IMG/VR virus record: IMGVR_UViG_3300025276_000026
Location: 1-64,000 of that record
DNA: 64,000 nucleotides
Source of the DNA: a virus
Direction: 5' to 3' (one strand)
Within the stretch, counting starts at the first letter, position 1; each line of letters begins with the position of its first letter. A program made the translations under genes and the position numbers. This document shows positions 1-64,000 of the stretch, in pieces. The notes below the pieces were generated by a model. The model was given only the letters and a program-made list of their open reading frames with translations. It was not told the origin of the DNA and searched no databases.

Positions 1-7
1 TGATAGA

Positions 8-454
8 GTGATGAGTGAGTTGGACTATCCATCCCATAGAGTAGAACACGGTGTTATCTCTGAGAAGTCTCAATGGTTATTTGATAATTGGTCTGAGGTG
101 TGTGAGTTGACTCGTATAGATGGTGTCGAGTACTATAAGAATGACCCTTCGTATGTTGATGAGTCTATACGTGGTTCTATGGGTAATAGTCGTTTGTATC
201 CTCCCCATACGGATTGTGGTAGTCGTAAGCTTCTTACTATACTCGTACCCTTATGCGAGGTTGGGTGTCCTACTATGTTTAATGGTGTCTCTCGGTCTCG
301 TGTTTGGTGTCACGAATGGGCGTTGAATGATGCGTATATGTTTAGACCTTCTAATAGGTCATATCACTCTTATCAGAATACTATGGATTGCAATCGATGG
401 ATTGGGAATATTAATATATGTGGTGTGGTACCCGAGGGTGGGGTTTGTAACTAA
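8..454 (+). CDS. Putative 2OG-Fe(II) dioxygenase, possibly 5'-truncated
   Basis: This is the only credible plus-strand gene and it converges on the minus-strand block. The product has an H-x-D pair (PHTD, H67/D69), a distal histidine near residue 120 (SYHSY) and an arginine ten residues later. This is the metal- and 2-oxoglutarate-binding layout of the double-stranded beta-helix dioxygenases. The start is GTG at 8 or ATG at 11. No in-frame stop lies before the window edge, so the true start may lie outside; the missing N-terminal helical half supports that. The substrate is unknown and the family call rests on motifs only. Confidence 0.6.
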   Translation: MMSELDYPSHRVEHGVISEKSQWLFDNWSEVCELTRIDGVEYYKNDPSYVDESIRGSMGNSRLYPPHTDCGSRKLLTILVPLCEVGCPTMFNGVSRSRVWCHEWALNDAYMFRPSNRSYHSYQNTMDCNRWIGNINICGVVPEGGVCN

Positions 455-471
455 ACAGTTTTATGGACGTT

Positions 472-494
472 AAAGTGTCGAGACCCGACACTTT
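472..494. terminator. Bidirectional hairpin between convergent genes
   Basis: A perfect 9-bp inverted repeat (AAAGTGTCG / CGACACTTT) with a 5-nt loop lies between the stops of two convergent genes. There is no long T-run, so terminator function is inferred from position and symmetry. Confidence 0.6.
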
Positions 495-503
495 GTTGCA
501 CGT

Positions 504-1241
504 CTAGTCTATCTCTTGTCTTACTTCGATGTGTAGGAATGCGTCTAGTCCCTTGGTCTCGTTGTATATACTAGGTGGGTCGAGTCTTGTGTTGGTAACG
601 TGTCCGTCTATATGGATATCGAATGCTTGGGACATTCTTGGTTCCGTTCTCGTGTTGGAGTCTACGGAATGCACGATGAGTGGTGAGAATAGATGCAAGT
701 CACCTCTTATGTTCTCTACCCATCCCTTACCTTGGTACCATGTACCGTATTCTCTATGTTTGTTCTCACTTAGGAAAACATTACCGCTAATCATGTGATT
801 CCTAGCGATGTCTTCGAAGGGTAGGTGTGCATCGATAGTCTTATACTCATGTTTACCTATGAGAGGTCTCTGCATCTTAGTACCATCTTCGTATTCAAGA
901 CTTGCATGTCGATGGGGTTTGATACCCTCACCAGTAGTCCATAGATTACACCATGACTTAATGAATATATCGTTTACGTCTCTCGTGTCTACTTGTTGTA
1001 CTAACCTTTCTATTAACGAGATGTTGAGTTCCTCTTCTATGAGAGGTATCCAGTTAAATGAAGCGTGTAATGCAGTCAATCCTACGTAACCATTATCATT
1101 AGACAAAGCAAAATCCCCATACTCTCGTATAAGGGATTCTGATTTGTTGGTGATGAGTTCACAGATAGAGTCACACTCTGAGTCTGTATAGAACTTAGGA
1201 ATAACTACGTGGTAGTCTTCACTCTGTCTTATAGAACCCAA
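504..1241 (-). CDS. 2OG-Fe(II) oxygenase-like protein
   Basis: The 245-residue protein has an H-x-H motif (PHRHAS, about residues 110-112), a distal histidine in a FSPLIVHSV strand (H191) and an arginine at about 202. This resembles the 2OG-Fe(II) oxygenases of the TIGR02466 type found in marine phages. The N-terminal half is probably the usual helical support region. It is the most promoter-distal gene of the leftmost cluster and overlaps the upstream gene by 13 nt, so it is translated from the same message. Target unknown. Confidence 0.65.
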   Translation of the reverse strand: MGSIRQSEDYHVVIPKFYTDSECDSICELITNKSESLIREYGDFALSNDNGYVGLTALHASFNWIPLIEEELNISLIERLVQQVDTRDVNDIFIKSWCNLWTTGEGIKPHRHASLEYEDGTKMQRPLIGKHEYKTIDAHLPFEDIARNHMISGNVFLSENKHREYGTWYQGKGWVENIRGDLHLFSPLIVHSVDSNTRTEPRMSQAFDIHIDGHVTNTRLDPPSIYNETKGLDAFLHIEVRQEID

Positions 1242-2098
1242 AGTTGTAGATACCTATCTGACACTGGATTGTCTGTGCCCTTTAGATGGACGAATGAACA
1301 TTGTTGAGTGATAGTCCTATACTCATGGTCATAAGAGATGAACTTTGCATCCATATCTCCACCTTGACCTCTCCAATCTTCGGGGTAAGACGGTCTTACG
1401 TTAGTCTCCCATTTCTGATTGATTTCTAGGTTTGCAAATTCATCGTTGATATGATATTGACCTATCATACCATGCATGGTATTAAGAATCATACCGTGGT
1501 TCTCTGCAATTTGGTCTTCGATGTATTGTTGTACGTTAGTTCCGTACTTTGCTTGGATTCCAGCTTTGTCTGCAACGAAGTTGTCTACGATATACTTACC
1601 GTTACCCTGTACGAATCCTATGAAATGTGGGAAATATTGTGTGTCACCGTCTTCCATCCAGTTACGTTCTTGATAGAAAAATGATGTGTCGTTTGCTTTG
1701 ATACTATCTGTCTCTTCTGTAGTGAACGTGAAGTTACACTCGTCTGTAGTACCCTTATGTGGTAGTCCTTCATAGACAACGGATGTACACATATTACGTG
1801 CAACTACCCTAGCGTCTACGATAGTACATTTAGACTCTTCTCTGAGTCCTTTCATGTCACCGTCCCATAGTAAGACCTTATACCATTCATCATGAATGAT
1901 GTCTGCATCTTTCATTAATGGAATGACACGGATACCTTCATCCAGTCCTGTTGCATCATCTGTATAACAAGATAACCTTGCAACTGACATACCGTCATTG
2001 TCTAACGTTCTTTGTCTATCCAACGATAGTTTTAATCGGTTCACGTCCTCTGACGTAATGCCTAGACCTTCGGTCTTTACTGTAATCACTTCAAACAT
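1229..2098 (-). CDS. Hypothetical protein, 289 aa
   Basis: Not recognised. It is a soluble protein with no signal peptide or membrane segment, rich in aspartate, histidine and aromatic residues toward the C-terminus. The start has a good ribosome site (TAGGAG, 8 nt upstream). It lies behind a terminator/promoter overlap and a late-type box (CTAAATAAATA near 2139-2149) that gives a leader of about 35 nt. It is cotranscribed with the downstream dioxygenase-like gene, so a related job is possible but unproven. Confidence 0.6.
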   Translation of the reverse strand: MFEVITVKTEGLGITSEDVNRLKLSLDRQRTLDNDGMSVARLSCYTDDATGLDEGIRVIPLMKDADIIHDEWYKVLLWDGDMKGLREESKCTIVDARVVARNMCTSVVYEGLPHKGTTDECNFTFTTEETDSIKANDTSFFYQERNWMEDGDTQYFPHFIGFVQGNGKYIVDNFVADKAGIQAKYGTNVQQYIEDQIAENHGMILNTMHGMIGQYHINDEFANLEINQKWETNVRPSYPEDWRGQGGDMDAKFISYDHEYRTITQQCSFVHLKGTDNPVSDRYLQLWVL

Positions 2099-2138
2099 TT
2101 AAAACTCCTAATAATATAATAATAATGTTGTGTTGTTG

Positions 2139-2149
2139 TATTTATTTAG
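2139..2149 (-). promoter_or_regulatory. Late-type promoter box upstream of the 289-aa gene
   Basis: The minus strand reads CTAAATAAATA, two overlapping copies of the T4-late-like box. The predicted start lies about 35 nt before the ATG at 2098, leaving room for the AGGAG ribosome site. Confidence 0.4.
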
Positions 2150-2155
2150 GTATAC

Positions 2156-2198
2156 AAAAAAACCCTTCATATGTATCTATTATAATGCAAATGAAGGG
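2156..2198 (-). terminator. Rho-independent terminator
   Basis: Minus strand: perfect 8-bp stem CCCTTCAT / ATGAAGGG around a 20-nt loop, followed at once by seven T. It ends transcripts coming from the 39-aa gene and the porin. Its loop contains a TATAAT sequence that may belong to an overlapping promoter. Confidence 0.75.
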
Positions 2199-2207
2199 AA
2201 TATCCAA
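2179..2207 (-). promoter_or_regulatory. Possible sigma70-like promoter inside the terminator
   Basis: TTGGAT, a 17-bp spacer and TATAAT on the minus strand. The -10 lies in the terminator loop, so RNA started here would lack the left stem arm and escape termination. The -35 is weak. Confidence 0.4.
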
Positions 2208-2219
2208 GAGGCTTTCTGC

Positions 2220-2339
2220 TTATTGTTCCATTAATTCTAGAACTTTATGCATCCGACCACTCTTCATCATAATATGAAATTGTGTCCACTTGTCTTCACT
2301 GTAATCAGCAAGGACGGACACTAATGATTTAATACTCAT
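2220..2339 (-). CDS. Small hypothetical protein, 39 aa
   Basis: The ATG at 2339 is preceded by AAAGGAG at normal spacing, and the frame runs 39 codons to TAA. The peptide is mostly helical (LADYSEDKWTQFHIMMKSG) with no recognised domain. It lies alone between the porin gene and the terminator, so it is probably the last gene of that transcript. Confidence 0.55.
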   Translation of the reverse strand: MSIKSLVSVLADYSEDKWTQFHIMMKSGRMHKVLELMEQ

Positions 2340-2387
2340 TTGTATTCTCCTTTATTGTCGTGACTGAATGAAACTAGTGTTTTTTCG

Positions 2388-2405
2388 TGTACCGACCTCG
2401 GCACA
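2388..2405. other. Stable hairpin in intergenic DNA
   Basis: A 7-bp stem with a 4-nt loop (TGTACCG / CGGCACA, one G-T pair) lies in the leader of the 39-aa gene. There is no T-run in either direction, so it does not look like a terminator. An RNA processing or regulatory site is possible. Confidence 0.3.
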
Positions 2406-2461
2406 TTACTCCATCTGTTTGTAACACTTTTGTCACATAGATATATATGCCGTGAGACATT

Positions 2462-3064
2462 TTACCAGTTGTACGTTAGTCCAACTGAGGCTGAATCTGC
2501 AACCTGTGATTCGAATACGTCTTGTCCTAACTTTGCTTTCACATAGAAGTTGGATGTTCCAAGGCGTTTCCCTATCGTAACCATACCAAAGGTATCGTTC
2601 TTTGTGTATAACCCGCCGATGATAGTCACATCTAAGTTAGGTATGAACCATAACTTGTATCTGATTTCACCATAGTTATCATTATCTTCTACATTCTGAA
2701 AGTATGCAAGAGATAAGTTGTTGTATGATAGTATTGCATACAACTCTTCGAATGATTCGACGTTACCGTCATAGGTATATCTCATATACCCAAGGTCTAG
2801 TACAGTGACATCTGATACTTGTAGTTTGTAACCACCGTAATAGTCTGTCTCACTTGTTGCATCATCAAACTCTACGTCTGAATTCCATGCACCAATATAC
2901 CATCCATCATGAGTCACTTCTGCACCCACTGAGAATGCTGGTTGATTACCTTGAGACATTCCTCTCCATACGTAATCACTTGTGTACCCAATGGTACCGC
3001 CTATTTCAACTGCACTTGCAGTGAATGTGAATGCCATTAGACATCCTAATAATATATTTTTCAT
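2462..3064 (-). CDS. TorF-type putative porin (TIGR02001/Gcw_chp family)
   Basis: A 200-residue outer-membrane beta-barrel protein. A Sec signal peptide (about residues 1-18, ending TASA) is followed by the family signature SDYVWRGMSQ-type segment (here TSDYVWRGMSQ), alternating hydrophobic strands and a terminal tryptophan (LTYNW), typical of outer-membrane insertion. The start is supported by AAAGGAGA. This is a host-type envelope protein in a phage. Possible roles are altering host permeability or masking a receptor; both are inference. It lies directly downstream of tRNA-Ala. Confidence 0.8.
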   Translation of the reverse strand: MKNILLGCLMAFTFTASAVEIGGTIGYTSDYVWRGMSQGNQPAFSVGAEVTHDGWYIGAWNSDVEFDDATSETDYYGGYKLQVSDVTVLDLGYMRYTYDGNVESFEELYAILSYNNLSLAYFQNVEDNDNYGEIRYKLWFIPNLDVTIIGGLYTKNDTFGMVTIGKRLGTSNFYVKAKLGQDVFESQVADSASVGLTYNW

Positions 3065-3088
3065 ATACTTCTCCTTTTAATTAATTAA

Positions 3089-3164
3089 TGGTGGAGCTGA
3101 TAGGGTTCGAACCTACGACATCCACGTTGCAAACGTGGCGCTCTCCCAACTGAGCTACAGCCCC
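3089..3164 (-). tRNA. tRNA-Ala (UGC)
   Basis: A full cloverleaf reads on the minus strand: acceptor GGGGCTG / CAGCTCC, D-arm TAGCTCAGTTGGGAGAGC, anticodon stem CCACG/CGTGG with anticodon TGC, T-arm containing GGTTCGAACC, discriminator A and an encoded CCA. Confidence 0.95.
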
Positions 3165-3174
3165 ATTAATGTGT

Positions 3175-3354
3175 CTACTTAGTAGACGTTTTCTTAACAG
3201 TAGGTTTCTTCTTACCCCTACTCTTGTAGACTCTTTCTTTCGATTCGTCTATATCGGGTGTTGATTTGTCGTCTGCAATATACTGACCTTTGTCATTTCT
3301 TGCTCTGATATCCTCGTAACCCAAGAATGTTGTGATTTTATTCCAAAATCCCAT
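3175..3354 (-). CDS. Small basic-tailed hypothetical protein, 59 aa
   Basis: The start is set at the ATG at 3354 (MGFWNKITTFLG), which has AAGGAGAGAACT just upstream; an upstream in-frame ATG lies inside the previous gene without a ribosome site. The N-terminus is hydrophobic and aromatic and the C-terminus is lysine-rich (KSRGKKKPTVKK), as in small membrane- or nucleic-acid-associated peptides. No known domain. A TATAAATA box ends 11 nt before the ATG. Confidence 0.6.
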   Translation of the reverse strand: MGFWNKITTFLGYEDIRARNDKGQYIADDKSTPDIDESKERVYKSRGKKKPTVKKTSTK

Positions 3355-3364
3355 AGTTCTCTCC

Positions 3365-4033
3365 TTATTTATAATGAATATTACCAGCCACCGATATCCT
3401 TTCACCTTTAGGGTCATGGAATGGGTAGACGGAATGATTTAACCACGATGGGAAGATTAGTATATCTCCTTTCTCGGGGTAGTGGTTCAGAGAAGTCCAG
3501 TTCATAAACTGAGTCTCTCCGTAATGCAGTTCTATATGTCCTGCGAGTTTCTTGATTGCTTGATTGTCCATCGGCACATCACTTTGTGCTGAATTGTTAT
3601 CAAACTTATTGTTTACTGCATCCTGTTCGGATATGGTGTTCTTGGTATAGAACACAAATGAGAACATACCATCGTGTGCATGGATAGGATTGTACTCGAA
3701 TTCTTTTTGTAGATTGACCCATAGTCCCTCTATTTTCATGTCTTGGTGTTGGATATTCATTCCTGTACTCTGAGCCCATGCAGTCGTGTGTACTAGGATG
3801 TGTTCTTTCAGCTCTGGTGATACTAGGTCTTCGATAGTTAACTGGTCATTGACTCGACCAGCAAGTTGTCCACCTACGTCATATTTGACATCACCACGTC
3901 TTTGTTCTATACAGGTGTTTGCTTCTTTGATGAACTCTTTGTCAAGTTTACCAATCCATACAGGTGGGCCGAAAGGTGAGAGTGTTTCTCCCTCTGGCAA
4001 TTGTGGATACTTACTATCGTAATGTGTTATCAT
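3365..4033 (-). CDS. 2OG-Fe(II) oxygenase, TIGR02466-like
   Basis: The 222-aa protein has the family core: NPIHAHDG (H118, H120), a small beta stretch FSFVFY, a distal histidine in FPSWLNHSV (H200) and an arginine near 212 followed by SVAGNI. The family uses 2-oxoglutarate and Fe(II) to oxidise an unknown target. The start ATG overlaps the stop of the upstream 58-aa membrane peptide (ATGA), implying translational coupling. Confidence 0.8.
   Translation of the reverse strand: MITHYDSKYPQLPEGETLSPFGPPVWIGKLDKEFIKEANTCIEQRRGDVKYDVGGQLAGRVNDQLTIEDLVSPELKEHILVHTTAWAQSTGMNIQHQDMKIEGLWVNLQKEFEYNPIHAHDGMFSFVFYTKNTISEQDAVNNKFDNNSAQSDVPMDNQAIKKLAGHIELHYGETQFMNWTSLNHYPEKGDILIFPSWLNHSVYPFHDPKGERISVAGNIHYK
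3366..3373 (-). promoter_or_regulatory. Late-type promoter box TATAAATA
   Basis: Perfect T4 late consensus on the minus strand, overlapping the last codons and stop of the upstream dioxygenase. With a 5-nt gap, transcription would start about 6 nt before the ATG at 3354. Confidence 0.5.
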
Positions 4034-4206
4034 AAAAAGTATTTGGGAAGTTTAGAAACTTCTAACCAAGTTGCAATCCATAGAAATGTATAGATAGGAA
4101 GTACATATTCCAATGGAATGAATACTTCCAATGGAATGAATACTGTCCCTATAACGAGAACTCCTTGAACTAGTACAAGTGTTTTTAATGATACAGTAAG
4201 TTTCAT
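4030..4206 (-). CDS. Small membrane peptide with tandem repeat, 58 aa
   Basis: The frame from ATG 4206 to TGA 4030 is joined by ATGA overlaps to the genes on both sides, strong evidence that it is real. It is mostly hydrophobic with two probable membrane segments. It contains an exact duplicated six-residue unit (VFIPLE twice) that comes from an 18-bp tandem repeat. Function unknown. Confidence 0.65.
   Translation of the reverse strand: MKLTVSLKTLVLVQGVLVIGTVFIPLEVFIPLEYVLPIYTFLWIATWLEVSKLPKYFL
4108..4143. repeat. 18-bp direct tandem repeat, two copies
   Basis: TTCCAATGGAATGAATAC occurs twice with no spacer inside the 58-aa membrane peptide gene. It stays in frame and adds six residues, as expected from slippage duplication. 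Confidence 0.9.
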
Positions 4207-4436
4207 TCTGCTACGATTGGTACTAAGTGTGCTGTTTTGATACCCATCTTCTCTCTTCGTGCGAACTCATTAAGGATTTTCTGCCGTAATTTACCCTTAC
4301 CTTTAGTAGCCTTTATTTTGTTGTACTCCTCTATCAATTCCTTAATAGGTGTACTCTTCATATAATGGTGTACTGTGGTTTTCTTGTTGGTACCTCTGGC
4401 GACGGTAACACTTGTGGGTTTAAATTTTGTTGGCAT
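4203..4436 (-). CDS. Conserved phage hypothetical protein, 77 aa
   Basis: A small basic protein starting MPTKFKPTSVTVARGT, a pattern I recognise from many marine T4-like phages but with no known function. It has a helical middle (IKELIEEYNKIKATKGKG) and ends at an ATGA overlap with the membrane peptide. AAGGAAAG and AAAGGAT lie upstream, and a TATAAATA box sits 35 nt before the start. Confidence 0.7.
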   Translation of the reverse strand: MPTKFKPTSVTVARGTNKKTTVHHYMKSTPIKELIEEYNKIKATKGKGKLRQKILNEFARREKMGIKTAHLVPIVAE

Positions 4437-4441
4437 TTCTT

Positions 4442-4609
4442 TTATCCTTTTCTTTCCTTGGTTCGGGGTTTATTTATAACATGCCAGTCGTGACTACAAT
4501 ATGCGTCACAAAAAACATGCACTGGTTGTTGGGTTGTTGGTGTATGATATTTAATTCTTTGTACATCTAACTCTTTCTTACATTCACTACATCTAAGCTT
4601 GTTGCTCAT
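4442..4609 (-). CDS. Small zinc-finger protein, 55 aa
   Basis: Four cysteines in two pairs (LRCSEC near the N-terminus, then CDAYCSH) form a likely zinc-binding knuckle. The start at 4609 (MSNKLRC) is chosen because AAGGAAG lies at proper spacing; an upstream ATG is possible. It overlaps the end of the upstream dioxygenase gene by 17 nt. Probably binds nucleic acid or protein; target unknown. Confidence 0.6.
   Translation of the reverse strand: MSNKLRCSECKKELDVQRIKYHTPTTQQPVHVFCDAYCSHDWHVINKPRTKERKG
4471..4478 (-). promoter_or_regulatory. Late-type promoter box TATAAATA
   Basis: Perfect consensus inside the end of the zinc-finger gene. The predicted start near 4465 gives a leader of about 28 nt with a ribosome site for the 77-aa gene. 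Confidence 0.5.
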
Positions 4610-5237
4610 GGGCGTCTTCCTTATCGTCATCTACCCTTGTGAACCATATTGCAAAGACGTATCTGTCTCCTTCAAATATGGGCTCTACACTATGCCATCT
4701 TTCAGTTGAATTGTTGAAAAATACCATAGTACCTCGTCTCGGGAATATTGTATGTCCTTCAACATTCAATGTCCCACCTACATATTCCTCATTCAACATG
4801 AATATGCATGTTCCTGTATCATTCGCATCTGCACTGTCCTTGTGCCACTGGAACATAGAATCTTTTGGATACTTCATTATAGTAGCATAGGTTATCTCTG
4901 CAAAGTCTCGTGACTTAGGAAGATATGGTTCTATTAACTCCAATACCTGTTCAAATTGCATAGTACCTTGTTCTAGTACTGCTACATCATGATTGGTACT
5001 TGGATGTGTATATCTCCATGACCTATCTAGGTCATCCTTATCCTCGGGACAAATCTCACCATTTTGTAATTGGTCGACCCTTGATACTGGTAATGATTCT
5101 AGTACGTTTATTATAACATCACATGAGTCTCTCGTCAAGACGCTATCTGCAATTGTTAGTATATTTGCACTAGACCCTTCTTCTTCGTTATGGTCTTTTT
5201 CTACTTGTCCTTTTACTACCAGTTTACGTCTTGGCAT
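4593..5237 (-). CDS. 2OG-Fe(II) oxygenase, prolyl-4-hydroxylase-like
   Basis: With the start at MPRRK (5237) the protein has 214 residues. Core motifs are FQWHKDS (H132, D134), a GGTL turn, the distal histidine in ERWHSVEP (H182) and arginine in GDRYVF (R192), followed by a WF strand. These match the P4H-like double-stranded beta-helix. An N-terminal acidic/basic segment of about 25 residues is not part of the fold. It overlaps the upstream DUF6445-like gene by 14 nt. Confidence 0.75.
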   Translation of the reverse strand: MPRRKLVVKGQVEKDHNEEEGSSANILTIADSVLTRDSCDVIINVLESLPVSRVDQLQNGEICPEDKDDLDRSWRYTHPSTNHDVAVLEQGTMQFEQVLELIEPYLPKSRDFAEITYATIMKYPKDSMFQWHKDSADANDTGTCIFMLNEEYVGGTLNVEGHTIFPRRGTMVFFNNSTERWHSVEPIFEGDRYVFAIWFTRVDDDKEDAHEQQA

Positions 5238-5961
5238 TGTCTTTCTCTCTTTCTTGCTCTTGGTGTTGAGCATATCTGTTATCATTAGGATGGAAGAATC
5301 TCACGTATGAGTATCTCCAGTCATCACCACTGTATTTGTCATAGTCATCTATCCATGCACCATGTAACTTATTACCTGTAAAGATAACACATGTGTTAAA
5401 TTCAGCTGGTATTATATAGTCCACTTCGAAGTCTTTCTCAACTTCATATAGAACACCCATGTGTTCCATGTTTGTAATCCACTCACCTTTGTATACTGCA
5501 GTTCCACCACTCTCATGCTTGTCCATATAGACTAACATGTTCAGTGTGGATTGGTCATCGGGTGTAATGAATGCACTATCGATGTGTGGATAGTGTTGCA
5601 TCTTTGGGTCAAACTCTGTGATAGTTTGGAAACAGTTGAACTCATGTATCTGTTGATAGTCATAGTCACCTTTCCACCAATACTTTCTGCAAAGGTCTAG
5701 TATTCTGTCCATTTCATTGACGCCGACCCTAGTAGGATGTCCTATCTTGTCTGTAATACGACAATCATTATATACGGTACCGTTAGGTGAGTCTCTCTCT
5801 GTAGAGTATTTCCACATAGGATACTGTCTACTTGAGATATGTTCATATACATCTTCGGGATTCTCAAAGAAATTCTTAATGGTGATAACACCGTTCTCGA
5901 ATGTGTGTTCTAATTTGGGATTCACTGCATACAGTTCATCTAGTGCATATGTCTTCTTCAT
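5224..5961 (-). CDS. DUF6445-like 2OG-Fe(II) oxygenase
   Basis: The 245-aa product has HYPHIDSAF (H-x-D), a strand LNMLVYMDK, ESGGTAVY, and a distal ...NKLHGAWID histidine followed by RYSYVRFF. This is the order seen in DUF6445 proteins, a dioxygenase-fold family. The start is the ATG at 5961, joined by TAATG to the upstream 60-aa gene and preceded by AAGGA. It is coupled to the next dioxygenase downstream. Confidence 0.7.
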   Translation of the reverse strand: MKKTYALDELYAVNPKLEHTFENGVITIKNFFENPEDVYEHISSRQYPMWKYSTERDSPNGTVYNDCRITDKIGHPTRVGVNEMDRILDLCRKYWWKGDYDYQQIHEFNCFQTITEFDPKMQHYPHIDSAFITPDDQSTLNMLVYMDKHESGGTAVYKGEWITNMEHMGVLYEVEKDFEVDYIIPAEFNTCVIFTGNKLHGAWIDDYDKYSGDDWRYSYVRFFHPNDNRYAQHQEQEREKDNAKT

Positions 5962-6143
5962 TACCAAGTCCTTAAAATGTTAATCATAATCAATATCGTA
6001 CAAGCAATATTCACCCCTACTATGAGGGTTCTGATTACGGCTATTTTGTTTTCGTTCTGAGGATTATATCCATCCTCTTCGTCAAATGCTCCTAGAGCAT
6101 GTTTCCATATGTTCCAGCAGTCATATAGTATTTTCCATAACAT
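5961..6143 (-). CDS. Small membrane protein, 60 aa
   Basis: A single C-terminal membrane segment (about residues 36-57, VIRTLIVGVNIACTILIMI) follows an acidic loop. It shares start/stop nucleotides with both neighbours, so it belongs to the dioxygenase operon. No family recognised. Confidence 0.6.
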   Translation of the reverse strand: MLWKILYDCWNIWKHALGAFDEEDGYNPQNENKIAVIRTLIVGVNIACTILIMINILRTW

Positions 6144-6889
6144 TAGAAGATGTCTCCGTAATGGAATCTATCTCCGTGTTCAGTGTCATTTAGTGGAGTG
6201 TTATGTTTTAGGTTGAATGATATCGAGTATCTTGTCTCGGGGTCATCCTTCTCGTCTGCTTGTGGAACCGAGTGCATCATATACGACGGCCACATTAGGA
6301 AATCACCAGCGGTTGGTTCGAAATGCATATCGGATTGAAATCCTGTGCAACCAGTAAATGCCATGTTTGGTTTGTCATCTTGAAACAACAAATCCTCATT
6401 ACCATTGTGTGCGTATTGGGCTGCCATGTTAGGATTCCAAAACTTGATTGGTCTCTTCGATGAGTTGACATAGTAAGTGCCACTTATATATGAGTCAACA
6501 TGATTGTGTATGTCATGCATGTTATCACTACCGTATCTGTTGACCCATGCAAATAAATGTATGTCGTGTCTTGATAGGTGACTCACGTCTTTGTGAAACT
6601 GAGTACGTATGAATTCTATGTAAGTATCCTTCATCGTATTAGAGAAGTCTGACCACCATGATAGTTTATGAGTTTGCTGTCTCACGTCTTCATCGAAGTA
6701 GGACGTGTAGTCACTCAATCTATCTTTGTTCTCTTTCAATGAAACCGTATCAACAAGACTATCAATATCTTTCATGATAGTCAACGCGTTAAGTGGCATT
6801 TGACCCCTTAGAAAAGGAGTCGAAAACAGACCCATAACTCTATGTTGAGCTGGTGAGTACTGTGACTGGATTTGTCTATTTGGTCTCAT
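6143..6889 (-). CDS. 2OG-Fe(II) oxygenase, TIGR02466-like
   Basis: A 248-aa protein with MGLFSTPFLRGQMP near the N-terminus, HDIHNHVDS followed by YISGTYYV, and the distal histidine in WPSYMMHSVPQ, then an arginine in TRYSISFNL. This is a clear TIGR02466-type core. The first codons overlap the end of the upstream lipoprotein gene by 14 nt. Confidence 0.8.
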   Translation of the reverse strand: MRPNRQIQSQYSPAQHRVMGLFSTPFLRGQMPLNALTIMKDIDSLVDTVSLKENKDRLSDYTSYFDEDVRQQTHKLSWWSDFSNTMKDTYIEFIRTQFHKDVSHLSRHDIHLFAWVNRYGSDNMHDIHNHVDSYISGTYYVNSSKRPIKFWNPNMAAQYAHNGNEDLLFQDDKPNMAFTGCTGFQSDMHFEPTAGDFLMWPSYMMHSVPQADEKDDPETRYSISFNLKHNTPLNDTEHGDRFHYGDIF

Positions 6890-7382
6890 CGACTGCTTCT
6901 TCGGCAGGTTTTTTGATAGTTACGTCTCTGTAGTATACAACTACTTCACCTAACTGTTTAATGTATCTCTTTAACTCTTGCATGTTACCACTCATGACTT
7001 CATAGTCACCTATGGTGGTTGCAACGAATACTATCTCACCCCCATTCCTCTCTTTCATCTCATCTTGGAACATGTCAAAGTGGGTGTAACCAACTGGCCA
7101 ATCGGGGTTGTCTCTGTCTTCTAATGCACAGTTCTTAGGTCTCTTACCTTCTGTTCCGTCTGCTTCAATAGGTTTCCTACATAGGTTATCTGCAACAGCT
7201 TCTGATACTACGAACCAATTAGGAGCAGTTAAGTCCAATGGTCTTGGTAGTACAGGTTGAATGATTTCTATCTCAATTGGTGCTGAGATTACTTCTAACG
7301 GTTTAGTACCGAATCCTTGAAATAGACTACAACTACTCGTCGTTAGTGCTAGCGTCAAGATTGCTAATGTTCTTAGTGTCAT
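6876..7382 (-). CDS. Outer-membrane lipoprotein, candidate o-spanin
   Basis: A short hydrophobic signal ends in a lipobox-like TSSC (Cys18), followed by proline-rich sequence (IIQPVLPRP). The gene overlaps the end of the coiled-coil membrane gene by 50 nt in another frame, the classic Rz/Rz1 arrangement in which an inner-membrane spanin and an outer-membrane lipoprotein join to fuse the envelope at lysis. At 168 aa it is long for an o-spanin, so it may have an added domain. Confidence 0.6.
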   Translation of the reverse strand: MTLRTLAILTLALTTSSCSLFQGFGTKPLEVISAPIEIEIIQPVLPRPLDLTAPNWFVVSEAVADNLCRKPIEADGTEGKRPKNCALEDRDNPDWPVGYTHFDMFQDEMKERNGGEIVFVATTIGDYEVMSGNMQELKRYIKQLGEVVVYYRDVTIKKPAEEAVDETK

Positions 7383-7716
7383 CTTCTATACCCTCAAATA
7401 CTCTGACTGTTGCTCTGTTGACTTTGCCTGACATTAAGCCAGGTTTTGCAACTGCAAGTGCAGATAGATTATGTCTTTGAAATATCTGTAGATACTCCGT
7501 TTTTTCTGCTTCGATTGAAGCATTCCTACGACTCATATTAGAAAGAGCTTTTCCTTGTTTCTCAAAGGATTCCTTCATGACTGCTATAGTTCGTTGTTGT
7601 TCTTCTACCGCTGCAGTCAATTTAGCATTGTTTGCTATCAAGACTTGGTTCTGTGAATACTGAGTGTATCCAAAGAAACAGGCTGCAACGAGAAGACCGA
7701 TTAATAAATTTTGCAT
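7333..7716 (-). CDS. i-spanin-like inner-membrane protein (Rz-like)
   Basis: One N-terminal membrane segment (about residues 3-18) is followed by a long periplasmic coiled coil (NNAKLTAAVEEQQRTIAVM and onward) and a short tail. Length (127 aa), topology and the downstream overlapping lipoprotein match phage i-spanins. The lysozyme lies far away at 39 kb. Confidence 0.7.
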   Translation of the reverse strand: MQNLLIGLLVAACFFGYTQYSQNQVLIANNAKLTAAVEEQQRTIAVMKESFEKQGKALSNMSRRNASIEAEKTEYLQIFQRHNLSALAVAKPGLMSGKVNRATVRVFEGIEDDTKNISNLDASTNDE

Positions 7717-7718
7717 TA

Positions 7719-7988
7719 TTACTTCTCCACTATTTTGAACTCTAATCCCTTCGCAGATTGTATGTCAACTAGTTTCCCAGTGTCATGGTCTCTGAAATGA
7801 AGACGAGTTATTTTATTCACCAAGATACTTCTTGATATGTAATTCGATTTGTACATGTTACCACTCTCGGCTTGTCTGTACAGTGTAATCTCATATTCCT
7901 TTTTGAAGAGGTGTTTAAACCACTCCCATATTCTCCAAGCATATTTCTTGAAGAACTGTTTGATTGCATTAAGCATATTTTTAAGCAT
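7719..7988 (-). CDS. Small amphipathic protein next to spanins, 89 aa
   Basis: The first 30 residues are rich in lysine, tryptophan and phenylalanine (FFKKYAWRIWEWFKHLFKK), as in a membrane-surface amphipathic helix. The rest looks like a small beta domain. It ends 2 nt before the i-spanin gene, so a role at the membrane during lysis is possible but only inferred from position. Confidence 0.6.
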   Translation of the reverse strand: MLKNMLNAIKQFFKKYAWRIWEWFKHLFKKEYEITLYRQAESGNMYKSNYISRSILVNKITRLHFRDHDTGKLVDIQSAKGLEFKIVEK

Positions 7989-8622
7989 AGTCCATCCACC
8001 CAGTTATTATATATTTGACACCCGATAGAGGTGGGTTTCCTCTATGCATGTGGGTAAAACCAGCAGGCCATATAACTATGTCACCTCGTTTTGGTTTCAC
8101 TCTTAATGATTGGTATAAGAATTCTAGTTCACCACCGTCATCAACATCGTTAAGGAAGATTGCCCATGCAAGTAATGATTTGTTAGAGGATGGGCAATTG
8201 GTATGTTCACAATGCCAGACATGATAACCTTGTTGTGGTAATGTCTTTTGGATTTTGAAACCACTGACCATCAATCCTCTGTAGTTGTCCTGTACTGGAT
8301 ATCTCTGAAAGAACTGGTCTATGACCCCATCTTCCCCTTCAAGGATGTTTAGGAGTCGTGGTATCTGTCCACCGAAGTATGATGCTGGTACTTGAGTGAC
8401 GCTGATTGCGTCATCTGATTTCTTTGACACATTATCAGTGTCGTATGATTTACGTGGTAGTGTAAGACCTCTGTCTTCACACTTTTGGTACAGGTTCAAT
8501 GCATATTCGATGAACTCATCATCTACAAAACCTTTGTGTAATAGAACATGTTCACCTAAGTCGATGATTTCTCTATTGTCTTCGTCTCTTTCTCTTTCCA
8601 TAATATATGTACCAACACGCAT
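7981..8622 (-). CDS. 2OG-Fe(II) oxygenase, P4H-like
   Basis: It carries VWHCEH (H-x-E in place of H-x-D), AIFLNDVDDGGELEF, and the distal histidine in WPAGFTHMHRGNPP followed by lysine/tyrosine and TGW. This subfamily is frequent in marine phages. The start is uncertain: ATG at 8622 follows a hairpin directly, ATG at 8601 (MERERDE) is the alternative, and neither has a strong ribosome site. It overlaps the amphipathic protein gene by 8 nt. Confidence 0.7.
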   Translation of the reverse strand: MRVGTYIMERERDEDNREIIDLGEHVLLHKGFVDDEFIEYALNLYQKCEDRGLTLPRKSYDTDNVSKKSDDAISVTQVPASYFGGQIPRLLNILEGEDGVIDQFFQRYPVQDNYRGLMVSGFKIQKTLPQQGYHVWHCEHTNCPSSNKSLLAWAIFLNDVDDGGELEFLYQSLRVKPKRGDIVIWPAGFTHMHRGNPPLSGVKYIITGWMDYA

Positions 8623-8640
8623 AAGATACAATTATCTTAT
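8621..8640 (-). other. Hairpin at predicted 5' end of mRNA
   Basis: Perfect 8-bp stem ATAAGATA / TATCTTAT with a 4-nt loop. The late box at 8646-8652 would start transcription at about 8640, putting the hairpin at the very 5' end, where it could protect the message or control the start codon. Confidence 0.4.
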
Positions 8641-8645
8641 ACGTA

Positions 8646-8652
8646 TATTTAG
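8646..8652 (-). promoter_or_regulatory. Late-type promoter box CTAAATA
   Basis: The minus strand reads CTAAATA five nucleotides before position 8640, in the gap between tRNA-Arg and the dioxygenase gene. Confidence 0.45.
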
Positions 8653-8667
8653 TGTTTTTAAACTGAG

Positions 8668-8744
8668 TGGTACAACCGACAGGACTTGAACCTGTAACCT
8701 ACTGCTTAGAAGGCAGTTGCTCTATCCAGTTGAGCTACGATTGT
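8668..8744 (-). tRNA. tRNA-Arg (UCU)
   Basis: Acceptor ACAATCG / CGGTTGT, D-arm with TAGCTCA, anticodon stem ACTGC/GCAGT with loop CTTCTAA (anticodon TCT), T-arm GGTTCAAG-type with a paired stem, discriminator A and encoded CCA. It would serve AGA codons, favoured in an AT-rich phage. Confidence 0.95.
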
Positions 8745-8748
8745 ATTT

Positions 8749-9261
8749 CTACTCACCGTTTCTTAAAACTTTTAATTGTGCAATCGTGTCCGCTGCACTA
8801 GTGTGTAATATTCCTATTCCACCATGTTCAACCCATGCATCAAGGTTCTTCTGTCTGTCATCAATAAGGACACTTCCCTCTAATGCAAACATTCCTTTCT
8901 GACTACCAGTCATAGTACAAGTAACAACAACGGTAGGACTTACATATTCCTTAATCCATTCTTGTTTGTCCCACACTACTAGTTCTCTGTTCACAACACC
9001 AGCTGCAGTGAGTATTTCCCACGGTAGGTTAGTGTGTCTTACGTAACCAACTAAGTCCCACATGTCGGGCATAGGTGGTAAACTTCTGAATAGTCTCTTG
9101 TTTGTTAGTTCTTCCTTCCTGTTGTCATAGTCGTTATGACCTTGGTCGGTATTAGGGAATGGTGTCCCTGTAAGTGTCTCAACACCAGTGTTGAAATCTG
9201 CAAGGACTCCATCCATATCGATGAAGATTCTCTTAACTTTGTTTATTTCTTTATTTTCCAT
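8749..9261 (-). CDS. 5'(3')-deoxyribonucleotidase-like HAD phosphatase
   Basis: The HAD nucleophile motif DMDGVLADF lies at residues 15-23, followed by a threonine motif (ILTAAG) and the acidic motif VLIDDRQKN. This matches the NT5C family, which removes phosphate from deoxynucleoside monophosphates, and fits the nucleotide-metabolism genes nearby. The ATG at 9261 is six bases after a TATACT -10 element, so the transcript is probably leaderless. Confidence 0.85.
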   Translation of the reverse strand: MENKEINKVKRIFIDMDGVLADFNTGVETLTGTPFPNTDQGHNDYDNRKEELTNKRLFRSLPPMPDMWDLVGYVRHTNLPWEILTAAGVVNRELVVWDKQEWIKEYVSPTVVVTCTMTGSQKGMFALEGSVLIDDRQKNLDAWVEHGGIGILHTSAADTIAQLKVLRNGE

Positions 9262-9267
9262 ACGTAT

Positions 9268-9297
9268 AGTATACCACTAATTAGGCCATGCTGTCAA
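9268..9297 (-). promoter_or_regulatory. Sigma70-like promoter, leaderless geometry
   Basis: TTGACA, 18-bp spacer, TATACT on the minus strand. Six bases separate the -10 from the ATG at 9261, so the predicted start of transcription is the start codon itself. Confidence 0.8.
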
Positions 9298-9308
9298 GGC
9301 CTATTTGA

Positions 9309-9476
9309 CTAGAATCGTGCAACATAAGCTTCATCTGTTTCCATCATAGAACGGTTCAATGCAACCTGTAAGTTAATCTTCTCAGCATACATATGAGCTT
9401 CCATTTTAGAGTGGAATATCTTAGCACATAGTGGACGATTGGTGTGTAAACATAGTAGTCGGTAATAGAATTTCAT
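9309..9476 (-). CDS. Small basic hypothetical protein, 55 aa
   Basis: An open frame from ATG 9476 to TAG 9309, starting 2 nt after the stop of the upstream gene. It has a helical C-terminal half (KMEAHMYAEKINLQVALNRS) and no recognised domain. The tight junction and full-length frame support a real gene. Confidence 0.55.
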   Translation of the reverse strand: MKFYYRLLCLHTNRPLCAKIFHSKMEAHMYAEKINLQVALNRSMMETDEAYVARF

Positions 9477-9478
9477 GA

Positions 9479-9724
9479 TTATTGGTTCTCTTTGTAGATT
9501 CGATTAGTCTTACGGAAAGTGCTCATATTGACAGCCCATTGAACCATCAACTTACGTTCGTTGTAACTCATGTCTTCCCAATCAGCTTCCTTTGCAGAAA
9601 GATACTCAGTCGCATCTCGTTCTTCTTGGGTAGACCACTGTCCATCAGCTTCGGGGTAAAGAACGATGGTTGAGTCTTCCATGACTTCTTTGTCTGTCCA
9701 GTTCTCGGGTAGTTGGTTTGACAT
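9479..9724 (-). CDS. Hypothetical acidic protein, 81 aa
   Basis: An acidic, tryptophan-containing protein (WSTQEERDATEYLSAKEADW) of unknown function. AAAGGAAC precedes the ATG, and a sigma70-like promoter lies about 30 nt upstream, so it opens a short transcript with the 55-aa gene. Confidence 0.6.
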   Translation of the reverse strand: MSNQLPENWTDKEVMEDSTIVLYPEADGQWSTQEERDATEYLSAKEADWEDMSYNERKLMVQWAVNMSTFRKTNRIYKENQ

Positions 9725-9757
9725 TTCTTAGTTCCTTTCTTCTCTCAGTGAAGTAGT

Positions 9758-9787
9758 ATTATCTCATTAAGCGGGTGGCATTGTCAA
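9758..9787 (-). promoter_or_regulatory. Sigma70-like promoter
   Basis: TTGACA, 18 bp, GATAAT. The -35 overlaps the stop codon of the metalloprotease-like gene. The leader to the 81-aa gene is about 30 nt. Confidence 0.7.
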
Positions 9788-10104
9788 GGCTTATCGCTGA
9801 TATTATTCATGCGATACGCCAAAGTTTCTGCTTCAATCTCATCCATGATACCATCGGTGATTGCTTGTCTGACATGTACCATTTCATGTGCCAAGGTTAT
9901 GTACCTTTCTTCATTGAACTTAATGAACATCTCCATGTACACGTTAACTCGTGCTTTTTTGGGGTAATCTAGGAATCCCTGTCTTCTATCGGGATGGGGT
10001 AGTCTGAATATATTCAATGTAACCTTAGAGTGTTCAATACCTAATTGTATTGCAAACTCGACAGCTTTATCTCTCATGAGAGCATTGTTACATAATATAT
10101 TCAT
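9784..10104 (-). CDS. Small HExxH metallopeptidase-like protein
   Basis: A compact 106-aa protein with LAHEMVHVRQ (HExxH zinc motif, about residues 73-77) and a downstream glutamate in EIEAETLAY, the layout of minigluzincin-type zinc peptidases. Whether it cuts proteins is not shown. It sits in the transcript with the zinc-ribbon and glutaredoxin genes. Confidence 0.7.
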   Translation of the reverse strand: MNILCNNALMRDKAVEFAIQLGIEHSKVTLNIFRLPHPDRRQGFLDYPKKARVNVYMEMFIKFNEERYITLAHEMVHVRQAITDGIMDEIEAETLAYRMNNISDKP

Positions 10105-10108
10105 CTAG

Positions 10109-10261
10109 TTAATCGTCGTGGTCTTCTACTTCCTCTAATAGGTCTTCGTCCATTTCAGCACCACAAAATGGGCAATGGTCGATACCGTATTGATGTGAGT
10201 CCATGTCATGCTTGACTTCACATTCTGATTTACAATCCGTGCAGTGTAATCTAATCTTCAA
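10109..10261 (-). CDS. Zinc-ribbon protein, 50 aa, TTG start
   Basis: The frame begins at TTG 10261 behind a near-ideal ribosome site (AATAGGAG, 6 nt). Two cysteine pairs (CTDC and CPFC, about 20 residues apart) form a zinc ribbon, and the C-terminus is acidic. It overlaps the upstream gene by 11 nt. Likely a small nucleic-acid- or protein-binding factor. Confidence 0.65.
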   Translation of the reverse strand: MKIRLHCTDCKSECEVKHDMDSHQYGIDHCPFCGAEMDEDLLEEVEDHDD

Positions 10262-10520
10262 GTTTTTCTCCTATTATTTCAGTAAAGAAATTTTCATTTG
10301 ATTTAGGTTTCCCATCAATCACTCCATATGGTAGTTCTCTTAATGCTTCACTCTTCTGAAAATCTGAACCACATGTGTATATTCGTACTTCATGTGTATC
10401 TTTATTCAATGTTTTTGCAACATGGGTTAATCTCATGTCCATAGCATGTTGACTATGAGGCATGTTGAGATATACGTGTACACTTGAATACTTGTGGAAT
10501 TTATCAAATGTTTTAGTCAT
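10251..10520 (-). CDS. Hypothetical protein, 89 aa
   Basis: Not recognised. A small mixed alpha/beta protein with one cysteine and several histidines (NMPHSQHAMDMRLTH). It overlaps glutaredoxin (8 nt) and the zinc-ribbon gene, so it belongs to the nrd operon by position. Confidence 0.6.
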   Translation of the reverse strand: MTKTFDKFHKYSSVHVYLNMPHSQHAMDMRLTHVAKTLNKDTHEVRIYTCGSDFQKSEALRELPYGVIDGKPKSNENFFTEIIGEKLED

Positions 10521-10764
10521 GGTTACTCTCTTGACCCCAAAATTCCATCTTGTGCCATTCCACTAGGTTGTCGTATCCACCTATTGCTTCTCCGTCAATC
10601 CTAATTTGTGGGAATGTCCTTGCAGTTGGGAACTGTTCAAATAGTTCCTCTCTTGTAAAGTCTGACCCTAACTGTGAATAGGTGTAGGTGTATCCTTCCT
10701 TCTCACAAAACCATTTAGCTTTGTCGCAGTATGGACATTGTGGTTTACCGTATATTTCTATCAT
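10513..10764 (-). CDS. nrdC: Glutaredoxin
   Basis: An 83-aa thioredoxin-fold protein with the redox pair CPYC (residues 11-14), TFPQIRIDGEAIGGYD (the cis-proline and glutathione-binding region) and normal length. It supplies electrons to class Ia ribonucleotide reductase, and nrdB and nrdA lie upstream in the same transcript. Its start overlaps the QueC-like gene by 4 nt. Confidence 0.9.
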   Translation of the reverse strand: MIEIYGKPQCPYCDKAKWFCEKEGYTYTYSQLGSDFTREELFEQFPTARTFPQIRIDGEAIGGYDNLVEWHKMEFWGQESNHD

Positions 10765-11372
10765 AATCCTTTTCTTTCATTCTCTTTCAATTTGTTGAAT
10801 TCGATACACTTGTTACATGTACCACATCTTACATCACCACCCTCACTACATGAATTGACATATTGTCTTAACGGTATAGGTATACTACACCATTGTTCCC
10901 ATTTTGTCATTCCACCAAGTGGTGGTTCTAATCTCATTCCGTGTTCAGTATTCATCAACCTTGCATAGAACTCAAATACTATATTGAATTCCCAAGCCCT
11001 TGATAACCATGGGAAATCTGATTTGTTTAAATCACCATAGTTAGTCATACCACTGTTCACCCCCCAAAAGTATTCCTTTATGTGTGGGAACTGTGTCATG
11101 GAACTCATCAATGCAAGGAACCAATGTCTAGAAGAGTGGAAGTATTCTTCCGACACTTCTTCATGGTCGTATTTAGGATGTTTGTGAACTATAAGTTCTA
11201 CACCCAGTTCTGCACATATATCAGTGACGTTGTCGTGTAATACATTTGCAGTAGTGATAGGGTTATCCCACACTGAGTGTAATGCAATGGGTTTATAACC
11301 ATTGTTTACTGTCCAATTTAGTAATGCAGTTGACTCAACTCCACCACTGAACATAACAACACATTGTTTCAC
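10761..11372 (-). CDS. QueC-like PP-loop ATPase
   Basis: The PP-loop SGGVES lies at residues 9-14, and a C-terminal cysteine cluster (CS..., then CGTCNKC) forms a zinc site as in 7-cyano-7-deazaguanine synthase (QueC). At 203 aa it is shorter than typical QueC. QueC converts 7-carboxy-7-deazaguanine to preQ0 and is used by some phages for guanine modification, but no queD, queE or folE is visible here, so the substrate is uncertain. It shares one base with nrdB. Confidence 0.7.
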   Translation of the reverse strand: MKQCVVMFSGGVESTALLNWTVNNGYKPIALHSVWDNPITTANVLHDNVTDICAELGVELIVHKHPKYDHEEVSEEYFHSSRHWFLALMSSMTQFPHIKEYFWGVNSGMTNYGDLNKSDFPWLSRAWEFNIVFEFYARLMNTEHGMRLEPPLGGMTKWEQWCSIPIPLRQYVNSCSEGGDVRCGTCNKCIEFNKLKENERKGL

Positions 11373-12469
11373 TATAATTCAAACCCTGCGAATGTATTAT
11401 CATCTACGTCTTGTTTGATACCACCAATTAGATAGGATTCTATCTCCGTCTCTTGTGGTGCATTCTGTAACCCTCTACTGTTAAACCAATGTTTAGTCCA
11501 TGGTAATGGGTTGTTTGTTGACGATATATCGTACAGTGGTTGCATACCTAATGCACGAAGTCTTTTGTTTGCTGTGTACTCTACGTACTGACCAAGTAAT
11601 GGAGTAGATAGTCCAATCATTGAACCGTCTTTGAATAGGAACTCAGCCCATTCTTTCTCTTGTTTTACTGCATCTCTGTACATGTCATATACTTCATCCT
11701 CACACTCTTTCATGATTTTAGTCATCATCTCATCACCTTCCTGTTTCTGATAAGCTTTGATGATGTGCTGTGTGATTGCTAGATGTTGTGCTTCGTCTCT
11801 TGCAATAAGAGAGATAATCTTTGCACTTCCTTCCATCTGTTTTAACTCACCAAAGGCAAATGAACATGCAAAGGATACAAAGAAACGTACTCCTTCTAAG
11901 ATGTTAACTGATACCAGTGCAAGGAACAATGCTTTCTTAAGCTCGTATTCATCCACTTTAAGACCTAATAATCTACGTCTTCCTAGGTCAATGAACTTGT
12001 CGTACTTCTCTGTTACCTGTTCTGCTCTAGCGACGATTGCTGGTTCGTCTAGGATAGTGTCAAATATTACACTTGGGTCACTATACACATTCTTTATAAT
12101 GTGAGTGTAACTTCGTGAATGTATTGTCTCCATGAAATCCCATGTAATGATACATGATTCTAATTCGGGGATACTTACAAATGGTAGAAATGCAATCGAA
12201 GGAGCTCTTCCTTGAACTGAATCAAGTAATGTCTGATACCTCAAGTTCGAGGTAAAGATGTGCTTCTGTGCATCTGTTAGGTTTTGGTAATCACCTCTAT
12301 CTTTCTGTAAGGAAATCTCTTCGGGTCTCCAAAAGAATGATAGTTGTGTCTGCGTTAGTTTATCAAATACAGGGTATTTGAAAGTGTCGAATCTTTGGGT
12401 GTTCAACTGTTCACCAAAGAACATAGCTTCTTTTGTAAAGTCTACGTTGTTTTTGTTAAATACTGTCAT
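11372..12469 (-). CDS. nrdB: Ribonucleotide reductase class Ia, beta subunit
   Basis: A 365-aa protein of expected length. It has the di-iron ligand region PELESCIITWDFMETIHSRSYTHI-type (glutamate, histidine and the radical tyrosine in SRSYTHI) and the second ligand pair in ARDEAQHLA. It makes the tyrosyl radical needed to reduce ribonucleotides, working with NrdA and glutaredoxin. It overlaps the upstream dioxygenase by 4 nt. Confidence 0.95.
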   Translation of the reverse strand: MTVFNKNNVDFTKEAMFFGEQLNTQRFDTFKYPVFDKLTQTQLSFFWRPEEISLQKDRGDYQNLTDAQKHIFTSNLRYQTLLDSVQGRAPSIAFLPFVSIPELESCIITWDFMETIHSRSYTHIIKNVYSDPSVIFDTILDEPAIVARAEQVTEKYDKFIDLGRRRLLGLKVDEYELKKALFLALVSVNILEGVRFFVSFACSFAFGELKQMEGSAKIISLIARDEAQHLAITQHIIKAYQKQEGDEMMTKIMKECEDEVYDMYRDAVKQEKEWAEFLFKDGSMIGLSTPLLGQYVEYTANKRLRALGMQPLYDISSTNNPLPWTKHWFNSRGLQNAPQETEIESYLIGGIKQDVDDNTFAGFEL

Positions 12470-13437
12470 CTTTTTCTTTTCTCTTTCTCAATTGCTAATT
12501 CAAATCCATCATAGTTATTTGCAAACTCACTCTTCGTAACTCTGTTGTGATATACGTCTGCAAACTTCATAAATTGGTCTTTAGTTCGTTTACACTCTTC
12601 ATCATTCTCATCTGCATATCTATGTGGTCTACCATCAAATGATAATGCAAGATGGTCTGTCTCTGGCTTCTCGCTGGGGTGTGGATGCATCTCATTGATA
12701 TCCAGTAGTCTACTGTCTTCATTAAAGAAGTGTAGAAAGATATGGTATGAGTAATCACCCACTAGATAATCTCTCCAGTGAATTACGTTTGGCCCTTGAT
12801 ATAATAGTACATCGCCAGGCTCTAAAGATATAGGGATACCTCTTCTGTTTCTATGTGGTAGTCCTTGTGATATTGCAAATGCTTCATCCATGTCACCCAT
12901 GTCCACATAGTTACCATCGTTCTGTACCCATATCTTCCAAGGTGCATTGTCATCTGTCTTATAATCTAGACATATGGTTGCACTTATCTCACATGATGGT
13001 CTATCAGTATGAGCTCTTAGGTATGCACCTCTATCATATTTCCTTGTATAGGAATATGTTTCCCTTAGACCCATGTCAATGACACCGTCTAATTTATCCT
13101 TTAGCCATCTATGTAGGGAAACTGCCATTGGAGTACAGTAGTTTGCTTTGGACTTTCCTAGTGAATCTTTAGGTGAGTTTTGAGTAATCTCATGTTCTGT
13201 CTTGAATATGGCTTCATCCCATTTTTTGTTACCTTCAATGGTTTTCCATGCATCTAATGACATGTTGATAATGTCTTTGGGTATAAAGTTTTTTAGTACT
13301 ACGTACCTGTCCTTCATCAATGACCATGTCTCGGGATTGGTCACACCAGCAATACTAGTGCCTGGTCTTTCATCGTCGGGGTATGTATATTTTACTGTCT
13401 TTGCATCATATGGCACAGGCATCGCAATCTTCCTCAT
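12466..13437 (-). CDS. 2OG-Fe(II) oxygenase between nrdA and nrdB
   Basis: A 323-aa protein with YLRAHTDRPSCE (H-x-D), PGDVLLYQGPNVIHWRD (distal histidine) and a following FLHFF strand: a complete dioxygenase core. The ATG at 13437 is chosen over the GTG two codons earlier. Both junctions overlap the reductase genes (nrdA end by 32 nt, nrdB start by 4 nt), so it is made together with them. A link to nucleotide metabolism is only inferred. Confidence 0.8.
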   Translation of the reverse strand: MRKIAMPVPYDAKTVKYTYPDDERPGTSIAGVTNPETWSLMKDRYVVLKNFIPKDIINMSLDAWKTIEGNKKWDEAIFKTEHEITQNSPKDSLGKSKANYCTPMAVSLHRWLKDKLDGVIDMGLRETYSYTRKYDRGAYLRAHTDRPSCEISATICLDYKTDDNAPWKIWVQNDGNYVDMGDMDEAFAISQGLPHRNRRGIPISLEPGDVLLYQGPNVIHWRDYLVGDYSYHIFLHFFNEDSRLLDINEMHPHPSEKPETDHLALSFDGRPHRYADENDEECKRTKDQFMKFADVYHNRVTKSEFANNYDGFELAIEKEKRKR

Positions 13438-15727
13438 CGTCACTGTTTGTTGGTGAATGCATCATTGGTGGTATGTAATCGTTAGACGCTGAATTAGGGT
13501 CTGTGATTACATCCTCTACCTTACCATCCATTGTGTTTTGGTAGTATGATGTCTTCCAACCGTACTTGTATGTGTTCAACATGTCCTGTGCCATTACTGA
13601 TACTGGTACTTCACCCTTGTCATAATTCTCGGGGTTGTAACTCCAGTTACCACTAATTGCTTGGTCAAAGAACTTCTGCATCACTGCAAGTACTTTAATA
13701 TATCCATCATTACTAGGCATATCCCATAGTAATGTGTAGTTGTTTTTCAGTATAGAATACTGTGGAACTACCTGTTTAAGTGTTCCTTTTTTACTCTTCT
13801 TGACACTTAGGTAGTCTCTTGGTGGTTCTACACCATTCGTTGCATTAGAGACGACGCTAGAGGACTCTGAAGGCATCTGTGCAGTCAATGTGGAGTGTCT
13901 TAAACCATGTACTTTGATTCTAGTCCTTAGTACATCCCAATCACATTGTAACACGTTAGGTATGATTGTGTCAACCTCTTTCTTGTACGTATCAATAGGT
14001 AATATACCCTTTGAATACTTAGTCTTGTGGAACCAATCACATGGCCCTTTCTCGGATGCAATTTGATTAGATGCTTTAAGTAGTTCGTACTGGAATCTTT
14101 CTGATAAATCATGCACCAATTGATGTGCTTGTGGGTCATCATACTTGACCTTGTTCTTTGCAAGGAAATGTGCAAGACCAATGTAACCTATTCCTAGGGA
14201 ACGTCTTGCTTTTGTTGATACTTCAGCTGCTACGACTGGGTACTTTTGATAGTCTATTAGTTCTTCCAACCCTCTAACTGCAAGGTCACATAGATTACTA
14301 AGTTCATCTAAGTTCTTAATAATACCTACGTTAACTGCAGAAAGGATACACAACGCAATCTCACCTTCCCCATCGATATGACTGATAGGGTCGGTGGGTA
14401 GTGTTATCTCTTGACATAAGTTACTCATGTTAACCTTGTCGATAAAACTACTGTGCGTATTGCAATGGTCGATATTCATAATGTAAATACGGCCAGTCTC
14501 TGCTCTTTCTTTTAATAAACTTGTAAATAATTGTCTTGCACCAATCTTCTGTTTAGGAACACTGGTTGCACGTTCGTACTTCTCATAGAGTTCATCAAAC
14601 TCGGGTGTTCCAAATGCTTCATATAATCCAGGCACACTATGTGGACTGAACAATGTGATGTCTTCATTCTTTAAGAATCTCTTATAGAATAGTTCTGATA
14701 ACTGTATAGAGTAGTCTAGTTTTCTTACTCTGTTGTCTTCTGTACCTTTGTTGTTTTTGAGAACAAGGATGTCTTCGATTTCTTGATGCCAGATTGGAAA
14801 ATGTACCGTGGCACTTCCGCCCCGTACTCCGTTTTGGGTGCAGCTTCGAACTGTGGCTTCAAACTTTTTAAGAAATGGTATGACTCCAGTATGTTGGACT
14901 TCACCCCCTCTAATTTTACTACCAATTCCCCTAATTCGTCCAGCGTTGATTCCAATTCCAGCTCTCTGAGCAACGTACTTACCGATTGCCATGTCACTTG
15001 AGAAGATGGAGTCGAGGGTGTCTGCGGAATCGACGAGAACGCAACTTGCAAACTGTCGAAGTGGTGTTCTGACGCCTGCCATAATGGGTGTGGGTATGTT
15101 GATTTTAAATTGTGATATTGCATCGTAGTATCCTCTAACATAACTTAATCTATTCTCTCCGTAATCTTTAAATAATGTCATTGCAATCAACATGTACATG
15201 AACTGTGGTGTCTCAAATAATGTGTTGGATGACCTGTCTTGAACCAAATACTTGTCTACTATCTGTTGTAGACCTGCGTATGTGAAGTCTAAATCTCTTG
15301 TGTGTCTGATAAACTTGTTACACTGTTCTATATCATCTTCTGTGTAATGTGTAAGGATGTCTTTATCATACACACCATTTTTGATGTTTCTTTGTATGAT
15401 GTCTCCAAGGGGTGGATATATTTCACTGTCTTTCCATCTAGTGTTAAATACTTGTTTCTGTACACCGTATAGTAATAATCTTGCAGCCACGAACTGATAG
15501 TTTGGGGACTCTAGTGATATCAAATCACTTGCAGACTTAACTAGAATCTTTTGAATGTCACCTGTGGTGATACCATCATAGAACTGCAGTCCACTGTTCA
15601 TTTCTACAGAAGATTCACTCACACCTGTAAGACCTCTACATGCTCTTTCTACCATTCTATGAATCTTATCTAAATCAATGTGTCTCTTTGACCCATCTGA
15701 CTTAATTACTGTAACCTGTGCATTCAT
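13406..15727 (-). CDS. nrdA: Ribonucleotide reductase class Ia, alpha subunit
   Basis: At 773 aa it matches full-length NrdA. The N-terminal ATP-cone (VIKSDGSKRHIDLDKIHRMV) is followed by the catalytic barrel with a NMSNLCQEITLP segment, the AQMPSESSSVVSNATNGVEP region and a C-terminal redox pair CDAC. It reduces ribonucleoside diphosphates using NrdB's radical. The start overlaps the primase end by 4 nt. Confidence 0.95.
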   Translation of the reverse strand: MNAQVTVIKSDGSKRHIDLDKIHRMVERACRGLTGVSESSVEMNSGLQFYDGITTGDIQKILVKSASDLISLESPNYQFVAARLLLYGVQKQVFNTRWKDSEIYPPLGDIIQRNIKNGVYDKDILTHYTEDDIEQCNKFIRHTRDLDFTYAGLQQIVDKYLVQDRSSNTLFETPQFMYMLIAMTLFKDYGENRLSYVRGYYDAISQFKINIPTPIMAGVRTPLRQFASCVLVDSADTLDSIFSSDMAIGKYVAQRAGIGINAGRIRGIGSKIRGGEVQHTGVIPFLKKFEATVRSCTQNGVRGGSATVHFPIWHQEIEDILVLKNNKGTEDNRVRKLDYSIQLSELFYKRFLKNEDITLFSPHSVPGLYEAFGTPEFDELYEKYERATSVPKQKIGARQLFTSLLKERAETGRIYIMNIDHCNTHSSFIDKVNMSNLCQEITLPTDPISHIDGEGEIALCILSAVNVGIIKNLDELSNLCDLAVRGLEELIDYQKYPVVAAEVSTKARRSLGIGYIGLAHFLAKNKVKYDDPQAHQLVHDLSERFQYELLKASNQIASEKGPCDWFHKTKYSKGILPIDTYKKEVDTIIPNVLQCDWDVLRTRIKVHGLRHSTLTAQMPSESSSVVSNATNGVEPPRDYLSVKKSKKGTLKQVVPQYSILKNNYTLLWDMPSNDGYIKVLAVMQKFFDQAISGNWSYNPENYDKGEVPVSVMAQDMLNTYKYGWKTSYYQNTMDGKVEDVITDPNSASNDYIPPMMHSPTNSDDEEDCDACAI

Positions 15728-16761
15728 ATCTTCTTGTACTCCATTAATTTTAGTTTTGCTGAAAGACCTTCAAACGTACAAGCATTAATGATACCTATTA
15801 TTTCACTCTGAGTCATTCCCTTCATTATCATATCATTGATATCCTTACAATCTGCAACGGACTTATCGTCCCATATACAAACAGAATATCCCAACTCAAT
15901 AACCTCTTCTAGTTTCTTGAGTATCTCTCCATTACGAGGCTCGTTATCATAAATGATAACTGCATTAGGTTTTATACCATCGTCTATCTTCTTAAAATCA
16001 CTACCCCCGACTGCGATGCTGTTAGGTAGGAATAAACTATCTATAGGCCCTTCAGTCACATAGATGGTTTTTGTTTTGTCCACATTTTGTATGTTATAGA
16101 TGAGTGGGTCGTCATCTAGGAACCTCATAGTTAGGTATCTAAGAGGTGAGTCATTGATTGCTCTACCACTGATACCAACTAGTTCCCCATCCTCTCTAAA
16201 GAACGGTAAAACGATTCTAGGGTCGTTACCAAGAACTCTGTCCTTATACTTAGGTGATAAGAGACTTAGTGTCTGAGCCGATTCTACGAACCATAAATCA
16301 TCGATTTTATTGTCGGGAACCTTACGTGCTTGTAAGTATTCTCGTGCAACTATCTTCTCCTTGGCGGGGAACATTATTGCAGACAAATCGACTTTAATCA
16401 TATTTAGTAATTCTGTTTTTGGAGTGAATTTGAACTCATTGGAACTGGGCATCTTATGATTAGATGCATGTTTCTTAGGTTTTCTTCCACTCTCGGTTAA
16501 CCATTCTTTTATATACTCTTTATGTAGTACAGGAAAATGGTCTTTCAAAAAGTTGACACTGGATGTGGATTTACCACAATTATGACACTTGAATATGAAG
16601 CTCTGCTCTATTGCAAAGTGATATCCTCGGGCCTTATGTTTGTTTTTTGAAGAATCACCGCAGTATAAACATCTGTGATTCAACGTTGTATCGCCTTTCC
16701 ATTTTGCAAGTTCTAGAGAACTTACACACATTGAAAGATATTTTCTTTCTAACCATAGCAT
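15724..16761 (-). CDS. 61: DNA primase, T4 gp61-like
   Basis: It has an N-terminal zinc finger (CLYCGDSSKNKHKARGYHF, then CHNCGK), the TOPRIM-type EGPIDSLF motif, IIYDNEPRN, a WDDKS motif and a KDINDMI ending, in the same order as T4 gp61. It makes RNA primers with the gp41 helicase. The start is set at the ATG at 16761, six bases after the TATAAT -10; an upstream in-frame ATG overlaps the promoter itself. Confidence 0.92.
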   Translation of the reverse strand: MLWLERKYLSMCVSSLELAKWKGDTTLNHRCLYCGDSSKNKHKARGYHFAIEQSFIFKCHNCGKSTSSVNFLKDHFPVLHKEYIKEWLTESGRKPKKHASNHKMPSSNEFKFTPKTELLNMIKVDLSAIMFPAKEKIVAREYLQARKVPDNKIDDLWFVESAQTLSLLSPKYKDRVLGNDPRIVLPFFREDGELVGISGRAINDSPLRYLTMRFLDDDPLIYNIQNVDKTKTIYVTEGPIDSLFLPNSIAVGGSDFKKIDDGIKPNAVIIYDNEPRNGEILKKLEEVIELGYSVCIWDDKSVADCKDINDMIMKGMTQSEIIGIINACTFEGLSAKLKLMEYKKI

Positions 16762-16785
16762 ACATCCATTATACATGGATATATG
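16759..16785 (-). promoter_or_regulatory. Palindrome overlapping the primase -10 and start
   Basis: 11-bp arms (CATACATCCAT / ATGGATATATG) with one mismatch around a 5-nt centre cover the -10 element and the start codon. This could be an operator or an mRNA hairpin; inferred. Confidence 0.4.
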
Positions 16786-16796
16786 CTATTTTACAA
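16768..16796 (-). promoter_or_regulatory. Sigma70-like promoter for primase, leaderless geometry
   Basis: TTGTAA, 17 bp, TATAAT. Six bases separate the -10 from the ATG at 16761. Confidence 0.75.
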
Positions 16797-16813
16797 GGTG
16801 GTTTTTACTCTAT

Positions 16814-16999
16814 TTAAGCGTCGATTAGGGTTTGAACTCGTGCAAGTTCAGTGTCCCAAGCAGCTTTAGACGTATCGTAAGATGATTGTGCTAAAGTTCT
16901 ACCGTCTGTTCCTTCTGCAGGAGCTCCAGTCATAGTAGGTTCTGTTGCAACTAGTTCTGCTTTGAATTCAGCAAGAGTCATGTTTTCTGATATGGCCAT
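16814..16999 (-). CDS. Small hypothetical protein, 61 aa
   Basis: An alanine/threonine-rich helical protein (LAEFKAELVATEPTMTGA). Its last 25 residues (AAWDTELARVQTLIDA) resemble the end of the 128-aa protein at 29340-29726, suggesting a shared small domain. It shares one base with the upstream acidic gene. Confidence 0.55.
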   Translation of the reverse strand: MAISENMTLAEFKAELVATEPTMTGAPAEGTDGRTLAQSSYDTSKAAWDTELARVQTLIDA

Positions 17000-17481
17000 T
17001 ATACTTCTCCTTCGGTTTTAGGTGTCATTGTTTCTTCGTGATGTTCGTCAGCAAGTTCATGATGCATATCTTCGATATGTTCGTCATGTTCCATGTTCAT
17101 GTGTTCTGTCCAAGTGTTTGACCAGTCATTTTCTTCTGTTCTCATCCACTCATCTGCAACTACATCATAGTTTGCATCTGTATCGATGTTAGTAGCCAAG
17201 TTATACTCGTCTTCGTCATCGCTGTTTGGCATCATCCAACACTGGTAGATACAATCCCAATAAGCTTCTTCACCAAACCCTTCTGGGCATTCGTGTGTAG
17301 GTGTTTCGGGATGAATGTAATCACCTTCAGTACACGGTGTGTATACTATAGAGTAATCTTCAAATTTTTCTTCTTCGTGTGGTATGTTACCAAGTGAGTG
17401 TTCGATATCTAATAACATTCCTTTGATGTCATACAACGTCTGTGTAATTTTTAGACGTGGGTCTAAGTGTTTATCTTCCAT
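16999..17481 (-). CDS. Acidic histidine-rich protein, 160 aa
   Basis: Strongly acidic. The C-terminal 40 residues alternate histidine and acidic residues (MNMEHDEHIEDMHHELADE), a possible metal-binding tail. Four cysteines in the middle may bind metal too. No family recognised. TTGGAG provides a ribosome site. Confidence 0.6.
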   Translation of the reverse strand: MEDKHLDPRLKITQTLYDIKGMLLDIEHSLGNIPHEEEKFEDYSIVYTPCTEGDYIHPETPTHECPEGFGEEAYWDCIYQCWMMPNSDDEDEYNLATNIDTDANYDVVADEWMRTEENDWSNTWTEHMNMEHDEHIEDMHHELADEHHEETMTPKTEGEV

Positions 17482-17519
17482 TTTATTTCTCCAAGAAATG
17501 TTTTTTGTTATAAGTTTAT

Positions 17520-18695
17520 TTAGGACTTTTGCAAGTTCTTCAGCTTGCTTTTTGGTACTTGAAGCACAATTCTTTGTGTTTCTCGTAACTTTTTAGTATT
17601 GCCTTTACCTTGTATCAGTCCTAAAGATGTTACCAGTAATAATATTGCCAGCGGGTCAAATACGAATATAAGCATGTAAATTACCCATCTTACAGCGTTG
17701 TCAAGGTACTTGACAGCATTCTCCTGTCCGTATATTACCTCTGCAATGTACTTAATTGGGCCCACTTCACGTTCTAGTGTAAGTATAATCTGTTTACTTT
17801 CAAACATTTCGTCCTTATACCCATCTATTATATCATATGATTGGTCTATCAACAAGTTGAATTCATCTGTTTTTACAATCAGTTCGTCTACATCTCCAGT
17901 AGATGACTGTTGTAATCTCTTAATCTCTACGTTAGCACCGTCAATAGTTTCCTGTGCTTGTGACCTGTAGTTGTCTATGTTACCCTGTTGTTCCCCAATG
18001 TCGTCTCTTATCTGTTCTCTCTGACCGTTCTGTTGAGTGAACAAGGTGTTTGCCTGTGCAACGTAATCTATGACCTCTAACTCGTCCTGTGAGAACACAC
18101 CACCCTCTTGTGTAGTGATTGTCTCGACACCCTTGACTCTTAGTTCATTTACTGCAGTATCTAAGGTCGTTAGTTGACCTCTAAGAGATGTTATTTGTCC
18201 CTTTGCATAGTCAATGTCACCCTGTACTCGCTCCCATGAGCCGTCTCTAATCTCTTCCTGTTGGGTGATAGACGCACTTACATCTATCTTAGACCCACTA
18301 AGATTCTCAATCCTATCTTGATAGGTTATTATCTTATTCTCTTCTCTTGCTATCTGTGACTCGATACGTTGTACTACTGATTGTGCTTGTGCAGTGTCAC
18401 CTGTTGTTTCTGAATGTGCTTTGGATAGGTAACCGAATATACCAAGGGATGTAATGAACATGAGAACAACCACTGAAAATACTAGGTAGTACTTCATGTA
18501 GTTTAGTTTGTCCCATGCAAGGTGTAGATAGGCTGCAGTTACAACCTTACCGAACTCTAAAGCACCTGCCATGATTACGATACCCATGAAAGCACCAGCA
18601 AATATAGTTGCAAGTCCTAACACTGAGAAATATGCAGCGATTGATGCAATTCCTAGGGACGTAATTACCGCGAGGTAATTCAAAAATCTATCCAT
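17520..18695 (-). CDS. Membrane protein with long coiled coil
   Basis: A 391-aa protein with about three N-terminal membrane segments (residues 8-100), a long coiled coil (about 110-310, rich in Q, E and I), and one or two C-terminal membrane segments (about 335-365), ending in a basic tail. I recognise similar proteins in marine T4-like phages, but the function is not known. An envelope role during infection is inferred from topology. Confidence 0.7.
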   Translation of the reverse strand: MDRFLNYLAVITSLGIASIAAYFSVLGLATIFAGAFMGIVIMAGALEFGKVVTAAYLHLAWDKLNYMKYYLVFSVVVLMFITSLGIFGYLSKAHSETTGDTAQAQSVVQRIESQIAREENKIITYQDRIENLSGSKIDVSASITQQEEIRDGSWERVQGDIDYAKGQITSLRGQLTTLDTAVNELRVKGVETITTQEGGVFSQDELEVIDYVAQANTLFTQQNGQREQIRDDIGEQQGNIDNYRSQAQETIDGANVEIKRLQQSSTGDVDELIVKTDEFNLLIDQSYDIIDGYKDEMFESKQIILTLEREVGPIKYIAEVIYGQENAVKYLDNAVRWVIYMLIFVFDPLAILLLVTSLGLIQGKGNTKKLRETQRIVLQVPKSKLKNLQKS

Positions 18696-18698
18696 AAT

Positions 18699-18890
18699 TT
18701 ACCTTTTTATGTTTCTACGCAAGAGTTGAAATAGTGCATGGGGTTCATACTTCTTATTTCTCTTCTTGTAACCAATGCTTGATGCATCGGTTGAAACAGC
18801 TGCTCCAGTTGCGTTAACTGGTGCATCTTCACTTAGGTTGTCTTCAACCATTTTCTTATTCATGTCAAATAGTGTACTAATATACGTCAT
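18699..18890 (-). CDS. Small hypothetical protein, 63 aa
   Basis: A basic C-terminus (YKKRNKKYEPHALFQLLRRN) and a helical N-terminus. It overlaps the upstream gene by 14 nt and ends 3 nt before the coiled-coil membrane gene, so it is likely translated as part of that operon. Function unknown. Confidence 0.55.
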   Translation of the reverse strand: MTYISTLFDMNKKMVEDNLSEDAPVNATGAAVSTDASSIGYKKRNKKYEPHALFQLLRRNIKR

Positions 18891-19470
18891 TTTCGGTTAC
18901 CAATACCCTGTCTTCGTTGAGTCCGTTCATATAACCGATATACACATCAATCCCGAAGACTTTCGAATGATGTTCGGCTATTACGATTTCTGTTTTGTGA
19001 GCGTATTCTTTATCTAAGACTTCAAGTCTTCTACGTAAGTTGTATGTACCTACCTCTAGTTTACCGACTGACATGGATTCTTCTAGAACCTCTCCATCTA
19101 TCTTACCTAATTCCTTTAGATGACGATAGAACTTTTCACATAGTTCTTCCATTTGGTTTTCGTCCATCTCATTTGATTCTTTTAACATGAGTAATGCAAC
19201 AGCGTATGATGCAAATTGGGATTTACCGAATGGTACCTTGTTTATTATTTTCTTTAGATTGAATACAAGTCTGTGTAACGGTGTTAGGGAAGATTTCTCT
19301 GCAGAAGTTTCGGGGTTGTTGGGGATAGACACACCTACTTCATTGTCTATCATTTTGATTCGTGTCCCTTTGTTATCAATGAACCCGAATTTGTATGCCT
19401 GCATTTTTTCCCAAGGTGTAGTTAACATCTTGAGGATTCTAAAAGTTATTAGCGTATCTACGATTCTCAT
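18877..19470 (-). CDS. Conserved phage protein, 197 aa
   Basis: The N-terminus (MRIVDTLITFRILKML, then WEKMQAYKFGFIDNKG) and the LHRLVFNLKKIINKVPFG stretch match a protein I recognise from cyanophages and pelagiphages, of unknown function and sometimes linked with virion genes. The ATG lies exactly five bases after a CTAAATA late box, and no ribosome site is visible. Confidence 0.65.
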   Translation of the reverse strand: MRIVDTLITFRILKMLTTPWEKMQAYKFGFIDNKGTRIKMIDNEVGVSIPNNPETSAEKSSLTPLHRLVFNLKKIINKVPFGKSQFASYAVALLMLKESNEMDENQMEELCEKFYRHLKELGKIDGEVLEESMSVGKLEVGTYNLRRRLEVLDKEYAHKTEIVIAEHHSKVFGIDVYIGYMNGLNEDRVLVTENDVY

Positions 19471-19475
19471 ATATC

Positions 19476-19482
19476 TATTTAG
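19476..19482 (-). promoter_or_regulatory. Late box CTAAATA, 5 nt before ATG
   Basis: CTAAATA, GATAT, then ATG at 19470. This spacing puts the predicted start of transcription on the start codon. Confidence 0.55.
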
Positions 19483-19495
19483 GTGATTTTAAAGG

Positions 19496-19571
19496 TGGAG
19501 CTCCCAGTCTGATTCGAACAGACCACCTAATGCTTACAAAGCATTTGCTCTACCGAATGAGCTATGGGAGC
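19496..19571 (-). tRNA. tRNA-Thr (UGU)
   Basis: Acceptor GCTCCCA / TGGGAGC, D-arm TAGCTCATTCGGTAGAGC, anticodon stem AATGC/GCATT with loop TTTGTAA (anticodon TGT), T-arm with TTCGAATC, discriminator T, encoded CCA. Confidence 0.95.
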
Positions 19572-19943
19572 TTAGAGGTCTCTTAACCTTTGTACAATTT
19601 CATCATCTAGGGGTAAGTCTGACTTAAAGTCCTGTGTGATGTACTCTAGGTATAATAAGAGGGTTTTAATTGAAGACCAATACCTATCTTCCTTAATTTT
19701 AAACTCCAACATCCTCATACATGCATCGTATCCAAAGACATTGAATAGACAAATAAGGTGATTGAGTAGTAGACGTTCCCTTAGTTCACCACTTTCATGG
19801 TATCTAAATAGAAGTCTCTTGAGGTATCTAAACCTGCGTAAGTCCTCTTGGAAGTCTTCCATGTCCTCACACTGAGGGTCATCGTAATGCTTCAGTGCAA
19901 ATGCTGAAAAGTTTTTGGCTGTTAGTTTATCAAAAAGACTCAT
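19572..19943 (-). CDS. Conserved helical protein, 123 aa (DUF7207-like)
   Basis: An all-helical protein with RFRYLKRLLFRYHESGEL and LLLNHLICLFNVFGYDACMRM, a pattern common in marine phages and some bacteria with no assigned role. Its stop codon directly abuts the 5' end of tRNA-Thr, so mRNA and tRNA are probably cotranscribed and cut apart. Confidence 0.65.
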   Translation of the reverse strand: MSLFDKLTAKNFSAFALKHYDDPQCEDMEDFQEDLRRFRYLKRLLFRYHESGELRERLLLNHLICLFNVFGYDACMRMLEFKIKEDRYWSSIKTLLLYLEYITQDFKSDLPLDDEIVQRLRDL

Positions 19944-19999
19944 AATGTAATATAAAGTTAGTTGGTCTACCTTTATTTAGTAGACGCAACTAAAAGGTT

Positions 20000-20398
20000 T
20001 TAGACCAAAGAACCGTATACTTTGTAACTGTTGTTCTGTAGTCGTTCGTATTTCACTTTTAGTGAAACTGTTTTTTCTTCTTTTTCAAACTCATCATGTG
20101 GAGTATCAACGGTCTTACCGAAAGATTCCCCATAGAGAGAGAAAGATAGGTCAAACTCACCACTTTCATTGAATTCCATGTCATATTCATTACATGTTAA
20201 ACCCAATTGACCGAGTTTTGCCTTCATTTGTTCAACAGCAGCGTTAGGATTCATGTATTCTGAAGAAGCAGTATGTCCTAGAATTGCATTTATCTTAGAC
20301 TTAACAACAGCATCATCTATATTGTGAGGAACGTTCTCTGAAGAAAGTCCTGCTGGGGATGTACTGTGTTCTACCATAAATTCGTTGAATTTTTTCAT
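20000..20398 (-). CDS. Possible capsid-targeted protein, 132 aa
   Basis: The N-terminus MKKFNEFMVE is like the capsid-targeting peptide of T4 internal proteins, which ends in a [LI]xE prohead-protease site (here MVE). The rest is a small beta-rich domain. It begins a run of genes with similar N-termini. The internal-protein role is inference. Confidence 0.55.
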   Translation of the reverse strand: MKKFNEFMVEHSTSPAGLSSENVPHNIDDAVVKSKINAILGHTASSEYMNPNAAVEQMKAKLGQLGLTCNEYDMEFNESGEFDLSFSLYGESFGKTVDTPHDEFEKEEKTVSLKVKYERLQNNSYKVYGSLV

Positions 20399-20402
20399 AA
20401 TT

Positions 20403-20672
20403 TTATCCTGTTATTGCAACACCAACACCAAGTACTTCTGCGTGAGCAGCGAATACTTCATGGGTGGAGTCTTTCTGAATGATTTCAGATTGACCACCAC
20501 CTAGTGTGAATGTTCCTATTAAAGTTGGTGACGCATCACCAGTTTCTATTGAGACTAGTCTTGCTGTTGTGCCTGAGTTTACAACTCTCACTGCAGTTGA
20601 AACTGTGAAGTTACTACCGTTAGTCGATGAAACTCCACAAGCTGCTTCTGAACCTAATACTCTAATTTTCAT
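20403..20672 (-). CDS. Small beta-rich protein, 89 aa
   Basis: A low-charge, glycine/threonine/valine-rich protein (VSTAVRVVNSGTTARLVSIE) typical of a small virion decoration or adaptor fold. ATG at 20672 is preferred over the TTG four codons earlier. It overlaps neither neighbour and follows the Ig-like protein gene closely. Confidence 0.55.
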   Translation of the reverse strand: MKIRVLGSEAACGVSSTNGSNFTVSTAVRVVNSGTTARLVSIETGDASPTLIGTFTLGGGQSEIIQKDSTHEVFAAHAEVLGVGVAITG

Positions 20673-20676
20673 CTGA

Positions 20677-21249
20677 TTATGCAACCGCTGTTACGTTACC
20701 AGCTGCAGAACCGATTCCTGCTACTGAAGTGATAACCGATACTGTTGCAATACCTTTATCTTTAATCGTTCCACCTGCTAATGCTAATGGGTTTGCACCA
20801 ATTACTAGTACATCATTGGCTGCGATTGCAGCGTTGGCTGCACCGTATACAATTGAGAATGTAAGTTCGTTAGTTCCAGTTCCACTTGCATATGTAAGTG
20901 AATGTGGGCCTCTACCTGTTCCAGCACCTTGGTTTCCGTTAGTTACTGATAAAGTAGGTGTACCTGTTACGTCAACTGCTTCGTTGAATATAACTTTTGC
21001 AGATAATGTTCCACCTGCTGATACGTCCCATGCTGTAGATACCCAATCGATATCCGTAATGTTCGCTGCCCCAAGAGCAGTAGTAAGTGCTGAACTTGAC
21101 CATGCAACTAATGTTTCAGTCAATGTTCTACTTCCTACGATTTTCTTAAGTTCCCAGCCGTGTGGTTTTGCTGATGTGTTGGTTTTTTCAGCATCTGATA
21201 ACCAGTTAGGTTTAGATTCTGTACCACTTGTATGTCCCCAAAGTGCCAT
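20677..21249 (-). CDS. Ig-like (SwmB-type) virion protein
   Basis: The first residues MALWGHTSGTESKPNWLSD are typical of marine T4-like virion proteins. The middle has FNEAVDVTGTPTLSVTNG and ASGTGTNELTFSIVYG, the signature of bacterial Ig-like/SwmB repeats found on surface proteins. Probably exposed on the capsid or tail. A CTAAATA box and CGGAG precede it. Confidence 0.6.
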   Translation of the reverse strand: MALWGHTSGTESKPNWLSDAEKTNTSAKPHGWELKKIVGSRTLTETLVAWSSSALTTALGAANITDIDWVSTAWDVSAGGTLSAKVIFNEAVDVTGTPTLSVTNGNQGAGTGRGPHSLTYASGTGTNELTFSIVYGAANAAIAANDVLVIGANPLALAGGTIKDKGIATVSVITSVAGIGSAAGNVTAVA

Positions 21250-21270
21250 GATTTTCTCCGTTTTTTTCCG

Positions 21271-21816
21271 TTATTTAGCAACCTTCAACACTGCGTCGAA
21301 GGTCTTTTTAAAAGATTTTATATCTTTTTGTAATAGTCGTGAGTATTTATCTCTTAAGGCGGGCTTAACAGACATTAATGCCTTATAAACTTTTTCTGCA
21401 TCCGTATGCTTCACCTTCAACTTTTTCATATCATCTGTTCTTACTTCTGTATCTCGTTTAGTGTCCATCATTTTGGATAACTGAACTAATACATTTGCAT
21501 CGGGTCTTAATTGCATACCCTTTGCTTTCGAGTTAAAAGCATCGATTGCTCTATCGATAACCTCGTCCTCTTGTGCTTCTGAATACTTTCCACCAGCCAT
21601 TGTACTGATTTTCTCTATCGCTGCACGCAATTCTTTCTCTGATTTTGCTTTTGATACTGCACGTGCAATTTTCTTATTGCCACCGTCACTCATCATTGCA
21701 AAGTCTGAAGACTTCTCCATTATGGCACTAGTCTTCTTTGCAGCGTCTTTGATATATCCTAACTTCTTAAGTTTTTCCTTAAAAAGTGAATATCTTGCAT
21801 CGCCCTTTACGCTCAT
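21271..21816 (-). CDS. Basic helical protein, 181 aa
   Basis: Lysine-rich and almost wholly helical, without cysteine; no family recognised. Its composition resembles phage internal head or scaffold proteins. It is joined to the upstream gene by a shared base. Confidence 0.55.
   Translation of the reverse strand: MSVKGDARYSLFKEKLKKLGYIKDAAKKTSAIMEKSSDFAMMSDGGNKKIARAVSKAKSEKELRAAIEKISTMAGGKYSEAQEDEVIDRAIDAFNSKAKGMQLRPDANVLVQLSKMMDTKRDTEVRTDDMKKLKVKHTDAEKVYKALMSVKPALRDKYSRLLQKDIKSFKKTFDAVLKVAK
21272..21278 (-). promoter_or_regulatory. Late box CTAAATA
   Basis: Overlaps the stop codon of the upstream gene. The predicted leader to the Ig-like gene is about 17 nt and includes a ribosome site. 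Confidence 0.4.
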
Positions 21817-22601
21817 TATTTACTCAAATCTGATTGTTTCATTGATGAAGGGTCACCATATGATGATTTTCCTCTTGCCACTCCATCAAAGTCATTGAGT
21901 TTCTTCTTAGTTCCATGCATAGCAACTATTGTATAACCTCTGTGCATACCTTTGTTACGTGTATCCATGGTAAGCTTTAGACCCATCAATTTTGCAGATT
22001 GTTCGAATTTCTTTTCTTCGGGTGTTGTCATACCTTTAACTCTGTAAAACATTATAGCTTCGTCAATAGACTCTTCAGAGATAGTCTCTTCTTTCATACC
22101 CATGATACGTTGTGCAAGACCTACAAGTTTTTTAACATCGGACTTTTCCATGTTTGCTTTGTTCTTGTCATTTACCTTTTCGTATGCTTGAGTGATAACA
22201 CTTGCAGTGAACATGTCTACCATGATTCCACCGATTTTCTTTGCACCCTTAGTCTTAACGATTTCTTGAAAAGCAGGTATTAAGTTCTTACCTTCTTCAA
22301 GAGATTCTCCCTGCTCTGCTATGTATGATTCGTTTGCATATCGTAATGCTTGTTTGACATCTTTGTTGTCTCTTACTGCTTTACCGAAGAACTTTTGTAT
22401 CTCTTTCCCTGCTATATCCATAGCACCACCCATGTCAAGTGCAACTTCAATTGCTTTCTTAACTTGTGGGTCTGTAATCTTGTTTCTTCTAAAGTACGTT
22501 GCAACTTCTCTACCAGTCAGCTTCTGCTTACCGTAAGGCCCTAAAGGATTTACCTTTCCGTCCTTATCTAATATTTTCTTTGCTTCGTGAAAAAGATTCA
22601 T
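21816..22601 (-). CDS. Possible head-internal protein, 261 aa
   Basis: The start is set at MNLFHEAKKIL (22601), behind ACGGAG. Helical N-terminal two-thirds; a C-terminal segment with MFYRVKGMTTPEEKKFEQSA and HRGYTIVAMHG looks like a small separate domain. It contains ESIDEA, a match to the [LI]xE|A prohead-protease site. Role in the capsid inferred. Confidence 0.55.
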   Translation of the reverse strand: MNLFHEAKKILDKDGKVNPLGPYGKQKLTGREVATYFRRNKITDPQVKKAIEVALDMGGAMDIAGKEIQKFFGKAVRDNKDVKQALRYANESYIAEQGESLEEGKNLIPAFQEIVKTKGAKKIGGIMVDMFTASVITQAYEKVNDKNKANMEKSDVKKLVGLAQRIMGMKEETISEESIDEAIMFYRVKGMTTPEEKKFEQSAKLMGLKLTMDTRNKGMHRGYTIVAMHGTKKKLNDFDGVARGKSSYGDPSSMKQSDLSK

Positions 22602-22605
22602 TGGA

Positions 22606-23487
22606 TTATGCTCCGTATGGTGCAAGTATGGCTGACATAGCATCGTCATCATGTTTCTTCATGATGTAATAGATTTCGTCTCTTACGAATGTATCCATTC
22701 TACCCCAAACTTTATCCCACTGGTCGAGACCTTTCTTACTAATGACTGCTGGTTCCCCATCATCACTCTCTACTTCAATGCCTTTTTTAAGTTGTGCTAT
22801 GATTGCGCCAACTTCTTTGTCATTGATAGTCTCTTCTTTCTCTAATTTCTGTAGGTCTTTATAGACTTTTGAATTGATTTTTAACTTAGACTTAACAACT
22901 TTCTCTGAGATATCTTCTTCACCCATGTTAAGTTTAGGTTTTCTATACTTACCCACTGGTGATTTTGCTTTATCTCTTGAACCCTCTTCTATCTGTCCTT
23001 CAAATACAGACATAAGAATTCTTTCAAATCCTTTGTCTTCTTTGATACCTAATTTTTTGATTTCGGCTGCAATCTTCTTATTGATGTCACCGACTTCTTT
23101 TGTTGCAGCGGGGCCTTGTGCAACTAGTCTTGCTTTTTGCATAAGAAGGTCTGAGTATTTTCCATACTTTCCAGCTTTCTCATTGAATGTCTCGGATTCT
23201 GCAACTCCGTCTAGGGGTGTAGGTAAGATTTCTTCTATCTTATATGCTTTCTTCTTTGATGCATACAGTCCTTCACTCTTTTCGTCTTTACCTTTCCAGT
23301 TTGCATCGATATAATCGTAGAACTCTTTCTCTTTGTCACCCTTAAGTTCTGCTGGAGATGTAACTCCAAACTTCTTAAGTGCAGCGTTAAAGAAATCCTT
23401 ATAGTCTTTACCTTCAGTAACGATTTTACCAGCAGCTGCTAGTAAGTCGTCTGATAGACCGTGTCCTAATCCTTTGAAATTGTTCAT
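22606..23487 (-). CDS. Phage structural or scaffold-like protein, 293 aa
   Basis: It contains the short module DFFNAALKKFGVTSPAELKG then KEFYDYIDANW near residues 30-65, which I recognise from several phage structural proteins. The rest is lysine/glutamate-rich and helical. Its N-terminus includes KIVTEG, similar to a protease site. Probably part of the head-core group. Confidence 0.6.
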   Translation of the reverse strand: MNNFKGLGHGLSDDLLAAAGKIVTEGKDYKDFFNAALKKFGVTSPAELKGDKEKEFYDYIDANWKGKDEKSEGLYASKKKAYKIEEILPTPLDGVAESETFNEKAGKYGKYSDLLMQKARLVAQGPAATKEVGDINKKIAAEIKKLGIKEDKGFERILMSVFEGQIEEGSRDKAKSPVGKYRKPKLNMGEEDISEKVVKSKLKINSKVYKDLQKLEKEETINDKEVGAIIAQLKKGIEVESDDGEPAVISKKGLDQWDKVWGRMDTFVRDEIYYIMKKHDDDAMSAILAPYGA

Positions 23488-23933
23488 TGTTTGAGTTCCC
23501 CTTTTTCGAAATAGTCGAACATCTTCTCTTTGCCTTGTTCATCAAGACGTAAAGACTTTGCAAGTCTACCTAACATGTTTTTTTCTGTAAGTTTTTCAGC
23601 TGTTTTAGCTAACGATAATTTTTCTTCTTCTACTATGACTGGTACTTCGGGTAGTTTATCTTCTGTATCCCCGATTATCTCTTCAGTACCTTCTGCAAGA
23701 GCTATGATTTTAGCTTCAACTAGTTTTAATTCGTCTTGTAATTTAGTTTTTTCTTCATGAAGTTTCTGCAATGCTCCGACACTTACATCTTCTTCTAAGT
23801 GTGCAATTAAGAGTTCTATCTCTTCATTTACAATGTCTTCAGCCGTTTTTTCTACCGAACCCTCTTTGCGTGGTTCAACGTAGTTACGAACTTCGTCTAG
23901 TTTTTCCTTCCAGTTTTCTGATTTATAACTCAT
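23484..23933 (-). CDS. Coiled-coil acidic protein, 149 aa
   Basis: Highly helical and acidic (LQKLHEEKTKLQDELKLVEAK), like a phage head-core or scaffold protein. It overlaps the 293-aa gene by 4 nt. The ATG lies exactly five bases after a CATAAATA late box with no ribosome site. Confidence 0.6.
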   Translation of the reverse strand: MSYKSENWKEKLDEVRNYVEPRKEGSVEKTAEDIVNEEIELLIAHLEEDVSVGALQKLHEEKTKLQDELKLVEAKIIALAEGTEEIIGDTEDKLPEVPVIVEEEKLSLAKTAEKLTEKNMLGRLAKSLRLDEQGKEKMFDYFEKGELKQ

Positions 23934-23938
23934 AGTCT

Positions 23939-23946
23939 TATTTATG
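23939..23946 (-). promoter_or_regulatory. Late box CATAAATA, 5 nt before ATG
   Basis: CATAAATA, AGACT, ATG at 23933. Geometry predicts a leaderless transcript. Confidence 0.55.
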
Positions 23947-24169
23947 TTATTTGTATCCTAACGACGAGATTCCCCTCACCTTTTACTAACCTGTGATAGG
24001 TCATTCCTTGGATAAAATGGTCTTCTCCTCTGTTCATTTGTATTGGTAACTGGTCATCTATTTGCAGTTCCCAATGTTCACCTTCTAGAACATGTACCAT
24101 TCGAGACTCCGTGTCTCTATGCCATACAAGTTCTGCTTCATTTACGGTATCAGTGAAAGTACGTATCAT
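23942..24169 (-). CDS. Small cupin-like protein, 75 aa
   Basis: A single-domain beta barrel pattern: WHRDTESRMVHVLEG, then MTYHRLVKGEGNLVVRI. It is close to a small cupin-like protein common in cyanophages. Possible metal ligands are the two conserved WH/YH histidines. Function unknown. Confidence 0.65.
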   Translation of the reverse strand: MIRTFTDTVNEAELVWHRDTESRMVHVLEGEHWELQIDDQLPIQMNRGEDHFIQGMTYHRLVKGEGNLVVRIQIT

Positions 24170-24218
24170 GTACTTTGTTCCTGTTCCGTGTTGTTCTAAA
24201 ATTTGTTCAGTATACGGT

Positions 24219-24503
24219 TTAATCGTCTAACCCTTTAACATAAGTGTTATCATCTTTATAAGGGTTACCACCCTCATACCAACTACCTTCTTTCTTTTCC
24301 GTTGTTTCTATGTCTGTTAATCTAATCTGGCCTGATACCCAGTTCTCTGCACAATTCTCTGCATATGATTCTGAATGATTATGCACCTTTCTTGTTGCTA
24401 ACCAGTCATCTACTTCATGTAAATCAACTTCCCAACCTTTTGGGGTCTTAAATACCTCGGCCAACCTGTTGTTGTCGCGATAAGTGTGATACAATTCTCT
24501 CAT
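24219..24503 (-). CDS. Hypothetical protein, 94 aa
   Basis: A hydrophilic protein with WEVDLHEVDDWLATRKVH and an acidic C-terminus. No family recognised. An AAATAAATA sequence lies directly before the ATG, but the spacing differs from the exact late pattern. Confidence 0.5.
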   Translation of the reverse strand: MRELYHTYRDNNRLAEVFKTPKGWEVDLHEVDDWLATRKVHNHSESYAENCAENWVSGQIRLTDIETTEKKEGSWYEGGNPYKDDNTYVKGLDD

Positions 24504-24532
24504 AATATTTATTTCCTACACCTATATTTAGA

Positions 24533-25066
24533 CTACCAAAAAAAGTCTCCACCACCCGACAAACCTAATTGTTTTGCATAGTATGGTAGTCTGCAAGCCC
24601 AATAACCTGCTGTAGTCTTATCATTCTTCGTGTCGCATTGGTGTCTTGCAACAAAACTTTTACGGGCCTTATCGTTCTTTAACTTAACTTTCAGTCCTGT
24701 AGTATCACCCCAAGATATCTTCTTTACCTTGTCTCCGTCCTTAACGTAAACGTAATACTTCTTTGAACCACCCACTTTGGGTTTGTTCAACTCGGGTTCC
24801 TTCTCGTCTTCTTCTAGAATCATTGGACAATCCAATGGTACGAGTTCTCCTTCATGCACATCAAAATTACCGAGTTCTGTTTCGATGATGTTTCTATCAA
24901 CTTCTGTAAGTCGATATTTGTTCTCTGCAACAAGTCTTCTTGCTTCATTGATAGTTTCAAAATACATCAATGACCCCAATCTAAATGGGTTATCAGTGAG
25001 GTTAGTTCCTTCTATCTGAAGCGTCTCTAGAGTTTCGTCTATTGCAACTTCCTTAAGTGTCTTCAT
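24533..25066 (-). CDS. DUF5872-domain protein, possible internal head protein
   Basis: The C-terminal 75 residues (KKYYVYVKDGDKVKKISWGD ... KSFVARHQCD ... GYWACRLPYYAK) match the DUF5872-type module, common at the ends of phage virion proteins. The N-terminus MKTLKEVAIDE resembles a capsid-targeting peptide with an IDE cleavage site. Confidence 0.65.
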   Translation of the reverse strand: MKTLKEVAIDETLETLQIEGTNLTDNPFRLGSLMYFETINEARRLVAENKYRLTEVDRNIIETELGNFDVHEGELVPLDCPMILEEDEKEPELNKPKVGGSKKYYVYVKDGDKVKKISWGDTTGLKVKLKNDKARKSFVARHQCDTKNDKTTAGYWACRLPYYAKQLGLSGGGDFFW

Positions 25067-25079
25067 AATTTAAGTTATT

Positions 25080-25403
25080 CTACTCTTCGGATTCTGACAT
25101 ATGGTATCCACTACCATCACAATGAGTACACTCTTTATCGTCTACTTCACCAGAGCCTTTACATTCAGGGCATACAACTTTGTCTGCTTCTGCAACGTCT
25201 AATGACTCCTTCTGATATGGATATCCTTTTAGGGGGTTAGGAAACTTAGTAGAGAAATGTTTCTTTTGCACTTCTTCGTTTACTGTTTTGATAGCCATCA
25301 AGTATTTCTCAACTGCTTGGCCTGGAGTATCCTCTTGATATGAAACTACTGCTTCATCTGTACCAATTTCTAGTACTCCGTTGTCTGTTTTATTACCTGT
25401 CAT
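25080..25403 (-). CDS. DnaJ-type zinc-finger protein, 107 aa
   Basis: The C-terminal half has two CxxCxGxG repeats (CPECKGSG and CTHCDGSG), the zinc-binding knuckles of DnaJ. No J domain is present, so it is a stand-alone zinc finger that may hold unfolded proteins or nucleic acid. It overlaps the 461-aa gene by 4 nt. Confidence 0.65.
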   Translation of the reverse strand: MTGNKTDNGVLEIGTDEAVVSYQEDTPGQAVEKYLMAIKTVNEEVQKKHFSTKFPNPLKGYPYQKESLDVAEADKVVCPECKGSGEVDDKECTHCDGSGYHMSESEE

Positions 25404-26785
25404 CTTATACCCCTTAAATTTCTTAATGCTTCTGTATTGAATTCTTTGATTGGTTTTCCATAACCACCACCGTGGTCTTCTGCAGTTTTAAGTTTTGCAA
25501 GTTGGTCAACCAAAGGTCTTAAATCGTGATTCTTATCGTTAGTGTTGTTTTTTGCAAAGACACCTACTTTGAATGCACTTGAACCTTTTCTTGGGTCACT
25601 GTATAAAGGAGCTCCGTTTGCATCTTTGATGTTTAACTTATGTGTCTTACTGTATGCAGATACGATTTTCTTTGCTTGATTCCAGTCTTTCTCGGTTTGT
25701 TTATCATCACCTCTGAACTGAATTTCAAAATCTGTTATTCTTTCAGAACCTTTAATCTTATCAGGCCTGAACTTCTCGCCTAAAGACTCATTTGCCTTTC
25801 TGTCTGCATCTCTCTTTTTATCTATTGCATCGTTTGCTGATTCTTTCTCTTTTTGACCAGCCATCTTGTCGTTGTCACGGTCATGTCTTTTCTGTAGTGC
25901 TTCGACTTCTTGTTCTTGTTTGTCCTTAAGTCTCTCAATCTCTTCTGCTTGTTTTGCTTTTAGATTTGCAGAATCTACGGCTGCATCTTCCTGTATCTCT
26001 ACCTCTTCACCAAATTTAAGGAATAGTTTACCCTTTTCTTGTGATTGAGATGTAACTTTATGTTTAACCATTGCACCAATGCTGTTTAGCATACTTTCTG
26101 CAGATTCGGGATTCTTTGCATAGGTCTTCTCTATCTTATCTGAGACTTTCTTAAGAATGACATCTGTGATATGTTGAATACCCGATACTAGTTTACCTTC
26201 TGAGGTGTCTTCTATTACAGTATTCTTTGGGTATGATTTCTTGATATATCTAAGAATCTCTTGTACTCTTCTACCATCAATTACTGCAAAGACTCTAAAC
26301 TTACCTTGGTGTTTCTTTAGTATGACTTGAGCACCCATACCAGTAGTTTCTAGTTTATCACCCTTTGCTATAACGGATTTACCGACCATGTCTTTACCAT
26401 CATAGAATGCATCAATGACCTTCTTATCTTTAGGAGATAATGCTTCTGTTAGGGTTGATTCACTCATTACTAGAGCACTCAACTGTTGTGCAATGACTTG
26501 CATCTGTGCAGCTGGAATGCTTTGGAGTGCTTTCACTTGGTCTTTAGTAAGACCTTTGATTTTCTTGAAGACATTTGACACTTTACTTTCATTGTGTACT
26601 AGGTCATTAAAGGTAACAGACTCTTTCGGTACACAATTAGGGACATCCTTTCCACCCTTCTTCTTCATACCGATTTGCTTATAGTTCTTCCAACATGGGT
26701 CATCTTCCGTCATCGGAGTTTTGCATGTATCACAACTACATTTAGGTGCTTTCTTTTCTTGTAATATCTTATCTAATATATCCAT
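25400..26785 (-). CDS. Large head-internal-like protein, 461 aa
   Basis: The N-terminus is MDILDKILQE, then a cysteine cluster (CSCDTC ... CW) and KKKGGKDVPNCVP, a motif I recognise in phage virion proteins. The middle is a strongly charged coiled coil (about 270-335). TLTEALS carries an LTE|A prohead-protease site. The ATG is exactly five bases after a GATAAATA late box. Confidence 0.6.
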   Translation of the reverse strand: MDILDKILQEKKAPKCSCDTCKTPMTEDDPCWKNYKQIGMKKKGGKDVPNCVPKESVTFNDLVHNESKVSNVFKKIKGLTKDQVKALQSIPAAQMQVIAQQLSALVMSESTLTEALSPKDKKVIDAFYDGKDMVGKSVIAKGDKLETTGMGAQVILKKHQGKFRVFAVIDGRRVQEILRYIKKSYPKNTVIEDTSEGKLVSGIQHITDVILKKVSDKIEKTYAKNPESAESMLNSIGAMVKHKVTSQSQEKGKLFLKFGEEVEIQEDAAVDSANLKAKQAEEIERLKDKQEQEVEALQKRHDRDNDKMAGQKEKESANDAIDKKRDADRKANESLGEKFRPDKIKGSERITDFEIQFRGDDKQTEKDWNQAKKIVSAYSKTHKLNIKDANGAPLYSDPRKGSSAFKVGVFAKNNTNDKNHDLRPLVDQLAKLKTAEDHGGGYGKPIKEFNTEALRNLRGIR

Positions 26786-26790
26786 AGTGT

Positions 26791-26798
26791 TATTTATC
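26791..26798 (-). promoter_or_regulatory. Late box GATAAATA, 5 nt before ATG
   Basis: GATAAATA, ACACT, ATG at 26785. The TAA of the box is the stop codon of the upstream kinase gene. Confidence 0.6.
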
Positions 26799-28080
26799 GT
26801 TTTTTAGCATCTAATTCTGCTTGTTTCCAAGCTAATGCTTTCTTGTTAGAAGGTAATGACCCACTCCATCCCAATAGTTTGGAATAGAGACCACTTGCTT
26901 TCTTTTTGATAGCAGATAAGTCGTCGTCGTTTGTTACGTGTATGAAGTTCTGACCAAAGATTGACTTCATTTCTTTTGCATTCTTTTGCGCTGCAGTCCA
27001 GTCTGATTTAACTATCTCAGCAGGTACGACACGAGGTCTACCTAAATTTCTTTTCTGTGCATTTTCTAGTGATGCATCCACGTATACCATTTTGTAATCA
27101 TAACCCATTTGGTCTAATAATTTCTTATAATTCTTAATCTTCTGTGCCTTTGCACTAGTAGTATCAAAGATAAGACCTAGTCTTCCTCTGAGATATGCAT
27201 CTAGGTTCTTACCAGTAATCTTCTTAGCTTTTGCTCTGAGAGGGTCTCTGTCCTTTGCATCTACCTTTGAAAGGTCAAGACTTAGTCCTGCCTTCTTTAA
27301 TCCGTGTTCAAACGCTGCATCGGTATTGACCATCTTAAGTCCTAATGACTTTAGTGACAATGCATCAACTACTGTTGACTTACCACTGCCTGGGCCACCC
27401 ATAAGGAATACTGCCTTAAAGATACCTTGGTCGTAAACACCTTCGGTTATAAGGTCTTCAATCATGTAGTCGGGTAGGTGTGACTCAACGATTCCCATTC
27501 CTTTACGAATATCTTTGTATAGACCTTCTACATCCTTTTTATTTGTTGATGGAACACCTTGTGCAAATGCTTTAAAGTCACCGATTTCTGCAAGAGCTCT
27601 TAACTTGGATGCACTCATACCACTTAGGTCATCTGCATCGGGGTCTCTCTCCCCTGCTGATACAATTTGAATGTCCTCAAACTTGTAGTAACCGTGTCTT
27701 GCTTTGACACCATTGTATTTGTTCAGTAACATTTCGAATTCTTTGATTCTGTCTGAACCAACTACCATCTTAACTCGTGAGAATCCCTGTCTATGGAGTT
27801 CATTTGCAATATCAAATACAGTTCTTGCCTGTACGTCTGCAACTATCCTACCAAAGAACTTCTTAAGGTATCTTACTTTGACTTTATGGTCTAGAGGGTT
27901 TTTCTGTTTGTCGTTTGAATGGGATGAGAAAAGCATTGGTTGATAACCACCGCTAGATTCTTTTTTAAGCTTTGTAACTAACTTTGCATGACCAGTGGTT
28001 GGTGGATTGAATCTACCAAATGTGAATACAACACCTTTGTCTTTTGCTTCAGTTAAGAATTTTCCGAATGTTTTACTCAT
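26794..28080 (-). CDS. NMNAT-like nucleotidyltransferase fused to P-loop kinase
   Basis: The N-terminal domain has FGRFNPPTTGH (residues 21-31, the HxGH nucleotidyltransferase motif) and GMSASKLR (about 154-161, in place of ISSTxxR), as in nicotinamide mononucleotide adenylyltransferase. The C-terminal domain has a Walker A GGPGSGKST (about 228-236). This order is like NadR, which makes NMN and NAD. The N-terminus MSKTFGKFLTE|A matches a capsid-targeting peptide with a protease site, and LITE|G between domains is a second site. Restoring NAD during infection is possible; an RNA-repair kinase role is the alternative. Confidence 0.75.
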   Translation of the reverse strand: MSKTFGKFLTEAKDKGVVFTFGRFNPPTTGHAKLVTKLKKESSGGYQPMLFSSHSNDKQKNPLDHKVKVRYLKKFFGRIVADVQARTVFDIANELHRQGFSRVKMVVGSDRIKEFEMLLNKYNGVKARHGYYKFEDIQIVSAGERDPDADDLSGMSASKLRALAEIGDFKAFAQGVPSTNKKDVEGLYKDIRKGMGIVESHLPDYMIEDLITEGVYDQGIFKAVFLMGGPGSGKSTVVDALSLKSLGLKMVNTDAAFEHGLKKAGLSLDLSKVDAKDRDPLRAKAKKITGKNLDAYLRGRLGLIFDTTSAKAQKIKNYKKLLDQMGYDYKMVYVDASLENAQKRNLGRPRVVPAEIVKSDWTAAQKNAKEMKSIFGQNFIHVTNDDDLSAIKKKASGLYSKLLGWSGSLPSNKKALAWKQAELDAKKR

Positions 28081-29282
28081 TATTTGTCCCAGTTCTTAAT
28101 TGCAGTAAAGTTATTGAATGCAAACTCCATACGGTCTACTAGTTTCACAGCTTTACCTGTTCTATCGATTGCAACGTAACCTTCGGGGTTGACTGCTTCA
28201 AATCCCTTATCAGTTTTCTTAAACGTTCCAATACTCTTTACTCTATTTAGGGCAACGATAATTATCTGTTTTGCAACTACCAAATGACCCATGAAACTAG
28301 TGAGGTTTGTTACGAACTTCTTAAGTCCTCTTATCTCTCTTGATAAGTCATCACCGATTTCTTTCTTAATTTGTTTATGTTTTTCTGTCTTAACACCACC
28401 GACAACCTTATCTGCCCATATCTTCTCAAAGTGATTCAAGTATCCAACATAGGATGGGTTGAACTTACCTTGTCTGATTAATGAGTTACAGTACGTCTTG
28501 TAAGATGCACCAGCACCTTTCTTTGTGATAGTCATCTGTATGTCTTGGAACTTCTGTAGGTCTTTCTTAGTGATACCGTGGAATGCTTTACCTGTTACAG
28601 TCAACTCTTTGGTCAAGTTAGCAGTCTCCATTGCAGTCATTGAACTGTTACCAGTGACATCTTTGTATGTTGCATCGTCTAACCACACATCGGTACTAGA
28701 ACCTAACTTAGATATGTTTGCACCGAATGATGCACCCAATCCTTCTATAGTGGCACCTTCGTATGTAGTATGGAATACAATTCCCATCTTAGAGTTTGCA
28801 ATTACTTTACCGAGCTGAGAATCTACGTCAACTGCATATAAAATTGTGTTGGGTTGGAATGTAATGTATGACTTACCATCTATCTTTTGTGTCTTGGTGT
28901 CGTTAGTGTACATCAAGTCACCTTGCATGACTGTGTTCCAAGATAGTTTAGATAAGCATTTGAATGAGGTTAAGAATTTCTCTTTGAGGTTACCACTGAG
29001 GTCGGGACTGTTGTTTATCTCGTCTTCTGAGGTATAAAATAACGGTGTCTTGTTGAATAGGGATTTCTTTGCAACAAAGAACTGACCTGTTTCGGGATGT
29101 TTTCCACAAAATATAGCAGGAGCTCCATCCCATTTTACAGTCATGTTAACTGAAGATGAAGAATGCCCCTTCATCATATCTCTAAGACCTTGTAAGAAGT
29201 TAATTGCACCTCTGCCACCATCAATACCTTGATTGATGATTTCGTCTTCTAGATGTTCTAAATGTAGATTTTTTGCACTCAT
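28080..29282 (-). CDS. DUF6267-like protein with KxDG motif
   Basis: A 400-aa protein recognisable from marine phages (LEHLEDEIINQGIDGGRGA). VKWDGAPA (K50, D52, G53) resembles motif I of covalent nucleotidyltransferases (DNA/RNA ligases). MQGDLMY (about 119-125) and NTILYAVDV (about 145-153) fall where motifs III and IIIa would lie. Ligase activity is inference. It shares one base with the NMNAT-kinase gene, so the two are coupled. The ATG at 29282 lies seven bases after a TATAAT. Confidence 0.65.
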   Translation of the reverse strand: MSAKNLHLEHLEDEIINQGIDGGRGAINFLQGLRDMMKGHSSSSVNMTVKWDGAPAIFCGKHPETGQFFVAKKSLFNKTPLFYTSEDEINNSPDLSGNLKEKFLTSFKCLSKLSWNTVMQGDLMYTNDTKTQKIDGKSYITFQPNTILYAVDVDSQLGKVIANSKMGIVFHTTYEGATIEGLGASFGANISKLGSSTDVWLDDATYKDVTGNSSMTAMETANLTKELTVTGKAFHGITKKDLQKFQDIQMTITKKGAGASYKTYCNSLIRQGKFNPSYVGYLNHFEKIWADKVVGGVKTEKHKQIKKEIGDDLSREIRGLKKFVTNLTSFMGHLVVAKQIIIVALNRVKSIGTFKKTDKGFEAVNPEGYVAIDRTGKAVKLVDRMEFAFNNFTAIKNWDK

Positions 29283-29289
29283 AGTAGAT

Positions 29290-29318
29290 ATTATACCACA
29301 GTTTGTGGTTCCTGTCTA
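29290..29318 (-). promoter_or_regulatory. Sigma70-like promoter with palindromic spacer, leaderless
   Basis: TAGACA, 17 bp, TATAAT; seven bases to the ATG. The spacer holds a 6-bp inverted repeat (ACCACA / TGTGGT, 29295-29309) that could be an operator. Confidence 0.7.
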
Positions 29319-29339
29319 CTATTTATGGTTCTTTTTTAG

Positions 29340-29726
29340 CTACGGTGCTATGGTAGTTTCACCAGCATCGATTCTTGCTTGGATAGCAGCGATGTCGGTT
29401 ACGTATGAATCTATTGATGCAGTAATGACTGCTGAGATTTCAGAATTCATTGCAATTGCATTTGCTGGAGAACTGTTTTCAGTCGAAGCTCTTTCTGCAA
29501 CCATATCAACAAACATTTGGTCTAAATCATCTGCATTAACACCTTGTGTGTCATGCCAAGTTAGGAATGCATCTCTTCCAGCTCCTGTCCATTCTGCTGG
29601 AGTTGATGATGATTTTGTTGCACCAGTGAAATAAGTCTTATTGACTCCATTATGCCAATCTTTTTGATTAACTAGTGATTGATGATGTGCAGTTTGTTCT
29701 GCTAATAGGTCTGTAAGTTCTGACAT
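29340..29726 (-). CDS. Hypothetical helical protein, 128 aa
   Basis: The N-terminus is histidine/glutamine-rich and the C-terminus alanine/isoleucine-rich (YVTDIAAIQARIDAGETT), resembling the 61-aa protein at 16814. No family recognised. ACGGAG gives a ribosome site. Confidence 0.55.
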   Translation of the reverse strand: MSELTDLLAEQTAHHQSLVNQKDWHNGVNKTYFTGATKSSSTPAEWTGAGRDAFLTWHDTQGVNADDLDQMFVDMVAERASTENSSPANAIAMNSEISAVITASIDSYVTDIAAIQARIDAGETTIAP

Positions 29727-29756
29727 GTATAACTCCGTGTGTGTTTACAGGATTAT

Positions 29757-29933
29757 TTATGTTTTAGACAGCGGTGTCGAGTGCAATTTGTCCTCAATTT
29801 TATCAATTTTTTTCGATATTTTCTTAGATGCTGAGGTGTCGTGGTCTTTTTTTGCTTCTCTGAGTTTCTTCTTCAAAGCAATCTTCTCTTCTATTGCAGA
29901 GATAACGTCTGTGGATTTCAAATTAGTAGTCAT
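29757..29933 (-). CDS. Small basic coiled-coil protein, 58 aa
   Basis: Frame from ATG 29933 to TAA 29757, almost entirely lysine/glutamate-rich helix (AIEEKIALKKKLREAKKDHD). It begins ten bases after a perfect TATAAATA box. Possibly nucleic-acid binding by charge. Confidence 0.6.
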   Translation of the reverse strand: MTTNLKSTDVISAIEEKIALKKKLREAKKDHDTSASKKISKKIDKIEDKLHSTPLSKT

Positions 29934-29943
29934 AATATAACTG

Positions 29944-29951
29944 TATTTATA
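29944..29951 (-). promoter_or_regulatory. Late box TATAAATA
   Basis: Perfect consensus overlapping the stop of the lipoprotein gene; the predicted start is 5 nt before the ATG of the 58-aa gene. Confidence 0.55.
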
Positions 29952-31464
29952 GCACTTCAGAACACCTGTTATAAGCTTCTGTTCCTGTAGTGCGTTCTAT
30001 TTGTGTTCTTGTATCCCAATCGTATTGTGTGCATTCTTCAGTAAGGGAACCATTTGTCATCTGTTGTCTAAACAACCACGAATTGATAGAGGAATTACCA
30101 CCTTCATATAGGTTGAAGTCATCTGCATATAAAAGATACGTGTTGCTTTGTGACCCACTCATAGACATATCAATTGTAGTGATATCATTATATAACTGTA
30201 CTATATCTGAGGTGTTCCTAGTACTCATTAGAGTAACAATGTTATCTGTGTAGTATGGGTTATCACTGGCTCGGATTCTTAATTCAAAACCACTAGTTGT
30301 GGCATTCTTACCACTCATAATGACTGAACGATAACTATCCCTAACTGCAAGTTCTATGGAATGGTCACCTATAAATCTTACGAAAGTTTTCTCATAGTTA
30401 TATCCACCAACTTGTTTTTGTTGTTCTACGGATATGTGTACTCTGTAACCACTTACAATAGTTTCACTCTCTTTATTCTCTTCATAGTTCTCTGATATGA
30501 TTACTGAAGCGTTTGCTTCTAGATTTGCCATAGTAATTGCAATGGGTAGACCATTTTGGTCTAATATCTGACCTAGAGAGTTACCCTTAACATCGTTAAA
30601 GTTATGTCTACGGTTGTATCTAAACCACTCGTCTTGTTGTGTACTGATACTTTGATTTTGTATGTCGAAGGTAACAGAAGTGAATTCTTGGTTTTGTAGT
30701 ATTTTACCAATGATTGTTTCTGTTAAGATTCCTCTGAATCCCATGTTGTATTGTTGTTTGAGAACATTCTCGACTTTGTGTAGTGTGGTAAGGAAATCTA
30801 CAACTTTTTCACCTATGGCTTGTTGTGTGGTATCACCCGACGCTATGAAATCGTCATAGAAATAGTATCTACTGATATTGAAATTGGTTTCTAGGTTGTA
30901 TAAGAAATTGTTGACATCCTGTTTAATGTTATCTGCAACACTGTTTGCACTAGAACCACAACCATCTGCAACTGTTATGCCACTAGGTAATAGTTCATTG
31001 ATTGATGTGACCAACATAGTAGTGAATGGGGTAACATTTGCTTTACCTGTACCCATTTCATGTGGGAAGTACAACATAGTGTATGCATCGTTCACATATC
31101 CCCTTGTTGAATCCCATGCACCTACTGGTACCTCTGCAACTCTTGGACGGTTTAACCCACAATTGGTAGTGAAGTTTGTTACTGCACTAAATTCTGTTGC
31201 AAGGAATTCATACTCATTGTTATCAGTATTGTAGGTTCCCGAAGGTTCACCTTCATCCTGTACTAGGTTGAAGTTAAAGTCGACAAAGACATTTGCACCT
31301 TCGACGTATCCATCAATGACTTTGGTGCCATATATCGGGGACGAGGAAACTGGGGTGGTAGTGGGAAACTGAAGTTCTGCAAGGGTAGGTGTAACTGCTG
31401 TACCACCACCGCCACATGATGATAATATCACCACTCCAGCAAGTAAAGTTAATTTATTTTTCAT
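29947..31464 (-). CDS. Large outer-membrane or surface lipoprotein
   Basis: The signal peptide ends in the lipobox LSSCGGGG (Cys17) followed by a flexible linker. About residues 50-85 have DGYVEGANVFVDFNFNLVQD, a calcium-loop-like D-x-N-x-N-x-x-x-D pattern seen in bacterial surface lipoproteins. The 505-aa body is mostly beta. It reads like a host-derived envelope protein. Role in the phage unknown; receptor masking or host surface change are possible. It has its own sigma70-like promoter and an AGAGG site. Confidence 0.7.
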   Translation of the reverse strand: MKNKLTLLAGVVILSSCGGGGTAVTPTLAELQFPTTTPVSSSPIYGTKVIDGYVEGANVFVDFNFNLVQDEGEPSGTYNTDNNEYEFLATEFSAVTNFTTNCGLNRPRVAEVPVGAWDSTRGYVNDAYTMLYFPHEMGTGKANVTPFTTMLVTSINELLPSGITVADGCGSSANSVADNIKQDVNNFLYNLETNFNISRYYFYDDFIASGDTTQQAIGEKVVDFLTTLHKVENVLKQQYNMGFRGILTETIIGKILQNQEFTSVTFDIQNQSISTQQDEWFRYNRRHNFNDVKGNSLGQILDQNGLPIAITMANLEANASVIISENYEENKESETIVSGYRVHISVEQQKQVGGYNYEKTFVRFIGDHSIELAVRDSYRSVIMSGKNATTSGFELRIRASDNPYYTDNIVTLMSTRNTSDIVQLYNDITTIDMSMSGSQSNTYLLYADDFNLYEGGNSSINSWLFRQQMTNGSLTEECTQYDWDTRTQIERTTGTEAYNRCSEVL

Positions 31465-31493
31465 TGTAAAGACCTCTCATAATCTATAGTACT

Positions 31494-31523
31494 ATTATAC
31501 ACTATAAGTAGTGGTCATGTCTA
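31494..31523 (-). promoter_or_regulatory. Sigma70-like promoter for the lipoprotein
   Basis: TAGACA, 18 bp, TATAAT, with a leader of about 25 nt containing GAGAGG. Early expression is inferred. Confidence 0.75.
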
Positions 31524-31529
31524 GAGGCT

Positions 31530-31721
31530 TTAGTCTTTAGTCTTAAACTCTTCTCTTAGTTCGGGGAATTCCGATAAGAATCGCATCATTATATGAAGGT
31601 TATTATCGTCCTGTGCTAGTTTTGTAAGCATCTCTCTGAGAGCCATATAGTTGTCCATAGAGACATCTCTTCGTATCTCTGCAACCATCTCTTCTACTAA
31701 TATATTAGGTTTGTAAGTCAT
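31530..31721 (-). CDS. Small helical protein, 63 aa
   Basis: All-helical, acidic and methionine-rich (LREMLTKLAQDDNNLHIMMRF). It overlaps the upstream dioxygenase by 17 nt and ends just before the lipoprotein promoter. Function unknown. Confidence 0.6.
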   Translation of the reverse strand: MTYKPNILVEEMVAEIRRDVSMDNYMALREMLTKLAQDDNNLHIMMRFLSEFPELREEFKTKD

Positions 31722-32340
31722 TTTGTGGACTTACTTTTACGTTGCCTGAGATTGTTATCCTAGGACTGTCGCTTTTGTTTGGGGACACTGCATGTAAAAC
31801 TGTTGATGGAAAGATGTATAAAGTACCTTTACCTTTTAGGTCGGGAACATAATCCATATGTGCTTCATATGTGTCAAAGTATTCCTTTAAACAGTTGTCA
31901 CTATTGGTTGCATTTCTATTCTTGAATACAATATGTGAATCACCTGCTTGATGAATATAACACCAAGAGAAATCTGAATTTCGTGTTCCTTGGTGGTCAT
32001 GTGCATCTTGGAATCCATTCTTCTCATAGACATTAACCCATGGTACTTCGAATTGACTGGACATTAACATCTTAGGCCCTAATGCATCTAAGAATTGACT
32101 GAACTCGTCATAGACTTTGTCCATAGGAACTCTGTAATCAATTTTATAGTTTGCATCTACACCGTTAGATGTCTTACAATTACTAAATGTAAATTCTTCC
32201 GTACATAGAACTTCAGTATCAATGAATTCATCAAACCAATCATCAATTTCACTTGCTGAGATTTGGATGGCTGTAATGGGCTGACCCCATAATAGAATAT
32301 CAGACCTTGAAGTCTGCAAAATCTCGTTTTTGTCCGTCAT
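31705..32340 (-). CDS. 2OG-Fe(II) oxygenase, TIGR02466-like
   Basis: The start at 32340 (MTDKNEIL) follows GGGGAAG and lies inside the helicase end (41-nt overlap). Core: QDAHDHQGTRNSDFSW (H-x-H), FPSTVLHAVSPNKSD (distal histidine) and arginine in SPRITISGNV. It is placed in the replication block rather than the dioxygenase cluster, suggesting mobility of this family within the genome. Confidence 0.75.
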   Translation of the reverse strand: MTDKNEILQTSRSDILLWGQPITAIQISASEIDDWFDEFIDTEVLCTEEFTFSNCKTSNGVDANYKIDYRVPMDKVYDEFSQFLDALGPKMLMSSQFEVPWVNVYEKNGFQDAHDHQGTRNSDFSWCYIHQAGDSHIVFKNRNATNSDNCLKEYFDTYEAHMDYVPDLKGKGTLYIFPSTVLHAVSPNKSDSPRITISGNVKVSPQNDLQT

Positions 32341-33700
32341 TTCTTCCCCTATCAAACACTGGTGTGTCGTCACTAATATTCGTTGAATCGTGTAACTCTT
32401 CTTGTGCTTCTTGTTCACAATCGTATAACTTCATACGACTTCTATCTACTCCAATGACAAACCTTTTAAATATGGTTGGGTCATTGTATCTGTTCTTTAA
32501 CTGTTTAACGACCATTTGGTCTAGTTCTTCCAACTCTTCGGATGTAATCAGTGCAAACATAAAGTCGGCTGTTGCTGGTAATCCGAATGACTCTGAGGTA
32601 TCTGTTAGTTCCACATCTGTAGAACCATAACCACTACGAGTCGTTTGTGTTGCACTCATGATTGGTACATTAAACTCTACTGCAAGTCCTCTGAGTTCTT
32701 CTGCAATACTCTTAACCAGTGTATAACTGTTTGCACCAGCTCCTGGCTTTACTCTTGCACTTGAACATATATTTAGGTAATCGATATAAATCATATCGGG
32801 TTTGAAATCTTTCTTAATACTCAACTCTTGTAGTAGATGTCTAAAGTGACCAACGTGAGCTGATGCAGTAGGATATTCCTTTATAATCAACTTACCTTTG
32901 GTCTTCTCTTTAATCTTATCAATCTTCTTATCAAACATTTTCTTAGATAAGTCGGGTAAATCTTGCATAGGGATATTCAATGTGTTTGCATCGATTCTTT
33001 CTGCAATCCTTTCCTCTGACATTTCCATGGTAATGTATAAGACATTCTTGTTCATCATTAAGTTAGCAGATGCCATGTGACACATGAAAAGGGACTTACC
33101 CACACCTGTTCCTGCCAAGCAGATATTCAAGGTTTTATTGGGTAAGCCTCCCTTAGTAACTTTGTTGAAGTATTCCAAATCAAATGGTAACTTCTCTTCT
33201 TCTGTGTGATAGAATTCCCATCTATCATCGGAATTTTCTATGAAATCATGACCAATATTGGTATCGAATGATACAGATAATGCATCCTTTAAAAGGTCGG
33301 GTATTTCTCCAGTCGAGCGTTGGGACTTCTTATCGATGACTTCGATACTGTCCATCACTGCAATATAGATTGCTCTATCTTTGCACCATGATTCAGTTTC
33401 GTTTACCAACCAATCGGTTGGTGTCGCTTCGGTAAGTTTTCCTATACTATCTACAATAGTTTTGCTTTGAGATAACAGTCCATCATTCAATGACGTGTTG
33501 TTATCTAGATTTATGAGAAGTGCTTCCACTGTAGGTGGTTTAGTGTACTTATCGAAATAAGATATTATCTCGTTAAATACAGTCTTCTCGTCCGACTCGG
33601 AGAAATACTCTTCCTTAAGGAACGGTATTACCTTCCTTGTAAAGGGTTCATTCTGAACTAAGTTCTTCAGTATTGTCTGTTCTAATCTCACTTGTTCCAT
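32300..33700 (-). CDS. 41: Replicative DNA helicase, T4 gp41-like (DnaB family)
   Basis: Walker A GTGVGKS, the [13 protein letters not shown] segment, Walker B IYIDYLNI and ATQTTRSG match gp41, the hexameric helicase that unwinds DNA at the fork and loads primase. The start at 33700 (MEQVRLEQ) aligns with T4 gp41 and overlaps uvsX by 53 nt; ten upstream residues to another ATG are less likely. No ribosome site is obvious. Confidence 0.93.
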
Positions 33701-34703
33701 ACTTAAAATATTCCTGTGCTTTCTCTTCAAGTAACGCCATTACATCGGGTGTAAAGTGTTTCTCGGGATTGTTATTAATTGTCTTTCCGAATTCGGTTTT
33801 ACCTGTAGGTAGTTTAACACGAGTTCCTTCTTTTGTAAAGACGCCAAATGCAAGTGCCATGTCTAAAAGACCATAGTACCTGTCCAATCCTTTCTCATAA
33901 GAAAGTCTTACATCCACCACTCTATTCTCAACTGTCATCCTTGACTTTGCATTCTTGCAATGGATGATGTTTCCGATTACCTCTGTACCCTCTTTCTCTT
34001 TCTTCTTAGAAAGATAGATGATTGATGATGCAGCGTACTTGAGTCCACTACCACCACCCATCTCTTTTTGAGGGAACATTGACCCAATCACATCATATGT
34101 GTGATTAGTGACAATCATGGGGACACCAACTCTACCTAATTTCAATGTCAAGACTCTGAATGCACCTTTGGTGATTTGAGCTCTTGTCATATCTTTGGTT
34201 TCCTTACCTTCTGCAGTGTCTTCGATTTCTTTAGTAGTTGATAACATACCAAGTGAATCTAAACAAAACATCATTTTAGGACGTTTGGTTTTGGGGGTAT
34301 CATTATACTTATCCAGTATACTGATTGCTTGATTTCTGAATTCCTGTACTGTAACAACTGGAACAATAACAACTCTTGACGAGTCTATTCCTCTTGATTC
34401 AATCATATCTCTCGATATTGCAGATTCAGATTCAAAGTAAATCACTGCTGAATCGGGATGGTCTTCGAGGAATTGTTTTACCATGCCGAGGGCAAAGTAA
34501 GTTTTTCCTGTTGCAGATTCTCCAGCGATTGCTGTGATTTTGTTTGCTGGTAGACCACCGTATAGTGACCCACTTAATAGTGCATTAAAAATATGACTTC
34601 CAGTATCAATAAAGGAATCCACATCTCCAGCTGCGACACCGTCGGAAACTATACTTGCGTATTCGTTGCCCGATGCTTTTACTAAATCTTTTAAAAATGA
34701 CAT
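33648..34703 (-). CDS. uvsX: Recombinase UvsX (RecA-like)
   Basis: Walker A GESATGKT, a Walker [21 protein letters not shown] and normal length identify UvsX, which forms filaments on single-stranded DNA and drives strand exchange and recombination-dependent replication. The ATG at 34703 is preceded by TTAGGAGAAG. A sigma70-like promoter lies 25 nt upstream. Confidence 0.94.
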
Positions 34704-34728
34704 AACACTTCTCCTAATGTATACATCT

Positions 34729-34757
34729 ATTATACACAAAGGGTGGTGAAATTGTAA
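34729..34757 (-). promoter_or_regulatory. Sigma70-like promoter for uvsX-gp41
   Basis: TTACAA, 17 bp, TATAAT; the leader of about 20 nt includes AGGAG. Confidence 0.75.
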
Positions 34758-34764
34758 GAGGGTT

Positions 34765-34944
34765 TTAGAGTTTTTTTTCTATTTCTTTTAGAGACTTACC
34801 AACTTGAGACATTTTTTGGTCGAACTTGGTATGTTCTTTCATCATTGCTGTAAGCTTAGTCATAGATATTTCTAGATGAAAGATACAACCAAAGATAATC
34901 ATAATCATTCCTATATAGAAACAATCCATGATAGTAATCAACAT
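34765..34944 (-). CDS. Small membrane protein, 59 aa
   Basis: Frame from ATG 34944 to TAA 34765, joined to the nuclease gene by TAATG. It has one N-terminal membrane segment ([17 protein letters not shown]) and a charged helical tail. Function unknown. Confidence 0.6.
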
Positions 34945-35435
34945 TAGGAAACCTCGTCTATTTGCTCTTGTGTAACGGTACCGTTACTGAGTAATAGAGC
35001 TCTATGTTCCATGTGTCTTTCTTGAGTAGTGTCTTTGTTTTCACCAGTGTATAATACTGCGTGATGGTCAAAAATCATTCGTTGATTGACTGAAACTCTT
35101 TCGTCTGTTTGAACGATTGGATTTCCTTCTTCGTCAAGTGGAGTAACAAATAGTTCTCCAAGTATTCTTCCGAACTTTCCTTTGTCATGACTAACGAGTG
35201 TGACATCACCTTGTGCAAGTAATTTTGTAAGATGATACTTAGATGCTTTACCAAAAACCTTCTCCACTAAGTCTCTTGTACGTGACTCGGGGGTATCGAT
35301 TCCCATAAGACGCACTCTTTGTTTTTTTAGTACAGTTGAAAACCCTAAATCTATATCAACGTCAATTGTGTCGCCGTCAACGATTTTGGTTACTGTTACG
35401 TGAAATTCTGCTTGTTTAAATAATTTTTTACCCAT
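34944..35435 (-). CDS. Staphylococcal-nuclease-like endonuclease
   Basis: VDGDTIDVDIDLG, RVRLMGIDTPESR and GKFGRILGELF are the SNase-fold motifs with the catalytic Asp/Arg/Glu set. It degrades nucleic acid and is known from T4-like marine phages, where host DNA recycling is likely. There is no signal peptide, so it acts in the cytoplasm. The ATG is exactly five bases after CTAAATA. Confidence 0.85.
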   Translation of the reverse strand: MGKKLFKQAEFHVTVTKIVDGDTIDVDIDLGFSTVLKKQRVRLMGIDTPESRTRDLVEKVFGKASKYHLTKLLAQGDVTLVSHDKGKFGRILGELFVTPLDEEGNPIVQTDERVSVNQRMIFDHHAVLYTGENKDTTQERHMEHRALLLSNGTVTQEQIDEVS

Positions 35436-35440
35436 GATTC

Positions 35441-35447
35441 TATTTAG
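35441..35447 (-). promoter_or_regulatory. Late box CTAAATA, 5 nt before ATG
   Basis: CTAAATA, GAATC, ATG at 35435. It overlaps the end of the iscU gene. Confidence 0.55.
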
Positions 35448-35914
35448 GAGTTCGCTAACTTAGGGGGGTTATTATGACCAATCATTGAATGGTCTAAGAT
35501 GGGATGTTTGTAGTCTTCTGCTTGTTTGGACTCATAGTCTACCATCGCCTGTTTAATAGCATCTTCTGCTAGTACTGAACAATGTAATTTGATTGGTGGT
35601 AGTTGCAGTGCATCTGCAATGTCTTTGTCTTTGATGAGTTTTGCTTCATCGATAGTCTTACCCATCATCAAGTCCACGAACAACGAAGAAGATGCAATTG
35701 CACTCCCACATCCGTAAGTCTTGAATTTTACGTCGACAATCTTTTCGTTGTCATCGAGTAAGAGTTGAAGTTGCATTACATCACCACACGCAGGAGCTCC
35801 TGCAAGTCCTGTTGCAACCTTGGGATTGTTTCTATCCAGTGAACCAACAGCGTGTTTTTGTGGGTTAGCGAGTACGGCTTCGAACCGTTGTACTACTTCT
35901 TTTGAGTATGCCAT
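35444..35914 (-). CDS. iscU: IscU/NifU-like Fe-S cluster scaffold
   Basis: Three conserved cysteines occur in the expected contexts: GAPACGD, KTYGCGSAIASSS and LPPIKLHCSVLAEDAI, the last including the LPPxK-type chaperone-binding motif. IscU builds [2Fe-2S]/[4Fe-4S] clusters for delivery to apo-enzymes. The 156-aa length is slightly longer than normal because of a C-terminal tail. The ATG lies exactly five bases after a GATAAATA box. Confidence 0.9.
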   Translation of the reverse strand: MAYSKEVVQRFEAVLANPQKHAVGSLDRNNPKVATGLAGAPACGDVMQLQLLLDDNEKIVDVKFKTYGCGSAIASSSLFVDLMMGKTIDEAKLIKDKDIADALQLPPIKLHCSVLAEDAIKQAMVDYESKQAEDYKHPILDHSMIGHNNPPKLANS

Positions 35915-35919
35915 ATAGT

Positions 35920-35927
35920 TATTTATC
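35920..35927 (-). promoter_or_regulatory. Late box GATAAATA, 5 nt before ATG
   Basis: GATAAATA, ACTAT, ATG at 35914. The TAA is the stop codon of gene 43. Confidence 0.6.
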
Positions 35928-38415
35928 CAAAAAACGCATCAAGCGACGCAACTGGTTCAACATTCCAGCCAATCTTCTCAATAACCACCTTCAATGGTTC
36001 TATGAATGACTTGTCAAATTGCATGTCGTAGTTGATATATTTGTGTAATTCCAACTCTCTCGGAAGTACATTCAAGAACGATATGACGTTCTCGTTAATT
36101 GGGTTAGGTGTTGTGAGGTATGTGAAGTGTAACTTCTCTCCACTCTTAATCAACTCGTAACGTTTGTGTATGTTCTTCTTCTTGAGATGATGGTTGTAAA
36201 GTAAAGCACCGCGTACGTGTATGGGTGTACCCTTTCCGTAAATCATCGATGGGTCTGCATACTGTTGTAGATTGTTGCAACCTCTTGGTGATGACATGTC
36301 TTCGGGTGGTAACCTTCTGAAGTCCATACGAGCATTCTCTACGAAATCCCATAGTTCTTGTTCGTCACCTTGCATCACAATCTTGAATGCATCCGTAAGT
36401 CTACCTCTAACCCATTGTGGTGTACTAGACTTTGCAGTCTCAATACCCATCATCTTGAGTTTAGGTACGGCTAGTCGGACTCCTTCGTTGTCGATGACGT
36501 TGAGGATATATCTTTTCTTTGCTGTCCATATTCCTCTGTCGGCGATGACCTCTCGTCCCATCTCCATTTTTTGTTCGTATGCGTTGGTGTATTCTGCAAG
36601 GTCTTCGAAACCTTTTTCAAGAACGCTCTCCATGTGTGACTTGGCGATGGAGTCGATGAAGTTAGTGATTTTGGTTTTATCTGTTTCATTGGGCATGACC
36701 TGTTGTATCAATTTGTCTAGTGTAATATAAACAGAATCAGTATCCATTGCAACAACATAATCTTCGTCTGTCTTTAGAGTTGTGTTTAACCAATCATTGA
36801 TTGTCTTCTCTGCATGTTTGATAATCAACTGACCCGACAATGTGATTGCCTCGGCAAGTTGTGGGTCAAAGAATGCAAAGTATTGATTGGCCAATGCACC
36901 ATAAGCTGAGTTAAGTGCAATCTTTCTAACCTGTTGGTTATTGTAAGAACGTTTGATTAATGTATTGAGTTCGTTCTTACGTGTCTTGTCTTTACAAGTT
37001 TGCAGTTCCTTCTGATACTCAATCATCTTACCCTTCCACATCTTACGTTCGTCATAGAACTTCTGCATAAGTTCGGGAAGGAAACCTTGTTTGTCGTTAG
37101 AGAACCTAGCACCGTTTGGTGTGATACCGAATGCACCGTCAACTACTGTTTCTTTGTTGAATAGTTTCTCTACGGATGTATCTGTTAGTCCTCTCTGCAT
37201 CTTCTCGGGTGAGATGTTGTACTGCATAATGATGTGAGGATACAGTGAGTTTAAATCGAATGAGACAACCCATTCATGTTTACCCACGATAGGTTCTTTA
37301 ACATATGCACCTTGAATCCTGTCACCTTTTATCTGACCAAGTCTCTGAGGTGGTGTAGCAATGTTCTGTTCTTTAAGGAAGTTGTAGATGATTGTTTCCC
37401 AATACTTAACCATACCAAATGTATCATTGTAGTTACATTTTGCATTGTAAGACATTGCAAGAATCAATTCCATCAATCCTAGTTTGTCTTCTAAGTCTTC
37501 TACCAAGGTAACATCCTTTACATTATATGCAAGGAACTTAGAATAGTTGTTTCTGTATAGATGGTGAAGAGAACCTTCCTCTTCATAGCTTATCTTGGTC
37601 TTACCTAACTCTACCTTTGCAATATGGTCTAGTCTGTAAGACTCTTGGTTTACGAATGTATGTTTTTTGTATAGTTCTAGGTAATCAATTACATTGATTC
37701 CGTACAGATTAAAAACCTGTTGCTGAGAACCCCAATTGGTTTTGAATTCTCTGACATCGCACATGTTCCATGGTGAGAACTTTTTGTGTGATTCTGTACC
37801 AAAGACTCTGTCCACACGATTACACAAATAAGTAATGTCAAAAGTATTAACATTCCAACCTGTGATGATATCGAACTTCTCTTTTCTCCAGTACTTGATA
37901 AACTGTTCAAGTAAGTCTTTTTCATCCTGTGCTTCATGATAAGTCACATTCGCTGGTTTTTCATCCCATGGGCCGATACCAAAAGTATGTGCCATGAATC
38001 TGAAGGGTTTGATTGTTATTGCATTGACCTTTTCCAAAGCTTGCATAGGTTCGGGGAACCCATCTTCACATTCACACTCAATGTCGAGTGTTGCAATCTT
38101 GATTACTTTGGGGTCGTATTTGATGTCACCTTGAAACTTGTCGGCAATGTAGGTGTAGATATATCTATCATAACCATGAATGTCCATTCCAGCAGTTCCT
38201 GCGAACTTCTCTCGGAACTTCCTTGCACCACCCATTGAATTTAGGTTCACTGGTTCTAGGTTTCTACCATCCAATGACTTGAATGCAGAGTCCTTTTTAG
38301 TCGGGACGTAATGAGTTGGACGGTAATCCACAGACATTTGCACCTGTTTCTTACCTTGGTAACCCTTTACGAGTATCTTGTCGCGTGTACGACATACGTT
38401 TGTATAAAAATCCAT
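35923..38415 (-). CDS. 43: DNA polymerase, family B, T4 gp43-like
   Basis: An 830-aa polymerase with the exonuclease Exo I motif DIE (D111, E113), palm motif A SFDLNSLYPHI (about 386-396) and motif C MDTDSVYI (D558, D560). Both proofreading and polymerase sites look intact. It copies phage DNA with the gp45 clamp. The ATG is six bases after TATAAT, with a 15-bp palindrome over the start. Confidence 0.96.
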   Translation of the reverse strand: MDFYTNVCRTRDKILVKGYQGKKQVQMSVDYRPTHYVPTKKDSAFKSLDGRNLEPVNLNSMGGARKFREKFAGTAGMDIHGYDRYIYTYIADKFQGDIKYDPKVIKIATLDIECECEDGFPEPMQALEKVNAITIKPFRFMAHTFGIGPWDEKPANVTYHEAQDEKDLLEQFIKYWRKEKFDIITGWNVNTFDITYLCNRVDRVFGTESHKKFSPWNMCDVREFKTNWGSQQQVFNLYGINVIDYLELYKKHTFVNQESYRLDHIAKVELGKTKISYEEEGSLHHLYRNNYSKFLAYNVKDVTLVEDLEDKLGLMELILAMSYNAKCNYNDTFGMVKYWETIIYNFLKEQNIATPPQRLGQIKGDRIQGAYVKEPIVGKHEWVVSFDLNSLYPHIIMQYNISPEKMQRGLTDTSVEKLFNKETVVDGAFGITPNGARFSNDKQGFLPELMQKFYDERKMWKGKMIEYQKELQTCKDKTRKNELNTLIKRSYNNQQVRKIALNSAYGALANQYFAFFDPQLAEAITLSGQLIIKHAEKTINDWLNTTLKTDEDYVVAMDTDSVYITLDKLIQQVMPNETDKTKITNFIDSIAKSHMESVLEKGFEDLAEYTNAYEQKMEMGREVIADRGIWTAKKRYILNVIDNEGVRLAVPKLKMMGIETAKSSTPQWVRGRLTDAFKIVMQGDEQELWDFVENARMDFRRLPPEDMSSPRGCNNLQQYADPSMIYGKGTPIHVRGALLYNHHLKKKNIHKRYELIKSGEKLHFTYLTTPNPINENVISFLNVLPRELELHKYINYDMQFDKSFIEPLKVVIEKIGWNVEPVASLDAFFG

Positions 38416-38416
38416 A

Positions 38417-38431
38417 CTGTTATTATAACAG
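38417..38431 (-). promoter_or_regulatory. Palindrome over the gene 43 -10 and start
   Basis: CTGTTAT / ATAACAG with a 1-nt centre, just before the ATG and covering the -10. T4 gp43 binds a hairpin at its own start to repress translation; a similar role here is possible. Confidence 0.45.
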
Positions 38432-38450
38432 AAAAAGGATTATTCTACAA
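38422..38450 (-). promoter_or_regulatory. Sigma70-like promoter for gene 43, leaderless geometry
   Basis: TTGTAG, 17 bp, TATAAT, six bases to the ATG at 38415. Confidence 0.7.
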
Positions 38451-38661
38451 GTGTATTTCTAGAGGGATTCAGTAATTCTTTTACTGCTTTGAGTTTGTCC
38501 TGTGCATCGGCTAAGTTAGCGACCAATTCATCAACAGCACCAACGACATCGGGATGTTCTCCGATACCGACTGGGTTTTGCTGATAGACTGAGATGTTTG
38601 CAGTATGAACTGCAATATCACCTTGGTACTTCTTTTCTAATGCTCTTAATATATCTGCCAT
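38440..38661 (-). CDS. Small helical protein, 73 aa
   Basis: A short two-helix protein (DELVANLADAQDKLKAVKELL). Its tail lies across the gene 43 promoter -35. Unknown function; adjacent to the Sm-like gene with 1 nt spacing. Confidence 0.6.
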   Translation of the reverse strand: MADILRALEKKYQGDIAVHTANISVYQQNPVGIGEHPDVVGAVDELVANLADAQDKLKAVKELLNPSRNTLVE

Positions 38662-38662
38662 T

Positions 38663-38929
38663 CTACTTATTGCCTGTTAGAACCTTGAAATTTTGTGCAA
38701 GATTTGGTCTTGGTTCAAATGCAGCTACTACTCTGACTTTTTTAATGTTAAAGGTATAATCCTTTGCATAAGGTATCCATGGTGCAAGACCTACTTCCAT
38801 ATTGGTTCCCTTTAATTCTACGATACATGCGTGTGCTTCTTTTACTGTATAACTAGTTACGTTTTCGGAAACTAAACCTATTACAACATCGCCATTTTCT
38901 AGACGTAAACACTTTATAATTTCAGACAC
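38663..38929 (-). CDS. Small Sm-like (LSm/Hfq-type) protein, 88 aa
   Basis: The pattern KCLRLENGDVVIGLVSENVT then KDYTFNIKKVRVVAAFEP resembles small beta-barrel Sm-like proteins of marine T4-like phages. RNA binding is inferred only. It overlaps the lysozyme gene by 8 nt. Confidence 0.5.
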   Translation of the reverse strand: MSEIIKCLRLENGDVVIGLVSENVTSYTVKEAHACIVELKGTNMEVGLAPWIPYAKDYTFNIKKVRVVAAFEPRPNLAQNFKVLTGNK

Positions 38930-39377
38930 TTCTTACTTGCTCCTGTAATTCGAGAGAACGTCTCCCAACTTGTTTAAACCATCGAGAGTCTTCCATCTCA
39001 ACAGCCATTCCTTCCCAATTCTCCGATACAACTGCTTTCCACATGTTGTTAAATTTACCAAAACGACTTCCACCTAAGTTGAATGTCATGTTAACCAATA
39101 CGTGTTGTATTGCTTCGGGTAGACTATAGAAGTCCTTCCCACCTTTTGATTCAAATACATGGATAGTTTCATCTACATGCTTGTCAAAATCAGATTCGTA
39201 ATACGCATCTACTGTTGATTGACTAACTGGAGTTCCAGCTGGTTTACCTTGTTCTGCATCACCATCTTTAATAAGATGACCAACACCTAGTGTTAGATAA
39301 CCTAATGAGTCTGCATAGACTTCAAGGACTTCACCTTCATGTCTTTTAATTTGTTCTTTTAATATTTCTTTATTCAT
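38922..39377 (-). CDS. T4-type lysozyme / endolysin (GH24)
   Basis: The catalytic set is in place: RHEGE (E14), YADS (D23) and TLGVGH (T29), spaced as in T4 lysozyme. It cuts the glycan strands of the cell wall to release progeny. No signal peptide, so a holin is needed; small membrane proteins elsewhere in the window are candidates. It overlaps both neighbours. Confidence 0.9.
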   Translation of the reverse strand: MNKEILKEQIKRHEGEVLEVYADSLGYLTLGVGHLIKDGDAEQGKPAGTPVSQSTVDAYYESDFDKHVDETIHVFESKGGKDFYSLPEAIQHVLVNMTFNLGGSRFGKFNNMWKAVVSENWEGMAVEMEDSRWFKQVGRRSLELQEQVRSV

Positions 39378-39678
39378 CCTGTTCCTGTTCCCTTTTCAAT
39401 TGTTCATCCACGAGTTCCATCAAAATGTCACCCATGAGGTCGTTTAATTCACTATTATTTAGGAGTTCCTCAAGTCCAATATCTGTCTTTTGTTGACCGT
39501 GAGGGAACCTTCTTATAGTTCTTTGGAAATTAATGTTGGGTTTTCCATCTTCGAATTGTAACTTACCATATTGGTATACAAGTCCGTCCCATTCTCCACC
39601 TGTCATCTCGATAGCAGCGTCGTTTTCACTTGGATTCTCGACTACCATGTAGACTTTGTTATCGAATAATTTTGGCAT
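39370..39678 (-). CDS. Conserved hypothetical protein, 102 aa
   Basis: A beta-rich N-terminus (MPKLFDNKVYMVVENPSEND) and an acidic helical tail ending in EQEQDE. A related protein is common in marine T4-like phages. Unknown function. It overlaps the kinase gene by 20 nt. Confidence 0.6.
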   Translation of the reverse strand: MPKLFDNKVYMVVENPSENDAAIEMTGGEWDGLVYQYGKLQFEDGKPNINFQRTIRRFPHGQQKTDIGLEELLNNSELNDLMGDILMELVDEQLKREQEQDE

Positions 39679-40195
39679 GTATTTCCTCTTCGATTCTCAT
39701 AGAATCATGTATAGAATTGTTATCATGTATATTTAGTTGTCCTAAAAGATTCATGTTTGTTAGTATGTTATTTATCTGTGTTCGTCTTCCCTTCAGCCAT
39801 ACTTCTGATTGTGTGTCTCCACGTTCTGCGTGACGATTGTGTTCTTCGGTTATGTCTACTGTTAGAACGTAAACTAATGCTTCGTGATTTTGCATTAACC
39901 ATTCTATGTCTACTCCTCTAAAGTATCTATCACCTTCTATTAGAACATGTTTGTAGGCAATGTTTGCCCACTCAATGAATTCTCTAAATTGTGGTATAGA
40001 ACCGTGAGAGAGCTTATCAGTTCCACCGAATGTCTCTCCCTCGGGATATTGACCGACTACTAATATGTCACCATGTTCTTGGCACTTAAATAGTTTCATC
40101 GGTTCAATTAGGTTGGGTTCATCTAACCTAGAGATAAGTCTTCTCATGAGAGTTGACTTTCCCGAACATGGAACTCCACCAACCATGATAATCAT
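39659..40195 (-). CDS. P-loop kinase, candidate nucleotide/base kinase
   Basis: Walker A GGVPCSGKST (about residues 6-15), an IEGDRYFRG acidic loop and a HNRHAERGD lid-like region. The fold matches small P-loop kinases. Phage kinases of this type phosphorylate 5-hydroxymethylpyrimidines in DNA in hypermodification pathways. Here it is the last gene of a run with a ParB-like protein, a TET/JBP-like dioxygenase and a C5-methyltransferase, which supports that role by context. Confidence 0.65.
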   Translation of the reverse strand: MIIMVGGVPCSGKSTLMRRLISRLDEPNLIEPMKLFKCQEHGDILVVGQYPEGETFGGTDKLSHGSIPQFREFIEWANIAYKHVLIEGDRYFRGVDIEWLMQNHEALVYVLTVDITEEHNRHAERGDTQSEVWLKGRRTQINNILTNMNLLGQLNIHDNNSIHDSMRIEEEIHAKIIR

Positions 40196-41190
40196 ACTGA
40201 ACTACCGTCCAAGTTGACTACCACATCTTCCAGTGGAAGACCATCATTAAGAGGGTCTGCTGTAGTAATCTGACCTATGAATCCTCTGAATTCAAAGATG
40301 TGATGATACTTTCTATTAAGATGCTGGGTTACCCACAACATAGTTCTGTCAAAAGAATCCATCCAGTTACTTCTTTGGTCTGCAATTTTTGAAGGGTCTA
40401 CATTTAAAATGTAACCATAGATTTGAACTGGTACTAAGTACGTATCATACAAATCTATCATCTGTTTTATTTTAGTTCCAAAGTCCCCATTTGGTCTTGC
40501 AAAACCTATCTGCTGTAAGTCAAGAACATACCCTTTCGATGGGAATTGATTCTCAGCAAGAATCCTGTTTGCAACTCCAGCGTCTACATCTATCACATTT
40601 TCAAATACAGAAAGACTTGACCTAAATCTATTAAAGATTGCAGTCCTTTGTGCTGGTGACTTTGTTGGGGTCATATCTTTTAATCTATCCTTCAAATAAG
40701 AAGTGTTATCTCTTGTACAAGAACCTTGGGCTACAAGTATCTTTAAAGCTTTAACATAGTCTTTGTCATCATTATCCTGTGCTGGTAAATGACATTCATT
40801 GGATTGAATCATAAACATGATTTCATTAGCTGGTGTATCAAAAGTTACAACATCTACTATGACCATAGTTTGCTCAAGTTCTGTAAATGCTTCTAGTCTA
40901 TTGAAACCTGCTTTCAGATAGTACTTTTCATCTGCACCAAGTTCGACTACCAATGGTGGTTCTGAATAGACCCAACCTAGGTTTTGAAATGAATCTACTA
41001 ACTTAAGAACGTTTGCTCTTAAATGGTTGTAGACTCTAATGTTTAAAGATGGGCCTTTCTTTACAGAATGTATGATATCTTCAAGTGGGATTAGTTTCCT
41101 AGTGGTGAAGTTTACACCTTTAGGATACTTTGGTTTACACTCTTTGAGTGACCTATTCACGTCGAATAGGATTTGATTATTGTTTGACAT
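40192..41190 (-). CDS. ParB-like-domain protein, 332 aa
   Basis: The N-terminal part has YYLKAGFNRLEAFTELEQTMV then VDVVTFDTPANEIMFM, like the ParB/Srx nuclease domain (GxxRxxA). The C-terminal half is alpha/beta and not recognised. ParB-like domains are linked to base hypermodification cassettes in phages. Its start overlaps nothing but its stop overlaps the kinase by 4 nt. Activity uncertain. Confidence 0.5.
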   Translation of the reverse strand: MSNNNQILFDVNRSLKECKPKYPKGVNFTTRKLIPLEDIIHSVKKGPSLNIRVYNHLRANVLKLVDSFQNLGWVYSEPPLVVELGADEKYYLKAGFNRLEAFTELEQTMVIVDVVTFDTPANEIMFMIQSNECHLPAQDNDDKDYVKALKILVAQGSCTRDNTSYLKDRLKDMTPTKSPAQRTAIFNRFRSSLSVFENVIDVDAGVANRILAENQFPSKGYVLDLQQIGFARPNGDFGTKIKQMIDLYDTYLVPVQIYGYILNVDPSKIADQRSNWMDSFDRTMLWVTQHLNRKYHHIFEFRGFIGQITTADPLNDGLPLEDVVVNLDGSSV

Positions 41191-41227
41191 AGTTGTTCTC
41201 CATAGTCGTTAGTTTGGAACGACACCC

Positions 41228-41250
41228 ATAAAAAAGGGTCTCTTTTTTAT
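41228..41250. terminator. Hairpin with T-run
   Basis: Perfect 9-bp inverted repeat ATAAAAAAG / CTTTTTTAT with a 5-nt loop, so it could end transcription on either strand. It lies between the TET-like and ParB-like genes and may also act as an attenuator. Confidence 0.55.
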
Positions 41251-41279
41251 TTCAAGTGTAACTCCACTATTATTTAGGT

Positions 41280-42281
41280 CTAAAAGAAACTGTCCAGTGA
41301 ACCTTTGTCTTCATACTTTCCAGCATGAGGGCCGATAGGGTTCTCTGTCTTTCCAGCTCTTCCTTTAGTTGCAACATGTTCATCACAATATGCAACACAT
41401 GATAACCTTACTCCTTCACCAGTGATAGGGGTAACACCGTGCAATTCATTTGAATCTGCAATCAGTACGTCTCCATCATCTGCTTCAATAGCAATACCAT
41501 ATCTAGGGAAACATAAGTATGCACCCCCAAATTCTCCAATACGGAAGACACACATAGTTGTCATTCCGAACTCTAAATCTTTACCATCCAAATGTGCAGA
41601 CATCTTTACAGTGCCACCAGTTGAATACTTGTTTGCAGATAACGCTGTCATCGGTGAACCACCAATGTGATACTTCTCATCTATACACTCATCTGCAAAA
41701 GTTTTTTGTAAGTTGTATACTTCGGGAACTGCACTCTTCAATGCTTCTTCATTGACGTTTGCAATCTGTGATAAGGTTTCAAACTTTTCTGCGTTAGATT
41801 TCTTTTGCATCCAACCACTTGCCTTAATCATTCCTGTGAATCTGCCACGTTTATACCCGATTAGAACTGAATGAATCTCGTTTGCTTCTGCAATACGATT
41901 GAACTCACCATTCTTCTTTAGTGGGTAATAACTGTTAGGTGTTCTTAGGACATAGTCCTTACCTTCGATTAATCCTTTTGCCTTCATATCTTCGTGGTCG
42001 ATAGGCCCGGCTGCATTTGCTCTCATTGTAGATGTATCATCGATAGAGAACAAAGTATCTTTAACTGTTTGGTAAGTCTTACCTTTGTATGCATTCTTTA
42101 CAATACATGCAAGTAAGGTTTCACCCATAAGAGTACCATGTGGTTTATAGATTTTGATAACATCACCATCATATTCGATAGATGATATAACAGTATCATA
42201 GGAATCTTCGGTAAGATATTTACCGTTCCACTCTTTGAAGGTTTCTTTAAACCCTAAGTCTTTTGTTGCAGTGAATTCCAT
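41280..42281 (-). CDS. TET/JBP-like 2OG dioxygenase
   Basis: A 333-aa protein (start at MEFTATKDLG). The C-terminal core is SAHLDG (H230, D232), a GGAYLCFPRYGIAIEAD segment, ADSNELHGVTP (H281) and arginine in GVRLSCV (R292). This order, with the GGxL-type turn before the LHG histidine, fits the TET/JBP family, which oxidises 5-methylpyrimidines in DNA. It follows the cytosine-C5 methyltransferase, overlapping it by 28 nt, as expected for methylation then oxidation of 5mC. Confidence 0.7.
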   Translation of the reverse strand: MEFTATKDLGFKETFKEWNGKYLTEDSYDTVISSIEYDGDVIKIYKPHGTLMGETLLACIVKNAYKGKTYQTVKDTLFSIDDTSTMRANAAGPIDHEDMKAKGLIEGKDYVLRTPNSYYPLKKNGEFNRIAEANEIHSVLIGYKRGRFTGMIKASGWMQKKSNAEKFETLSQIANVNEEALKSAVPEVYNLQKTFADECIDEKYHIGGSPMTALSANKYSTGGTVKMSAHLDGKDLEFGMTTMCVFRIGEFGGAYLCFPRYGIAIEADDGDVLIADSNELHGVTPITGEGVRLSCVAYCDEHVATKGRAGKTENPIGPHAGKYEDKGSLDSFF

Positions 42282-43531
42282 GGTTCTATTATTTGTCCTT
42301 TTATGCTTTGAACGAGGTAGTATAAACAAAGTGGTGCAACCATCAATCCGATTCTTGCTCCCTTGTCGTCATAATCACCTGTCATTTTATAATCATTAGG
42401 TAAAGTCATTATCCTTACCATTTCTTGAGGTGTATAAATTCTTTTACCACCATGGTGGAAATGATTACCACCCATAAACTTTGGTTGACACCCTGCTTCA
42501 GTCAATGAATGAGCTGGAAGATGTTTAGGAACGATTCTTGACATGTAGTAAGAATGTTTCTCATCTTCGGGTTTGATATGTCCAAGTCTAATGTTCTCTT
42601 GGAACCATGGTTTTACGATATGGTCTCCGATAGATGTATATGCTTGGTTCTCTCTTTCTTTAAGTACAGGGGTGAGTCCAAGACATGGAGTACACTCTGC
42701 AAATTCTTCCTTTGGGTGTACATCAAATCCATTTACCCAATGTCCTTTGGAAGATTCATCCATTGCAGTTTCTAAATAAGCTGCATCAATAATGTTCTGT
42801 TCGTCTGTTTCTAAATCGTGAATTGCATCTTCAATGGATGCAAATTCTTTTACTGGGTCGGGGAAAACTGAAGACATGCACATCCAAGGCATTCCAATTC
42901 CTTCTAGTACATCATCACGTACACCAACCATGAATACTCTTTCTCTCTTCTGAGGTACACCATGCTGATGTCCCTTCATAACTTTCCAAGTCACTGAGTA
43001 TCCTAGTGCTTCGAAGTCGTTTACCATCCTGTTTAGATGGTCTCTTGCATAGTCCATTGAAAGACCCTTCACGTTCTCACATATTATAACTTTAGGCATT
43101 AACCCTTCGGCAATCCTAATCATTTCCCATGTAAGGTCTTCAATGTTCTGTTGCTTCATACCATAAGCCATCTTCTCTTTGTTCCAACCTTCTTTCTTGG
43201 AACCTGCCATAGAAAATGGTGGACAAGGTGGTGACCCATCCATGATATCTAATTCGTATTTCTTAAGTCCACTAAGCTCCATGATACCTTCTGCAGTGAC
43301 TTCTTTGATGTCTCTACATTCGTGTACTGTGTTAGGGAAGTTTTCTAGGTAGGTGTCAACATGTAACTGTTGGAACTCGTTCATGTAACGAACGTCACCA
43401 CCTGCTAGTTTGTAACCACATGAAGAACCCCCACCACCAGCAAAGAAAGTAATGTAATTAAACTGTTTACTTTCACTGTTACGGTGAAGGTCTTCTAGGT
43501 TGTATTGAAAATATTTATTATCACTCATCAT
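42254..43531 (-). CDS. DNA (cytosine-5) methyltransferase
   Basis: The motifs occur in order: FFAGGGGSS (motif I), GSPPCPPFS (motif IV, catalytic Cys), ENVKG (motif VI), QKRERVF (motif VIII) and a C-terminal target-recognition domain of about 150 residues. It adds a methyl to C5 of cytosine in DNA. The start is the ATG at 43531 (seven bases after TATAAT) or the next ATG at 43528. Its partner downstream is the TET/JBP-like oxygenase. Confidence 0.92.
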   Translation of the reverse strand: MMSDNKYFQYNLEDLHRNSESKQFNYITFFAGGGGSSCGYKLAGGDVRYMNEFQQLHVDTYLENFPNTVHECRDIKEVTAEGIMELSGLKKYELDIMDGSPPCPPFSMAGSKKEGWNKEKMAYGMKQQNIEDLTWEMIRIAEGLMPKVIICENVKGLSMDYARDHLNRMVNDFEALGYSVTWKVMKGHQHGVPQKRERVFMVGVRDDVLEGIGMPWMCMSSVFPDPVKEFASIEDAIHDLETDEQNIIDAAYLETAMDESSKGHWVNGFDVHPKEEFAECTPCLGLTPVLKERENQAYTSIGDHIVKPWFQENIRLGHIKPEDEKHSYYMSRIVPKHLPAHSLTEAGCQPKFMGGNHFHHGGKRIYTPQEMVRIMTLPNDYKMTGDYDDKGARIGLMVAPLCLYYLVQSIKGQIIEPWNSLQQKT

Positions 43532-43538
43532 AGACTCC

Positions 43539-43568
43539 ATTATACTATATTTAGCACAACTCTGTCAA
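43539..43568 (-). promoter_or_regulatory. Sigma70-like promoter for methyltransferase, leaderless geometry
   Basis: TTGACA, 18 bp, TATAAT, with seven bases to the ATG at 43531. A CTAAATA late-type box lies inside the spacer, so the gene might be read in two phases. Confidence 0.75.
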
Positions 43569-43576
43569 GGCGATTT

Positions 43577-44101
43577 CTAAAGATTTTTCAATATATTTTC
43601 AGGGCTTGAAACTTCATAAGGGTCGGACTCTGCATTATCAGTGTATCCTTCTTCAATGAATGCTTTTTCAATTACACCATCGTTAACAACGACTGCATAT
43701 CTCCAAGACCTATATCCGAAACCAAGATTTGATTTAGAACATTCTGCACCAATCAAATGTGTGAACTCACCATTACCATCGGGTAGTGGGTAAACATTCT
43801 TGATACCTAATGATTCAAACCATGTGTTCATAACGAATGTATCGTTAACTGAAACACAATAAATCTCATCGATTCCTTTTGCTCTGAACTCTTCGAATTT
43901 CTCTTCAAAGCCAGGCAGTTGTTGTGTAGAACATGTTGGTGTGAATGCGCCAGGCAATCCAAATATGATTACTCTTTTACCAGCAAACTGTTCTTTAGTG
44001 TCTAGTGATACAAACTCACCGTCAATTCTCTGAGGTATAATTACTTCGGGAACTGTTGTAGTCCCTTCGATAATTTCTAATCCCATTGTTACTTCTGTCA
44101 T
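43577..44101 (-). CDS. Peroxiredoxin (Prx5-like)
   Basis: The peroxidatic cysteine is in GLPGAFTPTCS, as in Prx5/AhpE-type enzymes, and the length (174 aa) is normal. It reduces peroxides using thiols. TTATGGAG precedes the ATG and it has its own promoter. The enzyme may limit oxidative stress in the infected cell. Confidence 0.88.
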   Translation of the reverse strand: MTEVTMGLEIIEGTTTVPEVIIPQRIDGEFVSLDTKEQFAGKRVIIFGLPGAFTPTCSTQQLPGFEEKFEEFRAKGIDEIYCVSVNDTFVMNTWFESLGIKNVYPLPDGNGEFTHLIGAECSKSNLGFGYRSWRYAVVVNDGVIEKAFIEEGYTDNAESDPYEVSSPENILKNL

Positions 44102-44132
44102 AATCTATACTCCATAATAAATAGATACACCC

Positions 44133-44161
44133 ATTGTAACATCAATGAGTATATCTTTCAA
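44133..44161 (-). promoter_or_regulatory. Sigma70-like promoter for peroxiredoxin
   Basis: TTGAAA, 17 bp, TACAAT, with a leader of about 25 nt and GGAG. Confidence 0.65.
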
Positions 44162-44170
44162 GGGGGTTTC

Positions 44171-44608
44171 TTAAGAAATTTTGATTTCTTGAGGTTTATC
44201 TTCTTCGGGTATAATCCTTTCTAAAGACACACTCAAAATACCATTCTTCATGTCTGCACCTTTAACGACAATGTCGTCTGCAAGTGTGAATGTTCTTTTG
44301 AATGAACGAGATGCAAGTCCTCTATGGACATACTCAAGTTCTTCTCCACCCTTTTGTTTACCTTCGATAAGAAGTACATTTTTCTCTTTTGAGATTGTGA
44401 TATCTTTCTTATCAAATCCAGCCAGTGCAAGTTCGATACTGAAGTTCTCTGCATCGTGTTTTACAATATTGTAAGGTGGATAGTTTGTATTAGTCGGTGA
44501 CTGATTGGCACGTTCTAATAGTTGAAGAGTTCTGTCGAACCCGATTGCGAATGGGAATTCTTTCCCGAAATTGAAGATGTCGAAATCTCCGAGCTGTTTA
44601 CTTGTCAT
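44171..44608 (-). CDS. hsp20: Small heat-shock protein (Hsp20)
   Basis: An alpha-crystallin domain lies in the middle (ENFSIELALAGFDKKDITIS and GILSVSLER), flanked by a phage-type N-terminus and a KISQE-like tail. It holds unfolded proteins, perhaps during head assembly, and is common in T4-like marine phages. AAAGGAG precedes the start and a late box is about 50 nt upstream. Confidence 0.9.
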   Translation of the reverse strand: MTSKQLGDFDIFNFGKEFPFAIGFDRTLQLLERANQSPTNTNYPPYNIVKHDAENFSIELALAGFDKKDITISKEKNVLLIEGKQKGGEELEYVHRGLASRSFKRTFTLADDIVVKGADMKNGILSVSLERIIPEEDKPQEIKIS

Positions 44609-44667
44609 AGTGTTTCTCCTTTATTAAGCAAGTTATGTTATGTAACCCCTAATGGGCATTACAATAG

Positions 44668-44675
44668 TATTTATA
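44668..44675 (-). promoter_or_regulatory. Late promoter TATAAATA for hsp20
   Basis: Perfect consensus with a leader of about 50 nt. The leader can fold GTAATGCCC / GGGGTTAC with a small internal loop. Confidence 0.65.
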
Positions 44676-44702
44676 GCATATATGGGGACGAATTTAAAAA
44701 CT

Positions 44703-46580
44703 TCAAGTCTTTTTAAGTAATCTAGTTTTACCATCGAATAATGGTGCATAGATTTTGACTGGTATCTCCTTACCTTTAACCTTGATTTCGTCGATGAACT
44801 TCCAGTCAATATCGATTTGGTCTTTGGTAAACTCTGAGAATAGAATTGGAGTATCGTATTGTCTAGTCTGAACTTCAAGTCTGGCTGCAAGGTTGACTGC
44901 ATCACCGACCACTGAGTAATCGAACCTAAGTTCTGACCCCATATTACCTACGATACATGGGCCTGTGTTGACCCCTGTGCCGATTACAACTGGTGGTAGG
45001 TCTAATCCTTCCTCTACAATATCCTTATTCATCTGTTCAGTAAGTATCTCTATTTCCATTGCAGTTCTGATAGCCATCTCTGCATGGTTCGGACAATCCA
45101 AAGGAGCATTCCAAAATGCCATTAGACAATCGCCCATATATTTGTCGACGGTTCCACCGTTCTTGATTACTATCTTAGTCATACCATCGAGGAATCTATT
45201 GATGAGTAGGACTAATCCCTCGGGGTCATCGTTTTTCATGTAAGCTTCACTGATTGGAGTGAATCCTACGATGTCTGCGAAGAGGAATGAAAGTTCCTTT
45301 CTGTCTCCACCTAATCGTAATTTAGAGGGGTCTTTTTGTAGCTCTTCAATCATGTCGGGAGATAAATACTTTTGGAACTGCTTCTTGATTTGTTGCTTTT
45401 CTTGGAAAGTCACATAGTATTTGTTAAACGAAGCATGACCGAAAACTACTAAGGAGGCCAACGATGAAAAGAAGGTATCGAAAAGAACGAGCTCTGAAGT
45501 CCAAATATAATAACTCCCGCCAATCTGGCATACTACAAGTAATAGAAACCCTGTCCCCGAAAGAACTGTGGGAAGCTTGTAAACCATCGCAAGTATCATT
45601 AGCAAAACTATCAGAAGAAGAGCAGTCTCTAGTGATTCAAGATAGTAGGATTGTTGTATTTGAACTCCTGTCAAAACGGTTTGAAGCAGGTTCGCTTGCA
45701 CTTCGTGGGGATACATTACACCCCTTGGGGTTGAAACTGGATTATTCAAACCCTCTGCGGTTAGACCCCATACAAGTATTTTATTCTCAACATTAGAATC
45801 GGGTAAGTCTACAGCAGAAATCCTTTGGAAAGTGTTCCAATAGGATATCATTACGTCACTGGTTGGAGTGGTGGTTATCGGTTTGTCTCTTCCCATCCGA
45901 ACCCACTCCACTCCAGTCTCGGGTGTGATTCTAGTTTGATAACTTGGTTGTTCTCTAAGGGCTCTTAAAGCTTCTAACATTAGTGAGGGGTACACTTCAC
46001 CGTTTGCCGTAACCAATAGTGGTACAGACCGCGTGGTACCGTCAAAATTGGGTGTTCCAGTGACCGCTGGGGTAGCCGTCACAACTCCAACTCCATAGGT
46101 GTTACTCATCAAAATTTCAATCGGACTAACAATCCCATCGAAGTTCCATAGAAAATCTTTAGGTTCCCCACCCCCAAACGTTGAGTTACCAACAAATGGT
46201 GCAGAACCTTTTTGAGTTTGTGAGGTTGGAGCAGCTCCGAGTATTGTGAGACGGTTTACTAATCCTTCTGCGAATACCGCGTCTTGTGTTGGGTCTCTAT
46301 CGGGTTTTGAAAATAGCATACCAAAAATATGAGTGTTGCTATAATGGGTATTAAGAAGCAAGTCACGATAAATCCCACGACGAATAGGATACTGTCCGTA
46401 AGTTTCAAGAGATTTTTCGTCAATGTCGACGAGAATGATGTTATCGACATAGAATTCTTCCTGTTGTTGGTGTAAGTAATCGAACCATGACCATGATATG
46501 TTCTCTATAAAATATGGGTTCCATATCTTAAGTGCAAAGAGAGCTAGTATAGTTACTAATACTGTTTTCCAAGTATACAT
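44703..46580 (-). CDS. CHASE2-domain class III adenylate cyclase
   Basis: 625 residues. An N-terminal membrane anchor (about 5-20), a CHASE2 sensor region in the periplasm (about 40-310), three membrane segments (about 315-385) and a class III cyclase domain (about 420-610). Catalytic residues are visible: D436 in FADIVGFT, K480 and D484 in DKYMGDC, D554 in RFDYSVVGD, N563 and R567. It would make cAMP (or cGMP) in response to an envelope signal. It is the last gene of the curli-like operon, immediately after a curlin-like gene. Confidence 0.9.
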   Translation of the reverse strand: MYTWKTVLVTILALFALKIWNPYFIENISWSWFDYLHQQQEEFYVDNIILVDIDEKSLETYGQYPIRRGIYRDLLLNTHYSNTHIFGMLFSKPDRDPTQDAVFAEGLVNRLTILGAAPTSQTQKGSAPFVGNSTFGGGEPKDFLWNFDGIVSPIEILMSNTYGVGVVTATPAVTGTPNFDGTTRSVPLLVTANGEVYPSLMLEALRALREQPSYQTRITPETGVEWVRMGRDKPITTTPTSDVMISYWNTFQRISAVDLPDSNVENKILVWGLTAEGLNNPVSTPRGVMYPHEVQANLLQTVLTGVQIQQSYYLESLETALLLIVLLMILAMVYKLPTVLSGTGFLLLVVCQIGGSYYIWTSELVLFDTFFSSLASLVVFGHASFNKYYVTFQEKQQIKKQFQKYLSPDMIEELQKDPSKLRLGGDRKELSFLFADIVGFTPISEAYMKNDDPEGLVLLINRFLDGMTKIVIKNGGTVDKYMGDCLMAFWNAPLDCPNHAEMAIRTAMEIEILTEQMNKDIVEEGLDLPPVVIGTGVNTGPCIVGNMGSELRFDYSVVGDAVNLAARLEVQTRQYDTPILFSEFTKDQIDIDWKFIDEIKVKGKEIPVKIYAPLFDGKTRLLKKT

Positions 46581-47384
46581 CTAGTTTTGTGTGACTGATA
46601 TATTACAACCACCTGCTGTTTGACAACTTTGAGTTAGTGTATAGTTTTGTACGCTATTACTTTGTTGAGTTAGATTTATGTTAGTTGAGTATGTTCCTGT
46701 TAGGGTTATGTTTGCGTTATGAGCTCCTGAACCACTTTGGGATATAGTACCTGTATTACCATCAACATATGATTTTAATGAAAGAGTTTTCTTTCCATCT
46801 GTTTCTTGGACTACATAAAATGAATTATCGTCTGCATACAAGTATACTGTAGCATCATGTTCTGAATAGGCATTATTGTTACCATTTCTTTGATACCCTG
46901 CTAATGCATTATTACTACCGTGGATATCTAGAGTAAGTGTCACTCCACCACCTTCATCACCGTCACTAGTAAATGTAGTATCGGATGACCCACTTAAAGT
47001 AACACCTTGACCCCATCGAACAGAATTACTGTCACCCAAGATATGAAAATCTATATTTGATTCTTTACATGAAGAACCCCTAGTGCAATTTTGTTCAAAG
47101 TGAAGTGAATTGGAATCACCATTTAAGTCTCCACCCGAACCTTGTTGAGTACCCCAAGTAGGAACAAAGGAAATAAAATTCTTGTTTCCTGTTTGTTTGA
47201 TTAGTATTTGATTTGATGCACCACCTAGTGAAAAGATAGTGTCGTTGTTGAACCCAATTTGAGTTACATTGAAGACAAGATTGTCATTGGACTGACTCCC
47301 TGTCGTTTCCACATCAACCTTGTTGTTATCGTTTGCGACAACAAACAAGGGTAACATAATTAATAATGATAAAAACTTTTTCAT
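46581..47384 (-). CDS. Curlin-like secreted fibre protein 2
   Basis: A Sec signal peptide (about 1-17) precedes a threonine/serine/asparagine-rich chain with QxGxxN-like repeats (TQIGFNN, KQTGNKN, NGNNNAY). This is the amyloid-strand pattern of curlins CsgA/CsgB, though less regular. Likely exported through CsgG. It overlaps no gene; its stop is next to the cyclase start. Confidence 0.6.
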   Translation of the reverse strand: MKKFLSLLIMLPLFVVANDNNKVDVETTGSQSNDNLVFNVTQIGFNNDTIFSLGGASNQILIKQTGNKNFISFVPTWGTQQGSGGDLNGDSNSLHFEQNCTRGSSCKESNIDFHILGDSNSVRWGQGVTLSGSSDTTFTSDGDEGGGVTLTLDIHGSNNALAGYQRNGNNNAYSEHDATVYLYADDNSFYVVQETDGKKTLSLKSYVDGNTGTISQSGSGAHNANITLTGTYSTNINLTQQSNSVQNYTLTQSCQTAGGCNISVTQN

Positions 47385-47391
47385 AATCCTT

Positions 47392-47538
47392 TTAGATTAA
47401 CCATTGAAACAATAAGCATAAAATAACTCCTTCAGAAAATGATAACCAATACATATGGTAATCATCTAGTCGCATAGCTTTTTGAAATCCAAAGATTTGG
47501 TTCTCATGCCATACACGGAATTTTTCTGATATGTTCAT
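47392..47538 (-). CDS. Small membrane peptide, 48 aa
   Basis: Frame from ATG 47538 (CTAGGAG upstream) to TAA 47392 between FecR and the curlin-like gene. The C-terminal half is hydrophobic (SFSEGVILCLLFQWLI). Its place in the operon suggests an export or regulatory helper. Confidence 0.55.
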   Translation of the reverse strand: MNISEKFRVWHENQIFGFQKAMRLDDYHMYWLSFSEGVILCLLFQWLI

Positions 47539-47546
47539 ATATTCTC

Positions 47547-48686
47547 CTAGTTTGTTTGTGTGATGGTAATATTTAGAGACGAACCATCACCCACCTGTAT
47601 TGATGACTCTTTTTCGTCTGTTATGGTTCTAATGGATGCTTGTGCAAACATCGGTAACTTAATAGATATAATTCCATTAACTTCCCTGTAGAACCATATT
47701 TGACCAAGACCCTTGTCTACAATAGTAGAATATTGTGTGTCTTTGTCAAAGCCTGGCAGAGTTCCGTCAATACGAACCACTCCGAAGGCATTAGATTGTT
47801 GTCTGTCGAGACCAACCTTACGGTCAATGTCTAAAACTACATCTAATAAATCTTGTAAGAAATCGACATCAAGTAAATCTCTGTCGAGCTCTGTGTATTC
47901 TAACTCATCATCTTCAAAGTACTGTTCTTCCAAGTCATTAAACTCTAGGAAGTCCACGTCAAGAACGTTACTTGTATCGTTCTCTTTACTACTCTGTTCT
48001 TCTGCAACCTGTTTGTTCACCTCTTCGGGTGGACTGACAATGAATAAGTTGTCAATCAAGTTGGGTGTAATTCCATTAACCACTATTGGTTTAGTTGGTG
48101 AATCATCGTATGTAGAAACCATTGTTGCTTGATACGCTTCATCCAATAATACCTGTCCGCCTGCATTACTAACTAGGATACTTCCCGAAGGAGCTCCCCA
48201 TTTATCGGGTAGCAGTATCACAAGTGACCTTCCGATTTCATCAATAGATGTTGTGAAGTCGGTGCCGTTAACTGTTATCTGTGCAGTCGGTGTAGTTATA
48301 TTTATGTTAGCTTTCTTAATCTTTCCACCAAAACCCGAAGCAAATCGAGCGGTGCCTTGTGCCATACGAATGGCCATCTTGGACTTTGAAGGGTCGGGGT
48401 CATAGTAAACCTCGTCTATCCATACCTTTGAATGTTCTGTTAAATCCAGTTGTTCCGTACCTTGGAATTGGATTTTCATTCTGCCGTTCTGAGTCTGTGC
48501 TGTATCATACATCAGCACATCGGATTCATCTGTTGCAGATATCACGGAAGTTTCTCCGTCTCTCTGAAGACCAGCTGAACCCTTGTATTCGATAATCTGA
48601 CCTATCGGTTCACCATATGATAGTGAACTGATAAGTAAGAGATTAACTATCGTTGTCGTCTTTCTGAATAATGTCGATGTTAGCAT
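47547..48686 (-). CDS. FecR-domain protein with signal peptide
   Basis: A 379-aa periplasmic protein. The signal sequence (about 1-25) is followed by the FecR pattern: EYKGSAGLQRDGE, a DLTEHSKVWIDEV beta strand and NINITTPTAQITVNGTDFTTS (the TPxAxxxVxGTxF motif), then an acidic region and a C-terminal beta domain. FecR proteins usually sense and relay envelope signals. Such genes occur beside CHASE2 cyclases in bacteria. It overlaps the curlin-like gene by 44 nt. Confidence 0.8.
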   Translation of the reverse strand: MLTSTLFRKTTTIVNLLLISSLSYGEPIGQIIEYKGSAGLQRDGETSVISATDESDVLMYDTAQTQNGRMKIQFQGTEQLDLTEHSKVWIDEVYYDPDPSKSKMAIRMAQGTARFASGFGGKIKKANINITTPTAQITVNGTDFTTSIDEIGRSLVILLPDKWGAPSGSILVSNAGGQVLLDEAYQATMVSTYDDSPTKPIVVNGITPNLIDNLFIVSPPEEVNKQVAEEQSSKENDTSNVLDVDFLEFNDLEEQYFEDDELEYTELDRDLLDVDFLQDLLDVVLDIDRKVGLDRQQSNAFGVVRIDGTLPGFDKDTQYSTIVDKGLGQIWFYREVNGIISIKLPMFAQASIRTITDEKESSIQVGDGSSLNITITQTN

Positions 48687-49374
48687 TAGAGGTCACAAAT
48701 GATACGTCAATGATACCACTACAAGATTGACCACTCGGACAACTTGTATCTGAACCACTCTTCTGAATGATATCAATATCATTGCCTGAACCAGTTAAGA
48801 TTGCAGTGATTTTATTATCAGTCGCGTCAGCTTGAATGGTATTAATGTCGTTTGATGAACCACTTACAGTCCAGTTCCAAACAGCATTATCCGAATCAAC
48901 TTTGGTTGTGAATACGTTACTTGAACCACCTACTACTAAGTCCCAGTTTAAGTATTCTGCTGATGCAGTGTAACCGACATCTATATCAAACGTGTTAGAT
49001 GAACCTGTTACAGCACCTGCCATGTTTAAGTTGTCTGCACTACCTTGATAACCTATGTTCCAATCCATTGAGTTCGAACCACCAGTAAATGTTAAATTTA
49101 CTGTTGAACTATCTGCAATGAAAGGGCCGTATAGTTTGTTGACATCACCAAATTGTACTAGTGTGAAACTGTTGTTTGCACCAGTAAGAATCATGTCAGC
49201 AGATGTTCCCGAGAAATTATCTAAACCGACTTTGTTTCCGTAACCTTTCTGAGTGAAGTTCAACGTTAGGGCTGTACCACTTTGTTGTAACCATATTTCG
49301 TTATCGTCTGCTCCTGCAAATGCAGTAGTCGATAATCCTAATGTTAACATAATCAATAATAATTTATTCTTCAT
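48643..49374 (-). CDS. Curlin-like secreted fibre protein 1
   Basis: A Sec signal (about 1-20, ending AFA) precedes repeats with QxGxxN and SxxNxF features (TQKGYGNKV, VQFGDVNK, GSSNVF). A beta-solenoid, curlin-like protein is likely. It is directly downstream of csgG and is probably its cargo. It overlaps csgG by 11 nt. Confidence 0.65.
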   Translation of the reverse strand: MKNKLLLIMLTLGLSTTAFAGADDNEIWLQQSGTALTLNFTQKGYGNKVGLDNFSGTSADMILTGANNSFTLVQFGDVNKLYGPFIADSSTVNLTFTGGSNSMDWNIGYQGSADNLNMAGAVTGSSNTFDIDVGYTASAEYLNWDLVVGGSSNVFTTKVDSDNAVWNWTVSGSSNDINTIQADATDNKITAILTGSGNDIDIIQKSGSDTSCPSGQSCSGIIDVSFVTSNANIDIIQKDDNDS

Positions 49375-50272
49375 GTTTTTCTCCTATTGAATGTAACTCG
49401 TTTCTTCCATGTGTTCCATGGGGGTGACGATGTTCATCTTTAATTACCCAAAAACTTCTATCGTGTCCTTGGTATATTAGTTCTAGAACGGCAAGTTCAA
49501 TTGCTGAACGTGTTGCTTTCGTAACACCTTCATTTTCTGCTCTGCCATCTTCCATTTCAATTAACTTCGTATCCATATCAACGAAGCGGAATACATCATA
49601 ACCACCACCTGTACTTAGAATCGTTTTCTGAGTCTGTACATTCAGTAAAATCTCACCAGTTAAAGTTGATATTCCTCTCAACGATACGGTGATAACATCC
49701 CTACGATATGAAATAGAACTGCCAATACCTAAGTATCTTGCGCCTCTTCCACCGCTTTCGATGTTCGAATCATAACCAATAATCCCACCTTCCAGTAGGA
49801 TTCCTGCGAAGAGCAAGGGTTGAATTCCTGTTGGGGAACCCTCATTACCTTCCTGTTCTGCAAAACTTTCTCTAGTAGAACGAATGATTTGACGCTCTCT
49901 TACTAGTGCATCTAAACTTGTTCTCTCTACTACTCTAAACCATTTACCCTTCCCTGCTGTCTTAAGTGCATCAATCAAAAATGATTCAGCTCCTTGTGTG
50001 ACTGCAGTGGAGAAAGATGCAATTCCATCTTTACTCTTACGTTGTCCTGTCTTATCCATGAAAGCGTAGACTGCAACGACTGGCATTACATCTGCTGGTG
50101 GTAACAGTAACAACTCTTTATAAGTAGGTATATTTACTACTTCTGCCTTCTCAATGCACTCACCCACCTTACTCATTACAAGAGAGGTGCAACTGTCGGT
50201 CATAGACGGAATACTTGCACACCCAGTGGTGAACAAGACCGTTATCAGTCCTATAATTGCCCATTGCTTCAT
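49364..50272 (-). CDS. csgG: CsgG curli-secretion channel
   Basis: A lipoprotein signal (TTGC, Cys18) is followed by conserved CsgG blocks: VAVYAFMDKTGQRKS, FSTAVTQGAES, VVERTSLDALVRERQIIRSTR, PLLFAGILLEGGIIGYDSN and GGRGARYLGIG. CsgG forms a nonameric outer-membrane pore that exports curlin. The length (302 aa) matches. csgF is the gene just upstream. Confidence 0.95.
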   Translation of the reverse strand: MKQWAIIGLITVLFTTGCASIPSMTDSCTSLVMSKVGECIEKAEVVNIPTYKELLLLPPADVMPVVAVYAFMDKTGQRKSKDGIASFSTAVTQGAESFLIDALKTAGKGKWFRVVERTSLDALVRERQIIRSTRESFAEQEGNEGSPTGIQPLLFAGILLEGGIIGYDSNIESGGRGARYLGIGSSISYRRDVITVSLRGISTLTGEILLNVQTQKTILSTGGGYDVFRFVDMDTKLIEMEDGRAENEGVTKATRSAIELAVLELIYQGHDRSFWVIKDEHRHPHGTHGRNELHSIGEKHEE

Positions 50273-50767
50273 TTAGAAACTTCCTGTACCAACTGGTATA
50301 TCTAAAATCGTTGTTGTCCCATCCTCGGTCACTATCGTTAATCGAATGAAGTCTACTCCATCCTCTCCAGTCATCCTTTCATATGTGACTGTATTACCTT
50401 CCATTACGAAAGTACCGTAGGCAGCTGCTGTTCCGTTAGAGAACATGTTCTCTACTAACTGTTTTGCTAACTGAGCATAAATTCTGCTCTCTACGTTTCT
50501 TAAAAATTTTGCAAGTGTTGTGTTCTGTGCTTCTCTGTCTGCCTTTGCAATGGCATCTTCTAAATCTTGTTTTATCTTATCACGTCTAGACTTCTCTTGA
50601 TTTTCTATAGTCAAATAGTGAGCAGATATCCCTATCCCATTAAAGGATGGACTCTTAAACTTGTGTACTATCTCGTCTGCATTGGCATAGTTGATACCAA
50701 GACCACATGCTGTTACCAACATTATTAGTCTTACAACGTGCAATTTACTTTCTATTTTTCTCAACAT
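50273..50767 (-). CDS. csgF: CsgF curli-assembly factor
   Basis: A signal peptide (about 1-30) precedes the CsgF-type start FKSPSFNGIG (compare FRNPNFGG of bacterial CsgF) and a downstream beta region with DIPVGTGSF. CsgF forms a second constriction on the CsgG pore and anchors the fibre nucleator. It lies 1 nt from csgG and 22 nt inside the upstream membrane gene. Confidence 0.85.
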   Translation of the reverse strand: MLRKIESKLHVVRLIMLVTACGLGINYANADEIVHKFKSPSFNGIGISAHYLTIENQEKSRRDKIKQDLEDAIAKADREAQNTTLAKFLRNVESRIYAQLAKQLVENMFSNGTAAAYGTFVMEGNTVTYERMTGEDGVDFIRLTIVTEDGTTTILDIPVGTGSF

Positions 50768-51020
50768 TCTGTGACTCCTGCTTCTTGCTGTTCTCTTTCA
50801 TTTCGAGAACCACATTTACTTTCTGCTGTAAACGGATTAAATCTTGGTCTAACATTCTGACTTGGTCAATAACTTTAATCAATGCAAAATGCTGTTTCTC
50901 TATCTCGGGTTCTAGTTTTTCACCTACGAACCACCAAATAAAATATATGAAATATCCTAGACCCACCATCATTACAATTGGGAATCCGTAATCAGATATT
51001 ACTTGAACGAGACCTTCCAT
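50745..51020 (-). CDS. Small membrane coiled-coil protein A
   Basis: One N-terminal membrane segment (about 13-32) followed by a coiled coil, similar in plan to its upstream neighbour. Paralogue pair by architecture. A holin-like or channel-gating role beside CsgG/CsgF is possible; not shown by sequence. Confidence 0.6.
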   Translation of the reverse strand: MEGLVQVISDYGFPIVMMVGLGYFIYFIWWFVGEKLEPEIEKQHFALIKVIDQVRMLDQDLIRLQQKVNVVLEMKENSKKQESQNVEKNRK

Positions 51021-51317
51021 TTAGTCTCTCCTTACATCTAGTTTACCGTCTTCTATAAAGTTCTCTGCTCTTGCAACCCTGTCTATATCGGGTCTAAGTT
51101 CTAACGCTGCAGAGACTAGTAAATCTATCTTAATCATTTCATTGGACATTGTTCTTGCACGATTCTCTAGGGATGTACAGAACATTGTAAGGGTTTTGAT
51201 ATCATCAACAACACCTTCAAGTATTTGTTTTATGACAAGGAATATGAAAAAGCCCATTACTAAACTTCCAGCAATCGGAGCTCCCACTTCACCTATCAAT
51301 ACAAATATATCATTCAT
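51021..51317 (-). CDS. Small membrane coiled-coil protein B
   Basis: The N-terminus MNDIFVLIGEVGAPIAGSLV leads into one membrane segment, then a coiled coil with repeated M/L/I. It is the first gene of the curli-like operon. The ATG is exactly five bases after CATAAATA with no ribosome site, so a leaderless start is predicted. Confidence 0.65.
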   Translation of the reverse strand: MNDIFVLIGEVGAPIAGSLVMGFFIFLVIKQILEGVVDDIKTLTMFCTSLENRARTMSNEMIKIDLLVSAALELRPDIDRVARAENFIEDGKLDVRRD

Positions 51318-51322
51318 GCATT

Positions 51323-51330
51323 TATTTATG
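51323..51330 (-). promoter_or_regulatory. Late box CATAAATA, 5 nt before ATG of the curli operon
   Basis: CATAAATA, AATGC, ATG at 51317. The only promoter-like element visible for the operon; it lies just downstream of a terminator. Confidence 0.6.
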
Positions 51331-51363
51331 TTTTTTCTTTATTAGTAAGCACTTACATGGGCT

Positions 51364-51392
51364 AAAAAAAAGAGACGTTTCCATCTCTTTTT
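51364..51392 (-). terminator. Rho-independent terminator
   Basis: Minus strand: an 11-bp stem (AAAAAGAGATG / CGTCTCTTTTT, one G-T pair) with a GAAA tetraloop, followed by T-run. It ends the regA-side transcript and insulates the curli-like operon. Confidence 0.9.
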
Positions 51393-51407
51393 CAAACTCG
51401 TATAGAG

Positions 51408-51656
51408 TTACTTCAATTGTTCACGGATTTCACTAATCACAGCAGCCTTGGAGCCAGACTTCTTAACCTTAAGGTTCTTCTTGTCTGCAAGTTCTACTAG
51501 TTGATTCTTAGTCAATTTCTTAAGGTCTGCAACGGTAGTTGGTTTCTCTTGAGTTGACTTGGTCGCTGGTTTCGAAACGGCTTGTTTCTTGTCACCTTTG
51601 ACAGCGAAAAACAAGAATGCAACAGCGAGTATTGCTACTATAACTATTCCGTCCAT
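51408..51656 (-). CDS. Membrane-anchored SAP/HeH-domain protein, 82 aa
   Basis: An N-terminal membrane segment (about 3-19), a lysine/threonine linker and a C-terminal HeH/SAP-type motif (LKKLTKNQLVELADKKNL), typical of nucleic-acid-binding helix-extension-helix domains. It may tether DNA to the membrane; inferred. Confidence 0.6.
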   Translation of the reverse strand: MDGIVIVAILAVAFLFFAVKGDKKQAVSKPATKSTQEKPTTVADLKKLTKNQLVELADKKNLKVKKSGSKAAVISEIREQLK

Positions 51657-51670
51657 AATGTTCTCCTAAT

Positions 51671-51865
51671 TTATTTATCCAACAATGGATTTTTATCTTT
51701 TGCTTTACCAATGGCAAGTGCAAAGACTTCTATGTATTTATAGCACTTCGCCCAGACGGCATCGTCCTTCGGTGTGTCGGTCATCATTACAATGACTGAA
51801 CATATAGATATGATTGCTGGTATCGCTGACATGAATGCCCAGATACTACTGATTAAATCCCACAT
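51671..51865 (-). CDS. Small membrane protein, 64 aa
   Basis: One or two N-terminal membrane segments (WAFMSAIPAIISICSVIVMM), then a soluble helix. A short protein of this pattern is common in marine T4-like phages. ATAGGAG precedes it. Function unknown. Confidence 0.65.
   Translation of the reverse strand: MWDLISSIWAFMSAIPAIISICSVIVMMTDTPKDDAVWAKCYKYIEVFALAIGKAKDKNPLLDK
51672..51679 (-). promoter_or_regulatory. Late box GATAAATA
   Basis: The predicted start gives a leader of about 10 nt whose first bases are the GGAG ribosome site of the SAP/HeH gene. It overlaps the end of the upstream gene. Confidence 0.4.
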
Positions 51866-51900
51866 AAGTTTCTCCTATTAAAGTTAACAGAAGTATTTAT

Positions 51901-52326
51901 CTATTTAGTACCACCAATGGAGTACTTTGTTGTAAGTTTCCAGTTAGTTTTTTCTTTGTAAGGTATAATTTTGATTTGTGAAAGGGGTGCAGTTGGTTCT
52001 TCTATCATAGAAGGTGTAACTACTGTGACAAGTTTCCACTGTGCTAGCAGCTGACAGATAGTGTTTCTTCTACCTATATCAGACTCATCTATGTTAGTGG
52101 GTTTACCGTCGAGTTTGAATAACTCTTTGAAGTGAGTGATGTAATACTTACCACGTTTGTGTAGTATGTGACAAGATTGAAATAACTCTTGGTCTCTTCT
52201 AGATGCAACACCTATGCGTGAAAGTGTCTCCCTAATCTTTAGGAAGTCGTCTTTTTCGGGGAAGGTTACCTCAACGAGGTCTTTTACTATTTTTTCTTGT
52301 CCATCATCCATTGTTATTACCACCAA
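51901..52326 (-). CDS. regA: Translational repressor RegA
   Basis: It aligns along its length with T4 RegA: DFLKIRETLSRIGVAS, LFQSCHILHKRGKYYITHFKE and a WKLTTKYSIG ending. RegA binds the start regions of many early mRNAs and blocks their translation, its own included. It lies in the T4 order 45-44-62-regA. It overlaps gp62 by 23 nt. Confidence 0.93.
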   Translation of the reverse strand: MVVITMDDGQEKIVKDLVEVTFPEKDDFLKIRETLSRIGVASRRDQELFQSCHILHKRGKYYITHFKELFKLDGKPTNIDESDIGRRNTICQLLAQWKLVTVVTPSMIEEPTAPLSQIKIIPYKEKTNWKLTTKYSIGGTK

Positions 52327-52702
52327 TATTCATTCTGTTCTTCAACTCACGTATTTCTTTATCAGACAATAGAGTAAACAATTCTTTTGCTTCTCTTGTT
52401 GACATCTGATAATAGTCTTTTACGACAGTGAGTTTTTTACTAACGTATGGTTTAGCCCATTTTGAAAATCTCTGTCGTTTTCGTAAAGTATTTAGGAAAA
52501 ATACGTATTGAAGACGATTGTCTAGACCGTGGCGACAGTTCATTTCGTTAGTAAAGAAAACAGAATCTTGGTGGTAAGACAAAGATTTGTTTATAAGGAA
52601 TGGTTGATATGCTTTCTCTTCGATATCATCAACCATGATATCTTTTTTGTCGGAAGAGACCGACTTAACAAAGTCAAAAGGATTTCGTTTGTTAGGGTTC
52701 AT
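52304..52702 (-). CDS. 62: Clamp-loader small subunit, T4 gp62-like
   Basis: NPFDFVKSVSSDKKDIM at the start and the conserved lysine/arginine-rich middle match gp62 of marine T4-like phages. With gp44 it loads the gp45 clamp. At 132 aa it is shorter than T4 gp62 (187), as usual in this group. Shares one base with the upstream gene. Confidence 0.85.
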   Translation of the reverse strand: MNPNKRNPFDFVKSVSSDKKDIMVDDIEEKAYQPFLINKSLSYHQDSVFFTNEMNCRHGLDNRLQYVFFLNTLRKRQRFSKWAKPYVSKKLTVVKDYYQMSTREAKELFTLLSDKEIRELKNRMNIGGNNNG

Positions 52703-52968
52703 TACTTACCTGTTACAGCAGAAAATGAATTGAGTAGGTCATCACCATAAAGAGGTTCACCAAAGAAAACAATTTCACCTGTCTCTCTAATCTCTCTCTT
52801 GACGACACCGTTGTTGTATTCAATATCCAATACTGAACCATCGTTTCCCCTAGTGTCGTACCAGCAGGAGTTTAAGGAATGTGCGTGAAGGGATTTGACC
52901 TTGTTAGACCACTCCTCTGCGAGAAGTAATCGTCTTTGTTTGTCTACTACTGAATCGTATTCACTCAT
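52702..52968 (-). CDS. Hypothetical protein, 88 aa
   Basis: Not recognised; a small mixed alpha/beta protein with DGSVLDIEYNNGVVKREIRE. It is inserted between gp44 and gp62 and joined by ATGA overlap to a 25-aa peptide gene. Confidence 0.6.
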   Translation of the reverse strand: MSEYDSVVDKQRRLLLAEEWSNKVKSLHAHSLNSCWYDTRGNDGSVLDIEYNNGVVKREIRETGEIVFFGEPLYGDDLLNSFSAVTGK

Positions 52969-53042
52969 TTTTTAATCCCCCATCCTAGGCACCAACAAGT
53001 GGTGACTGTAATTGCAAGTAGTAACATCACTACATCAATCAT
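52965..53042 (-). CDS. 25-residue membrane peptide
   Basis: Frame from ATG 53042 to TGA 52965. The start overlaps the gp44 stop and the stop overlaps the next gene's start, both as ATGA, so all three are coupled. It is one hydrophobic segment (MLLLAITVTTCWCLGWGI) with a KK end. Confidence 0.5.
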   Translation of the reverse strand: MIDVVMLLLAITVTTCWCLGWGIKK

Positions 53043-53977
53043 TTGAATTTGCATTCTCCCATGACTTCTGTTAGACATGCAACAAAGTTAATCTCTGAGT
53101 CCATTGCAAAAGCTGCTTTGTATTGATAGTCTGCAATTATTAAAACTGCAGCTGGTATTGATTGTGGTTCGAGTTTAGTTTCAAGTGCATTGAAAACTTT
53201 TCGGAATAATGTATTGAAGTCATTGTCGGAATTAGTTCCAACCCACTTCCTCATTGCCGACCAGTTCTTTGACTTAATCATATCGACCAGTGGTGTTAAC
53301 TTCTCTTCCGATAAGGTTGAGATGAGTCCACTATCAATTACACCACTTACACCGTAACGTTGAATCTCATTGAGACATCTACGGAAATCGGGGAAGAACT
53401 TCATGATTAATTCTGCAAGGACTTTAGGGTCTGCCTCAATCTTTTCTATCTCACAAATGTTCTTACATCTTGACAACATCTGTTGTGCAAGTTGAGGTCT
53501 TTGTGTTGGTGTTATTGAAAAATCTATAACTGTAGTTCTAGAATGTAATGGTGGAATAATTCTATTCTTGTAATTACATGTAAAGATAAATCTACAATTG
53601 GACGAGAACTCTTCTATGAAGTTTCTCAAAGCTGGTTGAACTGAGTCTGCAGATATGTAATCTGCTTCGTCTAAGATAACGACCTTTGCACCACCCGATA
53701 ATGAAACCGAAGATGCAAAGTTCTTAATCTTTGTTCTGAGTGTGTCAATCAAACGTCCTTCATCGGAACCGTTGATTACTATAAAGTCTGCATCGAGTTC
53801 ATTACACAATGCTTTTGCAACCGTTGTTTTACCAACACCTGCTGACCCACACAATAATAGGTTAGGTATCTCTCCCTGCTTTACAAATTCCTTAAAGGTT
53901 TCTTTAAGTTCTTTTGGTAGTATGGTGTCCTCAATTGTTTGAGGACGATACTTTTCTACATAGAGAAATTCATTCAT
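53039..53977 (-). CDS. 44: Clamp-loader ATPase, T4 gp44-like
   Basis: YVEKYRPQTIED, Walker A CGSAGVGKTT, VVILDEADYI and FIFTCNYKNRIIPPLHSR match gp44 (RFC/DnaX-like). The start at 53977 (MNEFLYVEKYRP) aligns with the family; an upstream ATG adds 14 non-conserved residues. Preceded by a structured 111-nt leader. Confidence 0.93.
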   Translation of the reverse strand: MNEFLYVEKYRPQTIEDTILPKELKETFKEFVKQGEIPNLLLCGSAGVGKTTVAKALCNELDADFIVINGSDEGRLIDTLRTKIKNFASSVSLSGGAKVVILDEADYISADSVQPALRNFIEEFSSNCRFIFTCNYKNRIIPPLHSRTTVIDFSITPTQRPQLAQQMLSRCKNICEIEKIEADPKVLAELIMKFFPDFRRCLNEIQRYGVSGVIDSGLISTLSEEKLTPLVDMIKSKNWSAMRKWVGTNSDNDFNTLFRKVFNALETKLEPQSIPAAVLIIADYQYKAAFAMDSEINFVACLTEVMGECKFK

Positions 53978-54088
53978 AGGAGCAAACCCCCCACCGAGTT
54001 TGCAGTGCAGACAACCCATTGATGAGTGAAGTCTACTCCCGCGTATATTGCAGAGACTGGCACAATATTCACACTATTAATATATAGG
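53978..54088 (-). other. Structured leader between genes 45 and 44
   Basis: Three successive hairpins can form: ATATTG/CAATAT (54045-54068), GTAGAC/GTCTGC (54007-54036) and GCAAAC/GTTTGC (53982-54003). The last sits just before the gp44 start. A RegA site or processing site is possible. Confidence 0.45.
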
Positions 54089-54757
54089 TTAGGCATTGTA
54101 TTTGCTGTCTGGCTCCAGTGCAATAAAGTACTCAAGTTCTACATCTACATTATTGAAATGAGATATACCTTTTGATGATACTTGAACATCATAGTTACCG
54201 TCTAGAATTTTAAGATTCTCCATCTTGAAATTCATTTCATAAGATGTACCATCACTCTCTGCTTCTACGATTCTTGAGAACGTATTAGAAGAAGGACTCT
54301 TCTTATCTGTAACAACTAATGTTACGACTGTACCATCTGACTTAAGAACTAAATCATTAACACCTAGAACTGCAGCTGCTTTCTTCAAGTCACCTAACAA
54401 TGTGGATGTTACTTTGAATTCAATCTCTGCCTCTGGCATAGTTATCATCTTGTCGGGTGCAGTCACCATACCTTCCGCTGCATAGAAATATGCGAGAGAG
54501 GAATTGTTATCTGCCACAGACAATGACGAAGCATTGAATTGGAAGTCGGGGTCATCCATTAAGGATGTTGCACCTAAGAATTCTGGCAAGTTGTATATAC
54601 TGAAGTCTTGAGGGAATTCCTCAGACACAGTTGCAACTGCAAGAATGTTTTTCATATTGGAAATAGTTTCCAGTTTGTTGCCTGTTTTGACTCGAATGCC
54701 CGAGTTTATAGTCGAGAAGTTCTTTAGAACATCTTTTGTATCATTACTAATTTTCAT
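54089..54757 (-). CDS. 45: Sliding clamp, T4 gp45-like
   Basis: 222 residues, with repeated beta-alpha-beta halves as in gp45, and acidic surface typical of clamps. It holds gp43 on DNA and, in T4, activates late transcription. ATG at 54757 is used; a GTG precedes it by one codon. Overlaps the upstream stop. Confidence 0.88.
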   Translation of the reverse strand: MKISNDTKDVLKNFSTINSGIRVKTGNKLETISNMKNILAVATVSEEFPQDFSIYNLPEFLGATSLMDDPDFQFNASSLSVADNNSSLAYFYAAEGMVTAPDKMITMPEAEIEFKVTSTLLGDLKKAAAVLGVNDLVLKSDGTVVTLVVTDKKSPSSNTFSRIVEAESDGTSYEMNFKMENLKILDGNYDVQVSSKGISHFNNVDVELEYFIALEPDSKYNA

Positions 54758-54759
54758 CA

Positions 54760-55083
54760 CTAGTTAGTCTCCTTTTTGTAGCCCGATTCCTCGAGCAATA
54801 ATTTATCGTGGTTGTTAAGGGCAAGGAATCCATAATGGATTACCTTCAATAGGTCGGCACGATTCTTCCCACCCTTTTTCCCATATCTCTGGGCATATTT
54901 CATAATATTCCCAACACAGAATCCTTCACCGTGACCTGCGTCCATGATAAACTCTGTTGCTTGATATTTGTTAAGACTATAATGTTGGTCGTAAGTCGAG
55001 TCAACATATGAAGTGAACTCCTTTAAGAGTTCTCCTTCATTGTATTTGTAGTCTACAGTCTTAATAGTTTTATTCCAATACAT
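54760..55083 (-). CDS. DUF3310-like protein, 107 aa
   Basis: GFCVGNIMKYAQRYGKKGGKNRADLLKVIHY is the conserved DUF3310 pattern, divided by a HGEG loop; found in many phages near nucleotide metabolism genes, function unknown. The ATG is six bases after TATACT, predicting a leaderless message that continues into gp45. Confidence 0.75.
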   Translation of the reverse strand: MYWNKTIKTVDYKYNEGELLKEFTSYVDSTYDQHYSLNKYQATEFIMDAGHGEGFCVGNIMKYAQRYGKKGGKNRADLLKVIHYGFLALNNHDKLLLEESGYKKETN

Positions 55084-55085
55084 GA

Positions 55086-55104
55086 TACTAGTATACTCCT
55101 AGTA
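55086..55104 (-). promoter_or_regulatory. Palindrome over the DUF3310/gp45 promoter -10
   Basis: 6-bp arms TACTAG / CTAGTA with a 7-nt centre cover the -10 element. A repressor site is possible. Confidence 0.4.
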
Positions 55105-55118
55105 GTCCGATTGGTCAA
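55090..55118 (-). promoter_or_regulatory. Sigma70-like promoter for DUF3310-gp45, leaderless
   Basis: TTGACC, 17 bp, TATACT, six bases to the ATG. The -35 is inside the end of the MoxR gene. Confidence 0.75.
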
Positions 55119-56337
55119 TAGTGTTTTCTGAACTTTCTGCATTCAAGTCGATGCCTGCATCAATCTTGGAGTAGAGGTCAAGAATACTGTTTCTAGTTTC
55201 TTCGTCGAACCTAGAGATACACATTGTAATTGACTTGAGTTTGTCATTGAACATTCTGAATGCATTGACAATGTGAACAAGTCTTCTAGTCGTAACAACA
55301 TCGTCGATACCACCTTCGTAATATGTTTTTCTAATGATGTCAGCCCAGTCAACAAGTTTCTCACAGAACTCTGTGTCAACTTCACCAGTAAGACCCATCT
55401 CTTTTGTAAGGATTGTCTTCTCAATTTTCACTGGTGGATATTCTTGTTGCATCGTAATTGCAAACCTTTCCAACATCGCTTCGTTCATGATTTGAGTTCC
55501 AATGAACTTTCCATCGTCTGAACCTTGACCTTTAGTGTTTGCAGTTGCAAGAACTGTAAACCCAGCAGTAGGTGAAACCCACTCACCAGTCTTCTTAATA
55601 AGGTAACCTTTACCTTCTAGAACTGATTGTAGACACATCAACTTGTTAGAACCTAAGTCCACTTCGTCAAGAAGTAACACGGCACCTTTTCTCATTGCTT
55701 TGATAACTGGGCCTTCTCTAAAGATGACGTTACCATTCTGCAAAGTGTGACCACCCATTAGGTCGTCCTCATCGGTCTCGATAGTAATGTTAACTCTGTA
55801 AAGTTCTCTCTTCAATTGAGCACAAGTTTGTTCTATCATTAACGTTTTACCATTACCACTCAGACCAGTAACGAATACTGGAAAGAACAATTTGGATTTG
55901 ATAATGTTCTTGACATCTTTGAAATGTCCGAAAGGAACATAGTTAGACATAATCTCGGGGATGATTTTAACACCATCGTCGAGTAGATTGACTGACTCTG
56001 TTTGAGCTGCAACTGGCATATTACTTGGGGAAGCAATTGATGTAATTGGAGCAGCCTTTGTAGAAACTGCAACTGGAACATCATCTGAATACCCACCGTT
56101 ATAACCAGTGATAACTGCTTGAAGGTTGTACAACAAAGGCCCAGTCTCTTGGGTTTCTTTGAAGTCATACTTCGAGGATTTTATCCATGAAGGGAAATAT
56201 CCATCAAAGGCATCTTTGATTTCTTTCCTTCCAAAGGAAGTTTGGTTAGGGAATTTCGTAACGAGTTCTCCCAAAAACTCAGCCCTGTCGGGTGTGTAAG
56301 AAAATTTCTTACCGTTAACATCAATTGAATTTGTCAT
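55099..56337 (-). CDS. MoxR/CobS-like AAA+ ATPase
   Basis: Walker A in VTGLSGNGKT, Walker B in VLLLDEVDLG, an arginine finger region and a helical C-terminus. Marine phages often call this cobS, but the partner is a VWA protein, so it fits the MoxR/VWA chaperone pattern. The ATG at 56337 has AAGGAGAC upstream. It likely remodels a protein or metal complex. Confidence 0.85.
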   Translation of the reverse strand: MTNSIDVNGKKFSYTPDRAEFLGELVTKFPNQTSFGRKEIKDAFDGYFPSWIKSSKYDFKETQETGPLLYNLQAVITGYNGGYSDDVPVAVSTKAAPITSIASPSNMPVAAQTESVNLLDDGVKIIPEIMSNYVPFGHFKDVKNIIKSKLFFPVFVTGLSGNGKTLMIEQTCAQLKRELYRVNITIETDEDDLMGGHTLQNGNVIFREGPVIKAMRKGAVLLLDEVDLGSNKLMCLQSVLEGKGYLIKKTGEWVSPTAGFTVLATANTKGQGSDDGKFIGTQIMNEAMLERFAITMQQEYPPVKIEKTILTKEMGLTGEVDTEFCEKLVDWADIIRKTYYEGGIDDVVTTRRLVHIVNAFRMFNDKLKSITMCISRFDEETRNSILDLYSKIDAGIDLNAESSENTIDQSDY

Positions 56338-56377
56338 ATAGTCTCCTTGTCTTTCAATTTGTTTTCTCATCATGTAT

Positions 56378-56407
56378 ATAATAACAAAAAGCTGGGGGCA
56401 TTGTCAA
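56378..56407 (-). promoter_or_regulatory. Sigma70-like promoter for the AAA+ ATPase
   Basis: TTGACA, 18 bp, TATTAT with a leader of about 34 nt. Confidence 0.7.
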
Positions 56408-56409
56408 GG

Positions 56410-56682
56410 CTACTTTAGCGACTCGAATCTAGTTCCCATTTTCTCTAAGCATTTCACAACGCCCTTCTTGTTTCTTTCGGTCAAATAGTTCTCACCTTTG
56501 TTGACCCATATTCTGAATGCAAAGCATTCCTTTTCTTCAGACTTACATTCTTGTATCTTTGGACAATCATGGAATGTACATGGGGCAGGCCCAACATCCA
56601 TAACTGCATCTGCAAATTTGGAATAGTCTGATTGGTGGTTTATGTAATACGCCTCGTCTACTCTAAGTGGGTCTCTATTCAT
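56410..56682 (-). CDS. Small cysteine-rich protein, 90 aa
   Basis: Four cysteines in a CTFHDCPKIQEC ... EKECF pattern suggest an iron-sulfur or zinc site. A similar small protein occurs in many marine phages. It shares one base with the VWA gene and ends at the promoter of the AAA+ ATPase. Confidence 0.6.
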   Translation of the reverse strand: MNRDPLRVDEAYYINHQSDYSKFADAVMDVGPAPCTFHDCPKIQECKSEEKECFAFRIWVNKGENYLTERNKKGVVKCLEKMGTRFESLK

Positions 56683-59051
56683 TATGATATCTCCTTGATA
56701 AATTCATTTGTTAAAAATCTTGATGTAGTTTTTGCTCTCTGATTTCTTTTGAAAGCTGCCATGACTTTTGACTTCTTGGCATCGAACAATTCGTCGGACA
56801 GTTCGTCTGAACCTTCAGCCGATAACGATGAGGTTGCAGTCAAGAATAATTTTCCGTATCCGTGAGCCTCAACAACCAATCCGTTTTTTCTAATCTCCAT
56901 CCAAAGAGCTCTGTCGTTATGGTAAACTGTATCTTTATGTTCTGTGTATTGCATGATGTCCATCATGTCTGCTTTCTTGTCTAGGCAGAAGTAACCAGTG
57001 ACAGTAACGTTACAAGTTTTTGACAACCAAGACAAAAGGTTCTGAGTCTTTTTGAAGTCATTGCTGTATCTTGCACTGTATCTGTTACTTCTCTGAATTT
57101 CTTGATAAGGAAATACTTTGTTATCGTAAGGGTCAATGATTTCTGTCATCTCATTCATATCCCAAGAATCTATTCCTTGTGCTTTTGCCCAGTCGTATTT
57201 CTCATCTCTATCCCCATCATTAAGAAGTGGAGAAGAGTGTGAGTAACCATCTGTGATAACTGTTAAGATTGACTTCTCGATACTGTATGCAGTGTTGAAC
57301 TCAGGCAGTAACTTTCTCATTGCAACTAAACAATGGTTCAGAGGAGTGCCACCTAATCTGTAATTGACAGGTCTGCAACCAGTGTTGAAGTGAACGTAGT
57401 ACTCATTCTCGTCAAGTAGTAACTCAGAGTCATTGTAAAACTCATTATGTTTTGCAATAGTCTTCTCAGAACTTCTCCATCCAAACTTTCCTAGGAAGTG
57501 ATTGTTCCAAAGAGCTGCAACGTTCTTCATCATCTTTGTATATTTTTTGTTGTTCATTTCGTTAGAGAATATTTCTACAAGGTTTCCTGCGTCGGTACCG
57601 TAAGTGTATTCTTCTTCCGCTGCATATGCATCTGAGAACAAGTAGATTCTGTGAGGGATGTTAGTCGCTCTACAGAATTCTGAAAGGATAATTGTTTGTT
57701 CTAATAAGTCAGCACAACTGTTACCAATTGAACCACTCCAATCAAGTAAAACATTCACACCATGATTTTGTCCATCTGGCAAGTAAGTAACTCTTTTGAA
57801 AACGTCATCGACGATTTGATACTTTGCAAGTTTGTTCATGTCTAACTTTCCAGTTTTACCACTGAAAGCTTTAACACTTCTCATTGCAGTCTGTCTCATT
57901 TCAAATTCTTTTGCCATGTGCATAACAAGTTTCTTGTTCTTGTCTCTAAGTTTCTTAGAAGTGAACTCTGCTCTGTAATCTGATTTCGACTTGTTTTCTT
58001 TGACCCAAAAAGTATCCCAGTCAGCAAGAACTTTATCATGACCGATAACTAAATCAACATTTGATTTCTTTTTGAAAACTTCTCTTAAGTTTATTTGAGT
58101 TCTCCATGTTGGAGTGTCTTCTTGAAACATCTCTTCATTGTTATGTGCATTATGTTCAGTGATTGATTCCCTTGCTCCTTGAGCATCGTCGAAGTCTTCG
58201 GCAGTACCTTGACTACCCTCTTTACCACCAGTAGATTTTCTACCTTCTTCTTCTGACTCGTCATCGTCTTCATCGGTGTCATCTGAATCATCACCACCGT
58301 CACCGTACTCGGGTGCTTCTGGCAGGTTGTCTTCACTATCGTCTTCGTCTTCTTCTTCTGAGTCTGAAGTATCATCGTTCCACTCTTCAGAACCAGTTGA
58401 CTCGTCACCTTCTTCTTGGTCTTCGTCGTCGTCTCCCTCGGAAGGAATGTAAGTCTGAGGAACTAATGCTTCGTCGTCTTCAGTTCTTGTCTCGTTTTCT
58501 TTAGACCACTCATAGATAGCAGTTGCACAAACCACAACGTCTTCCCAAGTCTGACAAGCTTCTGCCATGTCTAGGAATACTTGTTCTTCTTTTGTTAGGT
58601 TGATTGTAATTCTTGAACCACACTTAGTAATAAGATTAATCTTATCAATTATTGAAAGTTCCTGTAAGTCTCTTTTTGCAATTCCGAAGAAGTCCTTTTC
58701 CATCAACTCATTGTATGCAGTGTAGAAAGATTTTCTTAGTCCTTGAAATTTTAGTTTGATTGCTTTCTCAATTCTGACATCCTCAACAACGTTAAGGTAA
58801 CCTTTAAGAGTTTTGTTTTTAGTCAATGCATTATGAAGACCCTCGTAAGGTGTGTTCAATGCATGACCAACTTCGTGACCCATGAACAAGTCATAAAGTT
58901 CATTACTAATTCCTTCTTTGAAAGTAGGACAAGCAAGTATCCTATTCTTGACATCGAAGTATGCAGTAGGTATTGGTTTGTGAACAATAGTAATGTTCTC
59001 AGTCGCCATTAACTTTGCAAGTTGGTCTTTTTGGTTTCTAGTATTTGTCAT
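56682..59051 (-). CDS. VWA-domain protein with HExxH and acidic linker
   Basis: 789 residues. GHEVGH (H59, E60, H63) is a zinc-peptidase-type motif near the start; a very acidic linker (about 205-270); a VWA domain with MIDAS residues D437, S439 and S441 in LLDWSGSIG; a C-terminal region with basic helices. Architecture is like CobT, the partner of CobS in metal-chelatase-type complexes. It probably works with the downstream AAA+ ATPase. Confidence 0.8.
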   Translation of the reverse strand: MTNTRNQKDQLAKLMATENITIVHKPIPTAYFDVKNRILACPTFKEGISNELYDLFMGHEVGHALNTPYEGLHNALTKNKTLKGYLNVVEDVRIEKAIKLKFQGLRKSFYTAYNELMEKDFFGIAKRDLQELSIIDKINLITKCGSRITINLTKEEQVFLDMAEACQTWEDVVVCATAIYEWSKENETRTEDDEALVPQTYIPSEGDDDEDQEEGDESTGSEEWNDDTSDSEEEDEDDSEDNLPEAPEYGDGGDDSDDTDEDDDESEEEGRKSTGGKEGSQGTAEDFDDAQGARESITEHNAHNNEEMFQEDTPTWRTQINLREVFKKKSNVDLVIGHDKVLADWDTFWVKENKSKSDYRAEFTSKKLRDKNKKLVMHMAKEFEMRQTAMRSVKAFSGKTGKLDMNKLAKYQIVDDVFKRVTYLPDGQNHGVNVLLDWSGSIGNSCADLLEQTIILSEFCRATNIPHRIYLFSDAYAAEEEYTYGTDAGNLVEIFSNEMNNKKYTKMMKNVAALWNNHFLGKFGWRSSEKTIAKHNEFYNDSELLLDENEYYVHFNTGCRPVNYRLGGTPLNHCLVAMRKLLPEFNTAYSIEKSILTVITDGYSHSSPLLNDGDRDEKYDWAKAQGIDSWDMNEMTEIIDPYDNKVFPYQEIQRSNRYSARYSNDFKKTQNLLSWLSKTCNVTVTGYFCLDKKADMMDIMQYTEHKDTVYHNDRALWMEIRKNGLVVEAHGYGKLFLTATSSLSAEGSDELSDELFDAKKSKVMAAFKRNQRAKTTSRFLTNEFIKEIS

Positions 59052-59079
59052 AATTAATTTGTTTCCCGATTCAGACTAT

Positions 59080-59109
59080 AGTATATCAAAATAGCTGATG
59101 CATTGTCAA
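59080..59109 (-). promoter_or_regulatory. Sigma70-like promoter for the VWA gene
   Basis: TTGACA, 18 bp, TATACT, leader of about 22 nt. Confidence 0.78.
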
Positions 59110-59112
59110 GGC

Positions 59113-59295
59113 TTAGATTGTAATAAATTTTCGTCTTGATTTTGAGAATTGTTTCATTGGAGACTTGAAGATGATTTCTTCAGTGGTTCCTTGTTTGATA
59201 TAACCAACTAACTGTAAAGCTTTGTTTACTATGTAAGTGTGGTTCTTGCATGGGTATTCACCCCAATCTGTAATCTCTTTTAAATAAGTATTCAT
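59113..59295 (-). CDS. Small basic protein, 60 aa
   Basis: A short protein with a basic C-terminus (KQFSKSRRKFITI). Its start overlaps the stop of the upstream 54-aa gene. No family recognised. Confidence 0.55.
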   Translation of the reverse strand: MNTYLKEITDWGEYPCKNHTYIVNKALQLVGYIKQGTTEEIIFKSPMKQFSKSRRKFITI

Positions 59296-59459
59296 TATAC
59301 AGTATCCAAATGTGTTCTAAGTTGATTGAAATATACCTTTCCAATATTTGGATAATTCATAACCTGTCTATAGTGTTGAACAATATTTTCCTTAGTAAGT
59401 TTGACACCAAGGTCACTTTCAATCCAAGACAATACTATTAAGAATTTTTGATGTTTCAT
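59295..59459 (-). CDS. Small protein, 54 aa
   Basis: Frame from ATG 59459 to TAA 59295 (TAATG overlap). It is helical, with LIVLSWIESDLGVKLTKENI, a pattern like a small HTH but not confirmed. Confidence 0.5.
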   Translation of the reverse strand: MKHQKFLIVLSWIESDLGVKLTKENIVQHYRQVMNYPNIGKVYFNQLRTHLDTV

Positions 59460-59755
59460 TATGCAGCGACCTTTAAGTAGGTAGTGTATGATTCGTAGTG
59501 ACCACTTGTTCCGATTGCAGAGTTGTCACATCCTCTTCCGTCTGTCCACATTTCTAACTCGATGTTATCATATGAAGTTGAAGGGATTAACACTTTAGGA
59601 TATTTTTGTTTAAGGTTCCAATCATACTCGTGGTTGATTGATGTAATCTTGACGACTAGATGGTCGTCATGAATTTCTTTGAGGTAACCATTGTAGTAGT
59701 CACCGTTCTGTTTCCACTGTACTTGTTCGTACTCTTCTAACCACTCATCCCACAT
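59459..59755 (-). CDS. Hypothetical protein, 98 aa
   Basis: The start is set at 59755 (MWDEWLEEYEQ) because GGAGTC lies upstream and the ATG overlaps the previous stop as TAATG; a longer frame upstream is a shadow of the 41-aa gene. A beta-rich protein with aromatic residues (WDEWLEEYEQVQW). Function unknown. Confidence 0.55.
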   Translation of the reverse strand: MWDEWLEEYEQVQWKQNGDYYNGYLKEIHDDHLVVKITSINHEYDWNLKQKYPKVLIPSTSYDNIELEMWTDGRGCDNSAIGTSGHYESYTTYLKVAA

Positions 59756-59880
59756 TATGACTGACTCCTTAAAAGTGCAGTTGCATATTCCGTCATGGAA
59801 ACACCCTCGGCACCAGTGTACTTTGATAACTTGCTGATGTTTACAGCAGTAAGTTTCATACAGATTTCTTGAATAGTCAT
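59755..59880 (-). CDS. Small helical protein, 41 aa
   Basis: From ATG 59880 (AGAGGAAC upstream) to TAA 59755. It is a compact helix-turn-helix-like peptide (KLSKYTGAEGVSMTEYATAL), the first gene after a sigma70-like promoter. Confidence 0.55.
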   Translation of the reverse strand: MTIQEICMKLTAVNISKLSKYTGAEGVSMTEYATALLRSQS

Positions 59881-59913
59881 ATTTGTTCCTCTTTGATTTT
59901 TCATTATATACAT

Positions 59914-59943
59914 AGTATAACAAAAAGCCAGAGGCATCGTCAA
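59914..59943 (-). promoter_or_regulatory. Sigma70-like promoter for the small-gene operon
   Basis: TTGACG, 18 bp, TATACT; leader of about 27 nt. Confidence 0.72.
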
Positions 59944-59950
59944 GGCATGA

Positions 59951-60619
59951 TTAGCGAAGGATGTGGGAGTTTCTTTCTCGGATTTGGTGTTGGTTTTCGT
60001 CTAGGTTTAGACGTTCGTCGACTAGGATTCTGTCCTCGATATCTGTGAACCACATTGAAATGGTGTGTCTCGAGCCCCTTCTCACAGTTTGTACGCCATG
60101 TTCAAGGTATAGACCTTGGAATAGAAGACCCCCAGCGGTCTCTATGGGATGCTCATGGCCTATTGGGAAGGTGTCACTGGGTGGAAAATAAGTTGTTCCA
60201 CCACGGAAATTGTCGTTTAAATAAAGGATGCACGTCCATTCTCTAGAGTTTCCTTTCTCGGGAACTGCATTTTCATTAATCTCTGAATTAGAATAGGTAT
60301 CGTAGTGTGGTTTTTGTACTCCACCAATTTCCCATTCGTTAAGTGCAATCATTTCGGGATAGAAATGTTGTCCTGTTTCTTTGTATATTTCGGATGTACA
60401 TTGCTGAGCTGCACGTCTAATACAATCACGAACCCATGGGGTTTTTATGTGAACGTAATCAATAGCACGGTAATCTGTACCGTCACCAATTGTTCTTAGA
60501 TGTTTATGCTTTAGATGATACGTTATCAGACTCTTGCAGTCTTGTGGACTCAACATGTTCTGAAGACTTATCGGCTGATACACTTTGGATGTATTTGGCA
60601 AGTGCTTGTCGTTTCTCAT
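59951..60619 (-). CDS. 2OG-Fe(II) oxygenase, prolyl-4-hydroxylase-like
   Basis: HYDTYSN (H-x-D), CILYLNDNFRGGTTYF, the distal histidine in LYLEHGV and an arginine/histidine before SMWF define the P4H core. N-terminal VYQPISLQNMLSPQDCKSL is the usual P4H entry strand. The 116-nt overlap with peptide deformylase is unusually long, but the start at 60619 fits the family; a later ATG at 60556 is possible. Confidence 0.75.
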   Translation of the reverse strand: MRNDKHLPNTSKVYQPISLQNMLSPQDCKSLITYHLKHKHLRTIGDGTDYRAIDYVHIKTPWVRDCIRRAAQQCTSEIYKETGQHFYPEMIALNEWEIGGVQKPHYDTYSNSEINENAVPEKGNSREWTCILYLNDNFRGGTTYFPPSDTFPIGHEHPIETAGGLLFQGLYLEHGVQTVRRGSRHTISMWFTDIEDRILVDERLNLDENQHQIRERNSHILR

Positions 60620-61118
60620 ACTCTATTCTCTTAGCTTTTTCTTTAGGTCGTGATTTCAATGCACGGTCTAGTTTCAATTTTGAAGCACGTTGTAAAAAGA
60701 TGATACCATTAAGATGGTCAACTTCATGTTGAACACATCTTGATGCGAGTCCATCTAGACTTATAACTATTTCTTCACCTTGTGCAGTCTGATATTTTAG
60801 TTCTATCATCTTTGCACGTTTAATCATAAGGTACATATCGGGGAACGATAAGCAACCTTCTTTCATCAAATCTGTTTCTTGGGATATCTTTGTTATCTCG
60901 GGATTAAAGAAACATACATTTCCTTGGTCTTGAGATTTCATTACAAAGACTCTTGCATCCAGTCCTACTTGGTTTGCACTCAAACCTATTCCACCGAATC
61001 TACCCATTGCATCTGACAATGCTTTTTCTATTTCTTCTGCATCCGTTCTTTTTTCAAAGTCGAAAGTTTGTGGTGGGGTTCTTAAAACCTTTGAGGCTTC
61101 TTCTATCAATTGATACAT
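60504..61118 (-). CDS. def: Peptide deformylase
   Basis: The three family motifs are complete: GIGLSANQVG (about 43-52), EGCLSFP (C89) and QHEVDHL (H131, E132, H135). It removes the formyl group from new proteins. Phage deformylases speed this step for viral proteins. The 204-aa length includes an extra C-terminal tail, which is also read by the overlapping dioxygenase gene. Confidence 0.93.
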   Translation of the reverse strand: MYQLIEEASKVLRTPPQTFDFEKRTDAEEIEKALSDAMGRFGGIGLSANQVGLDARVFVMKSQDQGNVCFFNPEITKISQETDLMKEGCLSFPDMYLMIKRAKMIELKYQTAQGEEIVISLDGLASRCVQHEVDHLNGIIFLQRASKLKLDRALKSRPKEKAKRIEYEKRQALAKYIQSVSADKSSEHVESTRLQESDNVSSKA

Positions 61119-61120
61119 AT

Positions 61121-62464
61121 TTATTTCTTAAGTAGACCGTTATATTTAACGGCAAGGTTATAATATTGCCCGAGTTTCTTAAGTCCAGCATGTCCTGCCT
61201 TGTTAGTCCTCACTGACATCTGCATGGTATACGTTGTATCTTTCGATGCAAGATGTATAAACCAATTTTGTTTTGATGATTTAGAAGCTTCTGCTTTAAT
61301 GAACTTAACTACTGGTAAAAATACTCCGAGTTCATCATCATCTGTAACCTGCTCATACGTGGAACCAATTCCTTTAATAACTTTGGTTGGAACGCCTGGG
61401 GCTTCACGTAAAATTTCTTTCTTTATATAGTCAAATGATTTGCCACCTTGTTTCCCATTCTTATTGAATAGGTCTATCAGTGATTGACGGACTATCTCTA
61501 GTACTTGATTGTAGTACTCTTCATATTGTTTGTTGTTATTTTTATCTAAGTCCTTTAGAACTTGTTGTGTAGTCTTTCTATCTTTACTATCATACGTTGC
61601 AGAAGAAGGCATACCTTCAATCTTTGAGTATACTTTCTTATGTAAGTCTAGTGATAGTTTCTTAACATCTTTACCACTTGAAAATGCTTGGAATACTGGA
61701 TTCACATATGTGTTAAGTTTTGGTTCTGAAGTTTTCTTACCACCTGCTTTAAGAGAGGTTCCTAAGAGAGCTCCATCTGTAAATTGTAAAAAGATATCGC
61801 CTGGATGTTTGGGTGGGACTCCAGCTGGTTTTGCACGGTACCCCCAAAAGACACTCTTGATTGATTTTTCTTTCATCTCATCATAGATATACTTTGTAAT
61901 ACCTATTGCATTCTCAACCTTCTCTGTAAACTTGGATGACTCTTCTGCTTGTGCAATGAAATCTTTTGCTGATTGTTTGTCTGAAGCACCAACACATTTT
62001 AACTTGTCAACGTCCTGTGTAAGTATCCACTCATAGAATGATGGTACCGACTTAGGTTTGTAACGTTTTTCCCATGCAATGCAAGGGAAGAGTTCTGTGA
62101 TACTTGAATTCAGTGTTGTCTCATTCATGCCACCACTCTTGGGTTTAAACATGATGATTGCACGGTCTCCATTCAATGATGGGATAAAGATAGGGTCAAA
62201 ACTTGATAGAGAACTTCCTTTAACTTCTGCAGTAATATCTGCATTCCTTAATTTCTTTTCCATCTCATCTCTATCAGCATCTCTGTCCTGTGTCTTAACA
62301 ACAAAAACTGTAGTCTTAGTATTAGATTTCTTATGCTTCTCAATCGTCAACCCATCTATTACTTCCGAAGGTAGGTCATTGACTTCTAATGCTTCGTCGA
62401 GTGAAGGAATATCTAGTCTGATATCCTCAAGTTTGGGGTCGAGTAATTCGTTGAATGATTTCAT
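61121..62464 (-). CDS. Conserved phage protein, 447 aa, possible nuclease fold
   Basis: It begins MKSFNELLDPK, like the capsid-targeted group. A central HPGDIFLQFTDGALLGTSLKAG looks like the D-x(13)-SxK core of PD-(D/E)XK nucleases, followed by a charged helical region. Not recognised by family. The ATG is exactly five bases after GATAAATA. Confidence 0.5.
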   Translation of the reverse strand: MKSFNELLDPKLEDIRLDIPSLDEALEVNDLPSEVIDGLTIEKHKKSNTKTTVFVVKTQDRDADRDEMEKKLRNADITAEVKGSSLSSFDPIFIPSLNGDRAIIMFKPKSGGMNETTLNSSITELFPCIAWEKRYKPKSVPSFYEWILTQDVDKLKCVGASDKQSAKDFIAQAEESSKFTEKVENAIGITKYIYDEMKEKSIKSVFWGYRAKPAGVPPKHPGDIFLQFTDGALLGTSLKAGGKKTSEPKLNTYVNPVFQAFSSGKDVKKLSLDLHKKVYSKIEGMPSSATYDSKDRKTTQQVLKDLDKNNNKQYEEYYNQVLEIVRQSLIDLFNKNGKQGGKSFDYIKKEILREAPGVPTKVIKGIGSTYEQVTDDDELGVFLPVVKFIKAEASKSSKQNWFIHLASKDTTYTMQMSVRTNKAGHAGLKKLGQYYNLAVKYNGLLKK

Positions 62465-62469
62465 AATAC

Positions 62470-62477
62470 TATTTATC
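62470..62477 (-). promoter_or_regulatory. Late box GATAAATA, 5 nt before ATG
   Basis: GATAAATA, GTATT, ATG at 62464. It lies directly after the gp46 stop. Confidence 0.58.
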
Positions 62478-64000
62478 CTATTCTGCTAGTCTAGAGAAGT
62501 TTTTGTACTTCTCAAATCTTAACACATTACTGAACTTATCATATAATGTATCTCCTTTATGACTAATGATAAATGCATTTACTCCATCTGTCAAGGTGTT
62601 TAACAGCTTTAAAAATTCATCTGTACCTGTAACGTCTAGAGATGAGTCAAATACTTCATCTAAAATAAGTAGATTAGTGTTCACACTGTTCTTCATTCTT
62701 GCAACACTTCTCCATGTGAATAGTAGTGCAAGGTCGATTCTCATCTTCTCACCTTGAGAAAAGTTTTCGTATTTGAATACGTCACGGAATCTTGATTTAA
62801 TTGTTTCATCGAATGATTCGTCCAATTCAAACCCAACATAGAACTCAAGTTGTGCTAGATACTTATTAATAAGCTTGTTCATGATAGGAACGTACTGTTT
62901 AATAATCTTCTCTTTAACACCTTGGTCTCTGAGAAGCATGGTTGCAATCTCATAGTAATGTGTTTTGTCTATTAAGGATTTGTTTTTGGTGTGTAGGATA
63001 TCTAATTGGTCTTCACCTTCAGTAATTCTTTCATGTACGTCTGAACCACCAGTGGTCTCTACCTTTAAGGTTTCTATCTCTTCACTAATCTTTTGAATGT
63101 ACTTTTGATTAGATAGAATTTCAGTTTGATGTAACCCTACTTGTCTTTGTATTTGGTCGATGCCGTGTTGGATGTCACAGATTTCAATGATACGGTTTGA
63201 ACAATTCCATAATCCTTCTTCAATCTGTTTGAGCGCAGAAGCAATCTCCGTTGCCTTCGTACTCTTTGATTTGAGATGTTCTTTCTTATGTTCCTCATCT
63301 AACCCCTGTTTGCATGTTGGACATTCGTCGTTCTCTTCATAAAACTCAACTTCTTTCAATGCTTTATTACGTGCATTCGTGAGTTGCTTTTCCACATCTT
63401 GTAAGTCTTTCAACTTCTTATTGATGGAATCTCTATCAGAAATTGTCAACTGAATAGTATTAATTTCTGTGGTATTACTATCTATGACTTCTAAAAGCTC
63501 ACCGATATTTTTATTGGTATCAATAATGGTTTCTTGGAACTGGGTAATCTTTTGCATTCTATTCTCAGTCATCACTTTAACTTGTTCGTTTAAGCCACTG
63601 AGTCTTTCTTCTAGAATTTCAACTTGATGTTGGGTATCCTTCAAGTCAATTTGATGAGCAGCTTTCTTCTTACGAAGTAGTTGCATCATGGTTGTAAAGA
63701 TGTTTATATCAAGTAAGTCTTCTACCAGTTTCCTTCTATCCTTTGCTCTCAATTGCATAAAGGGTGTGAAGTTGGCAGAACCTAGGATTGCAACCTGTGT
63801 AAATGAGCGATAAGACATCTTTAGAATGTTACGTTCTAGATGGTCTTGGTAGTCTCTTACTGTTGCATCTTGGTTTACAAATACGTCATCGACATACAGT
63901 TCAAAGATGTTTGGTTTGATACCACGGATTATTTTGTATTCTCTTTTACCAATATAAAAGAACACCTCAACGACCATAGCTTTCTCGTTGATACTATTAA
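62478..64000 (-). CDS. 46: Recombination nuclease subunit, T4 gp46-like (partial)
   Basis: This SMC-type ATPase has YRSFTQVAILGSANFTPFM, a zinc-hook CPTC, coiled coils (about 100-360), a SQGEK signature near FSQGEKMRID and Walker B LLILDEVFDS. The N-terminal Walker A half lies outside the window, since the frame runs on past position 64000. With gp47 it processes DNA ends. The C-terminus is complete. Confidence 0.9.
   Translation of the reverse strand, partial: NSINEKAMVVEVFFYIGKREYKIIRGIKPNIFELYVDDVFVNQDATVRDYQDHLERNILKMSYRSFTQVAILGSANFTPFMQLRAKDRRKLVEDLLDINIFTTMMQLLRKKKAAHQIDLKDTQHQVEILEERLSGLNEQVKVMTENRMQKITQFQETIIDTNKNIGELLEVIDSNTTEINTIQLTISDRDSINKKLKDLQDVEKQLTNARNKALKEVEFYEENDECPTCKQGLDEEHKKEHLKSKSTKATEIASALKQIEEGLWNCSNRIIEICDIQHGIDQIQRQVGLHQTEILSNQKYIQKISEEIETLKVETTGGSDVHERITEGEDQLDILHTKNKSLIDKTHYYEIATMLLRDQGVKEKIIKQYVPIMNKLINKYLAQLEFYVGFELDESFDETIKSRFRDVFKYENFSQGEKMRIDLALLFTWRSVARMKNSVNTNLLILDEVFDSSLDVTGTDEFLKLLNTLTDGVNAFIISHKGDTLYDKFSNVLRFEKYKNFSRLAE

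Follow-up and report, generated by a model that had tools for sequence, protein, structure and literature searches.

A type VIII (curli) secretion operon in a phage genome, with a predicted late promoter, an exchangeable curlin-like cargo and a FecR-domain protein beside a CHASE2 cyclase

The closest described relatives of the operon reported here are the type VIII secretion (T8SS) modules of pelagiphages. According to Wittmers et al. 2022 (PMC9599517), such modules occur in pelagi-podoviruses and myoviruses, including HTVC008M and HTVC023P-type podoviruses, in the order small protein(s), CsgF, CsgG, CsgA/B, FecR, CsgA/B and adenylate cyclase (AC). A second relative is the "incomplete curli" operon of the methylophage Melnitz, in which csgA and csgB were said to be missing and for which clumping of infected cells was not seen (PMC9004378).

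We analyzed a 64,000-nucleotide stretch (the window) of IMG/VR virus record IMGVR_UViG_3300025276_000026. The source virus is marine and T4-like. As an initial annotation had claimed, positions 44703-51317 of the minus strand hold nine tightly packed open reading frames, neighbors abutting or overlapping. In the order of transcription, the features are as follows.

51364..51392, minus strand: intrinsic-terminator-like hairpin, 9-bp stem AAAAAGAGA/TCTCTTTTT, ends the upstream transcription unit (read from sequence)
51323..51330, minus strand: motif CATAAATA of the T4 late-promoter type, beginning 13 nt ahead of the first start codon
51021..51317, minus strand: SM1, 98 aa, N-terminal TM and coiled coil, conserved end RRD (phrog_18771)
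50745..51020, minus strand: SM2, 91-aa SM1 paralogue, N-terminal TM and coiled coil (phrog_18771)
50273..50767, minus strand: CsgF, signal peptide and CsgG-docking motif F-x-[NS]-P-x-F (Pfam CsgF 9e-13)
49364..50272, minus strand: CsgG outer-membrane secretion pore (Pfam CsgG 2e-47; NCBIfam CsgG 1e-49)
48643..49374, minus strand: Cur1, conserved subunit resembling curlin, Sec signal, GxxN at intervals of 22-26 aa (NCBIfam; AlphaFold2)
47547..48686, minus strand: FecR-domain protein, secreted (Pfam FecR 2e-9; AF2; Foldseek to PupR)
47392..47538, minus strand: TM48, 48 aa, with a single hydrophobic segment at the C terminus; 60 related loci conserve it
46581..47384, minus strand: Cur2, curlin-like cargo that varies and is swapped; C-x5-C / VSVTQ conserved at the C terminus (NCBIfam CsgB 1.4e-5)
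44703..46580, minus strand: CHASE2 adenylate cyclase (Pfam CHASE2 3e-29, Guanylate_cyc 9e-16)
44668..44675, minus strand: TATAAATA motif, lying between the genes for the cyclase and Hsp20

Judged by its sequence, the locus is a type VIII (curli) secretion operon of a phage, predicted to be transcribed late. The gene identities given initially were borne out by Pfam matches to CHASE2, Guanylate_cyc, FecR, CsgG and CsgF, and by matches of NCBIfam CsgB/CsgA models to both curlin-like proteins (1.4e-5 and 8e-4). The matches of the window's own Cur1 and Cur2 fall below the cut-offs of both Pfam and NCBIfam, Pfam seeing these proteins weakly (Curlin_rpt 0.05 for Cur2, none for Cur1); among Cur2 relatives, 24 of 49 contain Curlin_rpt, with a best value of 1.4e-17. 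Both the G-x-x-N spacing of 22-26 aa and the regular strand-repeat model predicted by AlphaFold2, a check that had been proposed with the initial annotation, are consistent with curlin-repeat cargo of the CsgA/CsgB kind. A Foldseek search of Cur1 against the PDB returned nothing significant (best E 0.28, to beta-helix proteins; CsgA E 2.2). The export pore is represented by CsgG, whose lipoprotein cysteine C18 is invariant in our alignment, and by CsgF with an N-terminal CsgG-docking segment, the motif of which is kept in 90/93 copies and lies in a region reported to bind CsgG (PMC12311626). No PF10627 match to the periplasmic gate CsgE was present in the 97-kb, possibly partial, phage record, and CsgE is reported to be absent from other phage modules too (PMC9599517).

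The order CsgF-CsgG-CsgA/B-FecR-CsgA/B-AC is thus found in this phage, and the operons of HTVC008M and of Melnitz keep this gene order. The Melnitz record annotates two curlin-repeat proteins, both above the Pfam cut-off. The suggested novelty of the unit as a whole is not supported: it is already described in PMC9599517, and its core order occurs on three bacterial chromosomal contigs. Gene-order conservation, which the initial annotation had named as a check, was found in dozens of viral contigs; given this recurrence and dN/dS values mostly of 0.04-0.22, the order is not due to chance. Compared with the pelagiphage module, the window operon has a CsgG of a distinct subgroup (46% identical to HTVC008M CsgG), an additional TM48 gene, and first small proteins that are not histidine kinases. 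These proteins were labeled "histidine kinase" in PMC9599517, an assignment we reject: they have 83-122 aa and no Pfam kinase domain, and are mostly histidine-free. SM1 of the window contains no histidine, nor do 75/79 SM1-type and 88/160 SM proteins overall, and a PDB profile search with the small first proteins gave weak coiled-coil matches only. Apart from this correction, what the present analysis adds is the late promoter, the curlin-type tail of the FecR protein, Cur2 swapping, a cyclase without an evident cAMP reader, and the bacterial chromosomal operons. The late promoter, the tail and the swapping receive no mention in the accessible part of PMC9599517.

The late motif at 51330-51323 comes after the hairpin and ahead of the operon. 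NATAAATA is the late promoter in T4-like cyanophages (PMC2984593), and such a promoter, typical of T4-like late genes, lies upstream here, at the same YATAAATA-N5-ATG spacing that is seen at the portal gene. Among 53 non-redundant loci, the motif occurs no more than 45 nt from the first gene in 32, compared with ~1.1 in shuffled sequences (at most 8 across 500 shuffles), and in 21 of those 32 it stands at exactly -13. Because a T4-type late promoter is positioned at the operon start as at the portal gene, transcription of the operon late in infection is indicated. The hairpin had been described as a strong terminator that bounds the operon; the hairpin is real, but it is located upstream and ends the previous unit. 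Hairpins of varying sequence precede the late motif in homologous loci. Our terminator scan did not list the 51364-51392 hairpin because it contains fewer than 3 G-C pairs. At the far end of the operon, TATAAATA at 44668..44675 likely opens the late unit that follows. A 2025 paper on the pelagiphage transcriptome contains no curli data.

The FecR protein consists of a signal peptide, the FecR domain, a disordered linker and a C-terminal strand domain with a curlin-type end (ITITQTN). This strand is present in 41/42 non-redundant curli-linked copies, where ~1.6 would be expected from the in-protein rate, and in 0/10 short FecRs unlinked to curli, three of which lie beside a cyclase-model match. 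Strands of the same kind end Cur1 (67/69) and Cur2 (60/62). Foldseek identifies the FecR domain as similar to the PupR signaling domain, and neither Pfam nor AF2 indicates any other domain. A signal-peptide-like N terminus directly precedes the FecR domain, and the cytoplasmic anti-sigma part with a single TM of FecR sigma regulators was not seen; a role as an iron regulator is not supported.

In Cur2, C254 and C260 are invariant. Cur2 proteins are 30-33% identical between operons of which Cur1, FecR and AC are about 81-97% identical, and Cur2 is 78% identical to that of locus L107, where Cur1 is 42% identical; the breaks fall at gene ends. As these identities indicate, Cur2 is a cassette swapped between otherwise near-identical viruses.

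The cyclase retains the residues of class III adenylate cyclases in an alignment of 102 phage copies, namely the metal-binding D436 and D484 (both 102/102), the adenine-binding K480 (102/102) and D554 (94/102), and the transition-state residues N563 (92/102) and R567 (100/102). The base pocket is altered in about 8 copies (D554 to S, N563 to S), and the cyclase product may differ in these. The initial annotation proposed that cAMP is raised. The conserved catalytic residues make this plausible, but no cAMP receptor was found in the 97-kb, possibly partial, phage record, and a cNMP-binding domain of any sort occurs in 11/151 Pelagibacter genomes, Pelagibacter being the host of the best-known relatives. 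The output of the cyclase is therefore unexplained.

We favor, with a probability of roughly 0.55, a late phage curli secretion operon for the surface display of curlin-type proteins, monitored by FecR and the cyclase. The late program of the phage would read the operon from the T4-type promoter, and Sec would take Cur1, Cur2 and the FecR protein into the periplasm, with CsgG forming the outer-membrane pore in which CsgF docks. Cur1 would be the conserved curlin-type subunit, whereas the specificity of the surface structure would come from the exchangeable Cur2, so that infected cells would display a surface layer or fiber chosen by the phage. The likeliest benefit would be the exclusion of competing phages, or the holding together of cells. 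Part of the FecR protein would remain periplasmic, its C-terminal curlin-type strand joining or reading the curlin path, and the FecR domain would relay the export state to the periplasmic CHASE2 domain, upon which the cyclase would make cAMP. The earlier idea that the phage couples export of its own curlin-like cargo to a FecR/CHASE2 sensor is supported as an idea. More tentatively, the FecR protein may be a built-in export gauge, its tail captured by or templating the curlin structure and reported to the CHASE2 cyclase, and Cur2 a module for specificity that is exchanged and subject to diversifying selection, comparable to a tail-fiber tip but on the surface of the infected host, where it would exclude rival phages or hold chosen neighbors. 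If so, the phage would run a self-monitoring surface display late in infection.

Many marine viruses carry the module, and several published guesses at its purpose compete. For Melnitz, a role in lysis or membrane permeabilization was proposed (PMC9004378), in which a CsgF-gated CsgG would open an outer-membrane pore late, like a pinholin or secretin and timed by the sensor. The late promoter suits lysis timing, the CsgE gate is absent, and the operon is led by two small TM coiled-coil proteins, of which one has a weak PHROG holin match (0.0017). Yet the proposal was built on the absence of csgA/B, whereas both Melnitz curlin proteins pass the Pfam cut-off, and it leaves two conserved curlin-like cargo proteins and the retained CsgF docking motif unaccounted for. 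We consider it unlikely, and timed pore opening at lysis, one of the uses listed initially, is less favored because the swapped, hypervariable cargo gene is left unexplained. The same lack of CsgE would suit an open CsgG that admits larger nutrients or cofactors, such as cobalamin or siderophores, to a starving host, as proposed in PMC9599517 and PMC7029224. This we regard as very improbable, since transcription is indicated to be late, not early, the cargo genes are conserved and swapped, and a secreted FecR-domain protein without a recognized anti-sigma part leaves the iron link unsupported.

What matters could instead be the second messenger itself, with cAMP or a different cyclic nucleotide acting on host physiology or on a defense or counter-defense pathway, with the curli parts as the trigger of the sensor. 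The cyclase is kept with an intact active site in about 100 phage copies, some with a possibly different product as described above, and class III cyclases occur in 0/151 Pelagibacter genomes, which would make the signal a novel one for the cell. Against this stand the missing reader in the phage record, the scarcity of cNMP-binding domains in Pelagibacter, and some viral operons published without AC (PMC9599517); we think this reading improbable. The late promoter, the swapped cargo and the curlin-type strand of the sensor narrow the choice in favor of a specific surface display late in infection.

By comparison with known bacterial systems, the phage operon has CsgG, CsgF and curlin-repeat proteins in common with the csg operons of E. 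coli and Alphaproteobacteria, but it lacks CsgE and CsgD and has FecR and the CHASE2 cyclase added. The remaining bacterial curli loci retrieved, L140-L205 except the phage-type L144 and L147, show neither FecR nor AC. The order csgF-csgG-curlin-FecR-CHASE2 cyclase does occur on three bacterial chromosomal contigs (Caulobacteraceae MAGs and Hyphomonas sp. TMED17). These share the core order with the phage, and the Caulobacteraceae FecR ends in a curlin-type strand; they differ in having bacterial flanks, no SM1/SM2 or TM48, and no late motif within 110 nt upstream. The order is not common in bacterial chromosomes: in samples of 398 genomes from the MAGs' order and 385 from their class, the three MAGs with the operon were the only ones to contain full-length FecR relatives. 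As to the origin of the phage module, the CsgG tree does not separate one gain from bacteria with a return to bacteria from two gains. In bacterial FecR and CHASE2 cyclase pairs, a secreted FecR-domain protein adjoins the cyclase as in the phage, but unlinked copies have no curlin-type tail, and the retrieved stretch contains no curli genes. The link between FecR, cyclase and curli is absent from canonical bacterial operons according to the literature; the chromosomal copies identified here represent a bacterial form of it.

The nine-gene operon described by the initial annotation is real: its open reading frames abut or overlap and fill 44703-51317. Pfam matches identify CHASE2 plus cyclase, FecR, CsgG and CsgF, and only weak Pfam matches were obtained for the two curlin-like proteins, Cur1 and Cur2. 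The NCBIfam CsgB/CsgA models match both of them (1.4e-5 and 8e-4), with scores short of the cut-offs set for these models. In Cur1, G-x-x-N is near-invariant at columns 76, 98, 124, 150 and 172, a repeat of 22-26 residues. Structure prediction, proposed earlier as a check of the curlin-like fold, gave a regular strand repeat for Cur1 (AlphaFold2, mean pLDDT 81.7); a Foldseek search with this model returned beta-helix matches, none of them significant, with CsgA among them (E 2.2).

44703-51317, minus strand: the operon
47392-47538: gene of the 48-aa membrane peptide TM48, between FecR and Cur2, in which LDDY and EGV are conserved and the end is hydrophobic; restricted to the window's subgroup
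44171-44608 and 43577-44101: genes for Hsp20 and a peroxiredoxin-like protein, adjoining the downstream end of the operon in many related viral loci
3089-3164, 8668-8744 and 19496-19571: tRNA-Ala(TGC), tRNA-Arg(TCT) and tRNA-Thr(TGT) genes, which may hint at the host

The operon opens with the genes of SM1 and SM2, two paralogous proteins (83-122 aa) that each have a single transmembrane segment and a coiled coil; SM2 has a weak holin match. We rejected the published label "histidine kinase" for these genes because the proteins have no kinase match and mostly lack histidine.

The 97-kb record belongs to a T4-like virus with genes for gp43 polymerase, clamp loader, UvsX, portal, major head protein, sheath and terminase, and the nearest relatives of its polymerase are from cyanophages (48%). 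The hairpin at 51364-51392, previously read as a strong terminator bounding the operon, is present, but it lies upstream, closing the preceding unit. After it comes CATAAATA, which begins 13 nt ahead of the first ATG; in T4-like cyanophages, NATAAATA is the late promoter (PMC2984593). The record contains exact YATAAATA-N5-ATG at five places, all on the coding strand and one of them at the portal gene; the reversed control has none. Among 53 non-redundant loci, 32 carry the late motif within 45 nt upstream (shuffled mean 1.1, maximum 8), 21 of these at exactly -13. In T4, a late TATA box sits roughly one helical turn ahead of the start site; by analogy, the first operon mRNA may be nearly leaderless. 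TATAAATA at 44675 suggests that the Hsp20 and peroxiredoxin-like genes start a separate late unit.

The FecR protein begins with a signal-peptide-like segment, followed by a FecR domain similar to the signalling domain of PupR; a linker predicted at low confidence then leads to a C-terminal strand domain (~90 pLDDT in the model). The protein closes with a curlin-type strand of the pattern hydrophobic-x-hydrophobic-x-Q, in which Ile and Gln are near invariant; the same kind of terminal strand is found in Cur1 and Cur2. Such a strand lies within the last 10 residues in 41/42 non-redundant FecR copies, compared with ~1.6 predicted from the in-protein rate, although the copies are homologous and the counts therefore not independent. 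The exception is from Hyphomonas. Stronger evidence for an association of the tail with curli is its absence from all 10 short Caulobacterales FecRs unlinked to curli, three of which adjoin a cyclase-model match.

In 102 phage copies of the cyclase, the two metal aspartates and the adenine lysine never vary; D554, N563 and R567 are found in 94, 92 and 100 copies, respectively. A minority, with Melnitz (L002), L135 and L147 among them, has Ser at 554 and 563 in place of the Asp of the adenine pocket and the transition-state Asn; in this subgroup the product may differ or activity may be low. No cNMP-binding domain was found in the phage record. Among 151 Pelagibacter genomes, none encodes a class III cyclase and only 11 encode a cNMP-binding domain.

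Across 70 operons, Cur1 identity correlates with that of FecR (r 0.94) and the cyclase (0.79), but less well with that of Cur2 (0.66). Cur2 is 30-33% identical in pairs whose Cur1 is 90-95% and whose FecR and cyclase are 81-97% identical; between the window and L107, Cur2 is 78% and Cur1 42% identical. In most pairs examined, DNA identity drops and then returns at the ends of the Cur2 gene; in the L029/L027 pair the divergent stretch reaches past it. The Cur2 C terminus is conserved, with two invariant cysteines. A single cargo gene is thus exchanged as a cassette, which agrees better with a role in specificity than with that of a mere pore.

Such operons are rare in bacterial chromosomes: csgF-csgG-curlin(s)-FecR-CHASE2 cyclase with bacterial flanks was found on three contigs, L132 and L133 (Caulobacteraceae MAGs) and L134 (Hyphomonas TMED17, 706 kb), all lacking SM and TM48 genes. 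In the CsgG tree, phages and these contigs group together to the exclusion of other bacterial CsgG (100/99); within this clade the contigs stand beside the window's phage group (99/92), separate from the HTVC008M group. Either a phage would have returned the module to bacteria, or there would have been two acquisitions. Phage-type operons also occur in Bacteroidota, cyanobacterial and Rhodobacteraceae MAG bins (L126, L127, L128, L130, L136, L144 and L147), most likely through wrong binning of phage contigs. The 1.5-kb record OR851715.1, named Salmonella phage, encodes CsgG and is probably host DNA.

The finding is real, though largely known already. What the analysis adds are the promoter, the tail of FecR, the exchanged cargo gene and the copies in bacterial chromosomes, none of them described in the literature searched, which covered few subscription journals and preprints. 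Searches of IMG/VR found 42 relatives of CsgG and 114 of the cyclase (80 kept), and the order SM-SM-CsgF-CsgG-Cur-FecR-(TM48)-Cur-cyclase recurs in dozens of viral loci. The suggestion that the complete unit may be new is not supported. CsgF/CsgG had been reported by Zaragoza-Solas 2020 and Buchholz 2022, and Wittmers et al. 2022 (PMC9599517) describe the module, FecR and adenylate cyclase included, in conserved order in pelagiphage podoviruses and myoviruses. The HTVC008M and Melnitz records have the same gene order in their modules. In Melnitz, both curlin proteins score above Pfam's cut-off, contrary to the published claim that csgA/csgB are missing, and the second curlin of HTVC008M (L001:7649-8971, AGE60352.1, annotated "hypothetical protein") combines a PA14 domain with five curlin repeats.
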